DNA of 64,000 nt, from positions 27,049,208 to 27,113,207 of the forward strand of contig CM065690.1 in the NCBI GenBank assembly GCA_017654935.2. Direction: 5' to 3'. This DNA comes from Phymorhynchus buccinoides. Its lineage: Eukaryota > Mollusca > Gastropoda > Neogastropoda > Raphitomidae. Shown here in pieces: positions 1 through 64,000 of the stretch. The translations under genes and the position numbers were made by a program. The notes beneath the pieces were generated by a model. The model was given only the letters and a program-made list of their open reading frames with translations. It had not been told where the DNA came from and ran no database searches. The number at the start of each line of letters is the position of its first letter. Position 1 is the stretch's first letter.

Positions 1-269
1 AAAGTTATTCACCTCGGGCGGTAAGACAGAGGGGACTGTGCAGTATGATTCTTCTATCCGAGTTTGATTTCTTTATGATTTTTGATTGGGTGCAAATTTA
101 GTCACGACTAGCTCAAATTTTGTTCTATTTTCAGTCATTCTGCAGGCGTGCTAGTCGAGAAAGGTAAAGGATCGTCACACATTTCCTTTTATGAATGTGT
201 TGGGTTTTTTAAAGGACAATAAACGTGACTGATTGATTAGCGAGGAGTACAGTACGTGACGTAGAGTTC

Positions 270-350
270 ACCTGCTTGCCCACCTGTCTGTCTGTCTGCC
301 TCCGTGCCTGTCTGTCTGCCTCCGTGTCTGTCTGTCTGCCTCTCTCTCTA
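270..350. repeat. Short CTGTCTGTCTGCCTCCGTG tandem repeat
   Basis: About three copies of a 20-bp unit ending in (CT)n. The stretch 1-268 before it has no feature except a tail-like GGACAATAAACG...GATTGATT near 213-238 that resembles a non-LTR 3' end (compare 7970-7992). Confidence 0.7.
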
Positions 351-535
351 GTCCGAAATATTTGCTAATTAAATTGACACCACTGTCATCCCACTTGTTT
401 TTTTCCTTTGTTTTGAATGATATATATATATATATATATATATAGAGCATGAAAGAAAAATCTCAGTGAATAGCCAGCTCCGTACCCCTACTCTGAAGGA
501 CTGAAAAGTTAGTGCATTTGAAATGCAGAATAGTT

Positions 536-820
536 TGCTTTGATAAAGCTTTTCTCTGTGTCCAATGTCTTTATTTGTGAACCTCAGAAACAAAACCAGT
601 TAACGTTAACTTTGAGTAATGTTCCGTGTTCAAAAAATTAAAAAAAAATTAAAAAAAAAAAATATATAATATATATATACATAAACGCACAAGAATTGAA
701 GAAGAAAAAACAACCACACCATTAAACTTTCCTCTTATATATATATATATATAGTTTGCTTTATAAAACCTTGTTTGTGTCCAATGTATCAGTTTGTGAA
801 CCTAAGAAAGAAACTCAATA
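536..820. repeat. Local duplication of a GTTTGCTTT...AACCT block
   Basis: About 70 bp at 534-600 (GTTTGCTTTGATAAAGC..., GTGTCCAATGTC) recurs at 753-820 with roughly 80% identity. Both copies sit beside (AT)n tracts. No gene content. Confidence 0.55.
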
Positions 821-928
821 ACTTTAATTTTAATTTTACGATTTGTTCTGAACAAAATAAAATAAAATAATGTGCTGATTTACTTTTTCTCCCAAGACAA
901 TGCCTATGCAAAGACAGCTGTTTCGTCT

Positions 929-1014
929 TTGAGAAAGACTCTTCAGTCTGCATATCGGCCTGCAAAGAATGTTGAGAAAAGACTCTTCAGTCTGCATATC
1001 GGCCTGCAAAGAAT
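929..1014. repeat. Two-copy 44-bp tandem repeat
   Basis: GACTCTTCAGTCTGCATATC and CGGCCTGCAAAGAATGT occur at 937 and again at 981. The surrounding 92-codon open frame (872-1150) has no recognised similarity. Confidence 0.7.
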
Positions 1015-1265
1015 GTCGACCGTGAACATTCAAACTGAGCTAGAAGATTTCCCCCAAGAGAAAGGTTGTCCTCTTTGCACCAGATTGAAAGTCCACAATA
1101 AAAGCAAACCAGCACTTATTTCAAAGGAAATGGTAAAAAATCTTGTGTAAAATAACAAACATAATAATGTTCTAAAATTACAATTATATATATATATGAG
1201 TAAAATGATAAAAGACAAAAAAACACAGTTTCACTTTTTTCTCTCTATCATTTATTAAATATATA

Positions 1266-1401
1266 TATATAGTATATTTTTGAACCCCTCCTCCCTTTTC
1301 TCCATCTTTTTTCTTGTCTTTTTCATGATTTTTGCTTTTTGATTTACACATGATATCCCCTTCTCTTTCCGCCTATTCTCCTTTTTACCCTCTCTAATTC
1401 G

Positions 1402-1486
<85 letters not shown>

Positions 1487-1805
1487 CTACGTGTGAGTAT
1501 CTTTCTCTCTCTCTCTCTCTCATTATTAAGATTGTGAATATTAGGACATATTTTAAGCGTGTTTGCATTTTTCTCTGTTGTAAATAGTGCATGGTTGCTA
1601 TGATACTTTTTTTGAACCCCTCCTCCCTTTTGCCCCATGTTCCATGCTTTTTTCCCCTAGTCTTTTTCATGATTTTTGCTTTTTGATTTACACATGTATA
1701 CTTTTTTCTCTCCTTTTCTTCTTTCTTTGTAGCAGGGCTGAGTGTAAAGAAGCTTCTTGTAATGCTTATCTCATTACCCTAGGTAAATAAAATTTCGTTC
1801 GTTCG

Positions 1806-1875
<70 letters not shown>
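1266..1875. repeat. (TC)n tracts and duplicated flank
   Basis: TTTTTGAACCCCTCCTCCC and TTTTTCATGATTTTTGC occur at about 1276-1350 and again at 1609-1695, on either side of (TC)n at 1405-1480. A second (TC)n lies at 1809-1875. Between them, 1737-1806 looks like a retroposon 3' end (AATAAAATTTCGTTCGTTCG). Confidence 0.7.
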
Positions 1876-1877
<2 letters not shown>

Positions 1878-2211
1878 TGGTTGTGAGAGGGGGGGAGGGG
1901 AGTGGGGGGGGATGTCTGTCTGTCTCTCTCTCTCTCTCTTCTTCATTATTTTTGTGTTGAATATATTGCCTTCCTCCTCGCGTGCGCGTGCCGCATCTCT
2001 TTATCCCCGCGTTTATCTCTGCAGTGCGAGGCAGCAGTGTCGGACTAGCGTTATCCGATTCTTTGGATCGGCTTTGATCATTGCGGCGCCGATCATTGAT
2101 GGTGGTGTTAATTTCCTTCGCCAAAATTTAGGATTTGTAAATAGTGCACTATTACTAAGAAAACAACTACAGCCGTAGCTTCTATTCTAGGCCTATTAAC
2201 GTGTGATTTTT

Positions 2212-2579
2212 GTTTGTGGCTCAAGCCACAAACCTATAACTCACTTTGTCGGTCGGTCCAAAATTGTCGCACATTTTGACAAAATTGTCGCACTTCAAAT
2301 CGAGGCTACACTTCTGGCCGCTCTTTAAAATGATGTATTTTAAAAGCGTACAAAATAATAAACATACGTAATACAGACACTACAACAGACACGACGAGTA
2401 TGCGGTGCTTCTTTTGATGAGTATAAGTAGGATACATAGTTTTAAATGTTTTCCAAAAGATATAAAAAGTTACGAAATGGTGCAGAGATAACATTCTGGT
2501 TTACAGATTAAAATTATTGAAAAGCCAGGGGAGGTAACTCATGATTGGAGTGGTAAAAATAGACCGCGTGCCACAAACT
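2212..2579. repeat. Dispersed repeat ended by GTTTGTGGC (copy 1)
   Basis: Starts with the palindrome GTTTGTGGCTCAAGCCACAA and ends GCGTGCCACAAAC. Second copy reversed at 49722-50123. Carries CGACAATTTTG-type repeats and runs of CGGTCGGT. Probably a TIR element of unknown class. Confidence 0.65.
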
Positions 2580-3034
2580 ATTGCGATTTCGCGCTTGTTT
2601 TTATTTAAAGGTAAAAGAAAAATGCCATAAAACATGGGTGCTACTCTTTAATTTTTACACTGATTTCAGTATTTTTAATTTTACCAGAAACTGAACTTCA
2701 TTTTTTTTAAATTATTCAAAAAAATGTTTGACCACAAGCGATTTGGGGCGTTTTGAACTTAGTCTAGTTCTATCTTTTAAGTTTACAAAGGCAATGTAAT
2801 AATTTTACAAGGCTTATCAGACTCAAAACTGTACCTGTCTATCATTTTAACTGTCTTGTCTGTCTCGTTATATCTCTATCTCTCTCCTAAGTTGCCCCCC
2901 TGAATCGTCCGACGGGGCTCTGCCCCTGTACCCTGCCGGGGCCATGGGTTCCTTGACCCCTGCCTTTCAGGTTTTTTTCATTTTGGGGAGTAACACCCAT
3001 GCATAAAATTATTCACTAGCAAAGTGTGAAAAGG

Positions 3035-3150
<116 letters not shown>

Positions 3151-3403
3151 ACTTGAAAACTTGAAAACTTAAACTTCATTTTCCAAGGATATAGATTTCA
3201 GGCAACGCCTATTCTTCCCCTGCCTAGATTATGCTTTCCGTCCTCCCGCTCTTAAAAAGAACATATGGGACATTACTTATTTATAAAGTTGTGGAAATGT
3301 TGTGCCTATTCTTCCAATCTATCCTTGATATATATATACTAACACAGAACACAAACATGGCAAGGTATACTATTACACATACAGAGCTGAACACAAAGGT
3401 AGC

Positions 3404-3561
<158 letters not shown>

Positions 3562-4130
3562 AACTTTTATTTTACTTGATAATTAATTAACTATCAACTA
3601 AAGCCATCTGATGAAATCGAATATGTTCGTGCGTCACATAATTATAACCTAGAGCTAAACTTGCCCACGTCTTTCCAACAAAATGGTGACAGCAGGACTA
3701 AAGCAAAGGGTACGAAGAAAGTGCGTATAACGTCCTAACAGCATGGTACAGGATTATGGGACATTTTCAAATGTACAGATAAGGGTCGATCGTCGCCATC
3801 GTGAATAGAGTATAGTAACAGTTACTGTGTATTCGCGATTAGCGACGGGTCGATCCTGGATCTAGTTTCTCTAGATAACGGTCGCCGCGCGAATAACGCT
3901 TACGCCAAACGGGGCCTAAGAAACACTTTAGAAAACGTTTACGGAAGAATATTACAAGCTCTTGTCTGATTGTCAATTTTTTTATATTTTTTAAGCAAAC
4001 TTTAATGGACCAATCAACAACAAGAAACGTATTCACCCCCTACTAGTTCCGGATTGTTCGCCGCTTGCTCGGTGTTTGGCAAGAACAAAACGTCACGCGA
4101 ACTATCAGCAAACGAAGGGTGTTTCTTAAG

Positions 4131-4607
4131 GCGGCGACAGACTATGTGGCTGCCTCATGTGACTCGATCAGGTCGTGACGTTTCACCTCATTTGCATACC
4201 ATCTAACTCGATCGATCTGACTCAGTCGGGCCCAGTCAGGTGACAGGGTCGAATAGGGCGGGTTCTAAATTTCACTGATCAAGTCTGATCGAGTCAGATG
4301 GCTTGTGACGTCTTCTGTGCGGGAAACAAAATTTGATCTAGGGGAAGACGGGGTAAAAAGCGCATGGGCGGGTAAGAAGCCCACCCCAATTATCTCATGA
4401 AATGAAGCAAATTTCAGTCTCATTTTGCCCATGAGACGAGCGTTAATGTCTAGCATTCGTCTCATGGGCAAATTTGACTGAAATTTTCTTTATTTCATGA
4501 GATAATTGGGGTGGGCTTCTTACCCGCCCATGCGCTTTTTACCCCGTCTTCCCCTACGTCACGACGTGATTGCGTCATATGAGGCAGTCACATAGTCTGT
4601 CGCCGGC
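4131..4607. mobile_element. Double-layer foldback element
   Basis: Outer arms: GCGGCGACAGACTATGTGGC at the left and GTCACATAGTCTGTCGCCGGC at the right (inverse complement). An inner near-perfect hairpin occupies about 4338-4557 (arms of about 105 bp starting GGGGAAGACGGGGTAAAAAG). It is inserted into an older repeat whose halves are at about 4077-4130 and 4612-4676 and whose uninterrupted copy is at about 7462-7562 in inverted orientation. Confidence 0.75.
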
Positions 4608-4979
4608 TTTAGATCGCTTTCGCCGATTTGAGCGAGCGCAACGTAACGTTAGCCCTTGTGAAACGGCCCCCCAGGAGATACTGCAATACCAGAAAGACCC
4701 GTAGAGTGTATGAATGTTTTGCAAGGACGTAGGGAAACTCTGTGCTTGCTGCCATTTGTGAGAGGGCGAAACGAGAATGACCAGATGAGAAAGGGCGGAT
4801 CGGAATTGACCCCATTACGAGAGACCCCCGAGGGTGAAGACAGGGCCGCGTTGTTAAAAATGGCCCAAGCCCGTTTTTTATTGTCATTGTTAGGGCGACA
4901 AAATAGGCGTGGTTTGGGGCAGAAACAGGTTCTTTAGTAGCCTACAAAGCCACTAGGCACGTTTGATGATACTGGAATT

Positions 4980-4982
<3 letters not shown>

Positions 4983-5027
<45 letters not shown>
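4983..5027. repeat. (TC)n microsatellite
   Basis: 45 bp. Around it (4680-5260) nothing else is recognised. A block GCATCATTACATGGAGCACT at about 5265-5320 recurs at 6005-6050. Confidence 0.9.
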
Positions 5028-5030
<3 letters not shown>

Positions 5031-6176
5031 CGGACACGGTGGGTGGATATGTTAATTAGTTACACGTCTTAGTAAATGCTACAAAACCACTTTATAACTG
5101 TTATTTTTAACCATAATCATAATCTACAATAAAAAATGTATGAATGAAAGAAAATATGATGTGAATTGAAAGGAGACAATGACAAAAAAACTCATAAAAG
5201 CAACAACCATGTTTGGGGGCAAATAAATAACTAAATGAATAAATAAATTCAAATTTTAAAAAGCATCATTACATGGAGCACTTGTGGGATTTAGTAAGAG
5301 AACATTTTGGCACTTCGCTTATATACACTCATCCTGTCAAATTCTTTAAAAGAAAACAAAAATGAAACAAGTGCAACGCCGAGCGGCTGCAAAGTCCCCT
5401 CGCAGCATCGCCGAGCTACTCCGAAATCGGTATGTGTCGGCTGTACACATACATAAAAACGCATGAAAACAGCACGTAACTACATAAAAAAGCATCAAAA
5501 CAGCACGTAACTGAATAGGTTTTTTTATATATAATTATAGCCTTGGGGTTCGGACCCGTGATTTGAGCGCGCGCGATCATGCGCACACGCGCGCACAGAA
5601 AAATCCATGACAACTGTTACAGACCATTCATCAAGAAATGTGAAAAAAACTGCATTGAAATACATGCAAAACATCGCAAATACATGCAAAACATCGCGAG
5701 ATATTAGCGATTATGTGTTTTGGGGTTTGAAGGCCGTAACTGGCGCGACCTTGACCTTAATGTAAAACTAAATACAGCAGTGGATAGCTTGCCTCTTGGC
5801 AAACTAGTATACCAAATAAAATATAAAAAAAATTTGATGATGATAGACTGAATAGTTTTTCAGAAAAACGGACGAATAGCCGGACGGACGGAGGCACGCT
5901 GGACGAACGGACACCGGACGGACGGACGGACCAGACAAAAACAATAGCTCCCCGAACCTTCGGCTCGGGGACTAACAAAATAAATGAATAAAATAAATAT
6001 ATATTTTTGAAAGCATCACTACACGGAGCACTTGTGGGATTTGCGAAGAAACCCCATTTCCCCAATTAGCTCGCCCTGTGAGGCGACATGAGAGGCCTCC
6101 TCGGGACACAGCTGTGACCCCTGGACATTATAGCGACATGCCAAGTCTCACAAACGCATGCTCCTCCTCCTCCTCC

Positions 6177-6230
<54 letters not shown>
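6177..6230. repeat. (GA)n microsatellite preceded by (CTC)n
   Basis: (CTC)n at 6160-6178 then (GA)n to 6230. The stretch 5340-6170 holds low-complexity and (CGGA)n-type repeats (5876-5935) and the inverted CCCCGAAC...TTCGGCTCGGGG motif at 5950-5972. Confidence 0.9.
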
Positions 6231-6232
<2 letters not shown>

Positions 6233-6601
6233 TTCAAACGTTTTTTGTTTTGTTAACAGGCTTTTTTTTAATTTTGTATCCATTGCATAAAAGGGAATTT
6301 TGGGGGGGTGGGGAGGTGGGGTGAGATGATTGGGATTAGCCGATACAAAAATCAGAAAATCAAAATGTAGGTAGACGAATATAACATTTATTCCGAGTCA
6401 CTTCAATTCGTGTGCGTAGTCCTGTTACTATCTTCCATGTAGGCCCAACTTCAGGACACGAACAATTCAGTTGACAGTCATGGGGATCCGTATGTTCTTG
6501 GGAGCTGTCGGTGAACGGTCGTGGTGGCGCCCTCGGAGGAGGACCTCACTCACGCTGGCTTCGCGACTAAGACAATATTGTCGTCAGTAGGGGGCTTAAG
6601 G

Positions 6602-6818
6602 GCCAGCCACACACATACGAATCGTATCTAAATGCGATGCGATTTTGACGATGTGAGTTATGAATCACGTGAAATACTTCCGTCTAAAAAAATACTTCTG
6701 CTATTTTCGCTCACTATTATACTCAAGTGGACCCAATACATGAATGTCACGTGATTCAGGACTCACAACCTCAAAATCGCATCGCATTCAGATACGATTC
6801 GTATGTGTGTGGCTGCCC
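6602..6818. mobile_element. Foldback MITE
   Basis: Arms GGCCAGCCACACACATACGA...and inverted TCGTATGTGTGTGGCTGCC, about 60-bp arms with a CACGTGATTC pair inside, 217 bp in total. Non-coding. Confidence 0.7.
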
Positions 6819-7569
6819 CTTTTGTAGGTGGTGTCATGTGTATGCTAGCTCAGAACAGGCTCCGCTGAAATAAGTGGCTCAGCAGCAGTGCAGTGTCTCC
6901 TCGGTTGGTAGCCTCCTGACGGCCTAACATAGACTCACTCTCCTTGGACTGTTGGTCTCGGATTCTGCGACCTGACAAGCCAGGGTGTGGCTGCGACTTG
7001 GGATTCGGAATGAGCGGCGTGGGACACTTCGCCACTGTTCTGCGGTCTATAAGAAGATGGGACAGCAAAAACAAAAACAAAATCTATCGAGTCCATTCAA
7101 TCTTGAGAACCGCGGGCACGCACACCACACACACACGGCGCACGTACGCGCGAGAACCCTTCCTTTTTCTTTTTTTTATCAACTCTTCTTTCTGTCACAT
7201 CCAGGGATAGTCCCTGGTCACACACACTCACACACATACGCACACACGCACGCGAGCGCGCGCACGCACGCACCTGATTCACAATCCGATTCTAAAATAC
7301 TTTTCTTGCTGCCATTTTGGGAGTTTAATTAAAAACGACAAAAAGAATACATTCACAAAGAGCTTTTTTGACAACCGCTGCCACTGTTGTGTCAGTGTTG
7401 TCCGGTCCCCTGTGAAGGCTGTAGTAGGGTGCATTCGCGTGGCTTCCTTTATGCAAGGGTCAAACCCCAGGGGGCCGTTTCACAAGGACTACCCTCGCTG
7501 AAATCGGCATAAGAAACACCCTTCGTTTGCCGATAGTTCGCGTGGCGTTTTGTTTTTGCCAAGAGAGAG

Positions 7570-7712
7570 AGAGAGAGACAAAAAGAGAGTGTGTGTGTGC
7601 GCACGCTCATGTGTGTGTGTATGCATGCATGCATGCGTGTGTGTGTGTGTACATGCGCATGTGTGTTTATGTGTGTATGCGCGCACGTGTGTGTGTGTGT
7701 GTGTCCAGACTG
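7570..7712. repeat. Mixed (GT)n/(GCAT)n microsatellite
   Basis: Interrupted GT/GTAT/GCAT/GCGC tract; another is at 8056-8130 with (GA)n at 8160-8183. The sequence between, 7860-7992, ends TGGACAATAAAATATTGATT, a probable non-LTR 3' tail. Confidence 0.85.
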
Positions 7713-8161
7713 GGACTTCTAGTGGGAGACAAAAATTAACGATAAAAAACCACACACACTGTTGTTGTCATTTCAGTTTGCAGACCTAAGCTTCAGCCAT
7801 GCATTATGGATGGGGGTATAAAATGATGAGCAATCTCCTTTTGTTGAGCATAATCGTTGCATGTTTTATCTTTAGGCTTTTCTACTTATAAACAATCATG
7901 TCTTTGCCTCTTTGTATTGATTTGTTACTTTTATCGCTGCAAAAAGAGTTAGACTTTCCTGTCAAATGGACAATAAAATATTGATTGATTGAAGGACTGG
8001 TAGATTGATAAGCTTTTGAAAACGAAACGACTTCAGCAATCTGTCGCATTTCATCTGTGTGTGTGTGCGTGTGTGCGCGCACGCGCGCGTGTGTGTGTGT
8101 GTGCGTGTGCGTGCGTGTGTGCATGTGTGTCTGAGTGAGTAAAAGAAACAGAGACAGATGA

Positions 8162-8201
<40 letters not shown>

Positions 8202-8748
8202 CAAGAGGCAGACAGACAAGAGAAAAAAGCAAATCATCAACTTGCAGTGAATACAGCTGGCATACAGGCATACTGAACACTGGCATACAGAAATAAAGAA
8301 CTAACTCTGGGAATAAAACTTAACACAAATAGTTTACTTTAAACAAAATCATAATCATTTAACAATGCACAAAAAAATGAATTAAAAAAATCTCTTCCAC
8401 TCTCCCATTCACTCATCCATCACAATCAGTGTAACAAACCATTTTCATCCTCAATCCAAGAACAAGCCTCTTTTTGTTCCAATACATTCATGCTATGCAT
8501 ATTATTCAAATCCAGACATCAGGATAAATTATAAACAATGAAAGCTGGTTATTGAGAGAAAAACACGAAACAAACATTTCAAACAACTTTACTCTTTCTC
8601 CTCATCAGTTTGTTCACACAGGAATGCTTTTCTGACAACACACACAGATCTATACTCAAACTGGCAATTCCGATTTAAACAACAACAACAAAGTTCACCA
8701 TTCACATTATAAAAAAAGAAGAAGTTCTAACACCAAAAAAATCCTCTG

Positions 8749-8893
8749 GATGGAAGTTCAGTTTAACGTCGCGTATCGGCTTTCGCCATGTACGACGGGC
8801 TGAACCAACCAACCACGGTATAGACAAAAAATTATGTTCCTGAATCACTGTCTTAGCCCAAAGGCCGAGAAGCGATCAGTATTCGTTAAACAT
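8749..8893 (-). mobile_element. SINE-like element with U2 snRNA-derived 5' head (copy 1)
   Basis: Flanked by a perfect 12-bp target duplication AAAAATCCTCTG (8737-8748 and 8894-8905). Read on the minus strand, 8876-8851 matches the first 26 nt of U2 snRNA (ATCGCTTCTCGGCC then TTTGGGCTAAGA, one or two mismatches). The body is TGATTCAGGAACATAA..., AGCCCGTCGTACATGGCG, AAGCCGATACGCGACG and TTAAACTGAACTTCC. The element has no poly(A) tail. The target duplication indicates retroposition. Confidence 0.8.
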
Positions 8894-9237
8894 AAAAATC
8901 CTCTGAATTGTTCACCTTTTTATCGCAACTTTTTCCCAACCATAAAGCAAAATTATTTTTTGTTTAAAAAGTAAAAGAATATAATCAATCATAACACATT
9001 TATTTTTATTTTATAGATTCTTAATTTCTAAATTGCTATTAAACTATATAGCCACACCAGAATTGCAAAATCACAAACTTTGTTTCCTGCTTCCACACAA
9101 CATGAAAAACAATAATAAAAACAAATGTTACGTGTGTATTCCCTCCACCAGAAACTAAATGAAATGAAACTACCTTTTGAATGCACTGCCCAGTTGGTTA
9201 CAATCATTACCAGATTTTACGGTCTATAAGGCGCTTG

Positions 9238-9710
9238 CAGACCTGTTTACCCTAATGATGAAAAACCTGGAATTTGCCACACAAAAACCCGGAATTTGAG
9301 AAGAAAAAAAAAATTCACATCGGTACACGACTCGCGATAAAACACCCATTCAACTCGGCGCCATCACGATCAATTTTCACTTCATTTTCTATTGAAAAGT
9401 TCAAAATTCTCACATCATCGTATTTTCCAGTGATAATCTAATCTAAATGGACTCATTTCAAGCCCTAATTACAATCTCTACCATTAAAAAACTGCCTGGA
9501 AAGCTCTTCGAATAGACAGTAAAAGCCTGGCCGCCATTTGCATTTGGTTTTGGTCAACCCTTGCGTCTTTTCATACGAACGGAAACAAATAATAGACGGT
9601 TTTTCGAAATCCCAGAATTTTCAGCGTTCACCCGGAATTTACTATTTTACCCAGAATTTTAGCAAACTTCCGGAATAATTCTGGCAAAACCGGAAGGGTA
9701 AACAGGTCTG
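9238..9710. mobile_element. CAGACCTG-family TIR element, 6-bp TSD
   Basis: Ends CAGACCTGTTTACCC and GGGTAAACAGGTCTG are inverted repeats, flanked by direct repeats CGCTTG (9232-9237 and 9711-9716). It is 473 bp long and is inserted in a larger TIR element (9208-10374). No coding capacity. Confidence 0.85.
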
Positions 9711-9791
9711 CGCTTGTAAGGGACACCCCCTTTATTTTAACAGAAATCTGATTTCATAACAACAGTTACTACATTATTAGTCATCATACTA

Positions 9792-9949
9792 CAGTGGAAC
9801 CTCCCTTATAAGACCTTAAAAAATCATCCAAAATGGTCTTATAAGGGAGGTAATTTTAATACTTACAAAGAAGGGCAAAGTCTCAGAAAAGTAGGTTGCA
9901 TATGGGAGGGAGTCTTATAATGGGAGGTCTTATAAGGGAGGCTCCACTG
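9792..9949. mobile_element. pogo/Tigger-like MITE (CAGTGGAACC family)
   Basis: Begins TACAGTGGAACCTCCCTTAT and ends as its inverted complement (...GGAGGCTCCACTGTA), with TA at both edges as expected for Tc1/mariner-type insertion. No coding capacity. The assignment to pogo/Tigger rests on the TA target and CAGT ends. Confidence 0.75.
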
Positions 9950-10685
9950 TATTTAGGCACAGGGCTCTCAATCAGGTTAAGACATGTATCGCCTTCATGG
10001 GTGTCCTGGGAAATTTCAAAACTCCTGCAAGGCAGGGGTCCAGGGGCTGCCCAGGCCTTGCGCGCAGTGCAGGGACAGCGCCCCTCCTGGGGGTTCCGGG
10101 GGGCAATGCCCCCTGGAAGCTGAAGGGAAACAACAGTTTACAATGTAATTGACAGGCTCTCGTTGCGCTTTCACTTCTGGTTAAATTTCATGACCTCTAT
10201 AACCAGCAAAATGCATCTTCTCAAAATCCGGCGACGCCAGCTCCAGGCAATTAAAAAAAAATCCTGGACAAAAAAATCCTGAACTTCAGGACATTCTGGA
10301 CACAAAATTCCTGAACTTCAGGACATCCTGAAAGCAGGAGCATCCATGCGTCTTATAGTCCGTAAAAAATGGTAATTAACACTAACACACACACTATCAT
10401 ATAAATCGCTTCCATTTTGCATACACACTGACACACACGTATCTTCTGGATAACATGGTAGGTAAAGGGAGTGAAAACACACTGAAAATCCACAGTAGAA
10501 AAGAGGTTCTATTCCAGTGATAGTGATAGTTGAATGAGAATTACCTTATAGTGAAGTGTCTTCTATTATTTTATATTAATTCAGACAAAACAGTTTCTTA
10601 GGTTCTAGTCACCACTCCAAAGCCAGTAATTCATTAAATAACTCAAAATAGGTTGCTGAGCCTATGCCTTTCATAAATATTTCAA

Positions 10686-10715
10686 ACAGCAAAAGGGGGG
10701 GGGGGGGGGGGGGGA
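10686..10715. repeat. Poly(G) tract
   Basis: About 24 consecutive G. Other poly(G)/poly(C) runs: 15359-15370, 23084-23102, 49276-49305. Such runs are frequent sites of sequencing error. Confidence 0.9.
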
Positions 10716-10800
10716 GAAAATCAACAATTTTCTGTTTAAAACATTTAATTCACTTTATATCCTAAAAACATTGCCTTGGCTTAAGGCTGTCAAATTGACA

Positions 10801-11072
10801 TTGGCTAGAACACCAAGGCTATATCAAAATGTTGTTTATACTATGCATAATTATGCGGGGATTGTCTTTAGCCATGACAAAAGCTTCTAGCATTTAACAT
10901 CACCAGTCTTCAAAATCCCCCAAAGACGGAGTGCAGCTGTCCATGTGGCGGGCCGGGGTAATCAAAAACGATCACACACGTAATGTTCTCATCCCTAGTT
11001 GATGCATTTGTACCAGTGTTCAAGTGCTTCCGTTGTTGGGATGATCCCTGGAGTCTTTTAGCCAGGGTACGT
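10801..11072 (+). mobile_element. Dispersed SINE-like repeat (copy 1)
   Basis: Begins GGCTAGAACACCAAGGCTA and ends GCCAGGGTACGTCAACAAC. A second copy at 35412-35680 in the same orientation is about 85% identical by eye, including GTAATGTTCTCATCCCTAG and CAAGTGCTTC. A terminal CAACAA run suggests a simple-repeat 3' tail. Confidence 0.65.
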
Positions 11073-11294
11073 CAACAACATATCCTAAAAATGTCGCTCA
11101 TAAACAGCTCTCAAAACCTCCCACTTCTTCTAATAAGCAAGTCTGCCTGGAAAGACCAGCACGAGCCACTTGAATATTATACAACTACCTGTTTACAGAT
11201 GCATCTATTTCCAACAAGCATAAGCATTACTGGGGGGAGGGGGAGGGCACTGTTTTAGCCATTCTATTACTGAGGGCTCCGGCTGAAGATCATT

Positions 11295-11932
11295 TGTGAC
11301 CCAGCACCACGAAAGGGACATTAAGTCGCTGGGCTTGTTTCTCACAACAGGCCTACAAATTCAAAAATCTCATTTTATGTCAATTTTGAGTTATGGGTAT
11401 TTAACATCTTATCCTTCATATCCATAAAGGACAGTCTTTAATAGGGTCTCTAAATATTCCCAAAAGTGCTTTAAAATTAGTAGGTTGATGCATTTTCTTA
11501 GGATAGATTAGACTTGAGTGTGACTTCACAAAACGGCCGACAGTCACCTTATCAACGTTAAATGCTCATAACTCTGCAACAAAAAAGGATACAAGAGTGG
11601 TTTTGGTAAAGGTAAAGATGTGCCACACACACCCCTGCATTTCTCGGTTAATTGTAATTTTCCGATTTTGCCTTTCTTACCATACATAAAGCTGTATTTT
11701 AGGAACATGTTTAGGTAATAACCTTTTTGGAATACTAACCCTAGCCCTAACCATAACCCTACTCCCCACCCTATAAGACGGAAACACGCAACGAACCACA
11801 ACTGTGACAAATCGCGGTGTACTGCAGTACATAGTGGGGGGTAGGGTTAGGTTTAGGGCTAGGGTTAACTGTATCATTTTCTGAGTATTGTCATTTTGAC
11901 ACTTAATGTCCCTTCCATGGTGCTGGGTCACA
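11295..11932. mobile_element. TIR element with telomere-like interior
   Basis: Arms of 32 bp: TGTGACCCAGCACCACGAAA and, inverted, CCATGGTGCTGGGTCACA, continuing into GGGACATTAAGT. The interior at 11738-11865 carries CCCTAACC-type motifs and their inverse (AGGGTTAGG). No protein. Confidence 0.7.
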
Positions 11933-12751
11933 TTTCCGTTACTCCCGCTGACCATATCAGGCACTGTCTATGAAATAATGAACACGCTTACCATGCAGTC
12001 TCCTTCTTTCATCAATTCACATTTTAATTAATTCAAACACAACCAGTCAATTTTGTGTAGTCGCTTTATCTCCGACAAAAAGAAACAGAAACACACGAGA
12101 CCTAGTAATCATCATACTTTGCAAGAGTAAATGCATGAAAAATAGAAAATATTAAAGCTACAAAAAAGTTTGCTGTTGTTTAAACCTGTGTACTTTGCCC
12201 AGAGAGGAGCACCAACGAATGCTTTGAAAACTTTTGGTGGTAAAGTCTATTAATTTATGCAACCCTTAATTTTGACCCCAAAAAAGTTTGTAACATTACT
12301 AAAACATGCTTTACACTTTGTCTGCGCCAAGCAATCGCGTAACGGACTTTAAATCACATGGAAATCATCATCATGTTGGAAGCCGAAGATCGTTTTTAGT
12401 TTTGAGGATTAATCTTTTTTTTCAATAGGGGAAGTTATTGGGAATATTTTTGCCTGTAAAATTTATGCAAGTGCTTTTTTATATATTTTTTTTTATTGTT
12501 CCTTTTCATCATCATGGTGTAATATAATGTGACAGCAATAAAAGTGAATGAAAGCAAAGAGATTCAAGCCCCTTGGGGACTATTCAATTGCTATTCATTT
12601 CAAAAGATAGGACAAGACCTTGACCTCTGGAAAAAAACACGTTTTACTAAATCGTTGTGTAAACCACTACACAGAGAGACTGCTCTGCATGAAGTGTTTT
12701 GTCTAAGAAACCGTTACTGATCAAGCTCCTTAACTTATGCTTCCTTTAACA

Positions 12752-13201
12752 TTAAAGCGTTGCTAGATTCTGAAGTCATCGATGAAGACTCTTTTTAAAC
12801 TTTTTGCCTCTGTTTCAACAGTTTCCCACTTTTTCATCTTCTAGCCCAGTAATTTCTTAGTTTTATTTCCCTTTCTTAACCCTTTCACCGCCAAAGTCGC
12901 ATTTTAGCACCACAGTGATTTAACACCTATGTCACTAAAAGGCATCAAATTGGGGTCTATTATCCAAAGACCCTATTGCTTTAGTCTTGGGAAGTAATGA
13001 TAGACCTTATTTTATATGTCACAGAAGAATCCCTAATACTGCAGATGGATTTTGTTCTCTACCCAGGTAAATTTAATGGACAATTTTGGCTGAAATATGG
13101 CTGGCGGTGAAAGGGTTAAAGTGAGAAACAGTTGAAAGAGGCAAAAAATTTAAAAAGAGAGATGTCTTTATCGATGACCTCAGAATTCAGCAACGCTTTA
13201 A
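12752..13201. mobile_element. Foldback TTAA element hosting a second TTAA element
   Basis: TTAA-AGCGTTGCTAGATTCTG at the left and CAGAATTCAGCAACGC-TTAA at the right are arms of about 75 bp. Between them lies a complete CCCTTTCACCGCCA element (12880-13115) with its own TTAA duplications. A third TTAA element starts at 13202 and shares the right TTAA. Confidence 0.75.
12880..13115. mobile_element. piggyBac-like MITE (CCCTTTCACCGCCA family)
   Basis: 236 bp, ends CCCTTTCACCGCCA and TGGCGGTGAAAGGG, flanked by TTAA at both sides. TTAA target duplication with CCC ends is the piggyBac signature. Non-coding. Confidence 0.8.
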
Positions 13202-13440
13202 CCCTTTCACGGCCAATGTCGCATTTTTGCACCACAATGATTTAACACCCATGTCATTAAAACCCTTGAAATCAGGGTCTATTATTCAATGACATTGTGT
13301 TCCTAAATTTGAGCAGTAAGGATTGACCGTATTCTACATGTGTCACAAAGAAATCCCACAATATTGCAGATGAAATCGTTTCTGTAGCCAAGTAAGTTTA
13401 ATGGACATTTTTGGCTCAAAGATGGCTGGCGGTGAAAGGG
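13202..13440. mobile_element. piggyBac-like MITE (CCCTTTCACCGCCA family)
   Basis: 239 bp, ends CCCTTTCACGGCCA and TGGCGGTGAAAGGG, TTAA on both sides. About 80% identical to the neighbouring copy. Confidence 0.8.
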
Positions 13441-13610
13441 TTAAAGTTACCTATCTTGCTTGTAAAGTCTTAGGAGCTCACAAATACTTCTGGTAAAGCC
13501 TACTTCAGCAAGTGAATCAAGTTATTTCATAATCTATTTCCATATTTAAGCTCCAGAACAATCAACTCTTGGTGCTTGCCTCAGAGAGGGAAGGTGGACA
13601 GCAGCGTTGT

Positions 13611-14820
13611 CTACTATTACTATGGGAAGTGTGATGCCATTGATGATGTCATTAACCCCTTCCCTGCCTGCTCATGTCTCTACTATTACTATGGGAAGTG
13701 TGATGCCATTGATGACGTCATTAACCCCTTCCCTGCCTGCTCATGTGTCTACTATTACTATGGGAAGTGTGATGCCATTGATGATGTCATTAACCCCTTC
13801 CCTGCCTGCTCATGTGTCTACTATTACTATGGGAAGTGTGATGCCATTGATGATGTCATTAACCCCTTCCCTACCTGCTCATGTGTCTACTATTACTATG
13901 GGAAGTGTGATGCCATTGATGTCATTAACCCCTTACCTGCCTGCTCATGTGTCTACTATTACTATGGGAAGTGTGATGCCATTGATGTCATTAACCCCTT
14001 CCCTGCCTGCTCATGTGTCTACTATTACTATGGGAAGTGTGATGCCACTGATGATGTCATTAACCCCTTCCCTGCCTGCTCATGTGTCTACTATTACTAT
14101 GGGAAGTGTGATGCCATTGATGTCATTAACCCCTTCCCTGCCTGCTCATGTGTCTACTATTACTATGGGAAGTGTGATGCCATTGATGACGTCATTAACC
14201 CCTTCCCTGCCTGCTCATGTGTCTACTATTACTATGGGAAGTGTGATGCCATTGATGTCATTAACCCCTTCCCTGCCTGCTCATGTGTCTACTATTACTA
14301 TGGGAAGTGTGATGCCATTGATGACGTCATTAACCCCTTCCCTGCCTGCTCATGTGTCTACTATTACTATGGGAAGTGTGATGCCATTGATGATGTCATT
14401 AACCCCTTCCCTGCCTGCTCATGTGTCTACTATTACTATGGGAAGTGTGATGCCATTGATGATGTCATTAACCCCTTCCCTGCCTGCTCATGTGTCTACT
14501 ATTACTATGGGAAGTGTGATGCCATTGATGACGTCATTAACCCCTTCCCTGCCTGCTCATGTGTCTACTATTACTATGGGAAGTGTGATGCCATTGATGA
14601 TGTCATTAACCCCTTCCCTGCCTGCTCATGTGTCTACTATTACTATGGGAAGTGTGATGCCATTGATGATGTCATTAACCCCTTCCCTGCCTGCTCATGT
14701 GTCTACTATTACTATGGGAAGTGTGATGCCATTGATGACATCATTAACCCCTTCCCTGCCTGCTCATGTGTCTACTATTACTATGGGAAGTGTGATGCCA
14801 TTGACGATGTCAAAACATCA
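13611..14820. repeat. 18-copy minisatellite, 69/66-bp unit
   Basis: Seventeen full units and one partial unit, each starting CTACTATTACTATGGGAAGT and including TTAACCCCTTCCCTGCC. Thirteen full units are 69 bp and four (5th, 6th, 8th, 10th) are 66 bp, lacking one GAT. Units are over 95% identical. Both lengths are multiples of three, so two plus-strand frames stay open for over 410 codons. Four units contain a perfect TGACGTCA (13713, 14187, 14322, 14529). The right flank (14822-14967) matches the body of the TTAA element at 50321, so the array is an expansion of one end of such an element. Confidence 0.95.
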
Positions 14821-14967
14821 TAGTCCTGGAATGCTAGTTCTTCTTTCAGACAAGTCAGGAAAAATAAATATCTAGACCAGTTTCTGAGATTGAACCTAAC
14901 AGGTCTCTTTTAAAATGCATAACTAAATAAAAGATAATTTCTCAGTATTTCTCTGGCAGTGAAGGGA

Positions 14968-17900
14968 TTGATTGTTTCGAACAAACGCGGACCATTTAAA
15001 ACAACAGTGTAAGCTCTTCACGTACTTTGGTTATACTACACATCAACAATTGTGACCTTGAAAGCTTTTATTCGGCAATTTGAGAAACCCTGTTAAAAAT
15101 TATATACTACTGCGGCAATAATAGGAGGAAATTGTTGAAATGTTTAGATGAGATGCAAATAGTGAACAGAATGGTGGGAGAGGGGATCTAGACAAAGCAA
15201 CAATTTTTTTTACAACTAACAGTCAGCCTACATAGCACCTACAGGATCGGCCTACTGCAGCGATACTCATGAAACACACAGCACACAAAAATAATTAAAC
15301 ATGTAAGTCGACTATTCACATAGCTGCCAACTTTCCAGAATCCAAAACCAGGATGATGGGGGGGGGGGGGTTGGAAGGGGGTAGGTACCTCCCTCCTGAG
15401 AGAGTGAGGTCAGGGGGTGCAGCCCTCTGAAGCTGAAGCATTTAAAAAAAAAAAAGAAGCAAAACTCTTCTATCTCATGACAACAAGACCAATAAAACAG
15501 CATGCTTACCTCTCCACTGATTGTTGTCCTATTGTCCGTTTTAGCAACGAAGCACTATCACGGCGATGTTATCGCGAGCGTTTTCATGTCAGCTGAAGAC
15601 TTCTAATTTCAATTTCATGGGACAAACTTCTCGTGAACAGCGGTGAAATTTTGAAGTTGCGTCAACAAACTGTGCAGAGAGCGTAACTATCCTTTTGGTG
15701 GGACACATCGTTGATGCGAAACTCTTCTCTATACTGAAGAACAAACTTCGGTAAACTCGATTCAGTAAACTTGCAGTTTCGTTTTACGCCATTTTTTAGT
15801 ATCAGCAGAGAAGCGTAGGACTACTGCACATGCGCAGATTACAGTTTCCGGTTTATAAATGTTGGGTAGGCGCTTGGACTGGCTGTGGAACTGGCACGCA
15901 CGTTGACTTCAACATGAATTTGACAGTTTTTATGTTTTTTCCTTTCGATTTCGGAATACAGAATTTTATTGTCATAATCAGAAATGTGGAATTGCGGTTG
16001 GAAAACAGAAAAATTCTGGGAAATTCAGAATGGTTGGCAGCTATGCATTCATATATAAATGTGATGAGCAGTAAAACACACACACACACAGAGACAAACA
16101 AACATCCAGTTTCCATCACCAACAGCTTGCATGAAACGTGAGGGTCACACTGAAATGCAACAGAACCAGTCCATAGCAAATACATGGCCTTTAACTAGTA
16201 ATTCTTTTCTTAACAGTGGTCACTATAGACAATGGTTCTTCCACTTTTTTTCACATTTTAAACTTAGTTTATACTTTACATTAACATTTGCTGCCTCAAA
16301 GTCACTTTGTGTGAACACTGGCACTCAACCTGTGCTCCAGTGTCACAACAGATGCTCAAATTTTACATATGCATTATACGTAGCAAAAATATCCAAGCAA
16401 ATATACAAAACCGTATGCACACACACAAAATTTTGTTTTGTCGTTTGTATGCACTCACTCCATTATCATACAATCACTCCATGATACGTTTATGCATAAA
16501 ATCAGCTGACATCAAGATTCAGTTCACATGAGAAGAACAAATCACCACAACGACAAGGATTTTTCACACTGCCAATCGGTAAACAGTGGATTTGTTTCAT
16601 CGGCAATTCAATCCCAACACATAGAAAATTTATTACAGTACCATGTCAACATTCTTTGTCCAACAAAGGTTTCTGTTGTTCTCCACTCAAACAACACTGT
16701 ACAAACGGGAATAAATACAACAGTAGCAACCATTCACGCCAAACGCCATAACAAAATGCAGAAAGCTGAGAAACGTCAAGAAAGTACTCTGCATGGATAC
16801 ACACACACACATGCTAAATAATCAGAGCTTTAGGGTTCACTTCCAGTTTCCGTGCCAATAAAAGTACAAACTGTAGGCCTCATACAAGCAAGCTTGCTCT
16901 GGATATACGTTCAGGGCGTTTACAATGAATCGAAACGGATGTAAATGATGAAGAAATAAAATACAAGTGGAAGAATAATAATGAAAAGACCAACACATTA
17001 TAACGACAAAACATTTTAGGATTATTGGTGGGTGGTAGCAAACATCAAGAGCATTGTTGTTGAACAATAACTTAATGCCATGTTTTGGGGGAGGGTTTGA
17101 CATTCTTGGTCGTCAGTTGCATCTCAACTGACAACAGTCGGGAGTAACTATTTTTTCGAGTGTGCATGCTTTCTTTAACGAAAACTCACTGACAAAAGCT
17201 CTAAAAATAGACAAACACATGGCAGGGTACTTGGCAGTGAATGTCTTTGCATTTGGTGGGAGTGTAGAGTGATGTACTGGGCGAATGTATTCGCCAGTAC
17301 TAAAAGAGCTAAGGAGCATCTGATTGTAAAACTGTAAACAGGGGGGCGAGCATACCCCTAAAGAAAGGGTGGAAAATCAGGAACCCTGCATTAGAAAGAT
17401 TCAGTCCATTCTATTGACTGATTCTGCTATTGCTATAACTCTTTTAAATAGTCTACCTAAGATCCTTCTGTCAGCTTAAACTGCTCTTTAATAAAACACA
17501 TCTGTGCATTCAAAGCCAGAACAAAAGTGAAAGAGACTAGAGCCTTCACAGAGCTTCACATTGTCAGCGGGCCTGGGTCGTTGACTCATACTGATGGTGA
17601 TTTTACCCCTCATTTTGTGCATCAAGGGGTCACCTGACCCATGATGTCTGCAATCAAATCTAAGTGTAATACTAAAGTGACACATAATTGGCCCATTATT
17701 TTAGAAATTAACCCCTCATTTTCTGTAAACATGGGTCATACGACCCATGAAGTTTGAAAAACAATCTGAAGCTTTGCCTTTACAGATAAACTTGGCGTTT
17801 TGAAGCATTATTCAATGACTTTGAAAGCATACCTTTTAGCCAAGACAGACAAACAATGCTTTACAATGCTGTAAACAGGGGGGCGAGCATACCCCTAAAG

Positions 17901-18802
17901 AAACGGGGGGGAATCAGGAACCCTGCATTAGAAAGATTCAGTACATTCTATTGACTGATTCTGCTAACATCTGTGCATTCAAAGCCAGAACAAAAGTGAG
18001 TCCGAGTTCCTCCCCCCCCCTGAATTTTCCAAATGACTACCTTGCCAATTCTCCTACCATATCTTACAGACTATAAGGCGATACTTTTTTTTAAACCAAA
18101 CTGAGTCCCCTGCGCCTAATAATATAGAAAGAAAGAGTAAAAACAGAATTTCAATTGTGTGTGAAATTTGGGGCGGCGTCTTATAATAATTCACCTTAGG
18201 TAGTACTTTTTTTCTTCTTCCAAACCGAGTTCCCATTGACCAGTACATGTAGACCAACAATAAATGTTTGCCCAAACCAGTAAACAGTATTTTCCTAACT
18301 AGCAAACTATGCAATGACGGGCAAATTTACCTATCAAGTCTCAAAGTAAGCAAATCAGTCTTTTTTTTCCTCAAACTGAATACTAATTTTTTTTAATTTT
18401 TTTTTTTTTAAACGGAATCGAAAGAAGCCAAAATGTCTGTCCACACCATTACAGAAAACATTGTAAGAAGCAAATGCTATTCCAAAGTATGTGTACACAC
18501 TGAAGAATCAATATTCATAACAATCTTAATACATTAAACATAGGTGTCGAAATTGAGCAGTTGTTTGAAATAAAAGGGGTCATAAACTAACTGCATACAC
18601 TGCTCACACGTTATCGCCGAACCAAATCCCGCAGATGCATCTAAAATTCTGCCGCCTCTTTCAACATAAGAGTACGCACAAAACTAAAGCAGCAAGGTGG
18701 GTCGTGGGTCTCAAGGAAGGCAGTCAACAGCAGCGTGAGTTATCAGGCATGGTAGTGGGGGCAAAGTGAGTTTTGCGGAAGAATATCCAACCGATTCTGC
18801 AT
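14968..18802. other. Intergenic sequence with few features
   Basis: AT-rich, no supported exon on either strand. Contains a GGGGGTGCAGCCCTCTGAAG-type repeat near 15350-15440 (relatives at 10040-10125 and 42160-42280), a reversed CTCTTCTACC-type MITE relic (17163-17315), a local duplication of CAGGGGGGCGAGCATACCCC (17339 and 17876), and a TACCATATCTTACAGACTAT end at 18056. Confidence 0.6.
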
Positions 18803-20060
18803 TTTATTTGAAAGATGTCAACTCAAACTAAAATTTGAAGTTGGGCATCAAAATGAAGAAGAAGAAGAAGAAGAAGAAAAAGCACTAGGATCACAAATCT
18901 GGAAACGTGTGGCGTGAGCTAGGCCGCGCACGACTGCTAACTTCGGCGGGAAGTTGCTAGTTCAGTCATTCACATCCGGTTCCGCGAAGCGATTGCATAG
19001 GTTTTAACGCACGTAATGTTTAGGCACCCGAGCGAATTTTTACCCCAGCTTTTTTTTTGGGGGGGGAGGATAAAATTTTCACTTTTGCGGGTTTTCCGCG
19101 ATTCGCGGAGGTCTACCATGCCTGGTTATGAATGCTAACCTTTTCTAAAGGTAAAATTGATCATCCAGTAAAAAGCCTACCCTCTAATCTTTTTCCTAAG
19201 GTGTGTACTTCCAAACCCTCTTTTTATCCTCCATGAAGGTAAAAACAAACAAACATAGCAATGCAGCCAATTTTGGTTTAAGAGACGCCCAGAGTAAGCA
19301 GCTTCTGCATTACAAATGCCAGGTATAACAGTCGACTCAGCAAGGGGCACGAGGCAAGGAACGATGATGTGATTGAATAAATAAATATGCAGTTTCAGCT
19401 TGCATAAAAACCAAAAGCATTCTGACAAAACCAAAAAGAGAGGTTGGGCGCAGGTAAAACGCTCTTATTAAAATACTCAACACCTGTATTGTGAACACCC
19501 AGTATGCTCCTTACAACAGCCATTCTCACACACACCTCCACACAAGCGCACTCACGCGCAATCTTCCAACAGCAACAACAAACTGCTATATAAAAAAAAA
19601 AGTCAACAGAAACTGTACACAATAAATATGATTTTCGCATTCAAAACCTGTTATTGATTCACAATGAAGAAACAGCACAGTTTGTTCCGTTTACTCACTC
19701 GCACCCCTAAACAGAAGACAAGAGGCATGATGAAAGAAAACATGCACGAAAAAGTAACTGAAGGGTGTAGGTTGCTGAACTGGGGAAGGGGGTTGTATGA
19801 ATGGAGGGAAGGGGCAGAGAAGAACACACTGCACTACGCCAGCATCTTAGTAGGGGTCTGAGGTGTGACGAAGCAGGCAGTCTGGCTGGCACAGTCACAC
19901 CCTAAGCACCAGCAACGTGGGGGGAAACCAACACCTGCAGACAGACAGGTAACCAGGGTCCGGGGACCCCGACAGGACGGCAAGAAAGAGACTGAGCGGA
20001 GACTCCACAGCCACCAAGGAGTGGGGTGGGGTGGTGGCCTGAAAGGAGGGCTGTGGTGAA
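18803..20060 (-). other. ARID2: Probable start of ARID2 3' UTR, end uncertain
   Basis: Sequence directly downstream of the stop codon with no recognisable repeat for the first few hundred bases. The first AATAAA on the minus strand that I found lies at 18808-18803, which would give a UTR of about 1.25 kb. Poly(A) sites cannot be proven from sequence, and a longer UTR is possible. Confidence 0.35.
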
Positions 20061-20166
20061 TCACGTGTGGTGAAGAATCTCCCACAGGCAGCTGGACAGG
20101 GCGGTGGAGGACTCGCAGGTGCTCATCGTCACGTAGCTCAGCTGCCGCTCGCGCTGTTTGATCAGG
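20061..20166 (-). CDS. ARID2: ARID2 exon 21 (terminal coding exon, stop)
   Basis: Encodes (S)LIKQRERQLSYVTMSTCESS and TALSSCLWEILHHT, then TGA. It matches the family's [30 protein letters not shown] and stops about 17 residues earlier than human ARID2. Acceptor TTGTTGCAG. A long perfect-type hairpin lies about 100 nt upstream in the intron. Confidence 0.93.
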
Positions 20167-20272
20167 CTGCAACAAGTCACACAGCAACGTGCCTTAGGGA
20201 ACAATATCGGGCCTGCCTTCCCCCCCTCAGGATACCAATTTGATGTTACACAGTGAATAGTGGACCAGGAAT

Positions 20273-20414
20273 CGTATTCACGTTGAGATAGCATGAGACT
20301 TAGCATGATGCTAACTTAGAAGCTCTTCCAATGTCCTATAGGATTTAATAGGACTTTTGGAAGAGCTTCTAAGTTAGCATCATGCTAAGTCTCATGCTAT
20401 CTCGACATGAATAC
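20273..20414. mobile_element. Foldback hairpin in ARID2 intron 20
   Basis: Arms of about 60 bp: left GAGATAGCATGAGACTTAGC...GAAGCTCTTCC, right GGAAGAGCTTC...CTCATGCTATCTC, with a short loop. It starts about 107 bp upstream of the last exon's acceptor, so the pre-mRNA would contain a long stem there. Confidence 0.8.
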
Positions 20415-20597
20415 CGTACCTGCTTTCTGAAAGTCGTGTGCTAGCAGCTTCCTTACTATCCCTCTCTTTGAGTCTGTTTTTACCTTTATGTACAGCCATC
20501 TTTATTCTTCTGGCTTAACAGCCCATTCTCTTGCCCTTTTCTAGCAACTCTTTATAACACATCCCCCTCCCACCTTTTAAACCATTTTCCCTTCTCT

Positions 20598-20688
20598 TCA
20601 GAAATCAGAATGTGTTGGCTTGAGGACAGCAAGGAGACCAAGAAGCACAGGACCAGACCCATGAGCACCATACCCATCATGACTATGA
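20598..20688 (-). other. Candidate alternative terminal exon of ARID2
   Basis: In intron 20, a pyrimidine-rich tract ending GTTCCCAAG precedes a 91-nt frame in the phase exon 20 requires. It adds HSHDGYGAHGSGPVLLGLLA and a few more residues before TGA, and would replace the conserved last 35 residues. No homology is known to me. The AAG acceptor is weak to moderate. Confidence 0.2.
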
Positions 20689-21342
20689 CTTGGGAACACA
20701 AGAGAAGAGTTGATGAAATCAGTCCTGGTTTTTAATGTCCTTTTCATTCACAACACTAAGAGTTCTTGTTCAAAGAAAATCAATTATATTTTTAAAAACA
20801 ACAAATCCATTCATACAAACCACACTATGCGCATTAAAAAATCTGTGTTATTCAAATTTGTTACAACATGCACTGAAGACAGCCTAAGAGTAGGACACAG
20901 AACATATTTTAAAAAGGATAATCCAGCTAACTGGCCGATGACTTTTGAACTACCTTAGGGACATTATCCGCATTCACAAAAATTAAACTGAATAACAACT
21001 CTCATAAGCTACAATGTTTCTGTAATATAACTGTGTTAATTCTCATCTCTTACAGACAAAACTTCTTCTAGTATTTGGATTCTTTCACACATTTTTTTGG
21101 AAATTTTTTGGAAAATCTGTCTTTTGAAGCACAGAGAGCACCATACATTTACAATCACATCATTTCAAGTGAGAGGCATCTTCATAGTGTGTGCATAACA
21201 AGTCAGAATTTAGTGCGTGATGAAAATGTTTTGGGCGGCTTGAATACACGGAGGCAACTTCCGGCTGGGCGGTTTGGGGTGGAATGAATGCAAGAGGGTT
21301 AATGCGCATGACCATGCTCACTATTTATTGCATCCAGCCTAC

Positions 21343-21434
21343 CTTCTGCCTTGGATGGAGAATCGAGCCAGGTTTCTCAGGATTAAAGCGGCTGTGAGTC
21401 GTATGTGTTTGGTCACTGGCCCTTCTCGTTGGTC
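21343..21434 (-). CDS. ARID2: ARID2 exon 20 (conserved C-terminal block)
   Basis: Encodes [20 protein letters not shown] and [10 protein letters not shown]. It is nearly identical to the family's [20 protein letters not shown] and is the most conserved stretch of the C-terminus. Acceptor TTGTGCAG, donor AAG^GTAGGC, 92 nt, phase 2 out. Confidence 0.96.
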
Positions 21435-21485
21435 CTGCACAACACAAACAATCAGTTAATGCATACACAGCCTTCCCTTCAAATA

Positions 21486-21914
21486 CAGTGGAACCTCCCT
21501 TATAAGAACCCCCCCCCCCACCCCCTTATAAGACTCTCTCCCACTTAGGACCTACACTCTGAGACATTGCCCTTCTTTAACCCTTTCACCGCCAACCAAT
21601 TATAGCCAAAAATGTCCATTAAGCTTACCTGAGTAGAGGACAAAATCCATCTGCAGTATTGGGGATTCTTCTGTGACGTATATAAAATAAGGTCTATCCT
21701 TACTTCCCAAAACTAAGACAATAGGGTCTTTGGATAACAGACCCCAAATTGATGCCTTTTAGTGACATAGGTGTTAAATCACTGTGGTGCTAAAATGCGA
21801 CTTTGGCGGTGAAAGGGTTAAAGACATTAAAATTATCTCCCTTATACAACTCGCTCCCACATAAGACCTTATTTTGGATGATTTTTCAAGGCCTTAAAAA
21901 GGAAGGTTCCACTG
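21486..21914. mobile_element. pogo-like MITE split by a TTAA element (ARID2 intron 19/20 boundary region)
   Basis: TIR ends CAGTGGAACCTCCC and GGAAGGTTCCACTG enclose a complete TTAA element at 21581-21817. The host is otherwise like the 9792 copy, so it inserted first. It lies about 50 bp upstream (transcription sense) of exon 20's acceptor. Confidence 0.75.
21581..21817. mobile_element. piggyBac-like MITE nested in a pogo-like MITE
   Basis: 237 bp, CCCTTTCACCGCCA / TTGGCGGTGAAAGGG ends, TTAA at 21577-21580 and 21818-21821. It is intact inside the 21486-21914 host, so it is the younger insertion. Confidence 0.8.
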
Positions 21915-22183
21915 TAGTAGATCAACATGTGACAAACTTAATGAACTGATCAATACACAAGCTAGAACAATAGAAGGGACAGTGATTAAGGATAAAAAGA
22001 GGGTTAAAGAGCGGAGAGAATAATGTGTAAATGTTACTAAACTAACCAAGGGACTTTCAAAAACAGAATAGAAACTTTCTAGAAACAATGTGAGATTTTA
22101 TGCAAATAATGCATATTGGATACCAAGTCGAAATGATTGTAAAATAAAACTAACAAAGACACTTAAATTTTGTTTTCAGTATA

Positions 22184-22372
22184 CAACGGAACATCCCTAT
22201 CAAGACTGAAAAATCACCCCCTAAAAGAGGTCTAAATAGGGAGGGGTCTTAATAGGGAGGTGGACACTCAATAGTCCGATAAGGGGAACAAATTCAGGGG
22301 AAAATCTTGGGGTCACATCTTAGAGGGAGTCTTACTCTTAATAGGGAAGGTCTTATTAGGGAGGTTCCACTG
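22184..22372. mobile_element. Divergent pogo-like MITE
   Basis: Begins ACAACGGAACATCCCTAT and ends AGGGAGGTTCCACTGTA. The interior differs from the main family (CTTATTAGGGAGG, CTTAATAGGGAGG). It sits in ARID2 intron 19. Confidence 0.6.
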
Positions 22373-22504
22373 TACTTATAAGGAATGTCAGCCCATTCTG
22401 AGAAAGAAAAATCTAAGTTTATGTAAATATTCCATTGTCTGTTTATTCTCATGCACTATCACATCTTGTCAAACTAATGTCTGTGTGTTCGAATAAACAA
22501 AACG

Positions 22505-22724
22505 CAGATCTGTTTACCCCCTACACAAGTCTTGAGTAGTCTGGGTAGCTAAATTGAGCAGTTTGGGGGCAAAATGTGTAGTTTTATTCAATAAACCATC
22601 AAATAATGTTCACTGAAAATGAGTAGTAATAAGGAATTAAAGAGCATCAGTTTCAAGTTTGAAGAGTAGTAGAGGTCCAAATTGAGTAGACTACTACTCG
22701 AAAAGAATAGCGTAAACAGGTCTG
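22505..22724. mobile_element. CAGACCTG-family TIR element, 6-bp TSD (ARID2 intron 19)
   Basis: Ends CAGATCTGTTTACCCC and GCGTAAACAGGTCTG, perfect 6-bp direct repeats AAAACG on both sides, 220 bp. A degraded relative lacking clear ends lies at about 38890-39080. Confidence 0.85.
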
Positions 22725-22776
22725 AAAACGTTATGGGGACTACAACATGGTCAATTTCCGCTGTGCCCCAACTCAC

Positions 22777-22971
22777 GGTGAATTCGACGAAGGGTGGTTT
22801 TATATGGAAGCGTCGAATGGCCTGCAAGGCAGCATCGACGGGGTAGACCAGGGCAGGGGCCTGCTGCAGGGGGGTCACTGTCTGTGGCGCTGGGGATGCT
22901 GTGGCTGTCTGTGCCGCCTGGAACCGCCTCTGGCAAGCCGCCCGCTGCGCCATCTCCGAACAGTGGTGGTC
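22777..22971 (-). CDS. ARID2: ARID2 exon 19 (end of zinc finger 2, Ala/Pro-rich linker)
   Basis: Begins DHHCSEMAQRAAC; H1720 completes finger 2 with a 4-residue H-H spacing. An Ala/Gln/Pro linker follows, then ALQAIRRFHIKPPFVEFT, corresponding to the family's ALMALRRGSRNLVFRDFT. Acceptor CTGACAG, donor ACC^GTGAGT, 195 nt, phase 0. Confidence 0.95.
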
Positions 22972-23900
22972 CTGTCAGCCAAGCACAATCACACACATAC
23001 ATGGGTGTTTCAACAAAATCCTGTAAAACAAAAGTCATTGGGTAGTCTCCTGTGGGGCAGAGGTACATCCCTCATTCCCTGTTGGGGGGGGGGGGGGGGG
23101 GGCCAATAAAAACCTCATCTGCAGGCAGAGGCCACCCAACAACAACAAAATTTAAATTAACGGATATCAGGCACATAGCCAGAAGGGATAGACACATGCA
23201 CACTTCATATTTCAAAGCAGAAGAATTGCAGACAGTCTTTTCAAACAATGCCACAAAGTGAGGCTATCCAGAAACAAAATATTTCAAACAGCTACAACGC
23301 TTTCAAATGACTTCATAGAATAGTCAACAACGCCAACAAAAGTGCACAACTTCAAAAATGTTTACTTCTTTCAAAATGTCATCAGCGTTAACAAAACAGG
23401 AACTAAAGTTATAGAAGTCAAGATGTGAAACAGCATCAAACCCGTTTATCTTATTAAAAAAAAGTAATGCACAAATGGAGAGGAAAAAAAAAGTTCATTC
23501 ACAATGACTTATGCAGATAAACAAAAACTAAATTCTTTAAGCAACTATTGTCATTTTTGTATTGCTAAGATGGATCATTCTTAGGGGTGGGGGATATCAT
23601 GCACTCGCAGGCATGGGAATTGGATAAGTAAAACAAAGCTGAAAAGCGGGGGACTAGGGCCCGCAGGAGTCCCATAGTAGGAGTCCAGGGGGTAATGCTG
23701 AAGAATGTTTGGTAACTGAAGCCCTAAAACAGCATTAAAATGGATACATTCAGTTAATGGTGGTTGTTTTTTCGGCGGATACTTTTTTTGTGTGGAAAAG
23801 CAATGCCATTTCGGCGGAAATTTGCTGTTTAGCGGACAATTCCCATCTCTGATGCAGGCTTTGAAGATAGTATAAATGCCCTCAACACAACCAAACCGAC

Positions 23901-24036
23901 CTGGAGATGGGTGACCAGGGACCACCTCTTCCTCCTGAGGGGTTCGCAGCCTTGCCACTGGCACACCGACTCTGGCACGGCAGGCACGTGGGTCTTGCTG
24001 GCATGGAGGTACACCAGGCGAGCATTGTCAAAGCAC
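23901..24036 (-). CDS. ARID2: ARID2 exon 18 (zinc finger 1 end, zinc finger 2 start)
   Basis: Encodes RCFDNARLVYLHASKTHVPA and then CQWQGCEPLRRKRWSLVTHL. Finger 1 is completed as C1665-x4-C1670-x12-H1683-x4-H1688; finger 2 contributes C1697-x4-C1702-x12-H1715. Both have classical C2H2 spacing and match the family's FMCLWQSC and QCLWEGCEP fingers. Acceptor TTTGCCAG, donor CAG^GTCGGT, 136 nt, phase 0 out. Confidence 0.96.
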
Positions 24037-24562
24037 CTGGCAAACACAGCATGGTTCTTTGCGAAAACGGTTTTCTTGGGAAATTTTTAACTTAACACAA
24101 CACAGTTCTTTGTGAAAACTTGTTTTCTTGGGAAATTTGAACTTAATCAAATACATACAGTGAAGCCAATGTTCAGAGACATCAGCTGACCTAAAAAATC
24201 TAAATAATCATGACACAACCATTTTGCATAGACAGTTGAGCTAAAGCTTATTTGCATATATGGGAAGAAAGAAAAAAATCCAAATCCAATATATTTTCTT
24301 ATCTCAAAAATGAGAGAAATTCATGCCAGTTAACAGAAACACATGACAATACTGAAAAACCCCATCTTATCTGATTAAAATTTAAAAGAATAAGGATCTT
24401 TCCTCGCATACAATTATTAGAATAATAAAGTGGTTTTTTTGCAAAAACAGAATTTCTATAACAAATTATGAGATAAATAGACACAGACACATCAACCCTC
24501 TCTCTCTCTCTCTCTCATGCATGCAGGCACAAACACACACAGGTAACACAAAGCGCCCTCAC

Positions 24563-27500
24563 CTTCCACATCCTGCCCATTCACACATGTACTCCATGAC
24601 CAGAGGCTCGGCAGGGGCGGGAGGGGCAGCACTCTCTGGCTCCGCGTTCTTCCCGCCTTTCTTCTTCTTGGACTTGGGCGGCGGCTTCTCCGCCTTAGGC
24701 TTGGGGGGGGCCTTCTTCTTCTTCTTGTTGACGGCCTCAGACTTGGGCACGGTTCCAGCCAGCACCAGCGGCACCTCGGGATACCCCATGGAGCAGGAAG
24801 GGGACGGGGACGGGGAGGGGGCGGTGGACGAGGGCCTGGGGAAGAAGGTGGAGGGGGCCTGGCCAGTGGAATGCTTGTCGCTGCTGACCGAATCAGCCAG
24901 GGAGGAGGCGAAGCTGTCGCAGCTGACATCGCTGTCGTGAGAGCTGTTGGGGGAGAAGAGGGGCCGCACGACCCCTCCCGCCCCCGTCTCTCCCCCGGCC
25001 TTGCCGCAGTTGATCACCAGGCGACTGTCGGTGGAGTCCAGGCTGGCCTCTTCCATGCTGGTCTGCTTGACCAGCGCCTGTCCTGTCCGGCCTTGCTGGG
25101 CCATCAAGGCCTGAGACGCCTGTATACTGGAGGAGGAGGCCCCGGGACTGCCCAGTCCGTTGACATGCAGCGGTTGATTCTTGGAACAGTCCCCCTCCAT
25201 CTCCTCTTTGCCCATACTCTGGCCCATGTCGATCTTGGGGTCTCCATTTTCCAGGTGATGCGCAACCCCGTTGATCTTGCCCATCTTCTCGGCCATGTTG
25301 TAGAGCAGCTGTTTGGACAGCGGGGCTCCGTCCTTCCAGCCGCTGCCATTGCCTTGCAGCAAGCCATTGGGGATGTGCTCATGGCTCTTCACTCCCTCCA
25401 TGGGTGAGGGAGGCAGCTCGTTGGAGGCTGAATCGGGGGATCCCAGACCTCCGTTCACCACCCCAACCAGCCCATTGCAGTCTTTCTTTGTTGAGACACT
25501 GACGCCGCTGCTGCCGTTGGTGTGTGTATTGTCCATAGCGGGGTGGGGGTGGGGATGGGGGAGAGATTCCGCACAGACCCTGACAGGGTGCAGGGGACTG
25601 CTGCCAGTTGTGTGTACCTCCTGCCCTGCCGACACTGCTGTAGTGCATGACAACGCACTGTGTGATGACGACGATGAAGACAATGAAGAGGAAAATGCTG
25701 GGGCGGGTGCAGGATGAGATACAGTGGTGGATGAAGATGGATGAAGAGGACCTTTACATGGCGGGAAAGCAGCCGTCCACTGGGTTTGACAGGCCGGAAT
25801 TGCGGGAATGGGGGGAATCAGCTTTGAAGACACACTTCTAATGTCACTGTTGGCAGATAGGGACGGAGAGTTGCACACATTGGGTTGACTACAACTACTA
25901 GCAGCACCACTTTGCACTGTCATAGCACGGGAATCCACGATACTGTTGCCACAGTCATTGGTGAAGTTGGATTGTGCGTGCTGCACACCAGACATGGCAG
26001 TGCCTGGTGCCTGCATCAAAGCGGACACAGTAGCTGGGGCTGGGGCTCTGTGACTAGAGAAGGTGGCGCCCACAGAAGGCGACTGATGAGGGTCGATAGC
26101 GCGATACGACGTGGTGGTGGCCTGGACCGACTGCACCAAGGTTGTGGGTAAGGAGGCGCTGGCACATGTGGTCACCTGGGGCTGCTGATAAACAGGCGTC
26201 TGCGTCGCCAATGGCTGCGTGGGTGGGGTCTGGTGGATCCTCACAGGCTGTCCCTGCATCATCCTGGGGATCTGCTGGGGTTGCATAACCACCTGCTGCT
26301 GCCCAGGCCTTATAGGTACCTGGTGTGGGGGGCCGCCTTGCGTCCTAATCAGGTGCATCGTAGCCTGCTGTCCAGTCATTCTCTGCTGTATGTGCCCAAC
26401 ATGGGGATGACCTATCAGCTGCTGACCCTGATGTCCTCGTACCGCATGTTGCGAAGATTGCACTGGCAGACCTTGGATAGTGGGTGACTGGCTGTGAGCA
26501 ATGTGTGACTGTCCCATCAATGACTGAACTGGTTGTGGCACATTCCATTCACCTGTGCTGGGAACTGCACCCTGTTGTGGCCCTGTCGGAAGCTGGGACA
26601 ACAGTGCCACCTGGTTGTTCTGTGACAAATAATTCTGTGGTTGCTGCGCCACCGAAGAGGGTACAACTGGATGCTGCTGTTGTGACAACACCGACGAAGG
26701 AATGACTGAGACACTTGTGTGGTGTTGTGCAGAAAGAGATGAAACAGCCTGTGCCTGGAAAGTTGCCTGCGTCTGATTAACCAACGTCTGATGGTTGTGT
26801 CCCGCATGACCCCCACTAAGTCCAACCTGTCGAGCAGGTAACTGTGATCTGGCCTGCTGCATCTCCACACCAAGCTGAGCAGAATGTGGCTGAAGGACCA
26901 AGGATTGCTCCATGCTGACAGACGCAGGCACAGGAGCTTCCTGAGAGGGGGGTGGGCTCTGACAGGGGGTGTTGGCCTGACGCACCAAGTTCTGGCACAC
27001 CTTTTTGGCCAGCAGACTTTTGATGAATCCAGTTTCAGTGCCCTGGTCAGCCCCGGTCACAGACCCTCTGCCTGCCCCTACCGCCGTTTCTCCTTGCAAG
27101 GCCTGGTGGATGGTGGGGAACTGCTGGCCCGGGGAGGGGGAGGGAGAGCTCACCATGCCCACAGGGCTGGACACAGTGAGGGTGGTGGCAGTGAAGGTGG
27201 GGTTGGTGGTGGGGACCAAGGCGGCGGGCAGCAGAGCGCCCGGCTTGTGGACAGCGGATGATGAGTGCATCAGGATCTGGTCTCCTCCGCACGGCTGCAG
27301 AAAGCTGGAGGCTGCCTGAGGGACGCCTGCCACCTGAAGCTGCTGGGGAGCCAGCGGAGAAGGGTGGGCAGGTGCTGGCTCCTTGGACAGAGGACTGCCT
27401 GGTCCTGGTCCTGGCCCGGAGGGTTGAGCAGGAGGGGGCATGGCGCGTTTCTTTCCTCCCGCCTTGGGGGTCCCGCTTTGCTGACCCTTGCCCCTGGCAG

Positions 27501-27713
27501 AGGGAGGAGCTCCAGCCCCTGTGGCACCTGCATAATGGACAAGGGCCTGGGGTAAGGAAGGCGACTGGGGTGGCTCCATCAGACGCTGGCGCAGGGTGGG
27601 GGTGTAATTGGGTGCTGGGGGAGCTACCGGGGAGACCGAGTTTAGCTGCCAGTTAGCAGGCCCGGGGCCCCGCCAGGGGTGGATGGGCATACTATACGGA
27701 GAGGGTTTACAAA
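24563..27713 (-). CDS. ARID2: ARID2 exon 17, giant exon (Q/S/P-rich region, basic patch, first half of zinc finger 1)
   Basis: This 3,151-nt exon codes residues about 622-1672. It opens VCKPSPYSMPIHPW, has a Gln/His/Pro-rich stretch (about residues 877-1143), a Ser-rich run near residue 1293, and a Lys/Pro-rich basic stretch (about 1613-1643, a likely nuclear-localisation or DNA-contact patch). It ends MCEWAGCG with the first two cysteines (C1665, C1670) of a C2H2 finger. Acceptor TTTTCAG; the in-frame ATG at 27759 lies in the intron and is not a start. Donor AAG^GTGAGG. A single giant exon at this place is also a feature of vertebrate ARID2. The exon is much richer in G+C than its introns. 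Confidence 0.96.
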
Positions 27714-29435
27714 CTGAAAAGAACACAAGCAAACAAAACACCAGTGCAAGGGGAACCACAACATCGAACTAGAGGATTACAACAACACTATGGCATGAAC
27801 ACTACAACAAGTTACAACAAAATGGTGGGTTACAACATCAGCAAAATGCTACAAATAATCCTTGATCATTGTCTACTGCGTGCCAAATTGAACAAGTTGT
27901 CAATTATCAATTAACAAGTCTAACATGCCCATGCGCTTGTTTAGAGGATTAAATGTGAAACTACTGAGTTTCATGTCACTTTAAAAATGTTGCCAATCTG
28001 TCAAAAGTGATAAACATTCTGATTCAACAATAACCACATGCAATAAGCCAAGTGAAGAGCTAAACAACCACTAAAAGATGAACTAGAGCTAGTCATTGTT
28101 TATCCAACCCCTCCTTTTTTCTTTTTCTTTTTATACCTGTAATCTTCATAAACCACATTTAGAAAGTTAAACAAGTTCATGCTTTGCCTCTAATCTAACT
28201 TTATACAACTACCCAGAATTGAACTAAACACTTTGAAAGCAACTGACTTGTCTCAAATATATAAAATGAAAGATTGAGACTCAGGAAAGAAGAGATTAGG
28301 TTCAATAAGTGCGTAGAAAACTAACATGAAGGAAGTACAAAAGGCAGTGCCTTTGCTTGCATTTTGCTGTGTGTGTGTTTTTTCCACTGACAAAATAACA
28401 CAAGTCAAGACAGTATACAACAACCAAACAGGCCTGGAATCCTTCTGCTATCCTAACCCTCATCCTTAATTTAATACTTATCAAATTGGATTTCTACCAT
28501 ACTGAGGATCAAAAATGATAGGACAAACTGTCCTGAGACAAGAAAAAATCAATAGGACAATGTCCTGGCTCTTGCAGAAATCAATAAGACAAAGCGTGCC
28601 AGTGTTAAAAATGTAATCAGACATTTGTCTTGACAGAGGAGAACACAACAGGACATTTTCAAAGTCAATAGGTCAATGTCTTATGACCCGGGCCTCAGGA
28701 CATCACTGGAACACTGAAGCTTAAGTCATAGCTGTACAGTTAGTCGACTTTGATACTGTTACAAGCAGACACCATGGTAAACAAAATTAATATTGGGACA
28801 CATTCTGATTGTGAGCAGAAAAAAAAAAAAAAGAGGTGGAAGAAAGGGTGTCCAAAACGTGTAAAGCACATGAACAGAGCCTAAACAGACACTTGTATCT
28901 GTTGCAGGGTACTACATGCTGTTACACTGATCAAAAATATACTAGTGATCAGGTAAATAAACAAGCATATAAATGAATAAATAAATAAAGTATTATTCTT
29001 ATCTTTTCCCCCCATATTCATACATATGGATTTGAATGCAACATTAAGGATCCTTTGTAAGTTTTATATTTTCTCCTACATGACAAAAATATTTTAAAAA
29101 TTTAAACTACCCCAGCCCCCAAAATGTTTGACTGATTTTTTTTCATTGTCCAGAAAGTTACACACAAAAATGATAGATGACTGAAATAATCATTAAACAG
29201 AGAATATTCAACCATGAAAAACTGGAATGCATGTAAACGGAAATTTGAAATTAAGGCAGCTTTTTGTAAAACAAGCAATTATTTCTTTGTTTTAAAAATA
29301 TAATTATATTAAAATGGAATTGCACCAGTTTTTTAAAAAAAAAATCCCTCATTCTGTAGGACACACAGCAAAAATGGCACAAGTGCTAAAGCAACTTTAT
29401 CACATGGCAAAAACCATGGAAATGTACGTTATTAA

Positions 29436-30148
29436 CCCTTTCACCGCCAGCCATATTTCAGCCAAACATTTCCATTAAATTTACCTGGGTACAGAACAAA
29501 ATCTATCTGCAGTATTGGGGATTGGCTTCTGTGACACATATAAAATAAGGTCTATCCTTACTTCCCAAAACTAAGCAATATGGTCTTTGGATAATAGACC
29601 CCAATTTGATGCCTTTTAGTGACATGGGTGTTAGTTAAATCAGGGTTCCCAGGGCTTTCAGCTATCCCCAAGTAAGGACCTGTAGGCCTAAGGATAATGT
29701 CCATCTTTTAGCCAACACATTCCCAGCATTGTGAACAATGTCTAAGCAGATACAAAAATTATGGCTGACACAGATATATGCGTTTTCTCGCAAAACGACA
29801 ACAGGATAAAGAACGAGATTTCAGTCCAATTTCTCTTGACAACTCGTGGTGCATCGTTCGTCTGCTAAGCGGTCAGTTGAAACGGGAAGGTGGGGGAGGG
29901 GGGTAAGCTGGAGTAGGTGCTGAGCGATGTTTCTCAAGTGTAAAAAAGCTGCTTCTGCGATCTATTTTGAGTACGGTCTTGCTGCTCAGGGCAGTTTTTG
30001 GCAGCTGTCAGGACTTGAAGTGAATGTAAGCACTTGTAAGGCCTTACTTGGAGATTTCAATTGGTCAAGACTTATAAGGACTGGTAAGGCCCCTATGAAC
30101 CCTGTTAAATCATTGTGGTGCTAAAATGCGACTTTGGCGTTGAAAGGG
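29436..30148. mobile_element. piggyBac-like MITE split by a hAT-like element (ARID2 intron 16)
   Basis: Left half starts after TTAA at 29432-29435 with CCCTTTCACCGCCAGCC. The right half (30105-30148) ends GCGTTGAAAGGG, its TTAA decayed. The 464-bp insertion is at 29641-30104. Confidence 0.75.
29641..30104. mobile_element. hAT-like TIR element
   Basis: Ends CAGGGTTCCCAGGG and the inverted CCCTATGAACCCTG; TTAAAT is present as a direct repeat on both sides (an 8-bp duplication is not perfect). CAGGG ends are typical of hAT elements; the superfamily is inferred. Confidence 0.6.
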
Positions 30149-30388
30149 AAATAACGCACTTTTGAACAATGTAAGGCAAGATAAATCACGTAACTAAGAA
30201 TCACTGGTGAAAAGTTTGCAGACAAAAATCATAAAAAATAGAAAAACAAAAAGCTTGTTGAAGTGCAATAATTCATGCAAACAAGAATCGTTGGTTTAAT
30301 ATTTGCAGATTTGCGGACAATAATGAATTTTAAAAAAAGGGAAGAAAAAAGAAAACTTGTTAAAGTACAAGGGGCTGCAGGCAAGTCT

Positions 30389-30613
30389 CAGGGCTCCCAA
30401 TCGTCCCACAAAACAAGGGGTCCCAGGGACTCCTTCACATTACAGTACAGAGGGTCCTAGAGGCGGGATGGGGATAGAGGGTCCCAGTGGCATAGTGAAT
30501 GCTAAAAATAATGTTTCTAGTGCATCCCTGGGACCCCCTGCACATTCTTTTAGAGGGTCCTGTAGAATTTTAGTGCTTCATAGACCCCCAAATGGCGGTC
30601 CCTGGGAGCCCTG
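30389..30613. mobile_element. hAT-like MITE (ARID2 intron 16)
   Basis: 225 bp, ends CAGGGCTCCCAATCG and CGGTCCCTGGGAGCCCTG, flanked by the direct repeat AGTCT. Interior repeats 'gggtcccagggactcc'-type motifs. Confidence 0.6.
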
Positions 30614-31915
30614 AGTCTGAAGAACACACTGTTCTGATTTTTATTTTATTTTTTTATACCAAAAACGAGTGGCATAAAATGCAGTCACCTATCATTTTTT
30701 ATTTTTACTTTTTTTTAAACTATAATTTCATACACGTAAAATCTTTTTTTTATTTTAATATTATGTGTACAGAACATTGCCAGGGTTGTCAGTGGTAGCA
30801 CTAAGATGTAGCATCATGTACATACACATCTCGCATAAATTTACACCCAAAAAAGGAAATAAAAGAATACACAAATTGACACAGGGTGAGGCAAAACAAG
30901 ACTTGCGCACAAAAAAAAGTTATTGTAAAGAAAGTGAACAATTAAACATTACAGGCTGTACCAATAAAAAAAAAACCACCACAAACACAAAAATGTGGAA
31001 TAATAAATTAACTCATTCGCATTGCAACGATTTTGAAATATTCAAAAAACGCACAAATCCCTCCAGCCATGCACACAAACAAAACATACATAAACAAAAG
31101 GAGAAATGAAAGAAGATTACAGATGTTTACTTCAGGTTTAGACATAGGGAAGTGGTAGATCAGACTTTTTTTTATATATAGACTTTATATAGAAAAACTC
31201 TCTACACCGATTGGTTCCCCAACAACGAACCACTACAAAAGCAAATTCAGGGGCAAAATTGTGGTCTAAGGGAGTGAACCGAGTTTAGAAGTGACCAAGG
31301 TATGGTGTGCATACAGATTTACTTCCCTTGAAGCAAATGCATAAAATTGACAGCTATCTATTAATTCCGGATAATGTTGAATAAGTTAAAGAAGAAACAA
31401 AATTGTGGATATGATGTGGATTTACAGCTGCGTGTGCTTACAGGTATATTACATGGGGAAAAAACCCTTTGCAACATCTCTTGTCCCATATTTCTTCTTA
31501 CTTATATAACTTTGTCTCCCCACCTCGCCTCCATTCTCAACATACAGCACACACAATTCAAAACACACATTTGCATAAACCAGATATACTTAGGCACTTA
31601 GCTTATACTAGTTATACTAATAGATATGCTTTTCAAATACACACACACACATCAATGCAAACACGTTTAGGGGGAATTTCCATACAACACATCTATATGT
31701 ATGCTAGTCAATACTGTTGCACCCCCCCCCCCCCACCCCTTCCTCTCTCCCACCACTCTCTCTAACTTACAAATGCACCGCATACACATAAGTAAACACA
31801 TGTATAAAAAAAAAATCCCTCACCATTAAAACATACACACATGCACACTCACAGAGGCAAGGACATAGCCACAGAGGCAAGGACACAGCCACACCCGGAC
31901 ACCCTCCAAACCTAC

Positions 31916-32040
31916 CTTTGTCCGATCCAGCCAGTATGGCGAAAGGCTTGGGCTTGGCTCGTTTGGACAGCACTTTGAGCACCGTTTCCTTCTGCCCGTC
32001 TTTGTCCACCTCAGCAACTTTGGCTTGTGGGAGGGTCGAC
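31916..32040 (-). CDS. ARID2: ARID2 exon 16 (end of RFX-type domain)
   Basis: Encodes KSTLPQAKVAEVDKDGQKET followed by VLKVLSKRAKPKPFAILAGS, corresponding to the family's VFPNHTVKRVED...HVVGVKRRAIP. Acceptor GCTGGCAG, donor AAAG^GTAGGT, 125 nt, phase 1 out. The upstream intron holds two complete TIR elements. Confidence 0.9.
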
Positions 32041-32166
32041 CTGCCAGCACATTCACATGTATTTACTCACTTCCCTGAGCTCTCGGATTATTGGCCTCGT
32101 AAACAATGCAAAAGTTGCACCAGTCAACTCTGATCATGAAATTTGGTTTACTGCCAAGAGTCAATG

Positions 32167-32478
32167 CAGACCTGTTTACCCTGAAATTGGGCTTCAGGTA
32201 TTCAAATCCAAAATAAGTGTATTTTTCACAAAATAGGAGTACTCCAACAGGAAAGTTTCGACAACGGAGCGTAAACATGCATACATTTTTATAACTTGTT
32301 GAAATACTGTCATCCATTTTAATTTACAAGAACACACACACACACACGTTTCCTGAATCAGGCAATATACAGTTTTAAATGATATAGTTTCTAAATTATA
32401 TATTTTTTCACCATTTCACCATATTTTTGTCAAATATGTGTATAAAATATAGTAAAATGTGTTGGGTAAACAGGTCTG
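32167..32478. mobile_element. CAGACCTG-family TIR element, 6-bp TSD (ARID2 intron 15)
   Basis: Ends CAGACCTGTTTACCC and GGGTAAACAGGTCTG. Flanks TCAATG/TTAATG (5 of 6 match). 312 bp, no open frame. Confidence 0.8.
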
Positions 32479-32573
32479 TTAATGGGTCTTTAAACAAGTT
32501 GTAAATGAGTTAGATGTATGAAAATGTAATACTTATCTTCCATCCGTGCACGTATGCATATAAATGTAATGTA

Positions 32574-33328
32574 CAGTGAAACCCGTTTAGTACGAATTCC
32601 AGGGGAGAGGGCCAATTTACTCGTTGTAAGCATTGCTCGTTCAAACCATTTTATCGATTTTGGCAACCCTGACGAACCTATCAATCGGTCCTCACATCTA
32701 CTGTGATGTGCGTGTTGGTAAAGTGTGAAAAAGACAGAAAAACGGAAACAACACACTTACCCAACAAAGCATGGTTGTAAGCCCAGTATCCTGTATCCAT
32801 AGGGTTTTTAATGCCGATTACATACACTTTAAAACAGTTTATTAACACACGATAACATCAAAAACATAAAATCCACACACGCGCTTTAAGAGAAAGTTAA
32901 AATTTCCCGGAAGTCACAAGATCAGTGCGCAAAGAGTGAGTCCAGTGTCGTCTGCTTGCGCTGCAGACACCCAAGTTGTTATATCGGCCAATCAGAATGC
33001 CGCTTACATATCGAGGGGTCAGTCAAGATGGCGATGTTGTTGTCAGTGTGTACTCGTTCTAGCCAGGTAGTTGTGCAAGAAAGCTTGACTTTGGGATGGC
33101 GGTGTGGTTGTAAGTGCGTTCTCGTTCTAACCGCGTAGTTTTTGCATAAAAGCTTGACTTTGGGAGTCAATAAATTGTACGTTATATGCAAGTTGCTCGT
33201 TGTAGCGAGCTCGTTGTATGCAGAATTATTTAACAAGGAAAAAGAAGGCTTGTGGTCGGGGATTTTGAAACCACTCGTTAAACACGGGCTCTCGTTTAAA
33301 CCGTACTCGTACTAAATGGGTTTCACTG
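32574..33328. mobile_element. pogo-like TIR element, CAGTGAAACCC family (ARID2 intron 15)
   Basis: 755 bp, ends CAGTGAAACCCGTTTAGTAC and GTACTAAATGGGTTTCACTG (near-perfect inverse complements), TA duplicated on both sides. The interior repeats 'tcgttgtaagc'-like motifs. No transposase frame. Confidence 0.8.
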
Positions 33329-33635
33329 TAGGAGTTAGGTGTGTCAAGATATCTCTTACACACAAATACACTCTTTCCACTACATTTACATATGTATGAA
33401 ACGTGCATCAAGATCAAACTAACTCTCACACATATGAATATACACAATCACAAAAATTAGTGAATGTCTTAGGTTTATCACGATACATTACTCTCACACG
33501 CGCATACACATTAACTCACGCACGCCCACAGTGTACGAGATGGGTTCATCCAAACTTTACACTCGCTCACACAGCACATGCATAGACTGTTCCCCACGCA
33601 TGCACATACAAACACAACTGTACATTATCACTCAC

Positions 33636-33770
33636 TTGACAATGCTGACCAAGTCAGCAGCAGTGAGGGTGTCAGCTATTCCAAACTTGCAGCAGAACTG
33701 CTGGTACTGGGCAAACAAGTCCGCCTGCTTGGTGGAGCTGCCCTTCTTTATTTCATAAGTACCCAGCAGC
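33636..33770 (-). CDS. ARID2: ARID2 exon 15 (RFX-type DNA-binding winged helix)
   Basis: Encodes WLLGTYEIKKGSSTKQADLF, AQYQQFCCKFGIADTLTAAD and LVSIV. This has the W-L-x3-Y/F-E-x...Y-x2-F/Y-C layout of RFX-type winged helices in ARID2 (human WLNAHFEVN...MYSEYLSTCSKL). Acceptor TTGTGCAG, donor CAA^GTGAGT, 135 nt, phase 2 out. Confidence 0.92.
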
Positions 33771-33805
33771 CTGCACAAACCCAATAAACCACCTCAATCT
33801 AAATA

Positions 33806-34132
33806 CAGTGGAACCTCCCTTATAGCACCCCCATTATAAGACTCCCTCCCCATAAGACCTATTTCTCTGAGACATTGCCCTTCTTTGTAAGTATAGTGGA
33901 ACCTGCGTTATAAGACCTCCCATTATAAGACTCCCTCCCATATAAGACCTACTTTTCTGAGACATTGTCCTTTTTGTAAGTATTCAAATTACCTTCCTTA
34001 TAAAACCTTATTTTGGATTTTTGAAGGGAGGTTCCACTGTATTAAAATGACTTCCCTTATACAACTCCCTCCCTTTGATTTAAGACCTCATTTTGGATGA
34101 TTTTTGAAGGTCTTATAAGGGAGGTTCCACTG
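33806..34132. mobile_element. Compound pogo-like MITE cluster (ARID2 intron 14)
   Basis: Several overlapping copies of the CAGTGGAACCTCCC family: starts at 33806 and about 33896, ends at 34039 and 34132. It looks like one copy inserted in another or a local duplication. Confidence 0.7.
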
Positions 34133-34785
34133 CGTCATCAAGTTCCAAGGAGTAAGAAAAGAAAACACAAAAGCATTAGACAGAATAGGGCAAGAAAATG
34201 GCTTTTTTGTATGCGTCAGTATGCGTGGAAGTGATAGAGTACATTTACTTTTTCCTGCCTCTCAGTTTATTTTGTCTTGCTTTGATTGGTGTTAATTCAA
34301 CTGAATTTTGAAAGGGACTTTCGAATTCATGAACCACTCGTGACAAACTATAACCATTAATTTTTATATCATAAACCACTCTCGTAACAAATTACAACCG
34401 TCTTTGAAATTTCAATAAAAAGTTGGACTAAAAGCCTGGGAAATGGGACTACTATATTATCAATGACATAAGCAACCAATCAATAATTATTATCAACTGT
34501 CAGCTTCAAGTTCAAGTATACTTTAATATCTCAAAAAGAGAAATTCAGGTCTTCCGAAACTGTGGTGACACACAAGCCTTTGTTTGGAAAAAGTGAACTA
34601 GATCAAAATTATATGATGTTCCCCTCACAACAAATTACTAAAACAGCTGGCAACCAAACCAAAAAATACAAACCAAATCCAAGTCACTGATGCAGAAAAT
34701 ATTCTTAACATGGAACTGGTCAAGTGTCTTGTTAGTACTGTGCTAGCTCTAATCAATGAATTGTAAAAGCAGGTATCAAACTAAC

Positions 34786-34864
34786 CAGTTAGCAGCAGTG
34801 GTTTCCACATCTGACTTGGCTTGTTCAGCAGCTGACAGGTGTGGCGAGGGCGGGACTGGGAAAC
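34786..34864 (-). CDS. ARID2: ARID2 exon 14 (start of RFX-type winged helix)
   Basis: Encodes FPVPPSPHLSAAEQAKSDVE and TTAAN, with the Trp of the winged-helix start (human ACQWLNAHFEV) split across the junction. Acceptor TTATTCCAG, donor TG^GTTAGT, 79 nt. The phase 2 donor completes TGG with the first base of exon 15. Confidence 0.9.
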
Positions 34865-35411
34865 CTGGAATAAACAAAGAATGAAATAGCGAGACCAAGA
34901 GAGGAGATAACGAAATTGAACAAAGGGGGAGAACTCTCTTTCTAATTAACTCCCCTCCACCAAAGTTGATTATGATACCAATCATCTAGCAATGCGTGGA
35001 TCAGAGCTAAAGGAAGGCAAACAAAGCATCATTCTCAATAAAGAATGTGCCAAGTTCGCCTTTATGACCCTTCACTGGAATAAACAGTTCAATTGCACAA
35101 AACCAACCAGTCAAAACAACAAAGAAAATCCATCCAGTAGTTTTGGTTTAAATTAACGCACATGCTCACAGATACACACACACGTCCAATTGCATTACCG
35201 TGATAAACTGTGAGTATACCTGGGTTAAAAAAAATGAATATCAAAGTTCTGTTGACCATTCTGCATTGAATGAAGAAGTTCAAGGCAAACCTGTTCTAAT
35301 TTCAACACTTAATCCTTCATTCTCCATCAAAGAGACTATCAAAAATGGATGACAAGGACTTAAAATAATACTTACGCCTTGGCATGAGGCTGTGTCAGAC
35401 CAGTTGATATA

Positions 35412-35680
35412 AGCTAGAACACCAAGGCTACATCAACATGTTGTTATGTTCTGCATGGTTGTGTGGGGATTGTCTTAAGCCATGACAAGCTCCTAGCATA
35501 ACATCATCAGTCTAAAATCCTCCGAAGTCAGAGTGTGGCTGCCCACGTGGCAGGGTAATCAAAAACGGTTACACACGTAATGTTCTCATCCCTAGCTGGT
35601 GCATTTGTACCATAGTGTTCAAGTGCTTCGGCTGTTGGGACAATCCTTGGAGCCTTTAAGCCAGGGTAAGACAACAACAA
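35412..35680 (+). mobile_element. Dispersed SINE-like repeat (copy 2, ARID2 intron 13)
   Basis: Second copy of the family at 10801. It ends GCCAGGGTAAGACAACAACAACAA, a (CAA)n tail on the plus strand. No function or recognised head module. Confidence 0.65.
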
Positions 35681-35781
35681 CAAATGATACTTGATACAAA
35701 ATGTTTCTTACACATACATGTCAAATAAGATGATGTCTTCATTGCAGGAACAAAACCATGACCATAATTTCATGTCTTAAA

Positions 35782-36056
35782 CAGACCTGCCTACCCCCAA
35801 TTTCTTTTTTAGGTACTCCACGAAATAAAATTCCTTACTTTTTCTCAAAATTCCGTATTTTGCAAGGAGACCCAAAAACGGAACATTAAAGTTTAAACCG
35901 CCATGCGAAATGACGAAAAAACACTTGATTTTGACCGATCTTAGAAGACCTTAAGTTCAAATTTTTGCCGTATTAATTTTCCATTTACCGTACTGCAGTA
36001 CTGGGGCTCAAAATTGTGTACAAAATACGGAAAAATCGTATGGGTAGGCAGGTCTG
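35782..36056. mobile_element. CAGACCTG-family TIR element, 6-bp TSD (ARID2 intron 13)
   Basis: Ends CAGACCTGCCTACCCCC and GGGTAGGCAGGTCTG. Flanks CTTAAA/CTCAAA (5 of 6). 275 bp. It ends 42 bp from the donor of exon 13. Confidence 0.8.
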
Positions 36057-36098
36057 CTCAAACCAAGAGACAGACACGGAGAAACAGTCTACCCCTAC

Positions 36099-36272
36099 CT
36101 GGAGCGTAGCCGGGGGCCATGGCCTGCATGACAGTCCGTGAGGGAGGGGGGAGGGCGGAGGGGTTGACGGTGCTGGGGTCCACAGGCGGCACGTACTCCA
36201 CCACCTTGATGCCCATCAGCGAGTCCGGGCCGAAAGACTGGGCCTCCACCGTGATCAGGTTCACCAACAAGT
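36099..36272 (-). CDS. ARID2: ARID2 exon 13 (end of helical region, Pro-rich linker)
   Basis: Encodes DLLVNLITVEAQSFGPDSLM and IKVVEYV, matching the family's [25 protein letters not shown], then a Pro/Ala linker ending AMAPGYAPG. Acceptor CGTTTCAG, donor CCAG^GTAGGG, 174 nt, phase 1 in and out. Confidence 0.94.
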
Positions 36273-36891
36273 CTGAAACGACAGTCACTGATCCTGCATT
36301 TCTTTTTCTTCTGCTGCCAATAGTGTCCACCTGCCGTAACTGGCAATTACTGACATGTTCTTCTTCGCCTCAGGCAGCCAACTTCATCAGGCTGAAGATT
36401 CTGCTGCACTTTGGGGGGTAGTAAGAAGACAAGAAATTAGAAAGCTGAGGATATAGAAGTAGCCTAATGGAAAGGAAAGGAAACATAGAATAAAACCTAG
36501 TGTGGATCTGGTTAAAAAATAAAAAATATTTTTTTTTTATTTAAATGTACTGGGGTTCAAAGAATTATGCAGCGCGGGAAAAATAAAAACAAAAAACCTA
36601 GACAGATAAGAGGGCGTGCACGACAGAGCAACTCTGGTTAGTCCGAGAACACCCAGCGGCACATGAGGGAAGAAGAAAAAAAAAGGGGTGGTGGAGGGGG
36701 GGGCCTTTTCTTTCCATCGCCGCAACAAAGTTAACTTACAACTACGAAATGTCAACAATGCAGCGCTCCCACTAAGACAAAGCAAAAGTAACCCAAATCG
36801 AGGAGAATTTAGGCATCGGTTGACATATTCCGTAACTTTTTCAGTGCCTAGCAAATGTAAAATGTCACGTAACAAGGCAGCACTTAAACCC

Positions 36892-37113
36892 TTGACTGCC
36901 AGAGAAAATTAAAGAAAAAATCATTGGGCAAATCATGACACGAAAAAGACAACTGATAGAGCCAATCTGAGAAAATGGTCTGGGGATGTTACTTACTCTC
37001 TTGATTATGTTTAGAGCAAAAGCCAGCATATCAAGGTTATTCCTCTTCATCTGATGACATAGTAAGTGAAGTCATCAGGTCAGTATGTAATACGTTGGTG
37101 GCAGTCAAGGGGT
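36892..37113. mobile_element. TTAA-type MITE variant (ARID2 intron 12)
   Basis: Ends CCCTTGACTGCCAGAG and GGTGGCAGTCAAGGGG, about 220 bp. Flanks TTAA and TTTTAA. Related in ends to the element at 50321 but with a different interior. Confidence 0.6.
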
Positions 37114-37563
37114 TTTAAACAAAATATTTTACACAATATAACCTATATTTTACAGACTGTAACTGTAAGGTGATACTTTTTCAATGATCGAGATCCTTAG
37201 TGTATTACAAAACCAGACTGTTTTAAAAAATTTTGAGGGGGGGTGGGGGAGGGAGGGGGGAGGGAGGGGGGGGGGTCTTATAATGTAAAGCACCTTACAC
37301 TAGTTACAGTGCATAAAACAGTACTCTACTTGTTTACTGAACAAGCAACCAAGTGCCTTCGTAACCTTGTTCATCCACTATTCCCAGTAAGATGGCCAAG
37401 AGTGTTTCAAAATAAAAGCTGATCCTTGCACCTTTGCCAAGCCCAAATTGGCGAGTCGGTATTAATTAAATGTTTGATATCAGGGGATCAGAATCTGTGC
37501 ACAAAATATGTCTCAAGATTTTTACAATTTTAGGGGGGCTCATTTTTAAGGAGGCTCTCTTTA

Positions 37564-37886
37564 CAGTGGAACCTCCCTTATAAGACTCCCTCCCACATAA
37601 GACCTACTTCTCTGAGACATTGCCCTTCTTTGTAAGTACAGTGGAACCTCCCTTATAAGACCTTCAAAAATCATCCAAATTGAGGTCTTATATGGGAGGG
37701 GTCTTGTAAGGGAGGTGATTTTAATACTTACAAAGGGTAATGTCTCGGAGAAGTAGGTCTTATATGGGATGGAGTCTTATAATGGGAGGTCTTATAAGGG
37801 AGGTTCCACCGTATTAAAATTACCTGGGCCCTTACAGGACCTCATTTGGAATGATTTTTGAAGGTCTTATAAGGGAGGTTCAACTG
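37564..37886. mobile_element. Compound pogo-like MITE cluster (ARID2 intron 12)
   Basis: Repeats of the CAGTGGAACCTCCC family with an internal start at about 37639 and end CAACTG at 37886. A TTAA element begins three bases further on. Confidence 0.7.
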
Positions 37887-37892
37887 TATTAA

Positions 37893-38132
37893 CCCTTTCA
37901 CCGCCAGCTATTTTTCAGCAAAAAACATTCCATTAAACATACCTGAGTAGAGAAAAAAAATCTGTCTGTAATATTCGGGATTCCTCTGTGACATATTTAA
38001 AGTAAGGCCTATCCCCACCTCCCAAAATGAAGAGAACAGGGTCTTTGGATAACAGACCCTGATTTGATGTCTTTTAGTGACATGGGTTTTAAATCATCGT
38101 GGTGCAAAAATGCGACGTTGGTGGTGAAAGGG
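37893..38132. mobile_element. piggyBac-like MITE (ARID2 intron 12)
   Basis: 240 bp, CCCTTTCACCGCCAGC / GTGGTGAAAGGG ends, TTAA both sides. It abuts the pogo-like cluster at 37564-37886. Confidence 0.8.
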
Positions 38133-38463
38133 TTAACTGTCAGAGACGCACATCTGTGCAGCAAAGTTAGCACAGCGAGTCTAGTGCAGTGCTACCAAAG
38201 ATTCTAAAAGGGTAAGATGGACTACTTAAGAGTTACGGCGAACCAGGCTGATAGAGTTATCGTTAGTGGGGACAGTACACCACACAGTGGAGGTTATCTA
38301 AAAACTCAGACTGGAATTTGAACGGAGAATTCAACTGGCCTATCGACGTGTAAATGTGTACTGTTTTTAAGGGACATAACCAGTGTTTCTGTCCTCACTA
38401 CTCATATAGGGAAAAGAGACCGGATGTTAGTCTTTTCTTTTCAGTGTCTTTGGTACTACTGAC

Positions 38464-38673
38464 CTACGGCCATCCTGACGCCGGCGATCATGTTGTTTGG
38501 GGTGTGGCCCAGCTCGGACAGCTGGTAGAGGGTCTCCAGGGTGTGCACGATCAGCTGGATGTCGGCCACAGTCAGCAGCCGCACCAGCCGCTCGTAGGAC
38601 TCCCTGTCCAGGTGCTCGCTGATCACCACCTCGTTCTTCTCCATGTTGCACAGCCGGCTCAGCATTTCCAGCC
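38464..38673 (-). CDS. ARID2: ARID2 exon 12 (helical repeat)
   Basis: Encodes GLEMLSRLCNMEKNEVVISE on through ESYERLVRLLTVADIQLIVH to the segment ending AGVRMAV. It matches the family's [20 protein letters not shown] and STLEVLYMLTEMG. It includes an LxxLL-type motif (LVRLL). Acceptor GGTTCAG, donor GTAG^GTCAGT, 210 nt, phase 1 in and out. Confidence 0.95.
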
Positions 38674-39260
38674 CTGAACCAGGGGAGAAAAACAAAGGGT
38701 GGGCACACTTTTGAGTTTAGTCCATGTTAGTTTCACTGTGTGTTGACTGCAATGTCTACGTCAGCTTTGTTGCAAGAGAGTCAGACAGAGAGAGTTGCTT
38801 GAAAACGAGTTGAGCCTTTAGTGTTTTGTGTATTAAAAATTTGTTTCAGTTTGAATTTCTACTATTTTTCTTATTGATTATAAAAATATACAGGAGTTAT
38901 CTACCTTTTTATAAGAGTTCTGAGAAATGTGTAGTCCAATTCATAAAACCACCCAGCACAGTTCACTGAAGATGCATAGCAGTCAAGGATTAAAGAGCAA
39001 AGTAATCAATAATGAAGAGTAGCAGATGTCCCAGTTACATAAAATGCAACTCGTGATAAGTAGTGTAGCCAGGTCTTTTGTGTGTAAAAAAGAAACAAGG
39101 GAAAGCACTTGACTTACTAATTCATGCTAAACTACTGCTCTACTGTCAAAATAAAATATCCAAATAAGCCAATCACACGCATGAAAAAACACACAAAAAA
39201 ACATCCGGCAAACTGTCTCTCTTTCTAGCTAACAAACTTCGCAGCTTGGAAGTTAACTCT

Positions 39261-39506
39261 TCTACCACCATGGGCAAATATATTCACCCAAAACATCACT
39301 CTACACTCCCACCAAATGCGAAAACATTCGCTGCCAAGCACCCTGCCATGTGTTTTGCCTATTTTTAGAGCTATTGTCACTGTTTCTGCGATTAAAGCAA
39401 TGCATGCACATTCAAAACAAAAAAAAGTTGCTCCCCTTGTGTCGGTTGAGAGGCTATGGGCAACCAAGAACATAAAAAAAAATACCTGGTGCTAAAAGAG
39501 TTAAAT
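39261..39506. mobile_element. TTAA-type MITE, CTCTTCTACCACCA family (ARID2 intron 11)
   Basis: TTAACTCTTCTACCACCA at the left and TGGTGCTAAAAGAGTTAA at the right form imperfect TIRs; about 246 bp. A related sequence lies reversed at about 17163-17315. It ends 38 bp downstream of exon 11's donor. Confidence 0.65.
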
Positions 39507-39543
39507 GGCGATTTTGAACGAAGGCTCTGGTCCCCATGCTCAC

Positions 39544-39640
39544 CTCTGACGACGACAAACTTGTCCTGGTCGGCCAGGGACTGCTTGACGAGGGTTATCA
39601 TCTGCTGCGTGGCCAGGGCCTCCACAGGGCGAAGCACCAT
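39544..39640 (-). CDS. ARID2: ARID2 exon 11 (helical repeat)
   Basis: Encodes MVLRPVEALATQQMITLVKQ followed by SLADQDKFVVVR, corresponding to the family's TVTKCLMSRDRFLKMRG segment. The first codon is ATG but it is internal: the acceptor (GGTCATAG) lies directly in front and the preceding exon ends in phase 0. Donor GAG^GTGAGC, 97 nt, phase 1 out. Confidence 0.92.
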
Positions 39641-40670
39641 CTATGACCACAAGCAGGGGGAAAAAATAGTAGGTCACACACTATTGCACAATCCCACAGA
39701 TGCCTATCCTAATTTTCCATTTTTTCGGGAGCAAAAAACATTAAAATTCTGAATTCACCACAATTTTCCCGGAACATGGCAAGAAAATGTACCTTACTAG
39801 TTACTGTTGCCGATGTCATCAGTCACAGTTCCCCTTCCTATGCAGATTCACAACAAAGAAGTTGACAAACTTGTAGAAAGTCGATCTTTTGCTTTCTTCC
39901 CAAGCATGATAAATGGCCCTTTGCAGAAGAAATCTGCAATTAGCAGTCAAAATTGCCTTTCTGTTCATTATTGGCTGTCATCTTTGAAGACAGGAAGTGA
40001 CATGAGGCACTCAAAGTGGCTGCATTCCACAATTTCAGCAGTTACAAATTTCACTACCTTGTGAATTTTGAATCCACTGGAACAGGCAGGAACGAAATCA
40101 TATTTTCTGAACACCTTTACCGATTTTTTAAATTTTCCGGGACAAATATGGGCGTGTTGTAACGGTACACATCACTGCAAACCTAGCTCTCAATGTTCCT
40201 CTAAAATTCCCTCCTTTCTCTAAATCATGATTTTGATTTCAACTAGAACTTATGGCAACTGTTCACATAGCCAAAAACATGGGTGCAACTACACAAAATG
40301 AAAAAACCCTGAAAGGCCGGGGTACAGGGGTAATGTCCCTCTGCAGCTGAAGCAAAACTTGATTTCAGAAGGTATTTTAGTTTCCTTTTTCCACAATTTA
40401 TACAAATGCTTATTTTAAAGTGCTTGAAAAATACAGTAGACACACAAAGATCTTGCTTCACAAATCTAAAAAAAAAAAAAGGAAATTCCTTTTCTGGTAA
40501 AATTAAAAAACAGGAAATCCTTGTATACCAGGAAAAGTTGCACCCATGCACAAATGAGAGCCGGCATTACAATTTCTATGGGTAGTATTTAAGACTGTAC
40601 CAGTGTCGATCTCTATATTGACATAGGACAACAAATCAATCCACATTGGACAAGCACGTCTCATGCTCAC
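39641..40670 (-). other. ARID2: ARID2 intron 10
   Basis: 1.0 kb of AT-rich sequence. The short TTTTCCGGGA motifs near 39727, 39770 and 40135 suggest a decayed repeat with facing ends. No exon or clear element otherwise. Confidence 0.5.
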
Positions 40671-40752
40671 CTGAGCGGCAAGATTGCCTAAGGTGTCCAA
40701 CGCAAGCTGACGAAGACTGCCATAAGAGCTGTGCACACACAGCATCAGAAAC
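40671..40752 (-). CDS. ARID2: ARID2 exon 10 (helical repeat)
   Basis: Encodes RFLMLCVHSSYGSLRQLALD and TLGNLAAQ, corresponding to the family's [27 protein letters not shown]. Acceptor ATTTCAG, donor CAG^GTGAGC, 82 nt, phase 2 in and phase 0 out. Confidence 0.95.
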
Positions 40753-41263
40753 CTGAAATATACAATGAAAAAAAACCCACCTTCATGTTTCTAATCTGAA
40801 CAGCACACATGTTACTTTACTTCAGATGAACTAAATAGCAGTCTGGTTCTGGTTTTCATTTTGAAAATGCAAAAAGATATTGCCCCCCCTCAAAAAAATT
40901 CAGCCATTTGAAGTGCTTTGATTTTCCTTAAAAAAAATTGGAGGTAAAAAACTAAAAACTCCAAATTTAAGGACTAATACACAGGGGTTAGGAAAATGTT
41001 CAGATTGTCAGTATTAATAAATTTTATAATGAGGAAAATGTATATAGCGCCCATCCTACTATCTAGGCTACAGGGCGCTTTACACATAATACTGAAAAAT
41101 GAAATAAAAACATGAAACAGAAATCCAATGACATGAGCAGCAAGTGAAGATAATAATCAACAACAGCTACTACTGCTACTACCACTGCTGCTGCTACTAC
41201 TTATAGTAGATATAATACAAGTAAGCATTGGCGCACAAATGCAGCAAGAAATGAAACTATATA

Positions 41264-41833
41264 CAGTCAAACCTCTATTTTAAGACTTCCAAAATGTCCG
41301 GAAAAATCAGTCGTAAATTGGAGGGGTCTTATAATGGAGGTTTTCACTGGCAGCCGTAGAAAGAAAAAGTTCAGCACAGTTCATACTCTCTTCTTCATGC
41401 ACACATACAATGACATATTAAAACTGGATTTGGGTCTTTCCAACTCCATAGGATTGTGCAATTGATATTGCAGTTTCACTTCGCCGACTTCTTTTAATCA
41501 CCTCCACTCTCTCCTCTAAAGTCACTGGTTTTCTTTTTCAAAGTCAGTGGTTTTCATGCCTTTCCTACACTCTCCGCCATCTTTTCTACAAGGGAAGCGA
41601 CTCCGCTTTCAGGCCCTTGACCGGAACATACGCGTGGTTGTTTCCCTTTGCTCGAAGTCTATGCAGACGACAGTAACATTCGTAAAAACCAACAAAATAG
41701 CGGTCGTACGTCGCGTTTTAGAGGAAGTCGTTTAAGAGGTCGTTTACATAGTAAAATGCATCTGTGCCAAAAACTCCGGTCTCAAATGAGAGGTGGTCAC
41801 TTAACAGAGGGTCTTAAAATGGAGGTTTGACTG
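41264..41833. mobile_element. pogo-like TIR element, CAGTCAAACC family
   Basis: TIRs CAGTCAAACCTCTATTTTAAG and the inverted AAAATGGAGGTTTGACTG, TA at both edges, 570 bp, in ARID2 intron 9. The interior has no transposase. Confidence 0.75.
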
Positions 41834-41939
41834 TATTCACAGGAACATATAGAAACATATGAACCCTTTCGATACACACACATGAGCGCGATAGAAGCAT
41901 GTACAGCTAAAACTAAGTTGTTACTTAGTCTACTTTGCA

Positions 41940-42092
41940 CAGTCAAACCTATAAGACCCTCCGTTAAAAGACCTCCTCTCATTTAAGACCGATGTTTTAA
42001 AACAGATGTTGAATTCCTTCTATTAAAACGACCTCGGTTATAAGACCGATTTCCCCTGACTTTTTGAAAGTCTTAAAATAGAGTTTTGACTG
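41940..42092. mobile_element. Short CAGTCAAACC-family MITE
   Basis: 153 bp, ends CAGTCAAACCTATAAGACC and TAGAGTTTTGACTG. It is a deletion derivative of the element about 100 bp to its left. Confidence 0.7.
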
Positions 42093-42804
42093 TACATAAA
42101 ATTACCTTGTTTACAACTTTCTACACCATTGCTCAGTAGCATAGCTAGCAACTTTTCCCCAAAAAAATCCTGGAGGGGGGTGGGTTTTGGAGGGGGGAGT
42201 AACCCAGTTTCGGTTTTTGGAAGGGGGGAGTATCCCCCCTCCCAGAGCGGGGGTCAGGGGGCTGTGCCCCCTGAAGCTGAGAAACTTTTTTCTTTTAAAG
42301 GTCAAAACTAGCCCTCAGGAGGCTCACTGAAGTCATTCTAAGTTAAAGTTTACCAGCAGCAAAAATGCAAAACAGCTGTCGATTAAGTCAAATTTTTTGT
42401 ATTCGCCTGAAAAGACGGTCTTCCATTTCTTTGTCTTCTCCTTTGCCTTTGGCATCGTGGCGAGGTTACTTCAATGGCCGCGTGAGACAGGCCTAAAGAC
42501 CGCCAAACAAAGGATTGCAGGAGGAAGTAGCCCCCGCTTCCGACATGTGCAGTACGAACTCTGCTCCGCGAACCTTCCTGAAACCCAGTTTCGGTTTTCA
42601 TAACACTCGTTTCTGAGGTCATCTAAGCTGGACATTTCGAAATCCGGGAGTTTCACATGAATTCCGGGAAGACCGGGAGAGGTGAGACCGTGAGCTTCCC
42701 GGATTTACCGGGAGGTTTGGCAGGTATGCAGTAGCTATGATTTCTCTATGATAAAATCTCTAAGATTGTATTCTCATTTTCATAAACTAAAGATGAAAAC
42801 GTAC

Positions 42805-42881
42805 CTGAAGACCAGAGGGTGGGATGCCATCAGTGGCTGGTTGAAATCTTCAAAGGACAAGTTTCTGATCAACATCGCAAG
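42805..42881 (-). CDS. ARID2: ARID2 exon 9 (helical repeat)
   Basis: Encodes LAMLIRNLSFEDFNQPLMAS then HPLVF, matching IAVILRNLSFEEGN of the family. This is a typical armadillo-like helix pair. Acceptor TTTTCCAG, donor CAG^GTACGT, 77 nt, ends in phase 2. Confidence 0.94.
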
Positions 42882-43121
42882 CTGGAAAATTGAACAAAAA
42901 AATCACATTAAACAATTTATCTTTATATATCAATTTTAAAAAAGCAATGCAAAACAAAGTTTTATTGTCGGCTTGGTCTTTTTTAGGTTTTGAGAGGTGA
43001 GGAGAGTCACACATCACACAGATTTCTGTTCTAAAATATCCTGCCCATAAATAGTGCTTCTACATGCAAATAATATCTATTCTTACATAATTGTAGACCT
43101 CAATTATACAAATACAAATCG

Positions 43122-43363
43122 ATGGCTTGGAGTCAAAACGGACTATTTTTAGATAGTCCATTGACGTATTATTGTATTTATTACAAAAACTAATAACTTG
43201 TATCAAACAAGGACTGTTGTTTTATATAAAGGGGGTTTAGCTTTTTATATTGCAGCAGTCTTTTCTTTATACAAGGTATTAGTTTTCGTAATAAGTTCAA
43301 TAATATGTCAATGGACTATCTTATGGACTATCTAAAGATAGTCCGTTTTGACTCAAAGCCATG
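43122..43363. mobile_element. Foldback MITE (ARID2 intron 8)
   Basis: Arms: GATGGCTTGGAGTCAAAACGG, ACTATTTTTAGATAGTCC at the left and the inverse (AAGATAGTCCGTTTTGACTC) at the right, also matching TTGACGTATTATTG with its inverse. About 242 bp. Confidence 0.7.
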
Positions 43364-43556
43364 GAAATAATAGTAATATCATTAAATAATAATATTGTAA
43401 TATGCTGGCAACACATTCATACGCACACACTCTCACAAACAGTGTGGCACCAATGAACAGTGCCTATTCTATCTGTCAAAACTGACAAGGATCATCTGGG
43501 TTTCCTGCTCTCCTATTTCCAACAAGTATCACTTCAACACATGTACGCGTGCTTAC

Positions 43557-43636
43557 CTGCAACACTCTTTGACCTTCAGCATCTCGAACACCCAAATCTC
43601 TTCCCAGGTGCAAAACCTCACTGCCAACCATCTCAT
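43557..43636 (-). CDS. ARID2: ARID2 exon 8 (helical region)
   Basis: Encodes EMVGSEVLHLGRDLGVRDAE and then GQRVLQ. The tail DAEGQRVLQ is a near match to the family's DIEGQRVLQ. Acceptor TGTGCAG, donor CAG^GTAAGC, 80 nt, ends in phase 0. Confidence 0.93.
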
Positions 43637-43671
43637 CTGCACAGCACATCCACAGATAATTTCAAGTGATA

Positions 43672-43830
43672 CAGTGGAACCTCCCTTATAAGACCTCCCA
43701 TTATAAGACTCCCTCCCATATAAGACCTACTTTCTGAAACATTGCCCTTCTTTGTAAGTATTAAAATTACCTCCCTTATAAGACCTCATTTTGGATGATT
43801 TGTGAAGGTCTTATAAGGGAGGTTCCTCTG
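43672..43830. mobile_element. pogo-like MITE (ARID2 intron 7)
   Basis: Complete 159-bp copy, ends CAGTGGAACCTCCC and GGGAGGTTCCTCTG, TA at both edges. It begins only 35 bp upstream of exon 8's acceptor, on the branch-point side. Confidence 0.75.
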
Positions 43831-44075
43831 TAGTACAAAGCACCACATTTCAAATCCTATTCCCCTTTTGAAACGAAATAAAGAAACAATGCAACAAAAT
43901 CTTAAGATTTGTTCCTCATATTTTGTTCTTGTATTGTTTTTTTGTTTACAAGTTGGTTGTTTGTTTTTTAATTTAAAAGAGTCAAAACCACATTAAACAA
44001 AAAAGGTTCAAAACCAAACTGAAAGAAGATGCAAACTATGGATGATGAAAGAGACAACTACTTGCAGAAACCAAC

Positions 44076-44148
44076 CTCTTTTGTAGACACCCACTCTTGT
44101 TTTGATGTTTTCCCGGATCTTTTCATCTTTGACCGTGTCATGCCAAAA
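44076..44148 (-). CDS. ARID2: ARID2 exon 7 (helical region)
   Basis: Encodes FWHDTVKDEKIRENIKTRVG and VYKR (human FWKDIVDDNEVRDLISDR). Acceptor TGTTTCAG. Donor GAG^GTTGGT was chosen over a downstream CAA^GTAGTT because only the former gives phase 1 to match exon 8. Length 73 nt. Confidence 0.88.
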
Positions 44149-45113
44149 CTGAAACAGACAAACACATTATCTATCAACTAAATTTGCTGTGAGTCTTCTA
44201 GTATTTGTGAACATCAATACTAATGTTTAACTCAATTGAGTCACACCGAAAATGGTGGAGTCAGATCACATAATTTTAGGTCATTTTCTAAAGTTCGCCC
44301 CAAATTGAAAGCACACCATACAAAAATGTGACATGCACCGAGTGATAGATAAATTAGTATATTTGCTTAAACTTCTTACTTTGAACCACATATATTTCAC
44401 AATGTCAGTAATCTGATGCAAAAATCATTGATATATACAAACTTATATACAATGTGGCGGTACCATAGCCGATGAGGTTTAACCCGAGGCGTGGTAACCG
44501 CTACACCTATCTATATTGTTAAAAACTCGGGACTTTACTGGTGTTGCACTGCCTCCGGGCATTGCAGCCAGATTGTTCCCACCATTTTTGTATTTACAAG
44601 TGTCCCATATGTGTCTATGACCGAGAGGACGTAAAACATCATTTTCAGCAATCTGATGCAATGCCCTTCATCAGGAAAGCAAACACTTTCTCACTCGACC
44701 ACCTGGCAACTTTGTTATGATCTTAATCTATTATCACAACGCCAGTCAAGTTTTGATAAACTTGGTTTGGTATAGCATAATTTAAGCTATAAACACAAAC
44801 ATTTCTTCCTTTAATGATCAAATAAAGTGAACTATGTGGTCGCAGCCTTACTGGAATTAAGCAAATTTGAAGATGATAGTAGTTCCATTCAAAGAGGTAT
44901 AAAACGAAAATAGGGAGGGACCAGAGCTGGTCTAAGGGAAGCAACTGCAAGGTCTGAAGATTCATAAGAACATAAGAACGGAGTTATTTCCCTCTTACAG
45001 CTTCGCACTGCATAGAAAATCGCCGAAATTGGTTGGAAAAACCTCTCCGACGTGACTCCAAATGATTGGAACAGTGTCGGAAACACGTCTCCAACCTGAC
45101 TCCATTAAGTTAA

Positions 45114-45606
45114 CCCTTTTGCCACCAGCCATTTTTTAGCCAAAAAAATTGGGTCAAACTTATATGGGTAAAGAAAACTTGGTGTCTACAATACTGTGAA
45201 TCCCCTATGACATGTGACAAATTAGGCCTTTCCGTATCTCCCAAAATTAACAACATAAGGTCATTGTGTAACAGATCCTCATTTCATGCCTATCCTTTTA
45301 CAGGCATGAGATTCAGAAATAATGATTTAGGCTGAAAAGGCTGAAACCCCCTGAAACTGAAGCTCTTTTTTTTAATCTAAGCTTTAAAAACAGCATTAGA
45401 AGTAGAATTGATGTTTCCTCCATTTTTATTCACTCATAAGAAATATTTATACACTCAGGGTTTTTTTTATATCTCAAAAATGACCTCCAGGGCCATCAAA
45501 AAGCCTGAAATCAGCCTAAATGCTGAAAAATCTCATGCCTGTTTTAGTGACATGGGTGTTATAAATATCAGTGTGGCGCAGAAATGCGACATCGGCGGCA
45601 AAGGAG
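45114..45606. mobile_element. piggyBac-like MITE split by a CAGGCATGAGATT element (ARID2 intron 6)
   Basis: Starts after TTAA (45110-45113) with CCCTTTTGCCACCAGCC and ends ATCGGCGGCAAAGG. It is interrupted at 45301-45541 by a 241-bp element with inverted ends CAGGCATGAGATT / AATCTCATGCCTG and the direct repeat TTTTA. Confidence 0.7.
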
Positions 45607-45751
45607 CTAAACAGTTTCAGAAACAAGTTTGGTAAATGCTTGTGTTAGACTTTAAATCATTGCTTCAATGAGTGTTGTTTTGTTCTTCGTGTTGACTACA
45701 CATCAGAGTTTTTTCAAATATAATTGACCTAGATTCAGTGTGTTAACTTAC

Positions 45752-45822
45752 CCGTAAAAAGTCTCTTTTTGATTCAGAATTCCTCCAGCTGTGGATCATC
45801 ACGTCTTCCATGGTGCCAAGAC
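45752..45822 (-). CDS. ARID2: ARID2 exon 6 (helical region)
   Basis: Encodes LGTMEDVMIHSWRNSESKRD then FLR, aligned with the family segment [20 protein letters not shown]. Acceptor TTTGCAG, donor CGG^GTAAGT, 71 nt, ends in phase 0 so that FLR joins FWHDTV of exon 7. Confidence 0.92.
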
Positions 45823-46364
45823 CTGCAAACAAGTAAAACAATGATTTCAATACTTCATAAATTCAAAAACGCTACTAGAGATATTTCCACATTCCTACAT
45901 ACTGAATGCTGATGAACTTGATCTATGCAGAAATGTACTTTTCTTTTTTCCAAAAAGAAACCATATATGATGAAAGCCGATATGTTCTCGGATTTGTTAC
46001 TTATTAGCTCTTCTCGCTCGTTTATTTTCCTGTTTCCACCTGTTACTAACATTATGTTTCTTGTTATGGTGACATCTCAGCGCATTGTGTTAGAAGTGTT
46101 CTTAAACCCTCTGAACAGAATTTGGCTCCTCAAGCAAGCAAGGAGTATTGGTAGTTTTGATTTATTCTATAGGAACCTCAAAGGCATGCTTAATAGTAAT
46201 ACATCTAACCTCAGTTACAGTCTCATCCACAAGACTTGTCATGTTGTCATGGACTATGATGGAGTTACACATATAAACTTGGGTTATTATAAACTTCAGG
46301 CAAAAAAATCCAATCACTGGATCACAAAGACACAATTTACTGATCTACTGAGGTTTATCCAGTA

Positions 46365-46504
46365 CAATGGAACCTCCCTATTAAGACTCACTCCCACTTA
46401 AGACCTACTTCTTAGAGACATTGCCCCTTTTTCGTAAGTATTAAAATTACCTCCCTTTCACAACTCCCTCCCACTTAACGCCTTATTTAGGATGATTTTT
46501 CAAG
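46365..46504. mobile_element. Truncated pogo-like MITE (ARID2 intron 5)
   Basis: Begins CAATGGAACCTCCCTATTAA and follows the family consensus to about 46504, where it gives way to a TTAACTCTTCTAG-type repeat end. Confidence 0.6.
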
Positions 46505-46793
46505 CTCTTAACTCTTCTAGTACAAAATTCATAAATAGTTCCACCTTCTGGAAGTTCTGTACTTGAAACTTTCCCTAATCTGCCACTCCCTGTGACTCTG
46601 CCTTTTCCCTTTGCTTTCTATTATCTACCGATACTATCTTTCTGACTTATTGGCCCATTCTCCTGCCAAACAGTGCCTTTTTCATAAAAAAAATACTCCA
46701 AATAATTGTTCTCCTTTGAGCTCCTCCGAAATCCAGTATGCAGCGGGGAGACCAGTGAAAACTGAAAACCGGACTCATACGTACCTTACCCAT

Positions 46794-46963
46794 TACAATG
46801 GAACCTCCCTTCAAAAATCATCCAAAATGAGGTCTTGTAAGGGAGGGTCTTAATCTTATAAGGAGGTAATTTTAATGCTTGCAAAGAAGGGCAATGTCTC
46901 AGAGAAGTAGGTCTTATACGGGAGGGAGTCTTATATTGGGAGGTCTGATAAGCAAGGTTCCAC
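46794..46963. mobile_element. pogo-like MITE in duplicated unit A
   Basis: Begins CAATGGAACCTCCC and ends AAGCAAGGTTCCACTG. It is the most diverged part between the two duplicated units. It lies 80 bp downstream of the exon 5A donor. Confidence 0.7.
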
Positions 46964-47044
46964 TGTATAGCCATATGGCCTGGGAACGCAAAAGAAGAAG
47001 AAGAAATATATCTGTAAAGACACGGAGCAAAGAGGCACAGTTAC

Positions 47045-47263
47045 CTTCCTCAAAGATGCCGACATTGGCCAGCAGGAGAGTGAGCAGGTGCAGGGACTTG
47101 TGGAGCTTGAGCACATAGCGGCCTTCGTTGGACAGCAGCAGGCACACGTTCACCGCAAAGTCCACCTCGTTGGGCAGCCCGCTGCGCAGCGCCATCTCCA
47201 GTTTGTCGTAGTCGCTGAACTGGGCAAGGTCCCCAGACAGGTTGCCAGAGTCTCGCTGATGGT
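47045..47263 (-). CDS. ARID2: ARID2 exon 5, downstream copy (5A)
   Basis: Second, identical copy of exon 5 with the same splice signals. Because the exon is 73 codons long and phase 1-1, tandem inclusion would give an intact frame with a repeated block of 73 residues (1,920-residue protein), while use of one copy gives the normal 1,847. No other known ARID2 carries this block twice, to my knowledge, so the single-copy form is expected to be the ancestral product. Confidence 0.88.
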
Positions 47264-47873
47264 CTGGAGAACCAACAAAGTAGGCAATAGTTGGTGCAAT
47301 ATGTTGCATGGCAATAGGTAATTAATACAATGGGCTACCAAACAAGAAAAAAAACAAATTAGCTTGCAGCCTTCTTAGGTGCTGATGACTTGCTTTGAAG
47401 TTGAACAGTCTTTTTGAACACTGGCAAAATTATGGTGGAATTTTAACCAAAAGACACAAATCTTATGCAGCCTCTGGATTCTATTAAATGTAAAAACACA
47501 AATGTAAGATGCACACAGCCTTTTCACTTAGTTTTCACTTTTCCGTCTCATTTCAATGGTAACTCAAATTACATGTCTGGCAAAGGACAATACTCAATAG
47601 AATGTTTTCTAGAAACAACCAACACATTTTATGACAGTGACTTAAGATTTATTTAACCTTTTTCATATCAAAGTCTTTAATATTGTGTCGTTTGAATTTC
47701 ATTTGGTTAGTTGTTCACAAACATGGGTCTTGAAAGCTTCAATAGTAAATCATACAAAAACAGACACAGTGGAAAATCTTTTCATTCCACAGCTAACCAA
47801 TAGGATCTACCATTCTGATGTTCAGTTCCTACATGTTATGATGTACAATGAGACTCATACGTACCTTACCCAT

Positions 47874-48038
47874 TACAATGGAACCTCCCTTCAAAAATCA
47901 TCCAAATGAGGTCTTATAAGGGAGGGGTCTTATACGGGAGGTAATTTTAATGCTTGCAAAGAAGGGCAATGTCTCAGAGAAGTAGGTCTTATATGGGAGG
48001 GAGTCTTATATTGGGAGGTCTTATAAGCAAGGTTCCAC
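47874..48038. mobile_element. pogo-like MITE in duplicated unit B
   Basis: Counterpart of the copy at 46794 with a few small differences. It shows the MITE was present before the duplication. Confidence 0.7.
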
Positions 48039-48119
48039 TGTATAGCCATATGGCCTGGGAACGCAAAAGAAGAAGAAGAAATATATCTGTAAAGACACGG
48101 AGCAAAGAGGCACAGTTAC

Positions 48120-48338
48120 CTTCCTCAAAGATGCCGACATTGGCCAGCAGGAGAGTGAGCAGGTGCAGGGACTTGTGGAGCTTGAGCACATAGCGGCCTT
48201 CGTTGGACAGCAGCAGGCACACGTTCACCGCAAAGTCCACCTCGTTGGGCAGCCCGCTGCGCAGCGCCATCTCCAGTTTGTCGTAGTCGCTGAACTGGGC
48301 AAGGTCCCCAGACAGGTTGCCAGAGTCTCGCTGATGGT
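48120..48338 (-). CDS. ARID2: ARID2 exon 5, upstream copy (5B)
   Basis: Encodes DHQRDSGNLSGDLAQFSDYD through SGLPNEVDFAVNVCLLLSNE to LLTLLLANVGIFEE, the first part of the ARID2 helical repeat region. The sequence SGLPNEVDFA is almost invariant in the family. The exon is 219 nt, phase 1 at both ends, with acceptor TTCTCCAG and donor GAAG^GTAACT. It is identical base for base to the copy at 47045-47263, offset by 1,075 bp. It contains an LxxLL-type motif (LLTLL). This copy is first in transcription order. Whether it is spliced alone, with the other copy, or not at all cannot be read from DNA. Confidence 0.88.
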
Positions 48339-48926
48339 CTGGAGAACCAACAAAGTAGGCAATAGTTGGTGCAATATGTTGCATGGCACTAGGTAATTAA
48401 TACAATGGGCTACCAAACAAGAAAAAAAACAAATTAGCTTGCAGCCTTCTTAGGTGCTGATGACTTGCTTTGAAGTTGAACAGTCTTTTTGAACACTGGC
48501 AAAATTATGGTGGAATTTTAACCAAAAGACACAAATCTTATGCAGCCTCTGGATTCTATTAAATGTAAAAACATAAATGTAAGATGCACACAGCCTTTTC
48601 ACTTAGTTTTCACTTTTCCGTCTCATTTCAATGGTAACTCAAATTACATGTCTGGCAAAGGACAATACTCAATAGAATGTTTTCTAGAAACAACCAACAC
48701 ATTTTATGACAGTGACTTAAGATTTATTTAACCTTTTTCATATCAAAGTCTTTAATATTGTGTCGTTTGAATTTCATTTGGTTAGTTGTTCACAAACATG
48801 GGTCTTGAAAGCTTCAATAGTAAATCATACAAAAACAGACACAGTGGAAAATCTTTTCATTCCACAGCTAACCAATAGGATCTACCATTCTGATGTTCAG
48901 TTCCTACATGTTATGATGTACAATGA

Positions 48927-49124
48927 GCGACACCCATTTCACCGCCAGATGGCAATCAAACCAGTAGGGGCTTAGCGCGTGATATTCTTAGTTAGGGGTA
49001 GAGTGAAAGACAGAGGGGGAGATGAGTCCCCCTCTCTCTCTCTCTCTCTCTCTACCCCCAACAAAGAATATCACGCGCTAAGCCATTACTGGTTTGATTG
49101 CCATCTGGCGGTGAAATGGGCGTC
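48927..49124. mobile_element. Foldback (TIR) element at the edge of the exon duplication
   Basis: Arms of roughly 80 bp: left CGACACCCATTTCACCGCC with TGGCAATCAAACCAGTA, and right GGTTTGATTGCCA with GGCGGTGAAATGGGCGTCC. The centre has a (CT)n run. It is a palindromic MITE of unknown superfamily and marks the right border of the duplication. Confidence 0.8.
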
Positions 49125-49160
49125 CTAAGTTGACCATTAGGATTTAGGTGGAAGTCATCG

Positions 49161-49211
<51 letters not shown>

Positions 49212-49273
49212 ACAGTATATTGTGTCATCTGAAACACACTGATCATTACAAAATAATGTCGATGGAAGGGTAT

Positions 49274-49306
<33 letters not shown>

Positions 49307-49396
49307 GGATCAAGGGGACCGGAAGGAAGGGAGGGGGATAGAAGCATTAAAAGAGAATCCATGAATATATAGCAACATGTATTTCCCATGACTGAC

Positions 49397-49548
49397 CAGG
49401 CACTTTGTGCTGGTTGTAGTTGTAGGTCAGAGGAATGGACTCCACAGGAAGACAGATCTTCTTCCTGGCAGGCCCCTCATCAGGTTCGTCATTACAGTTG
49501 TCTGGGTCCAGCCCCAAAAAGTGAACTTTCTCGTAAATGTTCAGATAT
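49397..49548 (-). CDS. ARID2: ARID2 exon 4 (end of ARID domain, linker)
   Basis: Encodes the closing ARID helix YLNIYEKVHFLG, then an acidic linker (DPDNCNDEPDEG), a basic ARKK patch, and the conserved IPLTYNYNQHKV segment (human IPSSYNYQQHSV). Acceptor GTTGCAG. Donor CCTG^GTCAGT was chosen because phase 1 joins to AC-CAT of exon 5 and recreates the conserved Asp after HKVP. Length 152 nt. Confidence 0.93.
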
Positions 49549-49721
49549 CTGCAACCATGTTTGTTTACAAGTTTTTTTAAAGTTACAGGGATCAATCTTG
49601 TCACTGGACATCATAAAACATTTGACTAGTTCGAAGAAAATATAATACTTTTATTTTTTTATATAGGTCATTTTCTTAAAAATAATAAGTCATAATGTAA
49701 ATAAACAAGCGTGAATTCGCA

Positions 49722-50123
49722 ATAGTTTGTGGCACGCGGTCTATTTTTACCACTCCAATCATGAGTCACCTCCCCTGGCTTTTCAATAATTTTAATCTGT
49801 AAACCAGAATGTTATCTCTGAACCATTTCGTAACTTTTTTTATATCTTTTGGAAAACATTTAAAACTATGTATCCTACTTATACTCATCGAAAGAAGCAC
49901 CGCATACTCGTCGTGTCTGTTGTAGCGTCTGTATTACGTATGTTTATTATTTTGTACACTTTAAAATACATCATTTTAAAGAGCGGCCTCAATTTGAAGT
50001 GCAGCCTCGATTTGAAGTGCGACAATTTTGTCAATATGTGCGACAATTTTGGACCGACCGACAGACAGACCGACCGACCGACAAAGTGAGTTATAGGTTA
50101 GGTTTGTGGCTTGAGCCACAAAC
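49722..50123. repeat. Dispersed repeat ended by GTTTGTGGC (copy 2, ARID2 intron 3)
   Basis: Reverse-oriented copy of 2212-2579, about 90% identical by eye, ending TTGAGCCACAAAC. It has slightly expanded GACCGACCGACC and GCAGCCTCGATTTGAAG motifs. Confidence 0.65.
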
Positions 50124-50530
50124 AAAAAGGAAATACAACTTGAGCGCAACAAAAACTGGTTTCTATGACACTGACAATCAACACACAGCGACTGCATGTT
50201 CAAAGACATGAGAAAAGTTTGAGTTTGGGGTGTTTTTTTTGCATGACAAAAGTTAGTAAAGTACTAATGTAAAGTAATAATAGCCTAGTTATCATATATC
50301 ATTCTCAATATGTTTCATAACCCCTTCACTGCCAGAAGAAAGCAGAGAAATAACTGAATTTTCTTATTAAAAACTTTATAGGAGATCTGTTACTGTGTAC
50401 TGTTAGACTCAATCTGCGAAATTGGTCTAGAGATATCTTTCCTGACTTGTCTAAACCAAAACCCATCATTCCAGGGTTATGACTTCAAAAGTTATGACAT
50501 CATCAATGTCATCACACACACACCCTAGTA

Positions 50531-51863
50531 CAGTGGTACCCCTCTAATAAGACCTTGAAAGTGCGGTGAAAAAAAAGTCTTATCTGAGGGGTGGTCTTAT
50601 TAGAGGACCAAGCATCTTTTCCGAGTCGCCATACGCGGCACATACGCGGATTTTCCCGAATCCATTTTTTTGTCGTCACCTGTGCGTGTAGACATCGTCA
50701 ATCTTGGTAAAAACGAACCGTTCTCATGTCGAAATTGAAGAATTTAATCAGCCATATCACGATCTGACCACTAAATTTCACCACTTTTATGCACATGTGT
50801 CATCACTGAGCAGTTTATGATCAAAGTGTGAACTGAAACAGTCGCGATCGTGTCGATCTTTACGAACTCTGTGCACACGTAAATGCGAAGTCAACTTCCA
50901 AGTTGAAACTAGGTGATCGGTCATACTCCATAAGTTGGAACTCAGTGAATCAGAATGGTCAGGTCAGGTCAGGTATTTGGACGACCAGGCCTTGCAGCCT
51001 CTCAATGCGTCCTTCCTTTTGGTTAGAGTTTGGCAATTGCTGTTGCGGTTTTTAGCATCCATATTGATGCACTAATCATGGATGTACTTTAACAGGGCAA
51101 TTTTTGGATCACTGTCTAGGAGGTTTTTGAATTTGTTAGTATCTGAGGCCAGTTTAGTATGTGCAGGGAGGTTGTTCCAATATTGGGTAACTGTTAGAAA
51201 AAAAGTTTTGTATGGTTTCACTTTACCAAAAAAAAAGTTGAAAAGCAGCTCCTTTCCGCTATCAGACTGATAAATCGGCGTTAGTGTGTGCACTACAACT
51301 CTCGCTGAATGCAAACAATTCACAAAATCCGATAAATGAAAGCAGCTGGCGCATTAGCGTTTGCCGTGATTTCGTATCTGCGGTGTATGCGGCGCCATTT
51401 TGTCAGCTGAGTTGCATGCGCGGTAAAAGTTCTGTGTGTGCAAACTGTGACTAAAAATTAACTGCCACAGCGTTACTTTGTCATGTTTTGTGTTGTGTTG
51501 TGTTGTTGTGCATAATCCAGTATTTAGTAGGTCCGTTATGGCGAAGATTAGGTCTGTACTGTTATGTGTAGTTTGTGTGTGAGTGCAACATGGGCCATCC
51601 AAGTTGCCATCGGACCCGTTGCCATGACTTTCAATCACGAGTTCGTCTGCTTTTCATCGAGAGATCGATTTGCACGAACTTGACTGCAAAAAGATAAGAT
51701 TGTGGTTGCATCTCAACCCCTGAAATCGGGTCGTAAGTCGGAACTCAGGAAAAGTCGTATTTGCGGCATAGGATATATAGTGGAATGTGTTCGGGGAAAA
51801 AAAAATCGGTCGTATGTGAGGAGAAGTCGCATTTGCGAGCGTCTTATTAGAGGGGTACCACTG
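50531..51863. mobile_element. pogo-like TIR element, CAGTGGTACCCC family (ARID2 intron 3)
   Basis: 1,333 bp, ends CAGTGGTACCCCTCTAATAAG and CTTATTAGAGGGGTACCACTG, TA on both sides. It contains a non-LTR retrotransposon fragment and is itself inside a TTAA element (50321-51894). Confidence 0.8.
51072..51323 (-). pseudogene. Non-LTR retrotransposon ORF2 C-terminal fragment
   Basis: The open frame reads KPYKTFFLTVTQYWNNLPAH and on to FKNLLD. This is the typical 'TxxxWNxLP...FKxxL' tail found after reverse transcriptase in CR1/jockey-type elements. A (CCTGA)n-like run at about 50957-50975 would be its 3' tail. It is 5'-truncated and has no catalytic domain. Confidence 0.65.
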
Positions 51864-52261
51864 TAGTAATAGACAGGACTGGGCAGGGAAGGGGTTAAGA
51901 AACGCAAGTTTTACACCAGAAATGCATTATTTAATAATATGCCAACTTAGTGTTTACTTTAACTCTAATAATAATACAGTAGTGACAATGCATTGCTTCA
52001 TTTGCCAATGGAGATGATCGGATTTTCACTCTATAAGCAGCTCTACGACATAAAAAAACTATGAAGGCACCATACTTTTGGCAATATTTGACAGTTAAAC
52101 TAAAATCAAGTAGTATGAAACAACTACCAGTACCAGTACCCTTGCGCTCACCCTCTCTAGCATATTCCCAATCCTCTTGAACTTGAACTAGTTGAAGGCT
52201 AACAAAATCTAGGGCACACTATTTATGGTCAAAATCAATACAGAGTTCTAGAGGCATTTAA

Positions 52262-52645
52262 CCTCTTCACTGCGCTGTTGACGAACGCTGTTCGTCACAG
52301 AATCCGCTGTGAGCAATGCTCTGTTGACAATCGTTCGTCATGATTCAACGCTTTCTCTGTTACGTACCGCATTGGTGAAAATCCTTCTTTGTAAGGTTTA
52401 ATAGGCTCCCTTTACAACTCTCCTACCCCGCTGTAGGTTTCTTCTGGTGGTTCGTTCATTAGGAGGGTGTGTGGCTCAGATGTCTCTGTGTGTGTGTGTA
52501 TGTGTGTGTGTGTGTGTGTGTTAGTATGTGTGTGTGTGTGTGTGTAACTTCTGTAAGCAAAAGAAAACCACTGGTGTGATTTTGTGTGTGTCTGAAAATT
52601 TCCTTAGCATAGCCTGTAGCAAAACATGATAGCAGCGAAAGGGTT
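52262..52645. mobile_element. TTAA-type element (ARID2 intron 3)
   Basis: Left end TTAACCTCTTCACTGCGCT, right end AGCAGCGAAAGGGTTAA. The interior includes a (GT)n microsatellite (52490-52545). Single copy in the window. Confidence 0.55.
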
Positions 52646-53272
52646 AAGTTTTAACTGCCTATATCTACAAGTGTGCAACTGTATTAAACAATAAAGTTCA
52701 AAAAACTTTTTTAGAAAAACTGAATCCATTCAACTTGACTCACAAATCACTTCATCAGTCAGCGCTTCTGATCTTTTCCGCTCTTAAGTCGTACGCTCAC
52801 CCCCTGTTTAGAACTTTAACTGGTATTTTCAACCCCAGTTGCAAATTTTAAGGGGTAAAGGTGAAAACATGGGAGAAGCTCCATCCACTGCTCCCTGCCA
52901 CCACCACCACCACACCCCACCCCAGCACCTCCCGCCCCACCCCCCCACCCCATGCGCAATTAGCTTTCAATAATTTGGGCTTTCTGTGCGATCCAGTAGA
53001 ATTTTAAATCTAGCCTAGACAGCTGGTGGCAGAAAGGCCTAGCACAATAGCAGATGACTGAATTGAAATCTGAAGAACGTCATTAACGATAAGTAACGGT
53101 TATGTTCACACACACGTCACCCCCTACTTGAGATTTTAAAGGGTGCATCTCACGCATGGTTTGAGATTCTACTAATCTAGGGAGTGATTTGAGAGCTCTA
53201 GTGCGTAAATGTATGCACAATCAATACTTTTTCAGAAGCCCTGTCAGCAAAGGTCAGTCCGGGATTACACAC

Positions 53273-53370
53273 CTGAAGTAAATATACTTGAGGGCCTGTG
53301 CCCCATTTGTGCAAGCCCCAGGTACATTGAAGTCTTCTTGGATGTCTTCCCATAGAAATTCATTGTTCAC
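53273..53370 (-). CDS. ARID2: ARID2 exon 3 (ARID domain C-terminal helices)
   Basis: Encodes [20 protein letters not shown] and then [13 protein letters not shown], matching the WxxIxxxFNxP...ALKxxYxRYLxxYE pattern that closes ARID domains. Acceptor TTTGCAG, donor CAG^GTGTGT, 98 nt, ends in phase 2. It is isolated by two long introns (about 3.7 and 5.1 kb) rich in microsatellites. Confidence 0.95.
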
Positions 53371-53576
53371 CTGCAAAATAAGTATAATGAAGAAATAATA
53401 TGGAGTGATATGTGCACCAACAAAATGGCACACACAGTACACACACACACACACACAGTGACACACAGTGACAGTCTGACACACACTTTTTTTTTTATTG
53501 AAATAGAAATTAGAATGCAGGGGGTGGGGGTGGGGAAAAAAACAAATTCATAGGGACGGAGACACAGACTGACAGT

Positions 53577-53829
<253 letters not shown>

Positions 53830-54622
53830 GAATGAGAGGGAAAATAGTTTAAATACAGTAGAACTACAAAGGTGATTCAATCAGATTCATACAATTTTGA
53901 ACTTGAAGAATACAATTTTGAACAAAGGAAAAATAGCATAATGAACAGCTTAAAAAAAAAAGCATATCTATATATGATTATTATCTCCTTCTTTTTCAAT
54001 CGCTCAGTTTCCTGTCAATTATGTCTGAGCGCAGATGCGTCATGCTACCGTAATGCGCCTATCTTAACTAAGAAATAGTTCGACCCAGCACGTCCGACTT
54101 CGGCTGGAGGAAATCTTTTTGAAAGTGTTTCTTGAAAAAAGGCTGGAGAATGGACCGGCAAGGCAGAAAGACAGTAGATGACAGTAAGCAAAGGGAAAGG
54201 CAGAGTCAAAGAGAGTGACAGATTAGAGGAAGTTACAAGCACAGAACTTCCAGAAGGTGAGGGAACTATTGATACAAAAGACCCCATGGTATCCCCACAG
54301 GGAGAAAAAAAGTATATGATTTTTGCTTGTCAATATTTTTTAAGAGAAATATATGATTTGTCTTTGGTTAAAAAAGTGAAAATGCAACTGACTGACATGA
54401 CAGCAAATTGCAAAGTTTGAATACTAAGTACCACCAACAGTGATCGCGCCAAGAATTTAAATAAACAATCCCATCAGTGATTATCTCCCAACGACCTGTG
54501 TCAGACTCAGTCCCAAGCCAACAAAAACCAGTGAAATCACCAGGAACTCATTTTGTCATTAAATATTATGTACGAACGTGCACGTGCGTGTGCACACACA
54601 CACACACACACTTACAACTTAC

Positions 54623-54676
<54 letters not shown>

Positions 54677-55365
54677 GAAATATGAATGAGGAATAACAAT
54701 AGGAAATAAATAAAACAAAAAGTGAGTGGATGGATGGATGAATGAGTGAATGGATCATGAATAAAAAATATAAAAGAGGAAAACTGAATGATGAATCTGA
54801 ACAAAACAAAGCTATGAAAAAACACACCACTAAAGTGACATCTCATTTGTCTGAAACTACTATTAACTAGTGAAAGTGTCTGAGAAAAATAAAAACTGAA
54901 GCAAGGTTTTCTTTGTCTTCCTAGATAAAACTAAAGCAAGACTATATTTGCCTTACAGTACTTATACTATAGATTGCACTCTCACAAAAGGAATAGTTCA
55001 AACAAAGCCAGTCCCAAAACAAAACAAAATTATTTTCTGTCATACAGATACAGCTGTATAGCCGACATTCACAAACACACAAAAAAGACTCTTAGTCGTA
55101 TAACCGACAAGCAAATTGATAAATTTATGAATACGTCAACTCATGATATGGGCTATTAACCCATCAACACACACACCCCTCTCTCTCTATCATAGTCTAT
55201 GACTCTCCATTAATTTATTGCAATCTTCCACCCCCACCACCCCCACCACCAACCTCTCTCTCTCTCTCAAAACCTCACTGAATTCTTGCTAATGCTATAG
55301 TGGACCTACATGTGAAAAACATAAGATTTGAAATGTCCAATTTTGTCTGTCTCGTTTAATTGGTC

Positions 55366-55420
<55 letters not shown>

Positions 55421-56117
55421 TCTCTCTCTCTCTCTCTGTAACTCTGTGTAATTTTTGATGAAAAGAGGGCACGACACGGCAAAGCTGTCATCACCACCGT
55501 AGCCACTCGTGATGGGTTTTTTTAAAACACAGTGAAATCATCACGTACGCGGAATGTGTTGATTGTGGGCATGAAATGAAGGGTCAGACTTTAGGCCTTG
55601 TCCGGCGATGCACCTGGTAGCTCTGTCACATTGTGAGAATGGGTGAACACTCTTGCCAAAGAGAGAGTGGTTGCATTGTCAGACAAGACCTTTTCAGTTT
55701 CACGCTATATGTAGCCTTGACCTACCAGTCAGTCTCAATGGGGAAACCCATAGGCTTTAGCGCTCAAGTGAGCGGCAAGCGGCAATTGCATTTTATTTTT
55801 TTGGTCTGAAATATTTTATCGGTGCCGACAGAACTTTTTCGGTCCCAGGGACTGGTAGTTCTATTTTTTTCAGTATTCTACTTTTACCGGTATATATCGG
55901 TAATCGCGATCACTGGCCAAGCAATACTAAATAACCAAGTCAGAAATTTTTTATGTTTCATTGATTCTATTCTTATATCTCAGTACCGGTATCTCTCATG
56001 TGTTCACAAGTCAGCAGCAAAAGAAAGACCAACCAAATTTTAGTCTTTAGCAGACACTTCTTTTAGTTCTTAACAAATATCTAAGCGTGCTGAATTGTTC
56101 AAGTGTTCTACCTCTCA

Positions 56118-56818
<701 letters not shown>

Positions 56819-57232
56819 CTCTCTGGTACCTTTTTCTGCATCCCTTTTTGAAAAGGTACAGCAGTTAACAATTTCATCACTTTTCTTCTTATTGGTTACA
56901 CTTTCTGTTTAATCAAGGGTCATTTGACCCACACACTGATAGCATCTGAAAACAATCTAAAGCTCTGTTACTATATAAGTATATAAGTACTAAACTAGTG
57001 TATTCATTACATTAGAGAAAATTCAAAATGAGTCAGAAATTTTACAGCAAAATTTTACCTCCTACTGCAAGTAGAAATAAAAACCCAAATAAAAAAGAAC
57101 TCAAAATAATTATAATCCATTCAGCAATGCGGGTAAACAATTGCGATGGTGATGACAACAGACTCAACTTTTAGTTTTACTCTGGTGCCGAAACAGCAAC
57201 AGTATGTTTCTTAGTGCCTGTATCAATGTATG

Positions 57233-57500
57233 GTTGTGTGTGTGTGTGTGTGTGTGTAAAAAAGAGAGCAAAAAATACTAGATGGATTTTTTATCAAATT
57301 TGGCAGAGGGTACCGTAGACATCATGAAAAGGAAGGCTCCTTTCAATATTCATGACTGTGCTGACCTTGACCTTGAAGTTTGACCTTGAGAACCAACACT
57401 TCTTTCTTTGGGCTATATACTTCAATTCTGAGCAGTATTTCATGAACCAGTGAACAGAATCTCATGCAGGGAGGGTTCTGTAAAAAATATAACTGTGCTG
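57233..57500. repeat. Dispersed GACCTTGA-rich repeat (copy 1)
   Basis: (GT)n followed by CTAGATGGATTTTTTATC, TTTGGCAGAGGG and AAGGAAGGCTCCTTTCAATA, then GACCTTGACCTTGAAGTTTG. A related copy is at 63185-63530. Confidence 0.65.
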
Positions 57501-58467
57501 ACCTTGAAGGTTTCTATTAATTATTGTTTTTTGTTTAAGTACTAACATTTAAATGTTGATAAAATAGTCCCAGGGAAGCAATTCCAGGTATTTAACAAAA
57601 AAGCAATCCAGAGTATTGCCCCTTTGACAAGACAGGGGAAGTTGGAGTACAGTACGCCAAGCCCAGATGATTTTGGCACCAGGCTGTGCTGCATCAGTGC
57701 TTTCTAATTATAATAATGTGAATAAGTGTGTGTGCGTGTGTGTGGGTGCGTGTGTGTGTGTGTGCGCTCGCGCCACACAAGTGAAGTTCAAGTAGATCAT
57801 TCCCCTCAAACTGCATTTTTCTTTACTAACTTTCCTTAAATATTTTATCTCAGTTTTGTCTATAAACACTGGAAGTTCAGATGGGCAAGTGCAGTTTCCT
57901 AATGACCTTGACCTTTGCAGTTGAAAATCTATTGTCTGCATTAGGCCTATTTCAGTGTGTCAGATTGCATGATTAAACCAAGCAGAAGCTTCAATAAAGC
58001 TCATTGACAATGCACCTGGTGTCCTAATTCCAAAGCTTTCCAGTGAAAGCTAAAGAAACCAATGAAGCCAAGCGTAAGGTGCTTGGAACGTCCGTCCAAA
58101 TATGGCAGGCATTAATACCATGACCCCATTTAATAAAACCCGATAACAAAACAGCACAAAGCAAAGAATCTACTTTCCTGAGGCTACCAATGTTTACATT
58201 CTGAGCCGATGAAGCACGTGTTGCGCTGAATGGGATTACCTTCAAAGCGTAAACACCGGCAGCAAGCAACACTAGCGTGGTACCGCTCAACCCAACCAAA
58301 GCGTGTGTTGCCTTGTTAACATGTGCAGTCACATACTCTCACCTACCGCAGATAAATTGATGTTTATACCGTTTATTTCAGTTTCCTTTGTTTTCAGAAT
58401 AGTTGTATGTACTTATGTAAATCAAAATTACACAAAAATCAACAAGATAATTATTGTTTTTGCTTAC

Positions 58468-58561
58468 CTTTTGCCAACCACCCAGGTCAATTACGGTCTG
58501 GTATAAACGATACAGATCAACCTCCCTACCGCTGATCTGTGGTATGCGATCAAACAGAGTC
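58468..58561 (-). CDS. ARID2: ARID2 exon 2 (ARID domain core)
   Basis: Encodes TLFDRIPQISGREVDLYRLY followed by QTVIDLGGWQK, the central ARID helices containing the family's hallmark LxxLGGxxKV turn. Acceptor TTTACAG and donor AAG^GTAAGC are both strong. The exon is 94 nt and ends in phase 0. Confidence 0.95.
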
Positions 58562-58665
58562 CTGTAAACAAACAAGTTGTATTGTTAACATTCCCACGGA
58601 AGGCTAATTTATGACCTTTTCGAAATTCATTACATTTAAATACCAAAATTAACAACAATACCTAC

Positions 58666-58763
58666 CCCCGTGTTGTGTGAAAACGTCGCAAATCCTCAAG
58701 GAATCTCCGTCTTTCCTCAGCGTATGTGAACGGGTCTTTGTTCAGAACCTTCACGTTAGCCAT
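58666..58763 (-). CDS. ARID2: ARID2 exon 1 (start codon, N-terminus of ARID domain)
   Basis: It begins MANVKVLNKDPFTYAEERRR and runs into the FLEDLRRFHTTRG helix that opens the ARID DNA-binding domain. The family also starts MAN and continues with FLDELRQFHHSRG. The donor is GG^GTAGGT; the alternative G^GTATT four bases later would put a stop in frame, so it was refused. The exon is 98 nt and ends in phase 2. Intron 1 is only 104 nt. Confidence 0.93.
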
Positions 58764-59260
58764 TTTGAACAAGACACATAAATCGCAGACGCAACCCAAA
58801 CCTTCAGTTGAATTGAGCTATTTAGTAGCTCGCCAAGCGTCGTTCTAATCTACGCGACATCAATAACTGCAACAAGGGCGCACGGGGAGCAGGGTAAATC
58901 CTCAGTATTGGGGGATTCCGCATCGACTCGAGTAGGCAGCAGCACAGACTGACCGCTCTCAGTGCATAAAATGAGCCGACAAAATCCACAGTAAAAGTCG
59001 ATCCACGCTAGTCTCGGAGAGTCTACACATCCACACAGAAGTCTAAAACCACTTTGAAATCAAATACTTTTTTCTTCAAACGCAATCACCCAAACGCCGG
59101 CATCATTGTCTGAAGGCGTACGCAAGGAATATCAAGAAAATCGTAACAAAAGGCATAATGATCATGCCTGAAATTGGTTGCTAGAGGGGGGGTCGTACAA
59201 TGAATCACAACCTCGGGAGTGCGAGAGCAAGATGGCGGCGTATTGGGTCGCTTTGAACTG
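58764..59260. promoter_or_regulatory. Presumed ARID2 5' UTR/promoter interval with YY1-like motif
   Basis: This interval upstream of the ARID2 ATG is free of microsatellites and has more CpG than its surroundings. CAAGATGGCGGC at 59228-59239 (plus strand) is a full match to the YY1 core found just downstream of many animal transcription starts, and it overlaps an ATG. No TATA box is obvious on either strand. The ARID2 start site itself is not located. Confidence 0.5.
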
Positions 59261-59630
59261 TGTACGTCATCAAAAGCTTCCTAATTCGAATGTAAATGAC
59301 AGATTGTTCGGTCTGCTATTTACTCAACGTAAAGTATAAGCTGGAAAAGGCATAATGTTTAAAACGTTCTTCTCTTTCCGTCCAAACTTAAAGTCAAAAG
59401 AGAACTATTTTTTGCATTCCTTTGCCAGGGTAGACAAAGAACGACAACTCTAGCCCGTGAAACCTCTGGGAAACCCCGCCCACTAAGCTAGGCTTTGCTC
59501 AGAAGGCTTTTTTGCTGGGGGTGGGGTCCGCTAAATAACTACGTTTGTTTTCATTTTCACTTCTTTCTTTTTTTGCAGGCCATTACAATGTTAAGAGAAG
59601 ATGAAAACAAACGAAGTATCAATGCCTAAG
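59232..59630 (+). other. Possible divergent small spliced transcript
   Basis: Inside the YY1-like motif an ATG opens a short frame (MAAYWVALNC...) that reaches a donor-like AAC^GTAAAG after 59328 (or AAT^GTAAAT after 59291). A strong acceptor with a long pyrimidine tract ending TTTTTTTGCAG lies at 59578. Joining the first donor gives a 40-residue peptide ending HYNVKRR; the second gives a different short peptide. I recognise neither. It could be a small protein, a non-coding divergent transcript or chance. Confidence 0.25.
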
Positions 59631-60859
59631 AGGCCTATGCCTTGTGATTGATTAAAAATGTTACGTCTATTCCCTTCTATCAAAGACTGACTTGGGCCCA
59701 TCTGACAGTCGATCCACACAGTAGGCCTACACAATTTTGTTTCTGAGAGAGGTCGGTGGTGGTTTCTGTTCAGTTTTTGTTTAGACTGGAAAGAAAGAAA
59801 AAGAAAGGTAGTGACTTCCAGTTAGTGTATTTTGTCTAACGCGCGACTGCATGAGAGATGAGACATATGAAACTTTTCTCTTAAGTTGCCAATGACTCCG
59901 TGGCGATGTCTTTAGCAGGCTAAATTAAGCGTTCCTTTGGACATTCTATCAGTTGTATTGTATCGTGTCTGTCTTTCATATATATTTCCACCCCACCACC
60001 CCTACTCAAGTTACCGTTATTATAGGAAACTGGCTTTGAGAGCTCTCTCGATCTCATCAGCCTCAGTGGAGGTCTTCAAATCTCATATCTAACCCCCATC
60101 CCCCTCCCCTTCCCCCACCCTCCTGCCCTTCTCCATACCCCATGACCCTCTACACCCTCCACCCTACCCCACTTCCCCAGTGAGCTGATCATCTGGGCAG
60201 CTATCCTTTCCCACAGTTAATAATGGTAAGTAGACCGGAAACCCCTTTGCTTATGCATCAGAATCGTCAACAAGATGACGGAGGATGCCTCAAGAAAGAA
60301 GAAGAAGAGGGAGGACGGGTAGAAGTTGTACGCGAAGGGGGTAGCATATGTCTCTGAGAATAAAGTCCAAATCATTTGGCTAGCACTGAGATTGTATTGA
60401 TCAGTGACCATGCCGGGCCATCCTCATGCCAAGACACGCCATGGTCCTCGGGCCGCCTGAATAATTATGGGAAGAAGACGCTGTCAGCTGCTGTATGACG
60501 TCATTAGGTGATTCCCCGTCCCTGGTCCCCGCTTAGCAGACAGATTCCATACGACACCGCTGAAAATAGCTGCCCCTGTGCCTCCCAGTCAATGAGTACT
60601 CTTACTACCGCAGGGCTTGCCTGTGAATGAACGAGGAAAGGGACGAATACCACACACTCACTCACTCCCACGGTGGAAAACTGCGTGGCCCAGTTTAGCC
60701 GCCTTCGGTTGTAAATCGAAATTCTCGCAATGTAATAAGTCTGTTTGCATCTTCAGTCTGAGGCTTGGCAAACACTGCACATTTTCATATTGAGTCTCTC
60801 TGTCTCTCTCTCTCTCGCTATCTGTGTGTGTGCGTCTCTCTCTCTCTCTCTCCCTGTCT

Positions 60860-60977
<118 letters not shown>

Positions 60978-61479
60978 CTTGAACTGATTTTTAAACGCAA
61001 TTTCAAAAATCTAATTTTGAATACAGGAAAGAAATGTTATCACGCATTTTGATTTCTAACTAATTCTACCCAACAAGTACTATTTCTTGTGCAGGTCTGT
61101 CTGGGTTTTGTGGGCAATATCAGGCCAGTTCTCGCACTGAAAACGTCAATACTGCATTCACAACCCCGGTACAATTTAAGAAAACTCGTTTCCTCTGAAA
61201 AACAAGCACACAAACAAAACACACACCAAAAAAACATTGTTGCACCGAATTTTGATATGGAAAAATGGTTTACACCCATGTTCCATACTCAGTGAAGGGA
61301 AACTTGTTTGCAGTGACATACAAAACACAAGGGCGTCGCCGAGCGGCAGACATGTCCGTCACCAGCAATGCCACACACTTGCGACACCCCATAGAGTGTC
61401 ACATCCTGACACAAAATTGGAAGGGATTCTGTCTTCTAGTTCACGAGATACAGCTTGAAGAAGAAACATATAGCGCAAA

Positions 61480-62262
61480 GAAGGAAATTTCGGTTTTCAA
61501 GGTCACACTTCAAGGTCAAGGTCAGCATGGTGATAATTTATGCTCGGATGTTTTCTTCTCTAGGGTATACAGTACCACACACAATCTGAAGCACTTCTGT
61601 CAAGTACCAATGTGGAAAATACGGCTTAAAACCCAATGTGTAGACCCCTACCACTTTCAAGGCCTACGGATCGCCCGGACCGTGACCTTGACCTTGATCG
61701 GTATGCCACCATCAGAACGGGCATAAGCCAAAGTACCTTCATGCCAAATTTGAAGACTCTAACACTAACGGTGTGGGAGTTATGGCCCCTGAAAGATTTT
61801 CGGTTTTCAAGGTCGTACGCCAAGGTCAAGGTCACGACGGCAATATGGTTTGCGCGGATGCCTTCCTCTCATGGTGACACACCAGCACACACAATTTGAC
61901 GTGATTCTGTCAACCCGTTCGAAAGATATCCTTGGGACAGACAGAAGGAGAAAAAAATGACCCTCCGATTTTCAGGCTCCAGCGATCTTTTTGACCTTGA
62001 CCTTGACCTTGATCGGTATGCCATCATCAGAACGGGCATAAGCCAAACCACCTTCATACCAAGTTTCAACATCCTATGTTGATCGGTGCCCGAGATATGG
62101 CTAAAAATAGATTTTCGGTTTTCAAGGTCGTACGTCAAGGTCAAGGTCACGACGGCAAAATGGTTTGCGCCGATCTCTTCCTATTAAGGAGGCACACCTT
62201 CACACAAAATTTGACGCGATTCGGTCAAGCGGTTCGGGAAATATCCTTGGGACAGACAGAAA
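61480..62262. repeat. GACCTTGACC repeat, imperfect tandem units of about 310 bp
   Basis: CTTGATCGGTATGCCA, CATCAGAACGGGCATAAGCC, TTTTCGGTTTTCAAGGTCGT and AAGGTCAAGGTCACGACGGC recur in order at about 61690-61860 and 62007-62160; an older part-copy starts at 61485. Then 62283-62330 and 62343-62392 repeat ACAAACCAGCCCATCGCAA plus a GTCCGT...GGTGACGGAC hairpin. Similar sequences are common in molluscan introns and intergenic DNA. Confidence 0.7.
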
Positions 62263-62502
62263 AGGAAAAAAAAAAAAAAAAAAATACAAACCAGCCCATC
62301 GCAATAGTCCGTCTTGGTGACGGACTAACAAACAAACAAACAAAAATACAAACCAGCCCATCGCAAAGTCCGTTACCTTCGGTGACGGACAAAAACAACG
62401 CTACACCCAAATGTGAAAGGAAACACGTTGTACCTACTCAGCTTAACTTGCACCCACCGCTTTCTACACTAAAAGAAACTTGGACAAACACGTAGATTCG
62501 CG

Positions 62503-62582
<80 letters not shown>
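62503..62582. repeat. (AC)n microsatellite
   Basis: 80 bp. The interval 62583-63180 holds only AT-rich sequence with poly(A) runs (62700-62730); nothing else seen. Confidence 0.95.
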
Positions 62583-62584
<2 letters not shown>

Positions 62585-63184
62585 ATGTTTACGTCTCTCA
62601 ATCTCAAAGTCTGCTTCTTTCAGTTTTCTGAAAATAATCCTAGGCTGATCCTACCCCCATCCCTTTCCCCCAAAATCACAGAATGTTGCTTCTCAGTTAA
62701 AAAAAAATAAAAAAAAATAAAAAAAAAATTGTGAAAAATTAAAAGGGTGTATGTGTGACGAATCTACCTTTTTGGGTTTTTTGCACTGGCATGAAAAATG
62801 TGAAAAGGGAACACTTTGCATTGCATCCACTTTCAACAGCAGAAAAAAAACACCAAAACTAGTTTGCACTGGGAAAATTAAAGAATTTAATTTTCCCACC
62901 AATTATTTCAATTTAACTTTCTCACCCAAGGAAACTCATCACATCTGTTTTTTGCAATGAAAGAAAATACCTACGTTAGGTTCACTTTCTGGGTTGACAG
63001 AAAACAAGTTTCACCCACATTTTCTCTTAAAACGAAACGCTTTGCACCCACTGTCTGTAGGTCAGTTCTAAAAGAAAAGTGTGTTCACGTTTCTCAGTGC
63101 TTTAACGTTTTGTGCTGAAAGGAAACCTTGCGTAAATGTCCTTCTCATAGTTAGTTCCCACTCGGGAACTATTGTGATCGGGTC

Positions 63185-63530
63185 CGTGTGTGTGTGTGTG
63201 TGTGTGTATTTCTGTCTGTCTGTAAGTCGATTTTCTCAAAAAGTATTGGACGGATTTTAATCTGAAAATTTGGTAGAGGGGTAGGAACCTTGAAAAGGAA
63301 GGTTCCTTTCAATATTCATGACTGCTAACCTTGACTTTGAAGTTTGACCTTGAAAACCGAAATTTCCTTCTTTGGGGTATGGTTGCTAGAAGAAATTTCG
63401 GTTTTCAGGGTCAAGGTCAGTATGGCTATATTCTCTTTACGGAACCATCCCTGCGCTGTGATACACCGCCACACAAAATGTGAAGTGATTCTGTTCACTG
63501 GTTCATGAGATACAGCTCGGAAATGAACAC
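63185..63530. repeat. Dispersed GACCTTGA-rich repeat (copy 2)
   Basis: (GT)n, then GGACGGATTTTAATCTG, TTTGGTAGAGGG, AAGGAAGGTTCCTTTCAATA, and CATGAGATACAGCTCGG. Same order of blocks as at 57233-57500. Confidence 0.65.
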
Positions 63531-63779
63531 ATCATTGAACTTACAACATCCAAACTTCATATGTAAGTGCGTTAGTGTATAGTAAGTATGATGTTTGAGT
63601 ACTTATCAAAGTCAAGGTCAATGCTATAGGCTTGGAGGTGTGAAATCGGTGTTTTAAGCTATAGACTTAAAATTTGGTAGACAGGGTCAAGGCCATGTGT
63701 GGTGCGGATATTTGCTTAGATTCATGACCTTGGCCTTGACTTTTGAACTAATCTCTAGTGGCTACAGTTCAAGCACCAT

Positions 63780-63917
63780 GGAAGTTCAGTTTAACGTCGC
63801 GTATCGGCTTTCACCATGTACGACGGGCTGAACAAACCAACCAGGGTATAAAATTTTTTTTATGTTCCTGAATCACTGTCTTAGCCAAAAGGCCGAGAAG
63901 CGATCAGAAGCGATAAT
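63780..63917 (-). mobile_element. SINE-like element with U2 snRNA-derived 5' head (copy 2)
   Basis: Same family as the copy at 8749, same strand, in a different site with its own 9-bp target duplication AAGCACCAT (63771-63779 and 63918-63926). The U2-like head (63904-63879) is a perfect match to U2 positions 1-26 as I recall them. An extra partial copy of the head (ATCGCTTCTG) precedes it. Confidence 0.8.
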
Positions 63918-64000
63918 AAGCACCATACAGCCATATAACCTTATATATGCTTGATCAGGATGACTTAAGGAATGCAGTGGTGATATTTGAAGCTTTTATT

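What the first reader, a model, noticed from the sequence alone, without database searches (positions are those of the whole stretch)
46773..48927. Very recent tandem duplication of a phase-neutral ARID2 exon
Seen: two adjacent units of about 1.08 kb, nearly identical, each with an intact copy of the 219-nt exon 5, its acceptor and donor. The exon copies are base-for-base identical and phase 1-1, so one-copy, other-copy and two-copy messages all keep frame. Inference: a newborn exon duplication that could give mutually exclusive or doubled splicing, repeating 73 residues with the SGLPNEVDFA block and an LLTLL (LxxLL-type) motif. Identity this high also fits an uncollapsed haplotype or assembly error.
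Basis: partly seen in the sequence, partly recalled or inferred. Interest (0 to 1): 0.78.

Follow-up and report, generated by a model that had tools for sequence, protein, structure and literature searches.

The report
Fresh tandem copy of ARID2 exon
An animal gene for a chromatin-remodelling protein carries two almost identical side-by-side copies of one exon, which looks like a recent duplication that could lengthen the protein by 73 amino acids, although an assembly error cannot be excluded from sequence alone.

Summary
The duplication is in the sequence. Units 46772-47851 and 47852-48927 are 98.7% identical and adjacent. Each holds, on the minus strand, an identical 219-nt exon with intact AG/GT sites. 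The host is an ARID2 orthologue. One copy or two copies both keep frame. Exon 5 encodes the ARID-ARM linker plus the start of the ARM solenoid, so a doubled message would leave the original ARM1-7 contiguous behind one extra module (inference). Equal splice sites and an 856-nt intervening intron make double inclusion the default; mutually exclusive splicing has no direct support. Two additions: the right breakpoint lies 1-2 nt from a 196-bp palindrome (post-hoc chance about 0.0016), and the duplication copied one arm of an intronic pair of inverted MITEs, the geometry proposed to seed exon competition. That pairing is not robust in folding. An assembly artefact remains possible (about 0.22): reads, depth and the flanking DNA of relatives could not be examined, and the genome search did not complete. 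New member of a known kind.

The parts
46772..47851 (.). tandem unit 1 (downstream in the transcript)
   Evidence: 98.7% identical to unit 2
47852..48927 (.). tandem unit 2 (upstream in the transcript)
   Evidence: junction of the units shares 1 nt of microhomology (sequences printed)
47045..47263 (-). ARID2 exon 5, second copy in the transcript (5b)
   Evidence: 219 nt, AG/GT intact, identical to 5a; human ARID2 140-211
48120..48338 (-). ARID2 exon 5, first copy in the transcript (5a)
   Evidence: 219 nt, AG/GT intact
49397..49548 (-). ARID2 exon 4
   Evidence: tblastn
45752..45822 (-). ARID2 exon 6
46795..46968 (+). MITE A1 (ends TACARTGGAACC.../...GGTTCCACTGTA) in unit 1
   Evidence: family alignments; ends set by eye
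47875..48043 (+). MITE A2, same insertion duplicated in unit 2
   Evidence: ends set by eye
46372..46504 (-). inverted MITE A3 in the intron after exon 5b, outside the duplication
   Evidence: duplex with A1 -154.9, with A2 -165.2 kcal/mol
48929..49124 (.). palindromic element B abutting the right breakpoint
   Evidence: self-inverted BLAST match; DNA hairpin -92.8 kcal/mol, z -20.2
43669..43820 (-). inverted MITE A4, further downstream in the gene
   Evidence: duplex -231.4 and -235.8 kcal/mol with A1 and A2

Best explanation
A recent germline tandem duplication of about 1.08 kb within ARID2 (fixed or heterozygous in the sequenced animal) copied exon 5 with about 588 nt of upstream and 270 nt of downstream intron. 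It probably arose by a replication or repair error with 1 nt of microhomology at the edge of a hairpin-forming palindrome (inferred). Both exon copies are expected to be recognised alike, so the main new message should carry exon 5 twice: ARID - linker - extra ARM1-like module - linker - original ARM1-7. A fraction of single-copy message would be indistinguishable from the ancestral mRNA. Shown: the two units, the splice sites, the frame, the match to human ARID2 140-211. Inferred: that the duplication is real, that both exons are spliced in, that the exon is ARM1, that the extra module is tolerated.
For: Clean adjacent units with no N anywhere in the window. Gaps between copies are reported as a characteristic of false duplications (PMC9516828 passages). 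A 69-bp repeat of 17.6 copies at 96% match is resolved in the same window, which suggests a long-read assembly (inference). The breakpoint is at a palindrome edge. The gene looks intact: ARID domain E 1.4e-22 and collinear main tblastn hits from 58.7 to 20.1 kb. Same splice sites and close flanks at both copies. Exon 5 equals human ARID2 140-211, and the published ARM region starts at residue 157 (PMC9741621 passage), matching the first predicted helix at exon residue 18. In dystrophin exon 2 duplication cells the RT-PCR product sizes imply doubled transcripts (PMC3982197 passages and legend). PMC9013439 reports more split reads for tandem duplicated exons of higher identity (passage).
Against: No reads, depth, RNA or flanking DNA of relatives were available. 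Two substitutions in about 900 nt outside the MITE is also compatible with two haplotypes. GA repeats and a G32 homopolymer (49274-49305) lie about 240-380 nt to the right, and such stretches can disturb assembly (recalled). One difference (47314/48389) lies 51 nt upstream of the acceptor and several lie in the MITE downstream, so the two exons' contexts are not wholly equal. The model of exon 5 is of middling confidence (pLDDT 70.6) and the structure of a doubled protein was not modelled. PMC9741552 describes exclusive choice of duplicated exons as an existing, though rare, outcome.
Confidence: 0.5

Rival explanations
1. False duplication: the two units are the two alleles, or an under-collapsed read error, joined in tandem by the assembler; the animal has one exon 5.
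For: Outside the MITE the units differ by 2 substitutions in about 900 nt and in the MITE by about 5 events counted by eye, an ordinary allelic pattern; false exon gains of this type are documented (PMC9516828 passages); difficult repeats lie about 240-380 nt to the right.
Against: No gap between the units; the unit is short against long reads; the breakpoint coincides with a palindrome edge, which an allele mis-join would not predict (post hoc).
Confidence: 0.22
2. Structure-controlled skipping: both MITE copies (A1, A2) compete for the inverted MITE A3 (or A4) in the downstream intron. A2 pairing loops out exon 5b and restores a single-copy message; A1 pairing gives the doubled message.
For: One arm of an inverted intronic pair lies inside the unit and the other outside, the geometry of the published model (PMC6071210 passages). 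A1:A3 -154.9 and A2:A3 -165.2 kcal/mol against -61 (sd 6.2) for 100 mononucleotide shuffles of A2 against A3, and against -74.8 to -90.9 for two same-orientation family copies. In the 46300-48400 fold, A2:A3 forms 108 pairs and A1:A3 none; with A2 masked, A1:A3 forms 108.
Against: The outcome depends on the segment and span folded: with 43600-49600, A2 pairs A4 and A1 pairs A3; with span limits of 500 and 1000, A1:A3 wins; with 1600 and 2500, A2:A3 wins. Inverted copies at 43660-43830 and 33885-34050 pair more strongly than A3 with both A1 and A2. Minimum-energy folds of kilobase pre-mRNA are weak evidence.
Confidence: 0.12
3. Regulated, selected mutually exclusive pair on the way to two isoforms.
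For: [quoted passage not shown] PMC9741552 calls such events rare but important (abstract start and passages).
Against: The exons are identical, so either choice gives the same protein; no divergence to select on; no steric or splice-type incompatibility seen.
Confidence: 0.04

Closest known systems
Tandem exon duplications in animal genes (about 10% of animal genes, a 2002 figure cited in PMC9013439)
   Same: Adjacent duplication of an exon with its flanking intron, here keeping phase
   Different: Here the exon copies are identical; more than 90% of the annotated human events have orthologues in bony fish (PMC9741552 passage)
Docker-selector mutually exclusive exons (Dscam, 14-3-3 zeta, Mhc; PMC6071210 passages)
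   Same: Two duplicated intronic elements complementary to one downstream element
   Different: The elements are MITE copies, the pairing choice is not robust, and no expression evidence exists
Single-exon duplications in dystrophin (PMC3982197 passages)
   Same: An exon repeated in tandem
   Different: DMD exon 2 duplication shifts the frame; this exon does not
Heterotype false duplications in assemblies (PMC9516828 passages)
   Same: Near-identical copies with few differences
   Different: No gap between copies; read depth and k-mers not testable here

Membership tests
ARID2 orthologue | N-terminal ARID domain | tested here: met
   PF01388 E 1.4e-22 on the joined exon 1-6 translation
ARID2 orthologue | Matching segment in solved human ARID2 | tested here: met
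   exon 5 against 7vdv_Q, E 5e-19, residues 140-211; Foldseek best hit 7y8r_L, prob 1.00, E 0.023, no hit at E 0.001 or below
ARID2 orthologue | Collinear further exons and C-terminal part | tested here: met
   tblastn with a human sequence written from recall: main hits in order 58.7-36.2 kb (N part) and 24.0-20.1 kb (C part), beside weak scattered hits
Tandem exon duplication | Two adjacent homologous exons with intact splice sites in one gene | tested here: met
Tandem exon duplication | Present in the genome and not only in the assembly | not testable with these tools
   no reads; the genome search 'own' unanswered nine times
Mutually exclusive exons | One and only one copy in each mature RNA | not testable with these tools
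   no RNA data
Mutually exclusive exons | Robust competing RNA structures | tested here: inconclusive
   pairing partner changes with folded segment and span
Mutually exclusive exons | Steric or splice-type incompatibility, or frame loss on double inclusion | tested here: not met
   856-nt intron, both GT-AG, frame kept
False assembly duplication | Gap between copies | tested here: not met
   window holds only A, C, G, T
False assembly duplication | Half read depth, one-copy k-mers | not testable with these tools
   no reads

The most novel reading that the evidence does not exclude
A newborn tandem exon duplication caught before any exon divergence, whose duplicated MITE arm and a pre-existing inverted MITE already form a transposon-built docker-selector switch that sets the ratio of doubled to single-copy ARID2 message. 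This would be a direct test case for the proposal that competing RNA structures arise as a by-product of the duplication.
Probability: 0.1. Interest if true: 0.7.

Novelty: new member of a known kind. Interest (0 to 1): 0.4.

Why it matters
If real, it is an exon duplication at its earliest stage, in a gene for a core subunit of a chromatin remodeller. Splicing can be measured before the exon sequences diverge, and the effect of one extra ARM-type module on PBAF assembly could be tested. It also gives a natural case for asking whether inverted mobile elements set exon choice from the first day.

Tried and rejected
Chance similarity: excluded by length and identity. Unequal recombination between flanking repeats as origin: the left breakpoint (46772) lies outside the MITE tip (near 46795) and the junction shares only 1 nt, so it is not indicated. 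LxxLL motif: set aside. Selection inferred from exon identity: rejected; with 2 substitutions in about 900 nt, less than one difference is expected in 219 nt. Gene conversion as cause of the cluster of differences in the MITE: considered because about 5 events in 175 nt against 2 in about 900 nt is uneven (Fisher p 0.0017, events counted by eye). By my reading of the family copies, 4 of those 5 look derived in unit 1; I ran no search for a donor copy, so it is left open. Elements A and B elsewhere: 0 exact matches for one pattern of each in viral contigs. Rfam: 0 matches at gathering score in the window. Relatives: 46 proteins at E up to 10, 15 read, 20 of the 46 aligned with exon 5; their flanking DNA was not read, so copy number in relatives is unknown. 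The organism was not identified; a mollusc or other lophotrochozoan is my guess only. Papers: ARID2 with 'exon duplication', 2 listed, neither on this subject by title and abstract start; 'mollusc' with 'exon duplication' and 'mutually exclusive', 7 listed, none on ARID2 by title. Searches were seen as listings; only PMC9516828, PMC9013439, PMC9741552, PMC6071210, PMC9741621, PMC3982197 and PMC7999016 were opened, as passages.

Full report
OBSERVATION. The window contains two directly adjacent units, 46772-47851 and 47852-48927, 98.7% identical over 1082 columns. Of the 18 differing alignment columns one is the end overhang; of the other 17, 15 lie in 46824-46947 and two outside (47314, 47499). 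Each unit carries, on the minus strand, the same 219-nt exon (47045-47263 and 48120-48338; no differences) between ...ttctccag and gtaact.

GENE. The gene is an ARID2 orthologue on the minus strand. tblastn with human ARID2 written from recall gives collinear main hits from about 58.7 to 20.1 kb, beside weak scattered ones. The joined exons 1-6 give an ARID domain (PF01388, E 1.4e-22). Exon 5 alone matches human ARID2 in the PBAF structure 7vdv chain Q at residues 140-211 with E 5e-19. Relatives of this exon occur as separate open frames in unnamed contigs (46 proteins up to E 10). In the sequences read (15) that reach so far, similarity begins at or near the D of DHQRD/DYLRQ and mostly ends after the FEE/FDD block, so the exon boundaries look old.

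FRAME. The 4|5 join gives GAC, the 5|5 join GAC and the 5|6 join GGT; both the single and the double message stay open through exon 6. The intron between the two copies is 856 nt. About 588 nt upstream and 270 nt downstream of each exon belong to the unit. The 50 nt upstream and 76 nt downstream of the exons are the same; the first upstream difference is 51 nt before the acceptor (47314/48389), the second further up (47499/48574), and the MITE differences lie downstream.

WHAT THE EXTRA COPY WOULD DO. A model of exon 5 (21-row alignment, mean pLDDT 70.6, first 12 residues under 50) shows about 17 residues without helix followed by helices 18-28, 31-46, 51-54 and 58-68. Foldseek returns ARID2 of human PBAF as best hit (7y8r_L, prob 1.00, E 0.023; no hit reaches E 0.001). 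The PBAF paper gives the ARM region of ARID2 as starting at residue 157, with seven repeats that nucleate the Base module (PMC9741621, passages). Exon 5 residue 18 is human 157, so the exon is the ARID-ARM linker plus the first ARM-type module (my inference). Because the extra copy lies on the ARID side, the second copy still runs into ARM2, and the ancestral ARM1-7 stays uninterrupted. The doubled protein would place one additional module between the ARID domain and the scaffold. Whether PBAF tolerates that is unknown.

SPLICING. With equal splice sites and no steric limit, inclusion of both copies is the default (inference). In dystrophin exon 2 duplication cells, the reported RT-PCR sizes imply transcripts with both copies (PMC3982197, passages and legend). 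Choice between two identical exons would be invisible in the protein; the measurable variable is one copy against two. The literature seen is divided on how often duplicated exons become exclusive: frequent in PMC6071210, rare in PMC9741552.

PALINDROME AND ORIGIN. The right edge of the duplication (48927) is 1-2 nt from a 196-bp palindrome, element B, 48929-49124, that folds as DNA at -92.8 kcal/mol (z -20.2, none of 200 shuffles as low). The self-comparison finds five such palindromes in the window. A random 1076-nt interval has an edge within 2 nt of one of their ten ends with probability 0.0016 (200,000 draws). This test was chosen after seeing the arrangement. The unit junction has 1 nt of microhomology. 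Replication or repair at the hairpin is therefore a plausible origin, but not shown. Palindromes as fragile sites are reviewed in PMC7999016 (passages).

MITE ARMS. Both units contain the same MITE insertion (A1, A2). An inverted family member (A3, 46372-46504) lies outside the duplication in the intron after exon 5b. This is the arrangement that Ivanov and Pervouchine propose for the birth of competing structures (PMC6071210, passages). Duplex energies are -154.9 (A1:A3) and -165.2 (A2:A3) kcal/mol against a mean of -61 (sd 6.2) in 100 mononucleotide shuffles of A2 against A3; two same-orientation copies give -74.8 to -90.9. In 46300-48400 the fold and the ensemble favour A2:A3 (108 pairs; expected pairs 105.8 against 0.2 for A1:A3), which would loop out exon 5b; with A2 masked A1:A3 forms 108 pairs. 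But in 43600-49600, A2 pairs the further copy A4 while A1 pairs A3; with pairing spans limited to 500 and 1000, A1:A3 forms; with 1600 and 2500, A2:A3 forms. A4 (-231.4 and -235.8) and the copy at 33885-34050 (-200.9 and -203.2) pair more strongly than A3. The competition is possible but not established.

REAL OR ARTEFACT. For a real duplication: no gap in the window, a resolved 17.6-copy 69-bp array in the same window, and the palindrome edge. Against: the differences are few and could be allelic; GA repeats and a G32 tract lie about 240-380 nt to the right; reads could not be inspected. False exon gains from heterozygosity are described, with half depth, one-copy k-mers and gaps among their characteristics (PMC9516828, passages); only the gap could be tested, and it is absent. 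I put an artefact at about 0.22 and a real duplication, fixed or heterozygous, at about 0.75.

AGE. Two substitutions in about 900 nt outside the MITE is about 0.2%. With assumed rates of 1-5 per 10^9 sites per year (recalled, not measured here) that is about 0.2-1.1 million years, leaving the MITE cluster aside. About one half of a difference would be expected in 219 nt, so the identity of the exons needs no selection.

NOVELTY. Tandem exon duplications are common (about 10% of animal genes, a 2002 figure cited in PMC9013439, passages); more than 90% of the annotated human ones have orthologues in bony fish (PMC9741552, passages). A search for ARID2 with 'exon duplication' listed two papers, neither on this subject by title and abstract start. 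I class it as a new member of a known kind, of moderate interest because of its youth and of the mobile elements at its edges.

Noticed in passing
13608-14812: 69-bp tandem array, 17.6 copies at 96% match, open in two + frames (period divisible by three), beyond the 3' end of ARID2.
   Followed up: no
24562-27768: Open stretch of 1069 codons on the minus strand between ARID2 tblastn hits, taken as the long ARID2 exon; one 41% relative (P0002) in an unnamed contig among the 7987 candidates scored.
   Followed up: partly
46824-46947 against 47904-48022: Differences between the units cluster inside the MITE (about 5 events in 175 nt against 2 in about 900 nt); most look derived in unit 1; cause unknown.
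   Followed up: partly
9802-9952, 33803-34110, 37571-37876, 43669-43820, 46372-46504: Family of about 150-175 bp MITEs (ends TACAGTGGAACC) scattered through the window in both orientations, several inside ARID2 introns.
   Followed up: partly
49274-49305: G homopolymer of 32, next to a GA microsatellite, 150 nt from element B.
   Followed up: no
61678-62274: Two tandem copies (1.9) of a 315-bp unit at 82% match.
   Followed up: no
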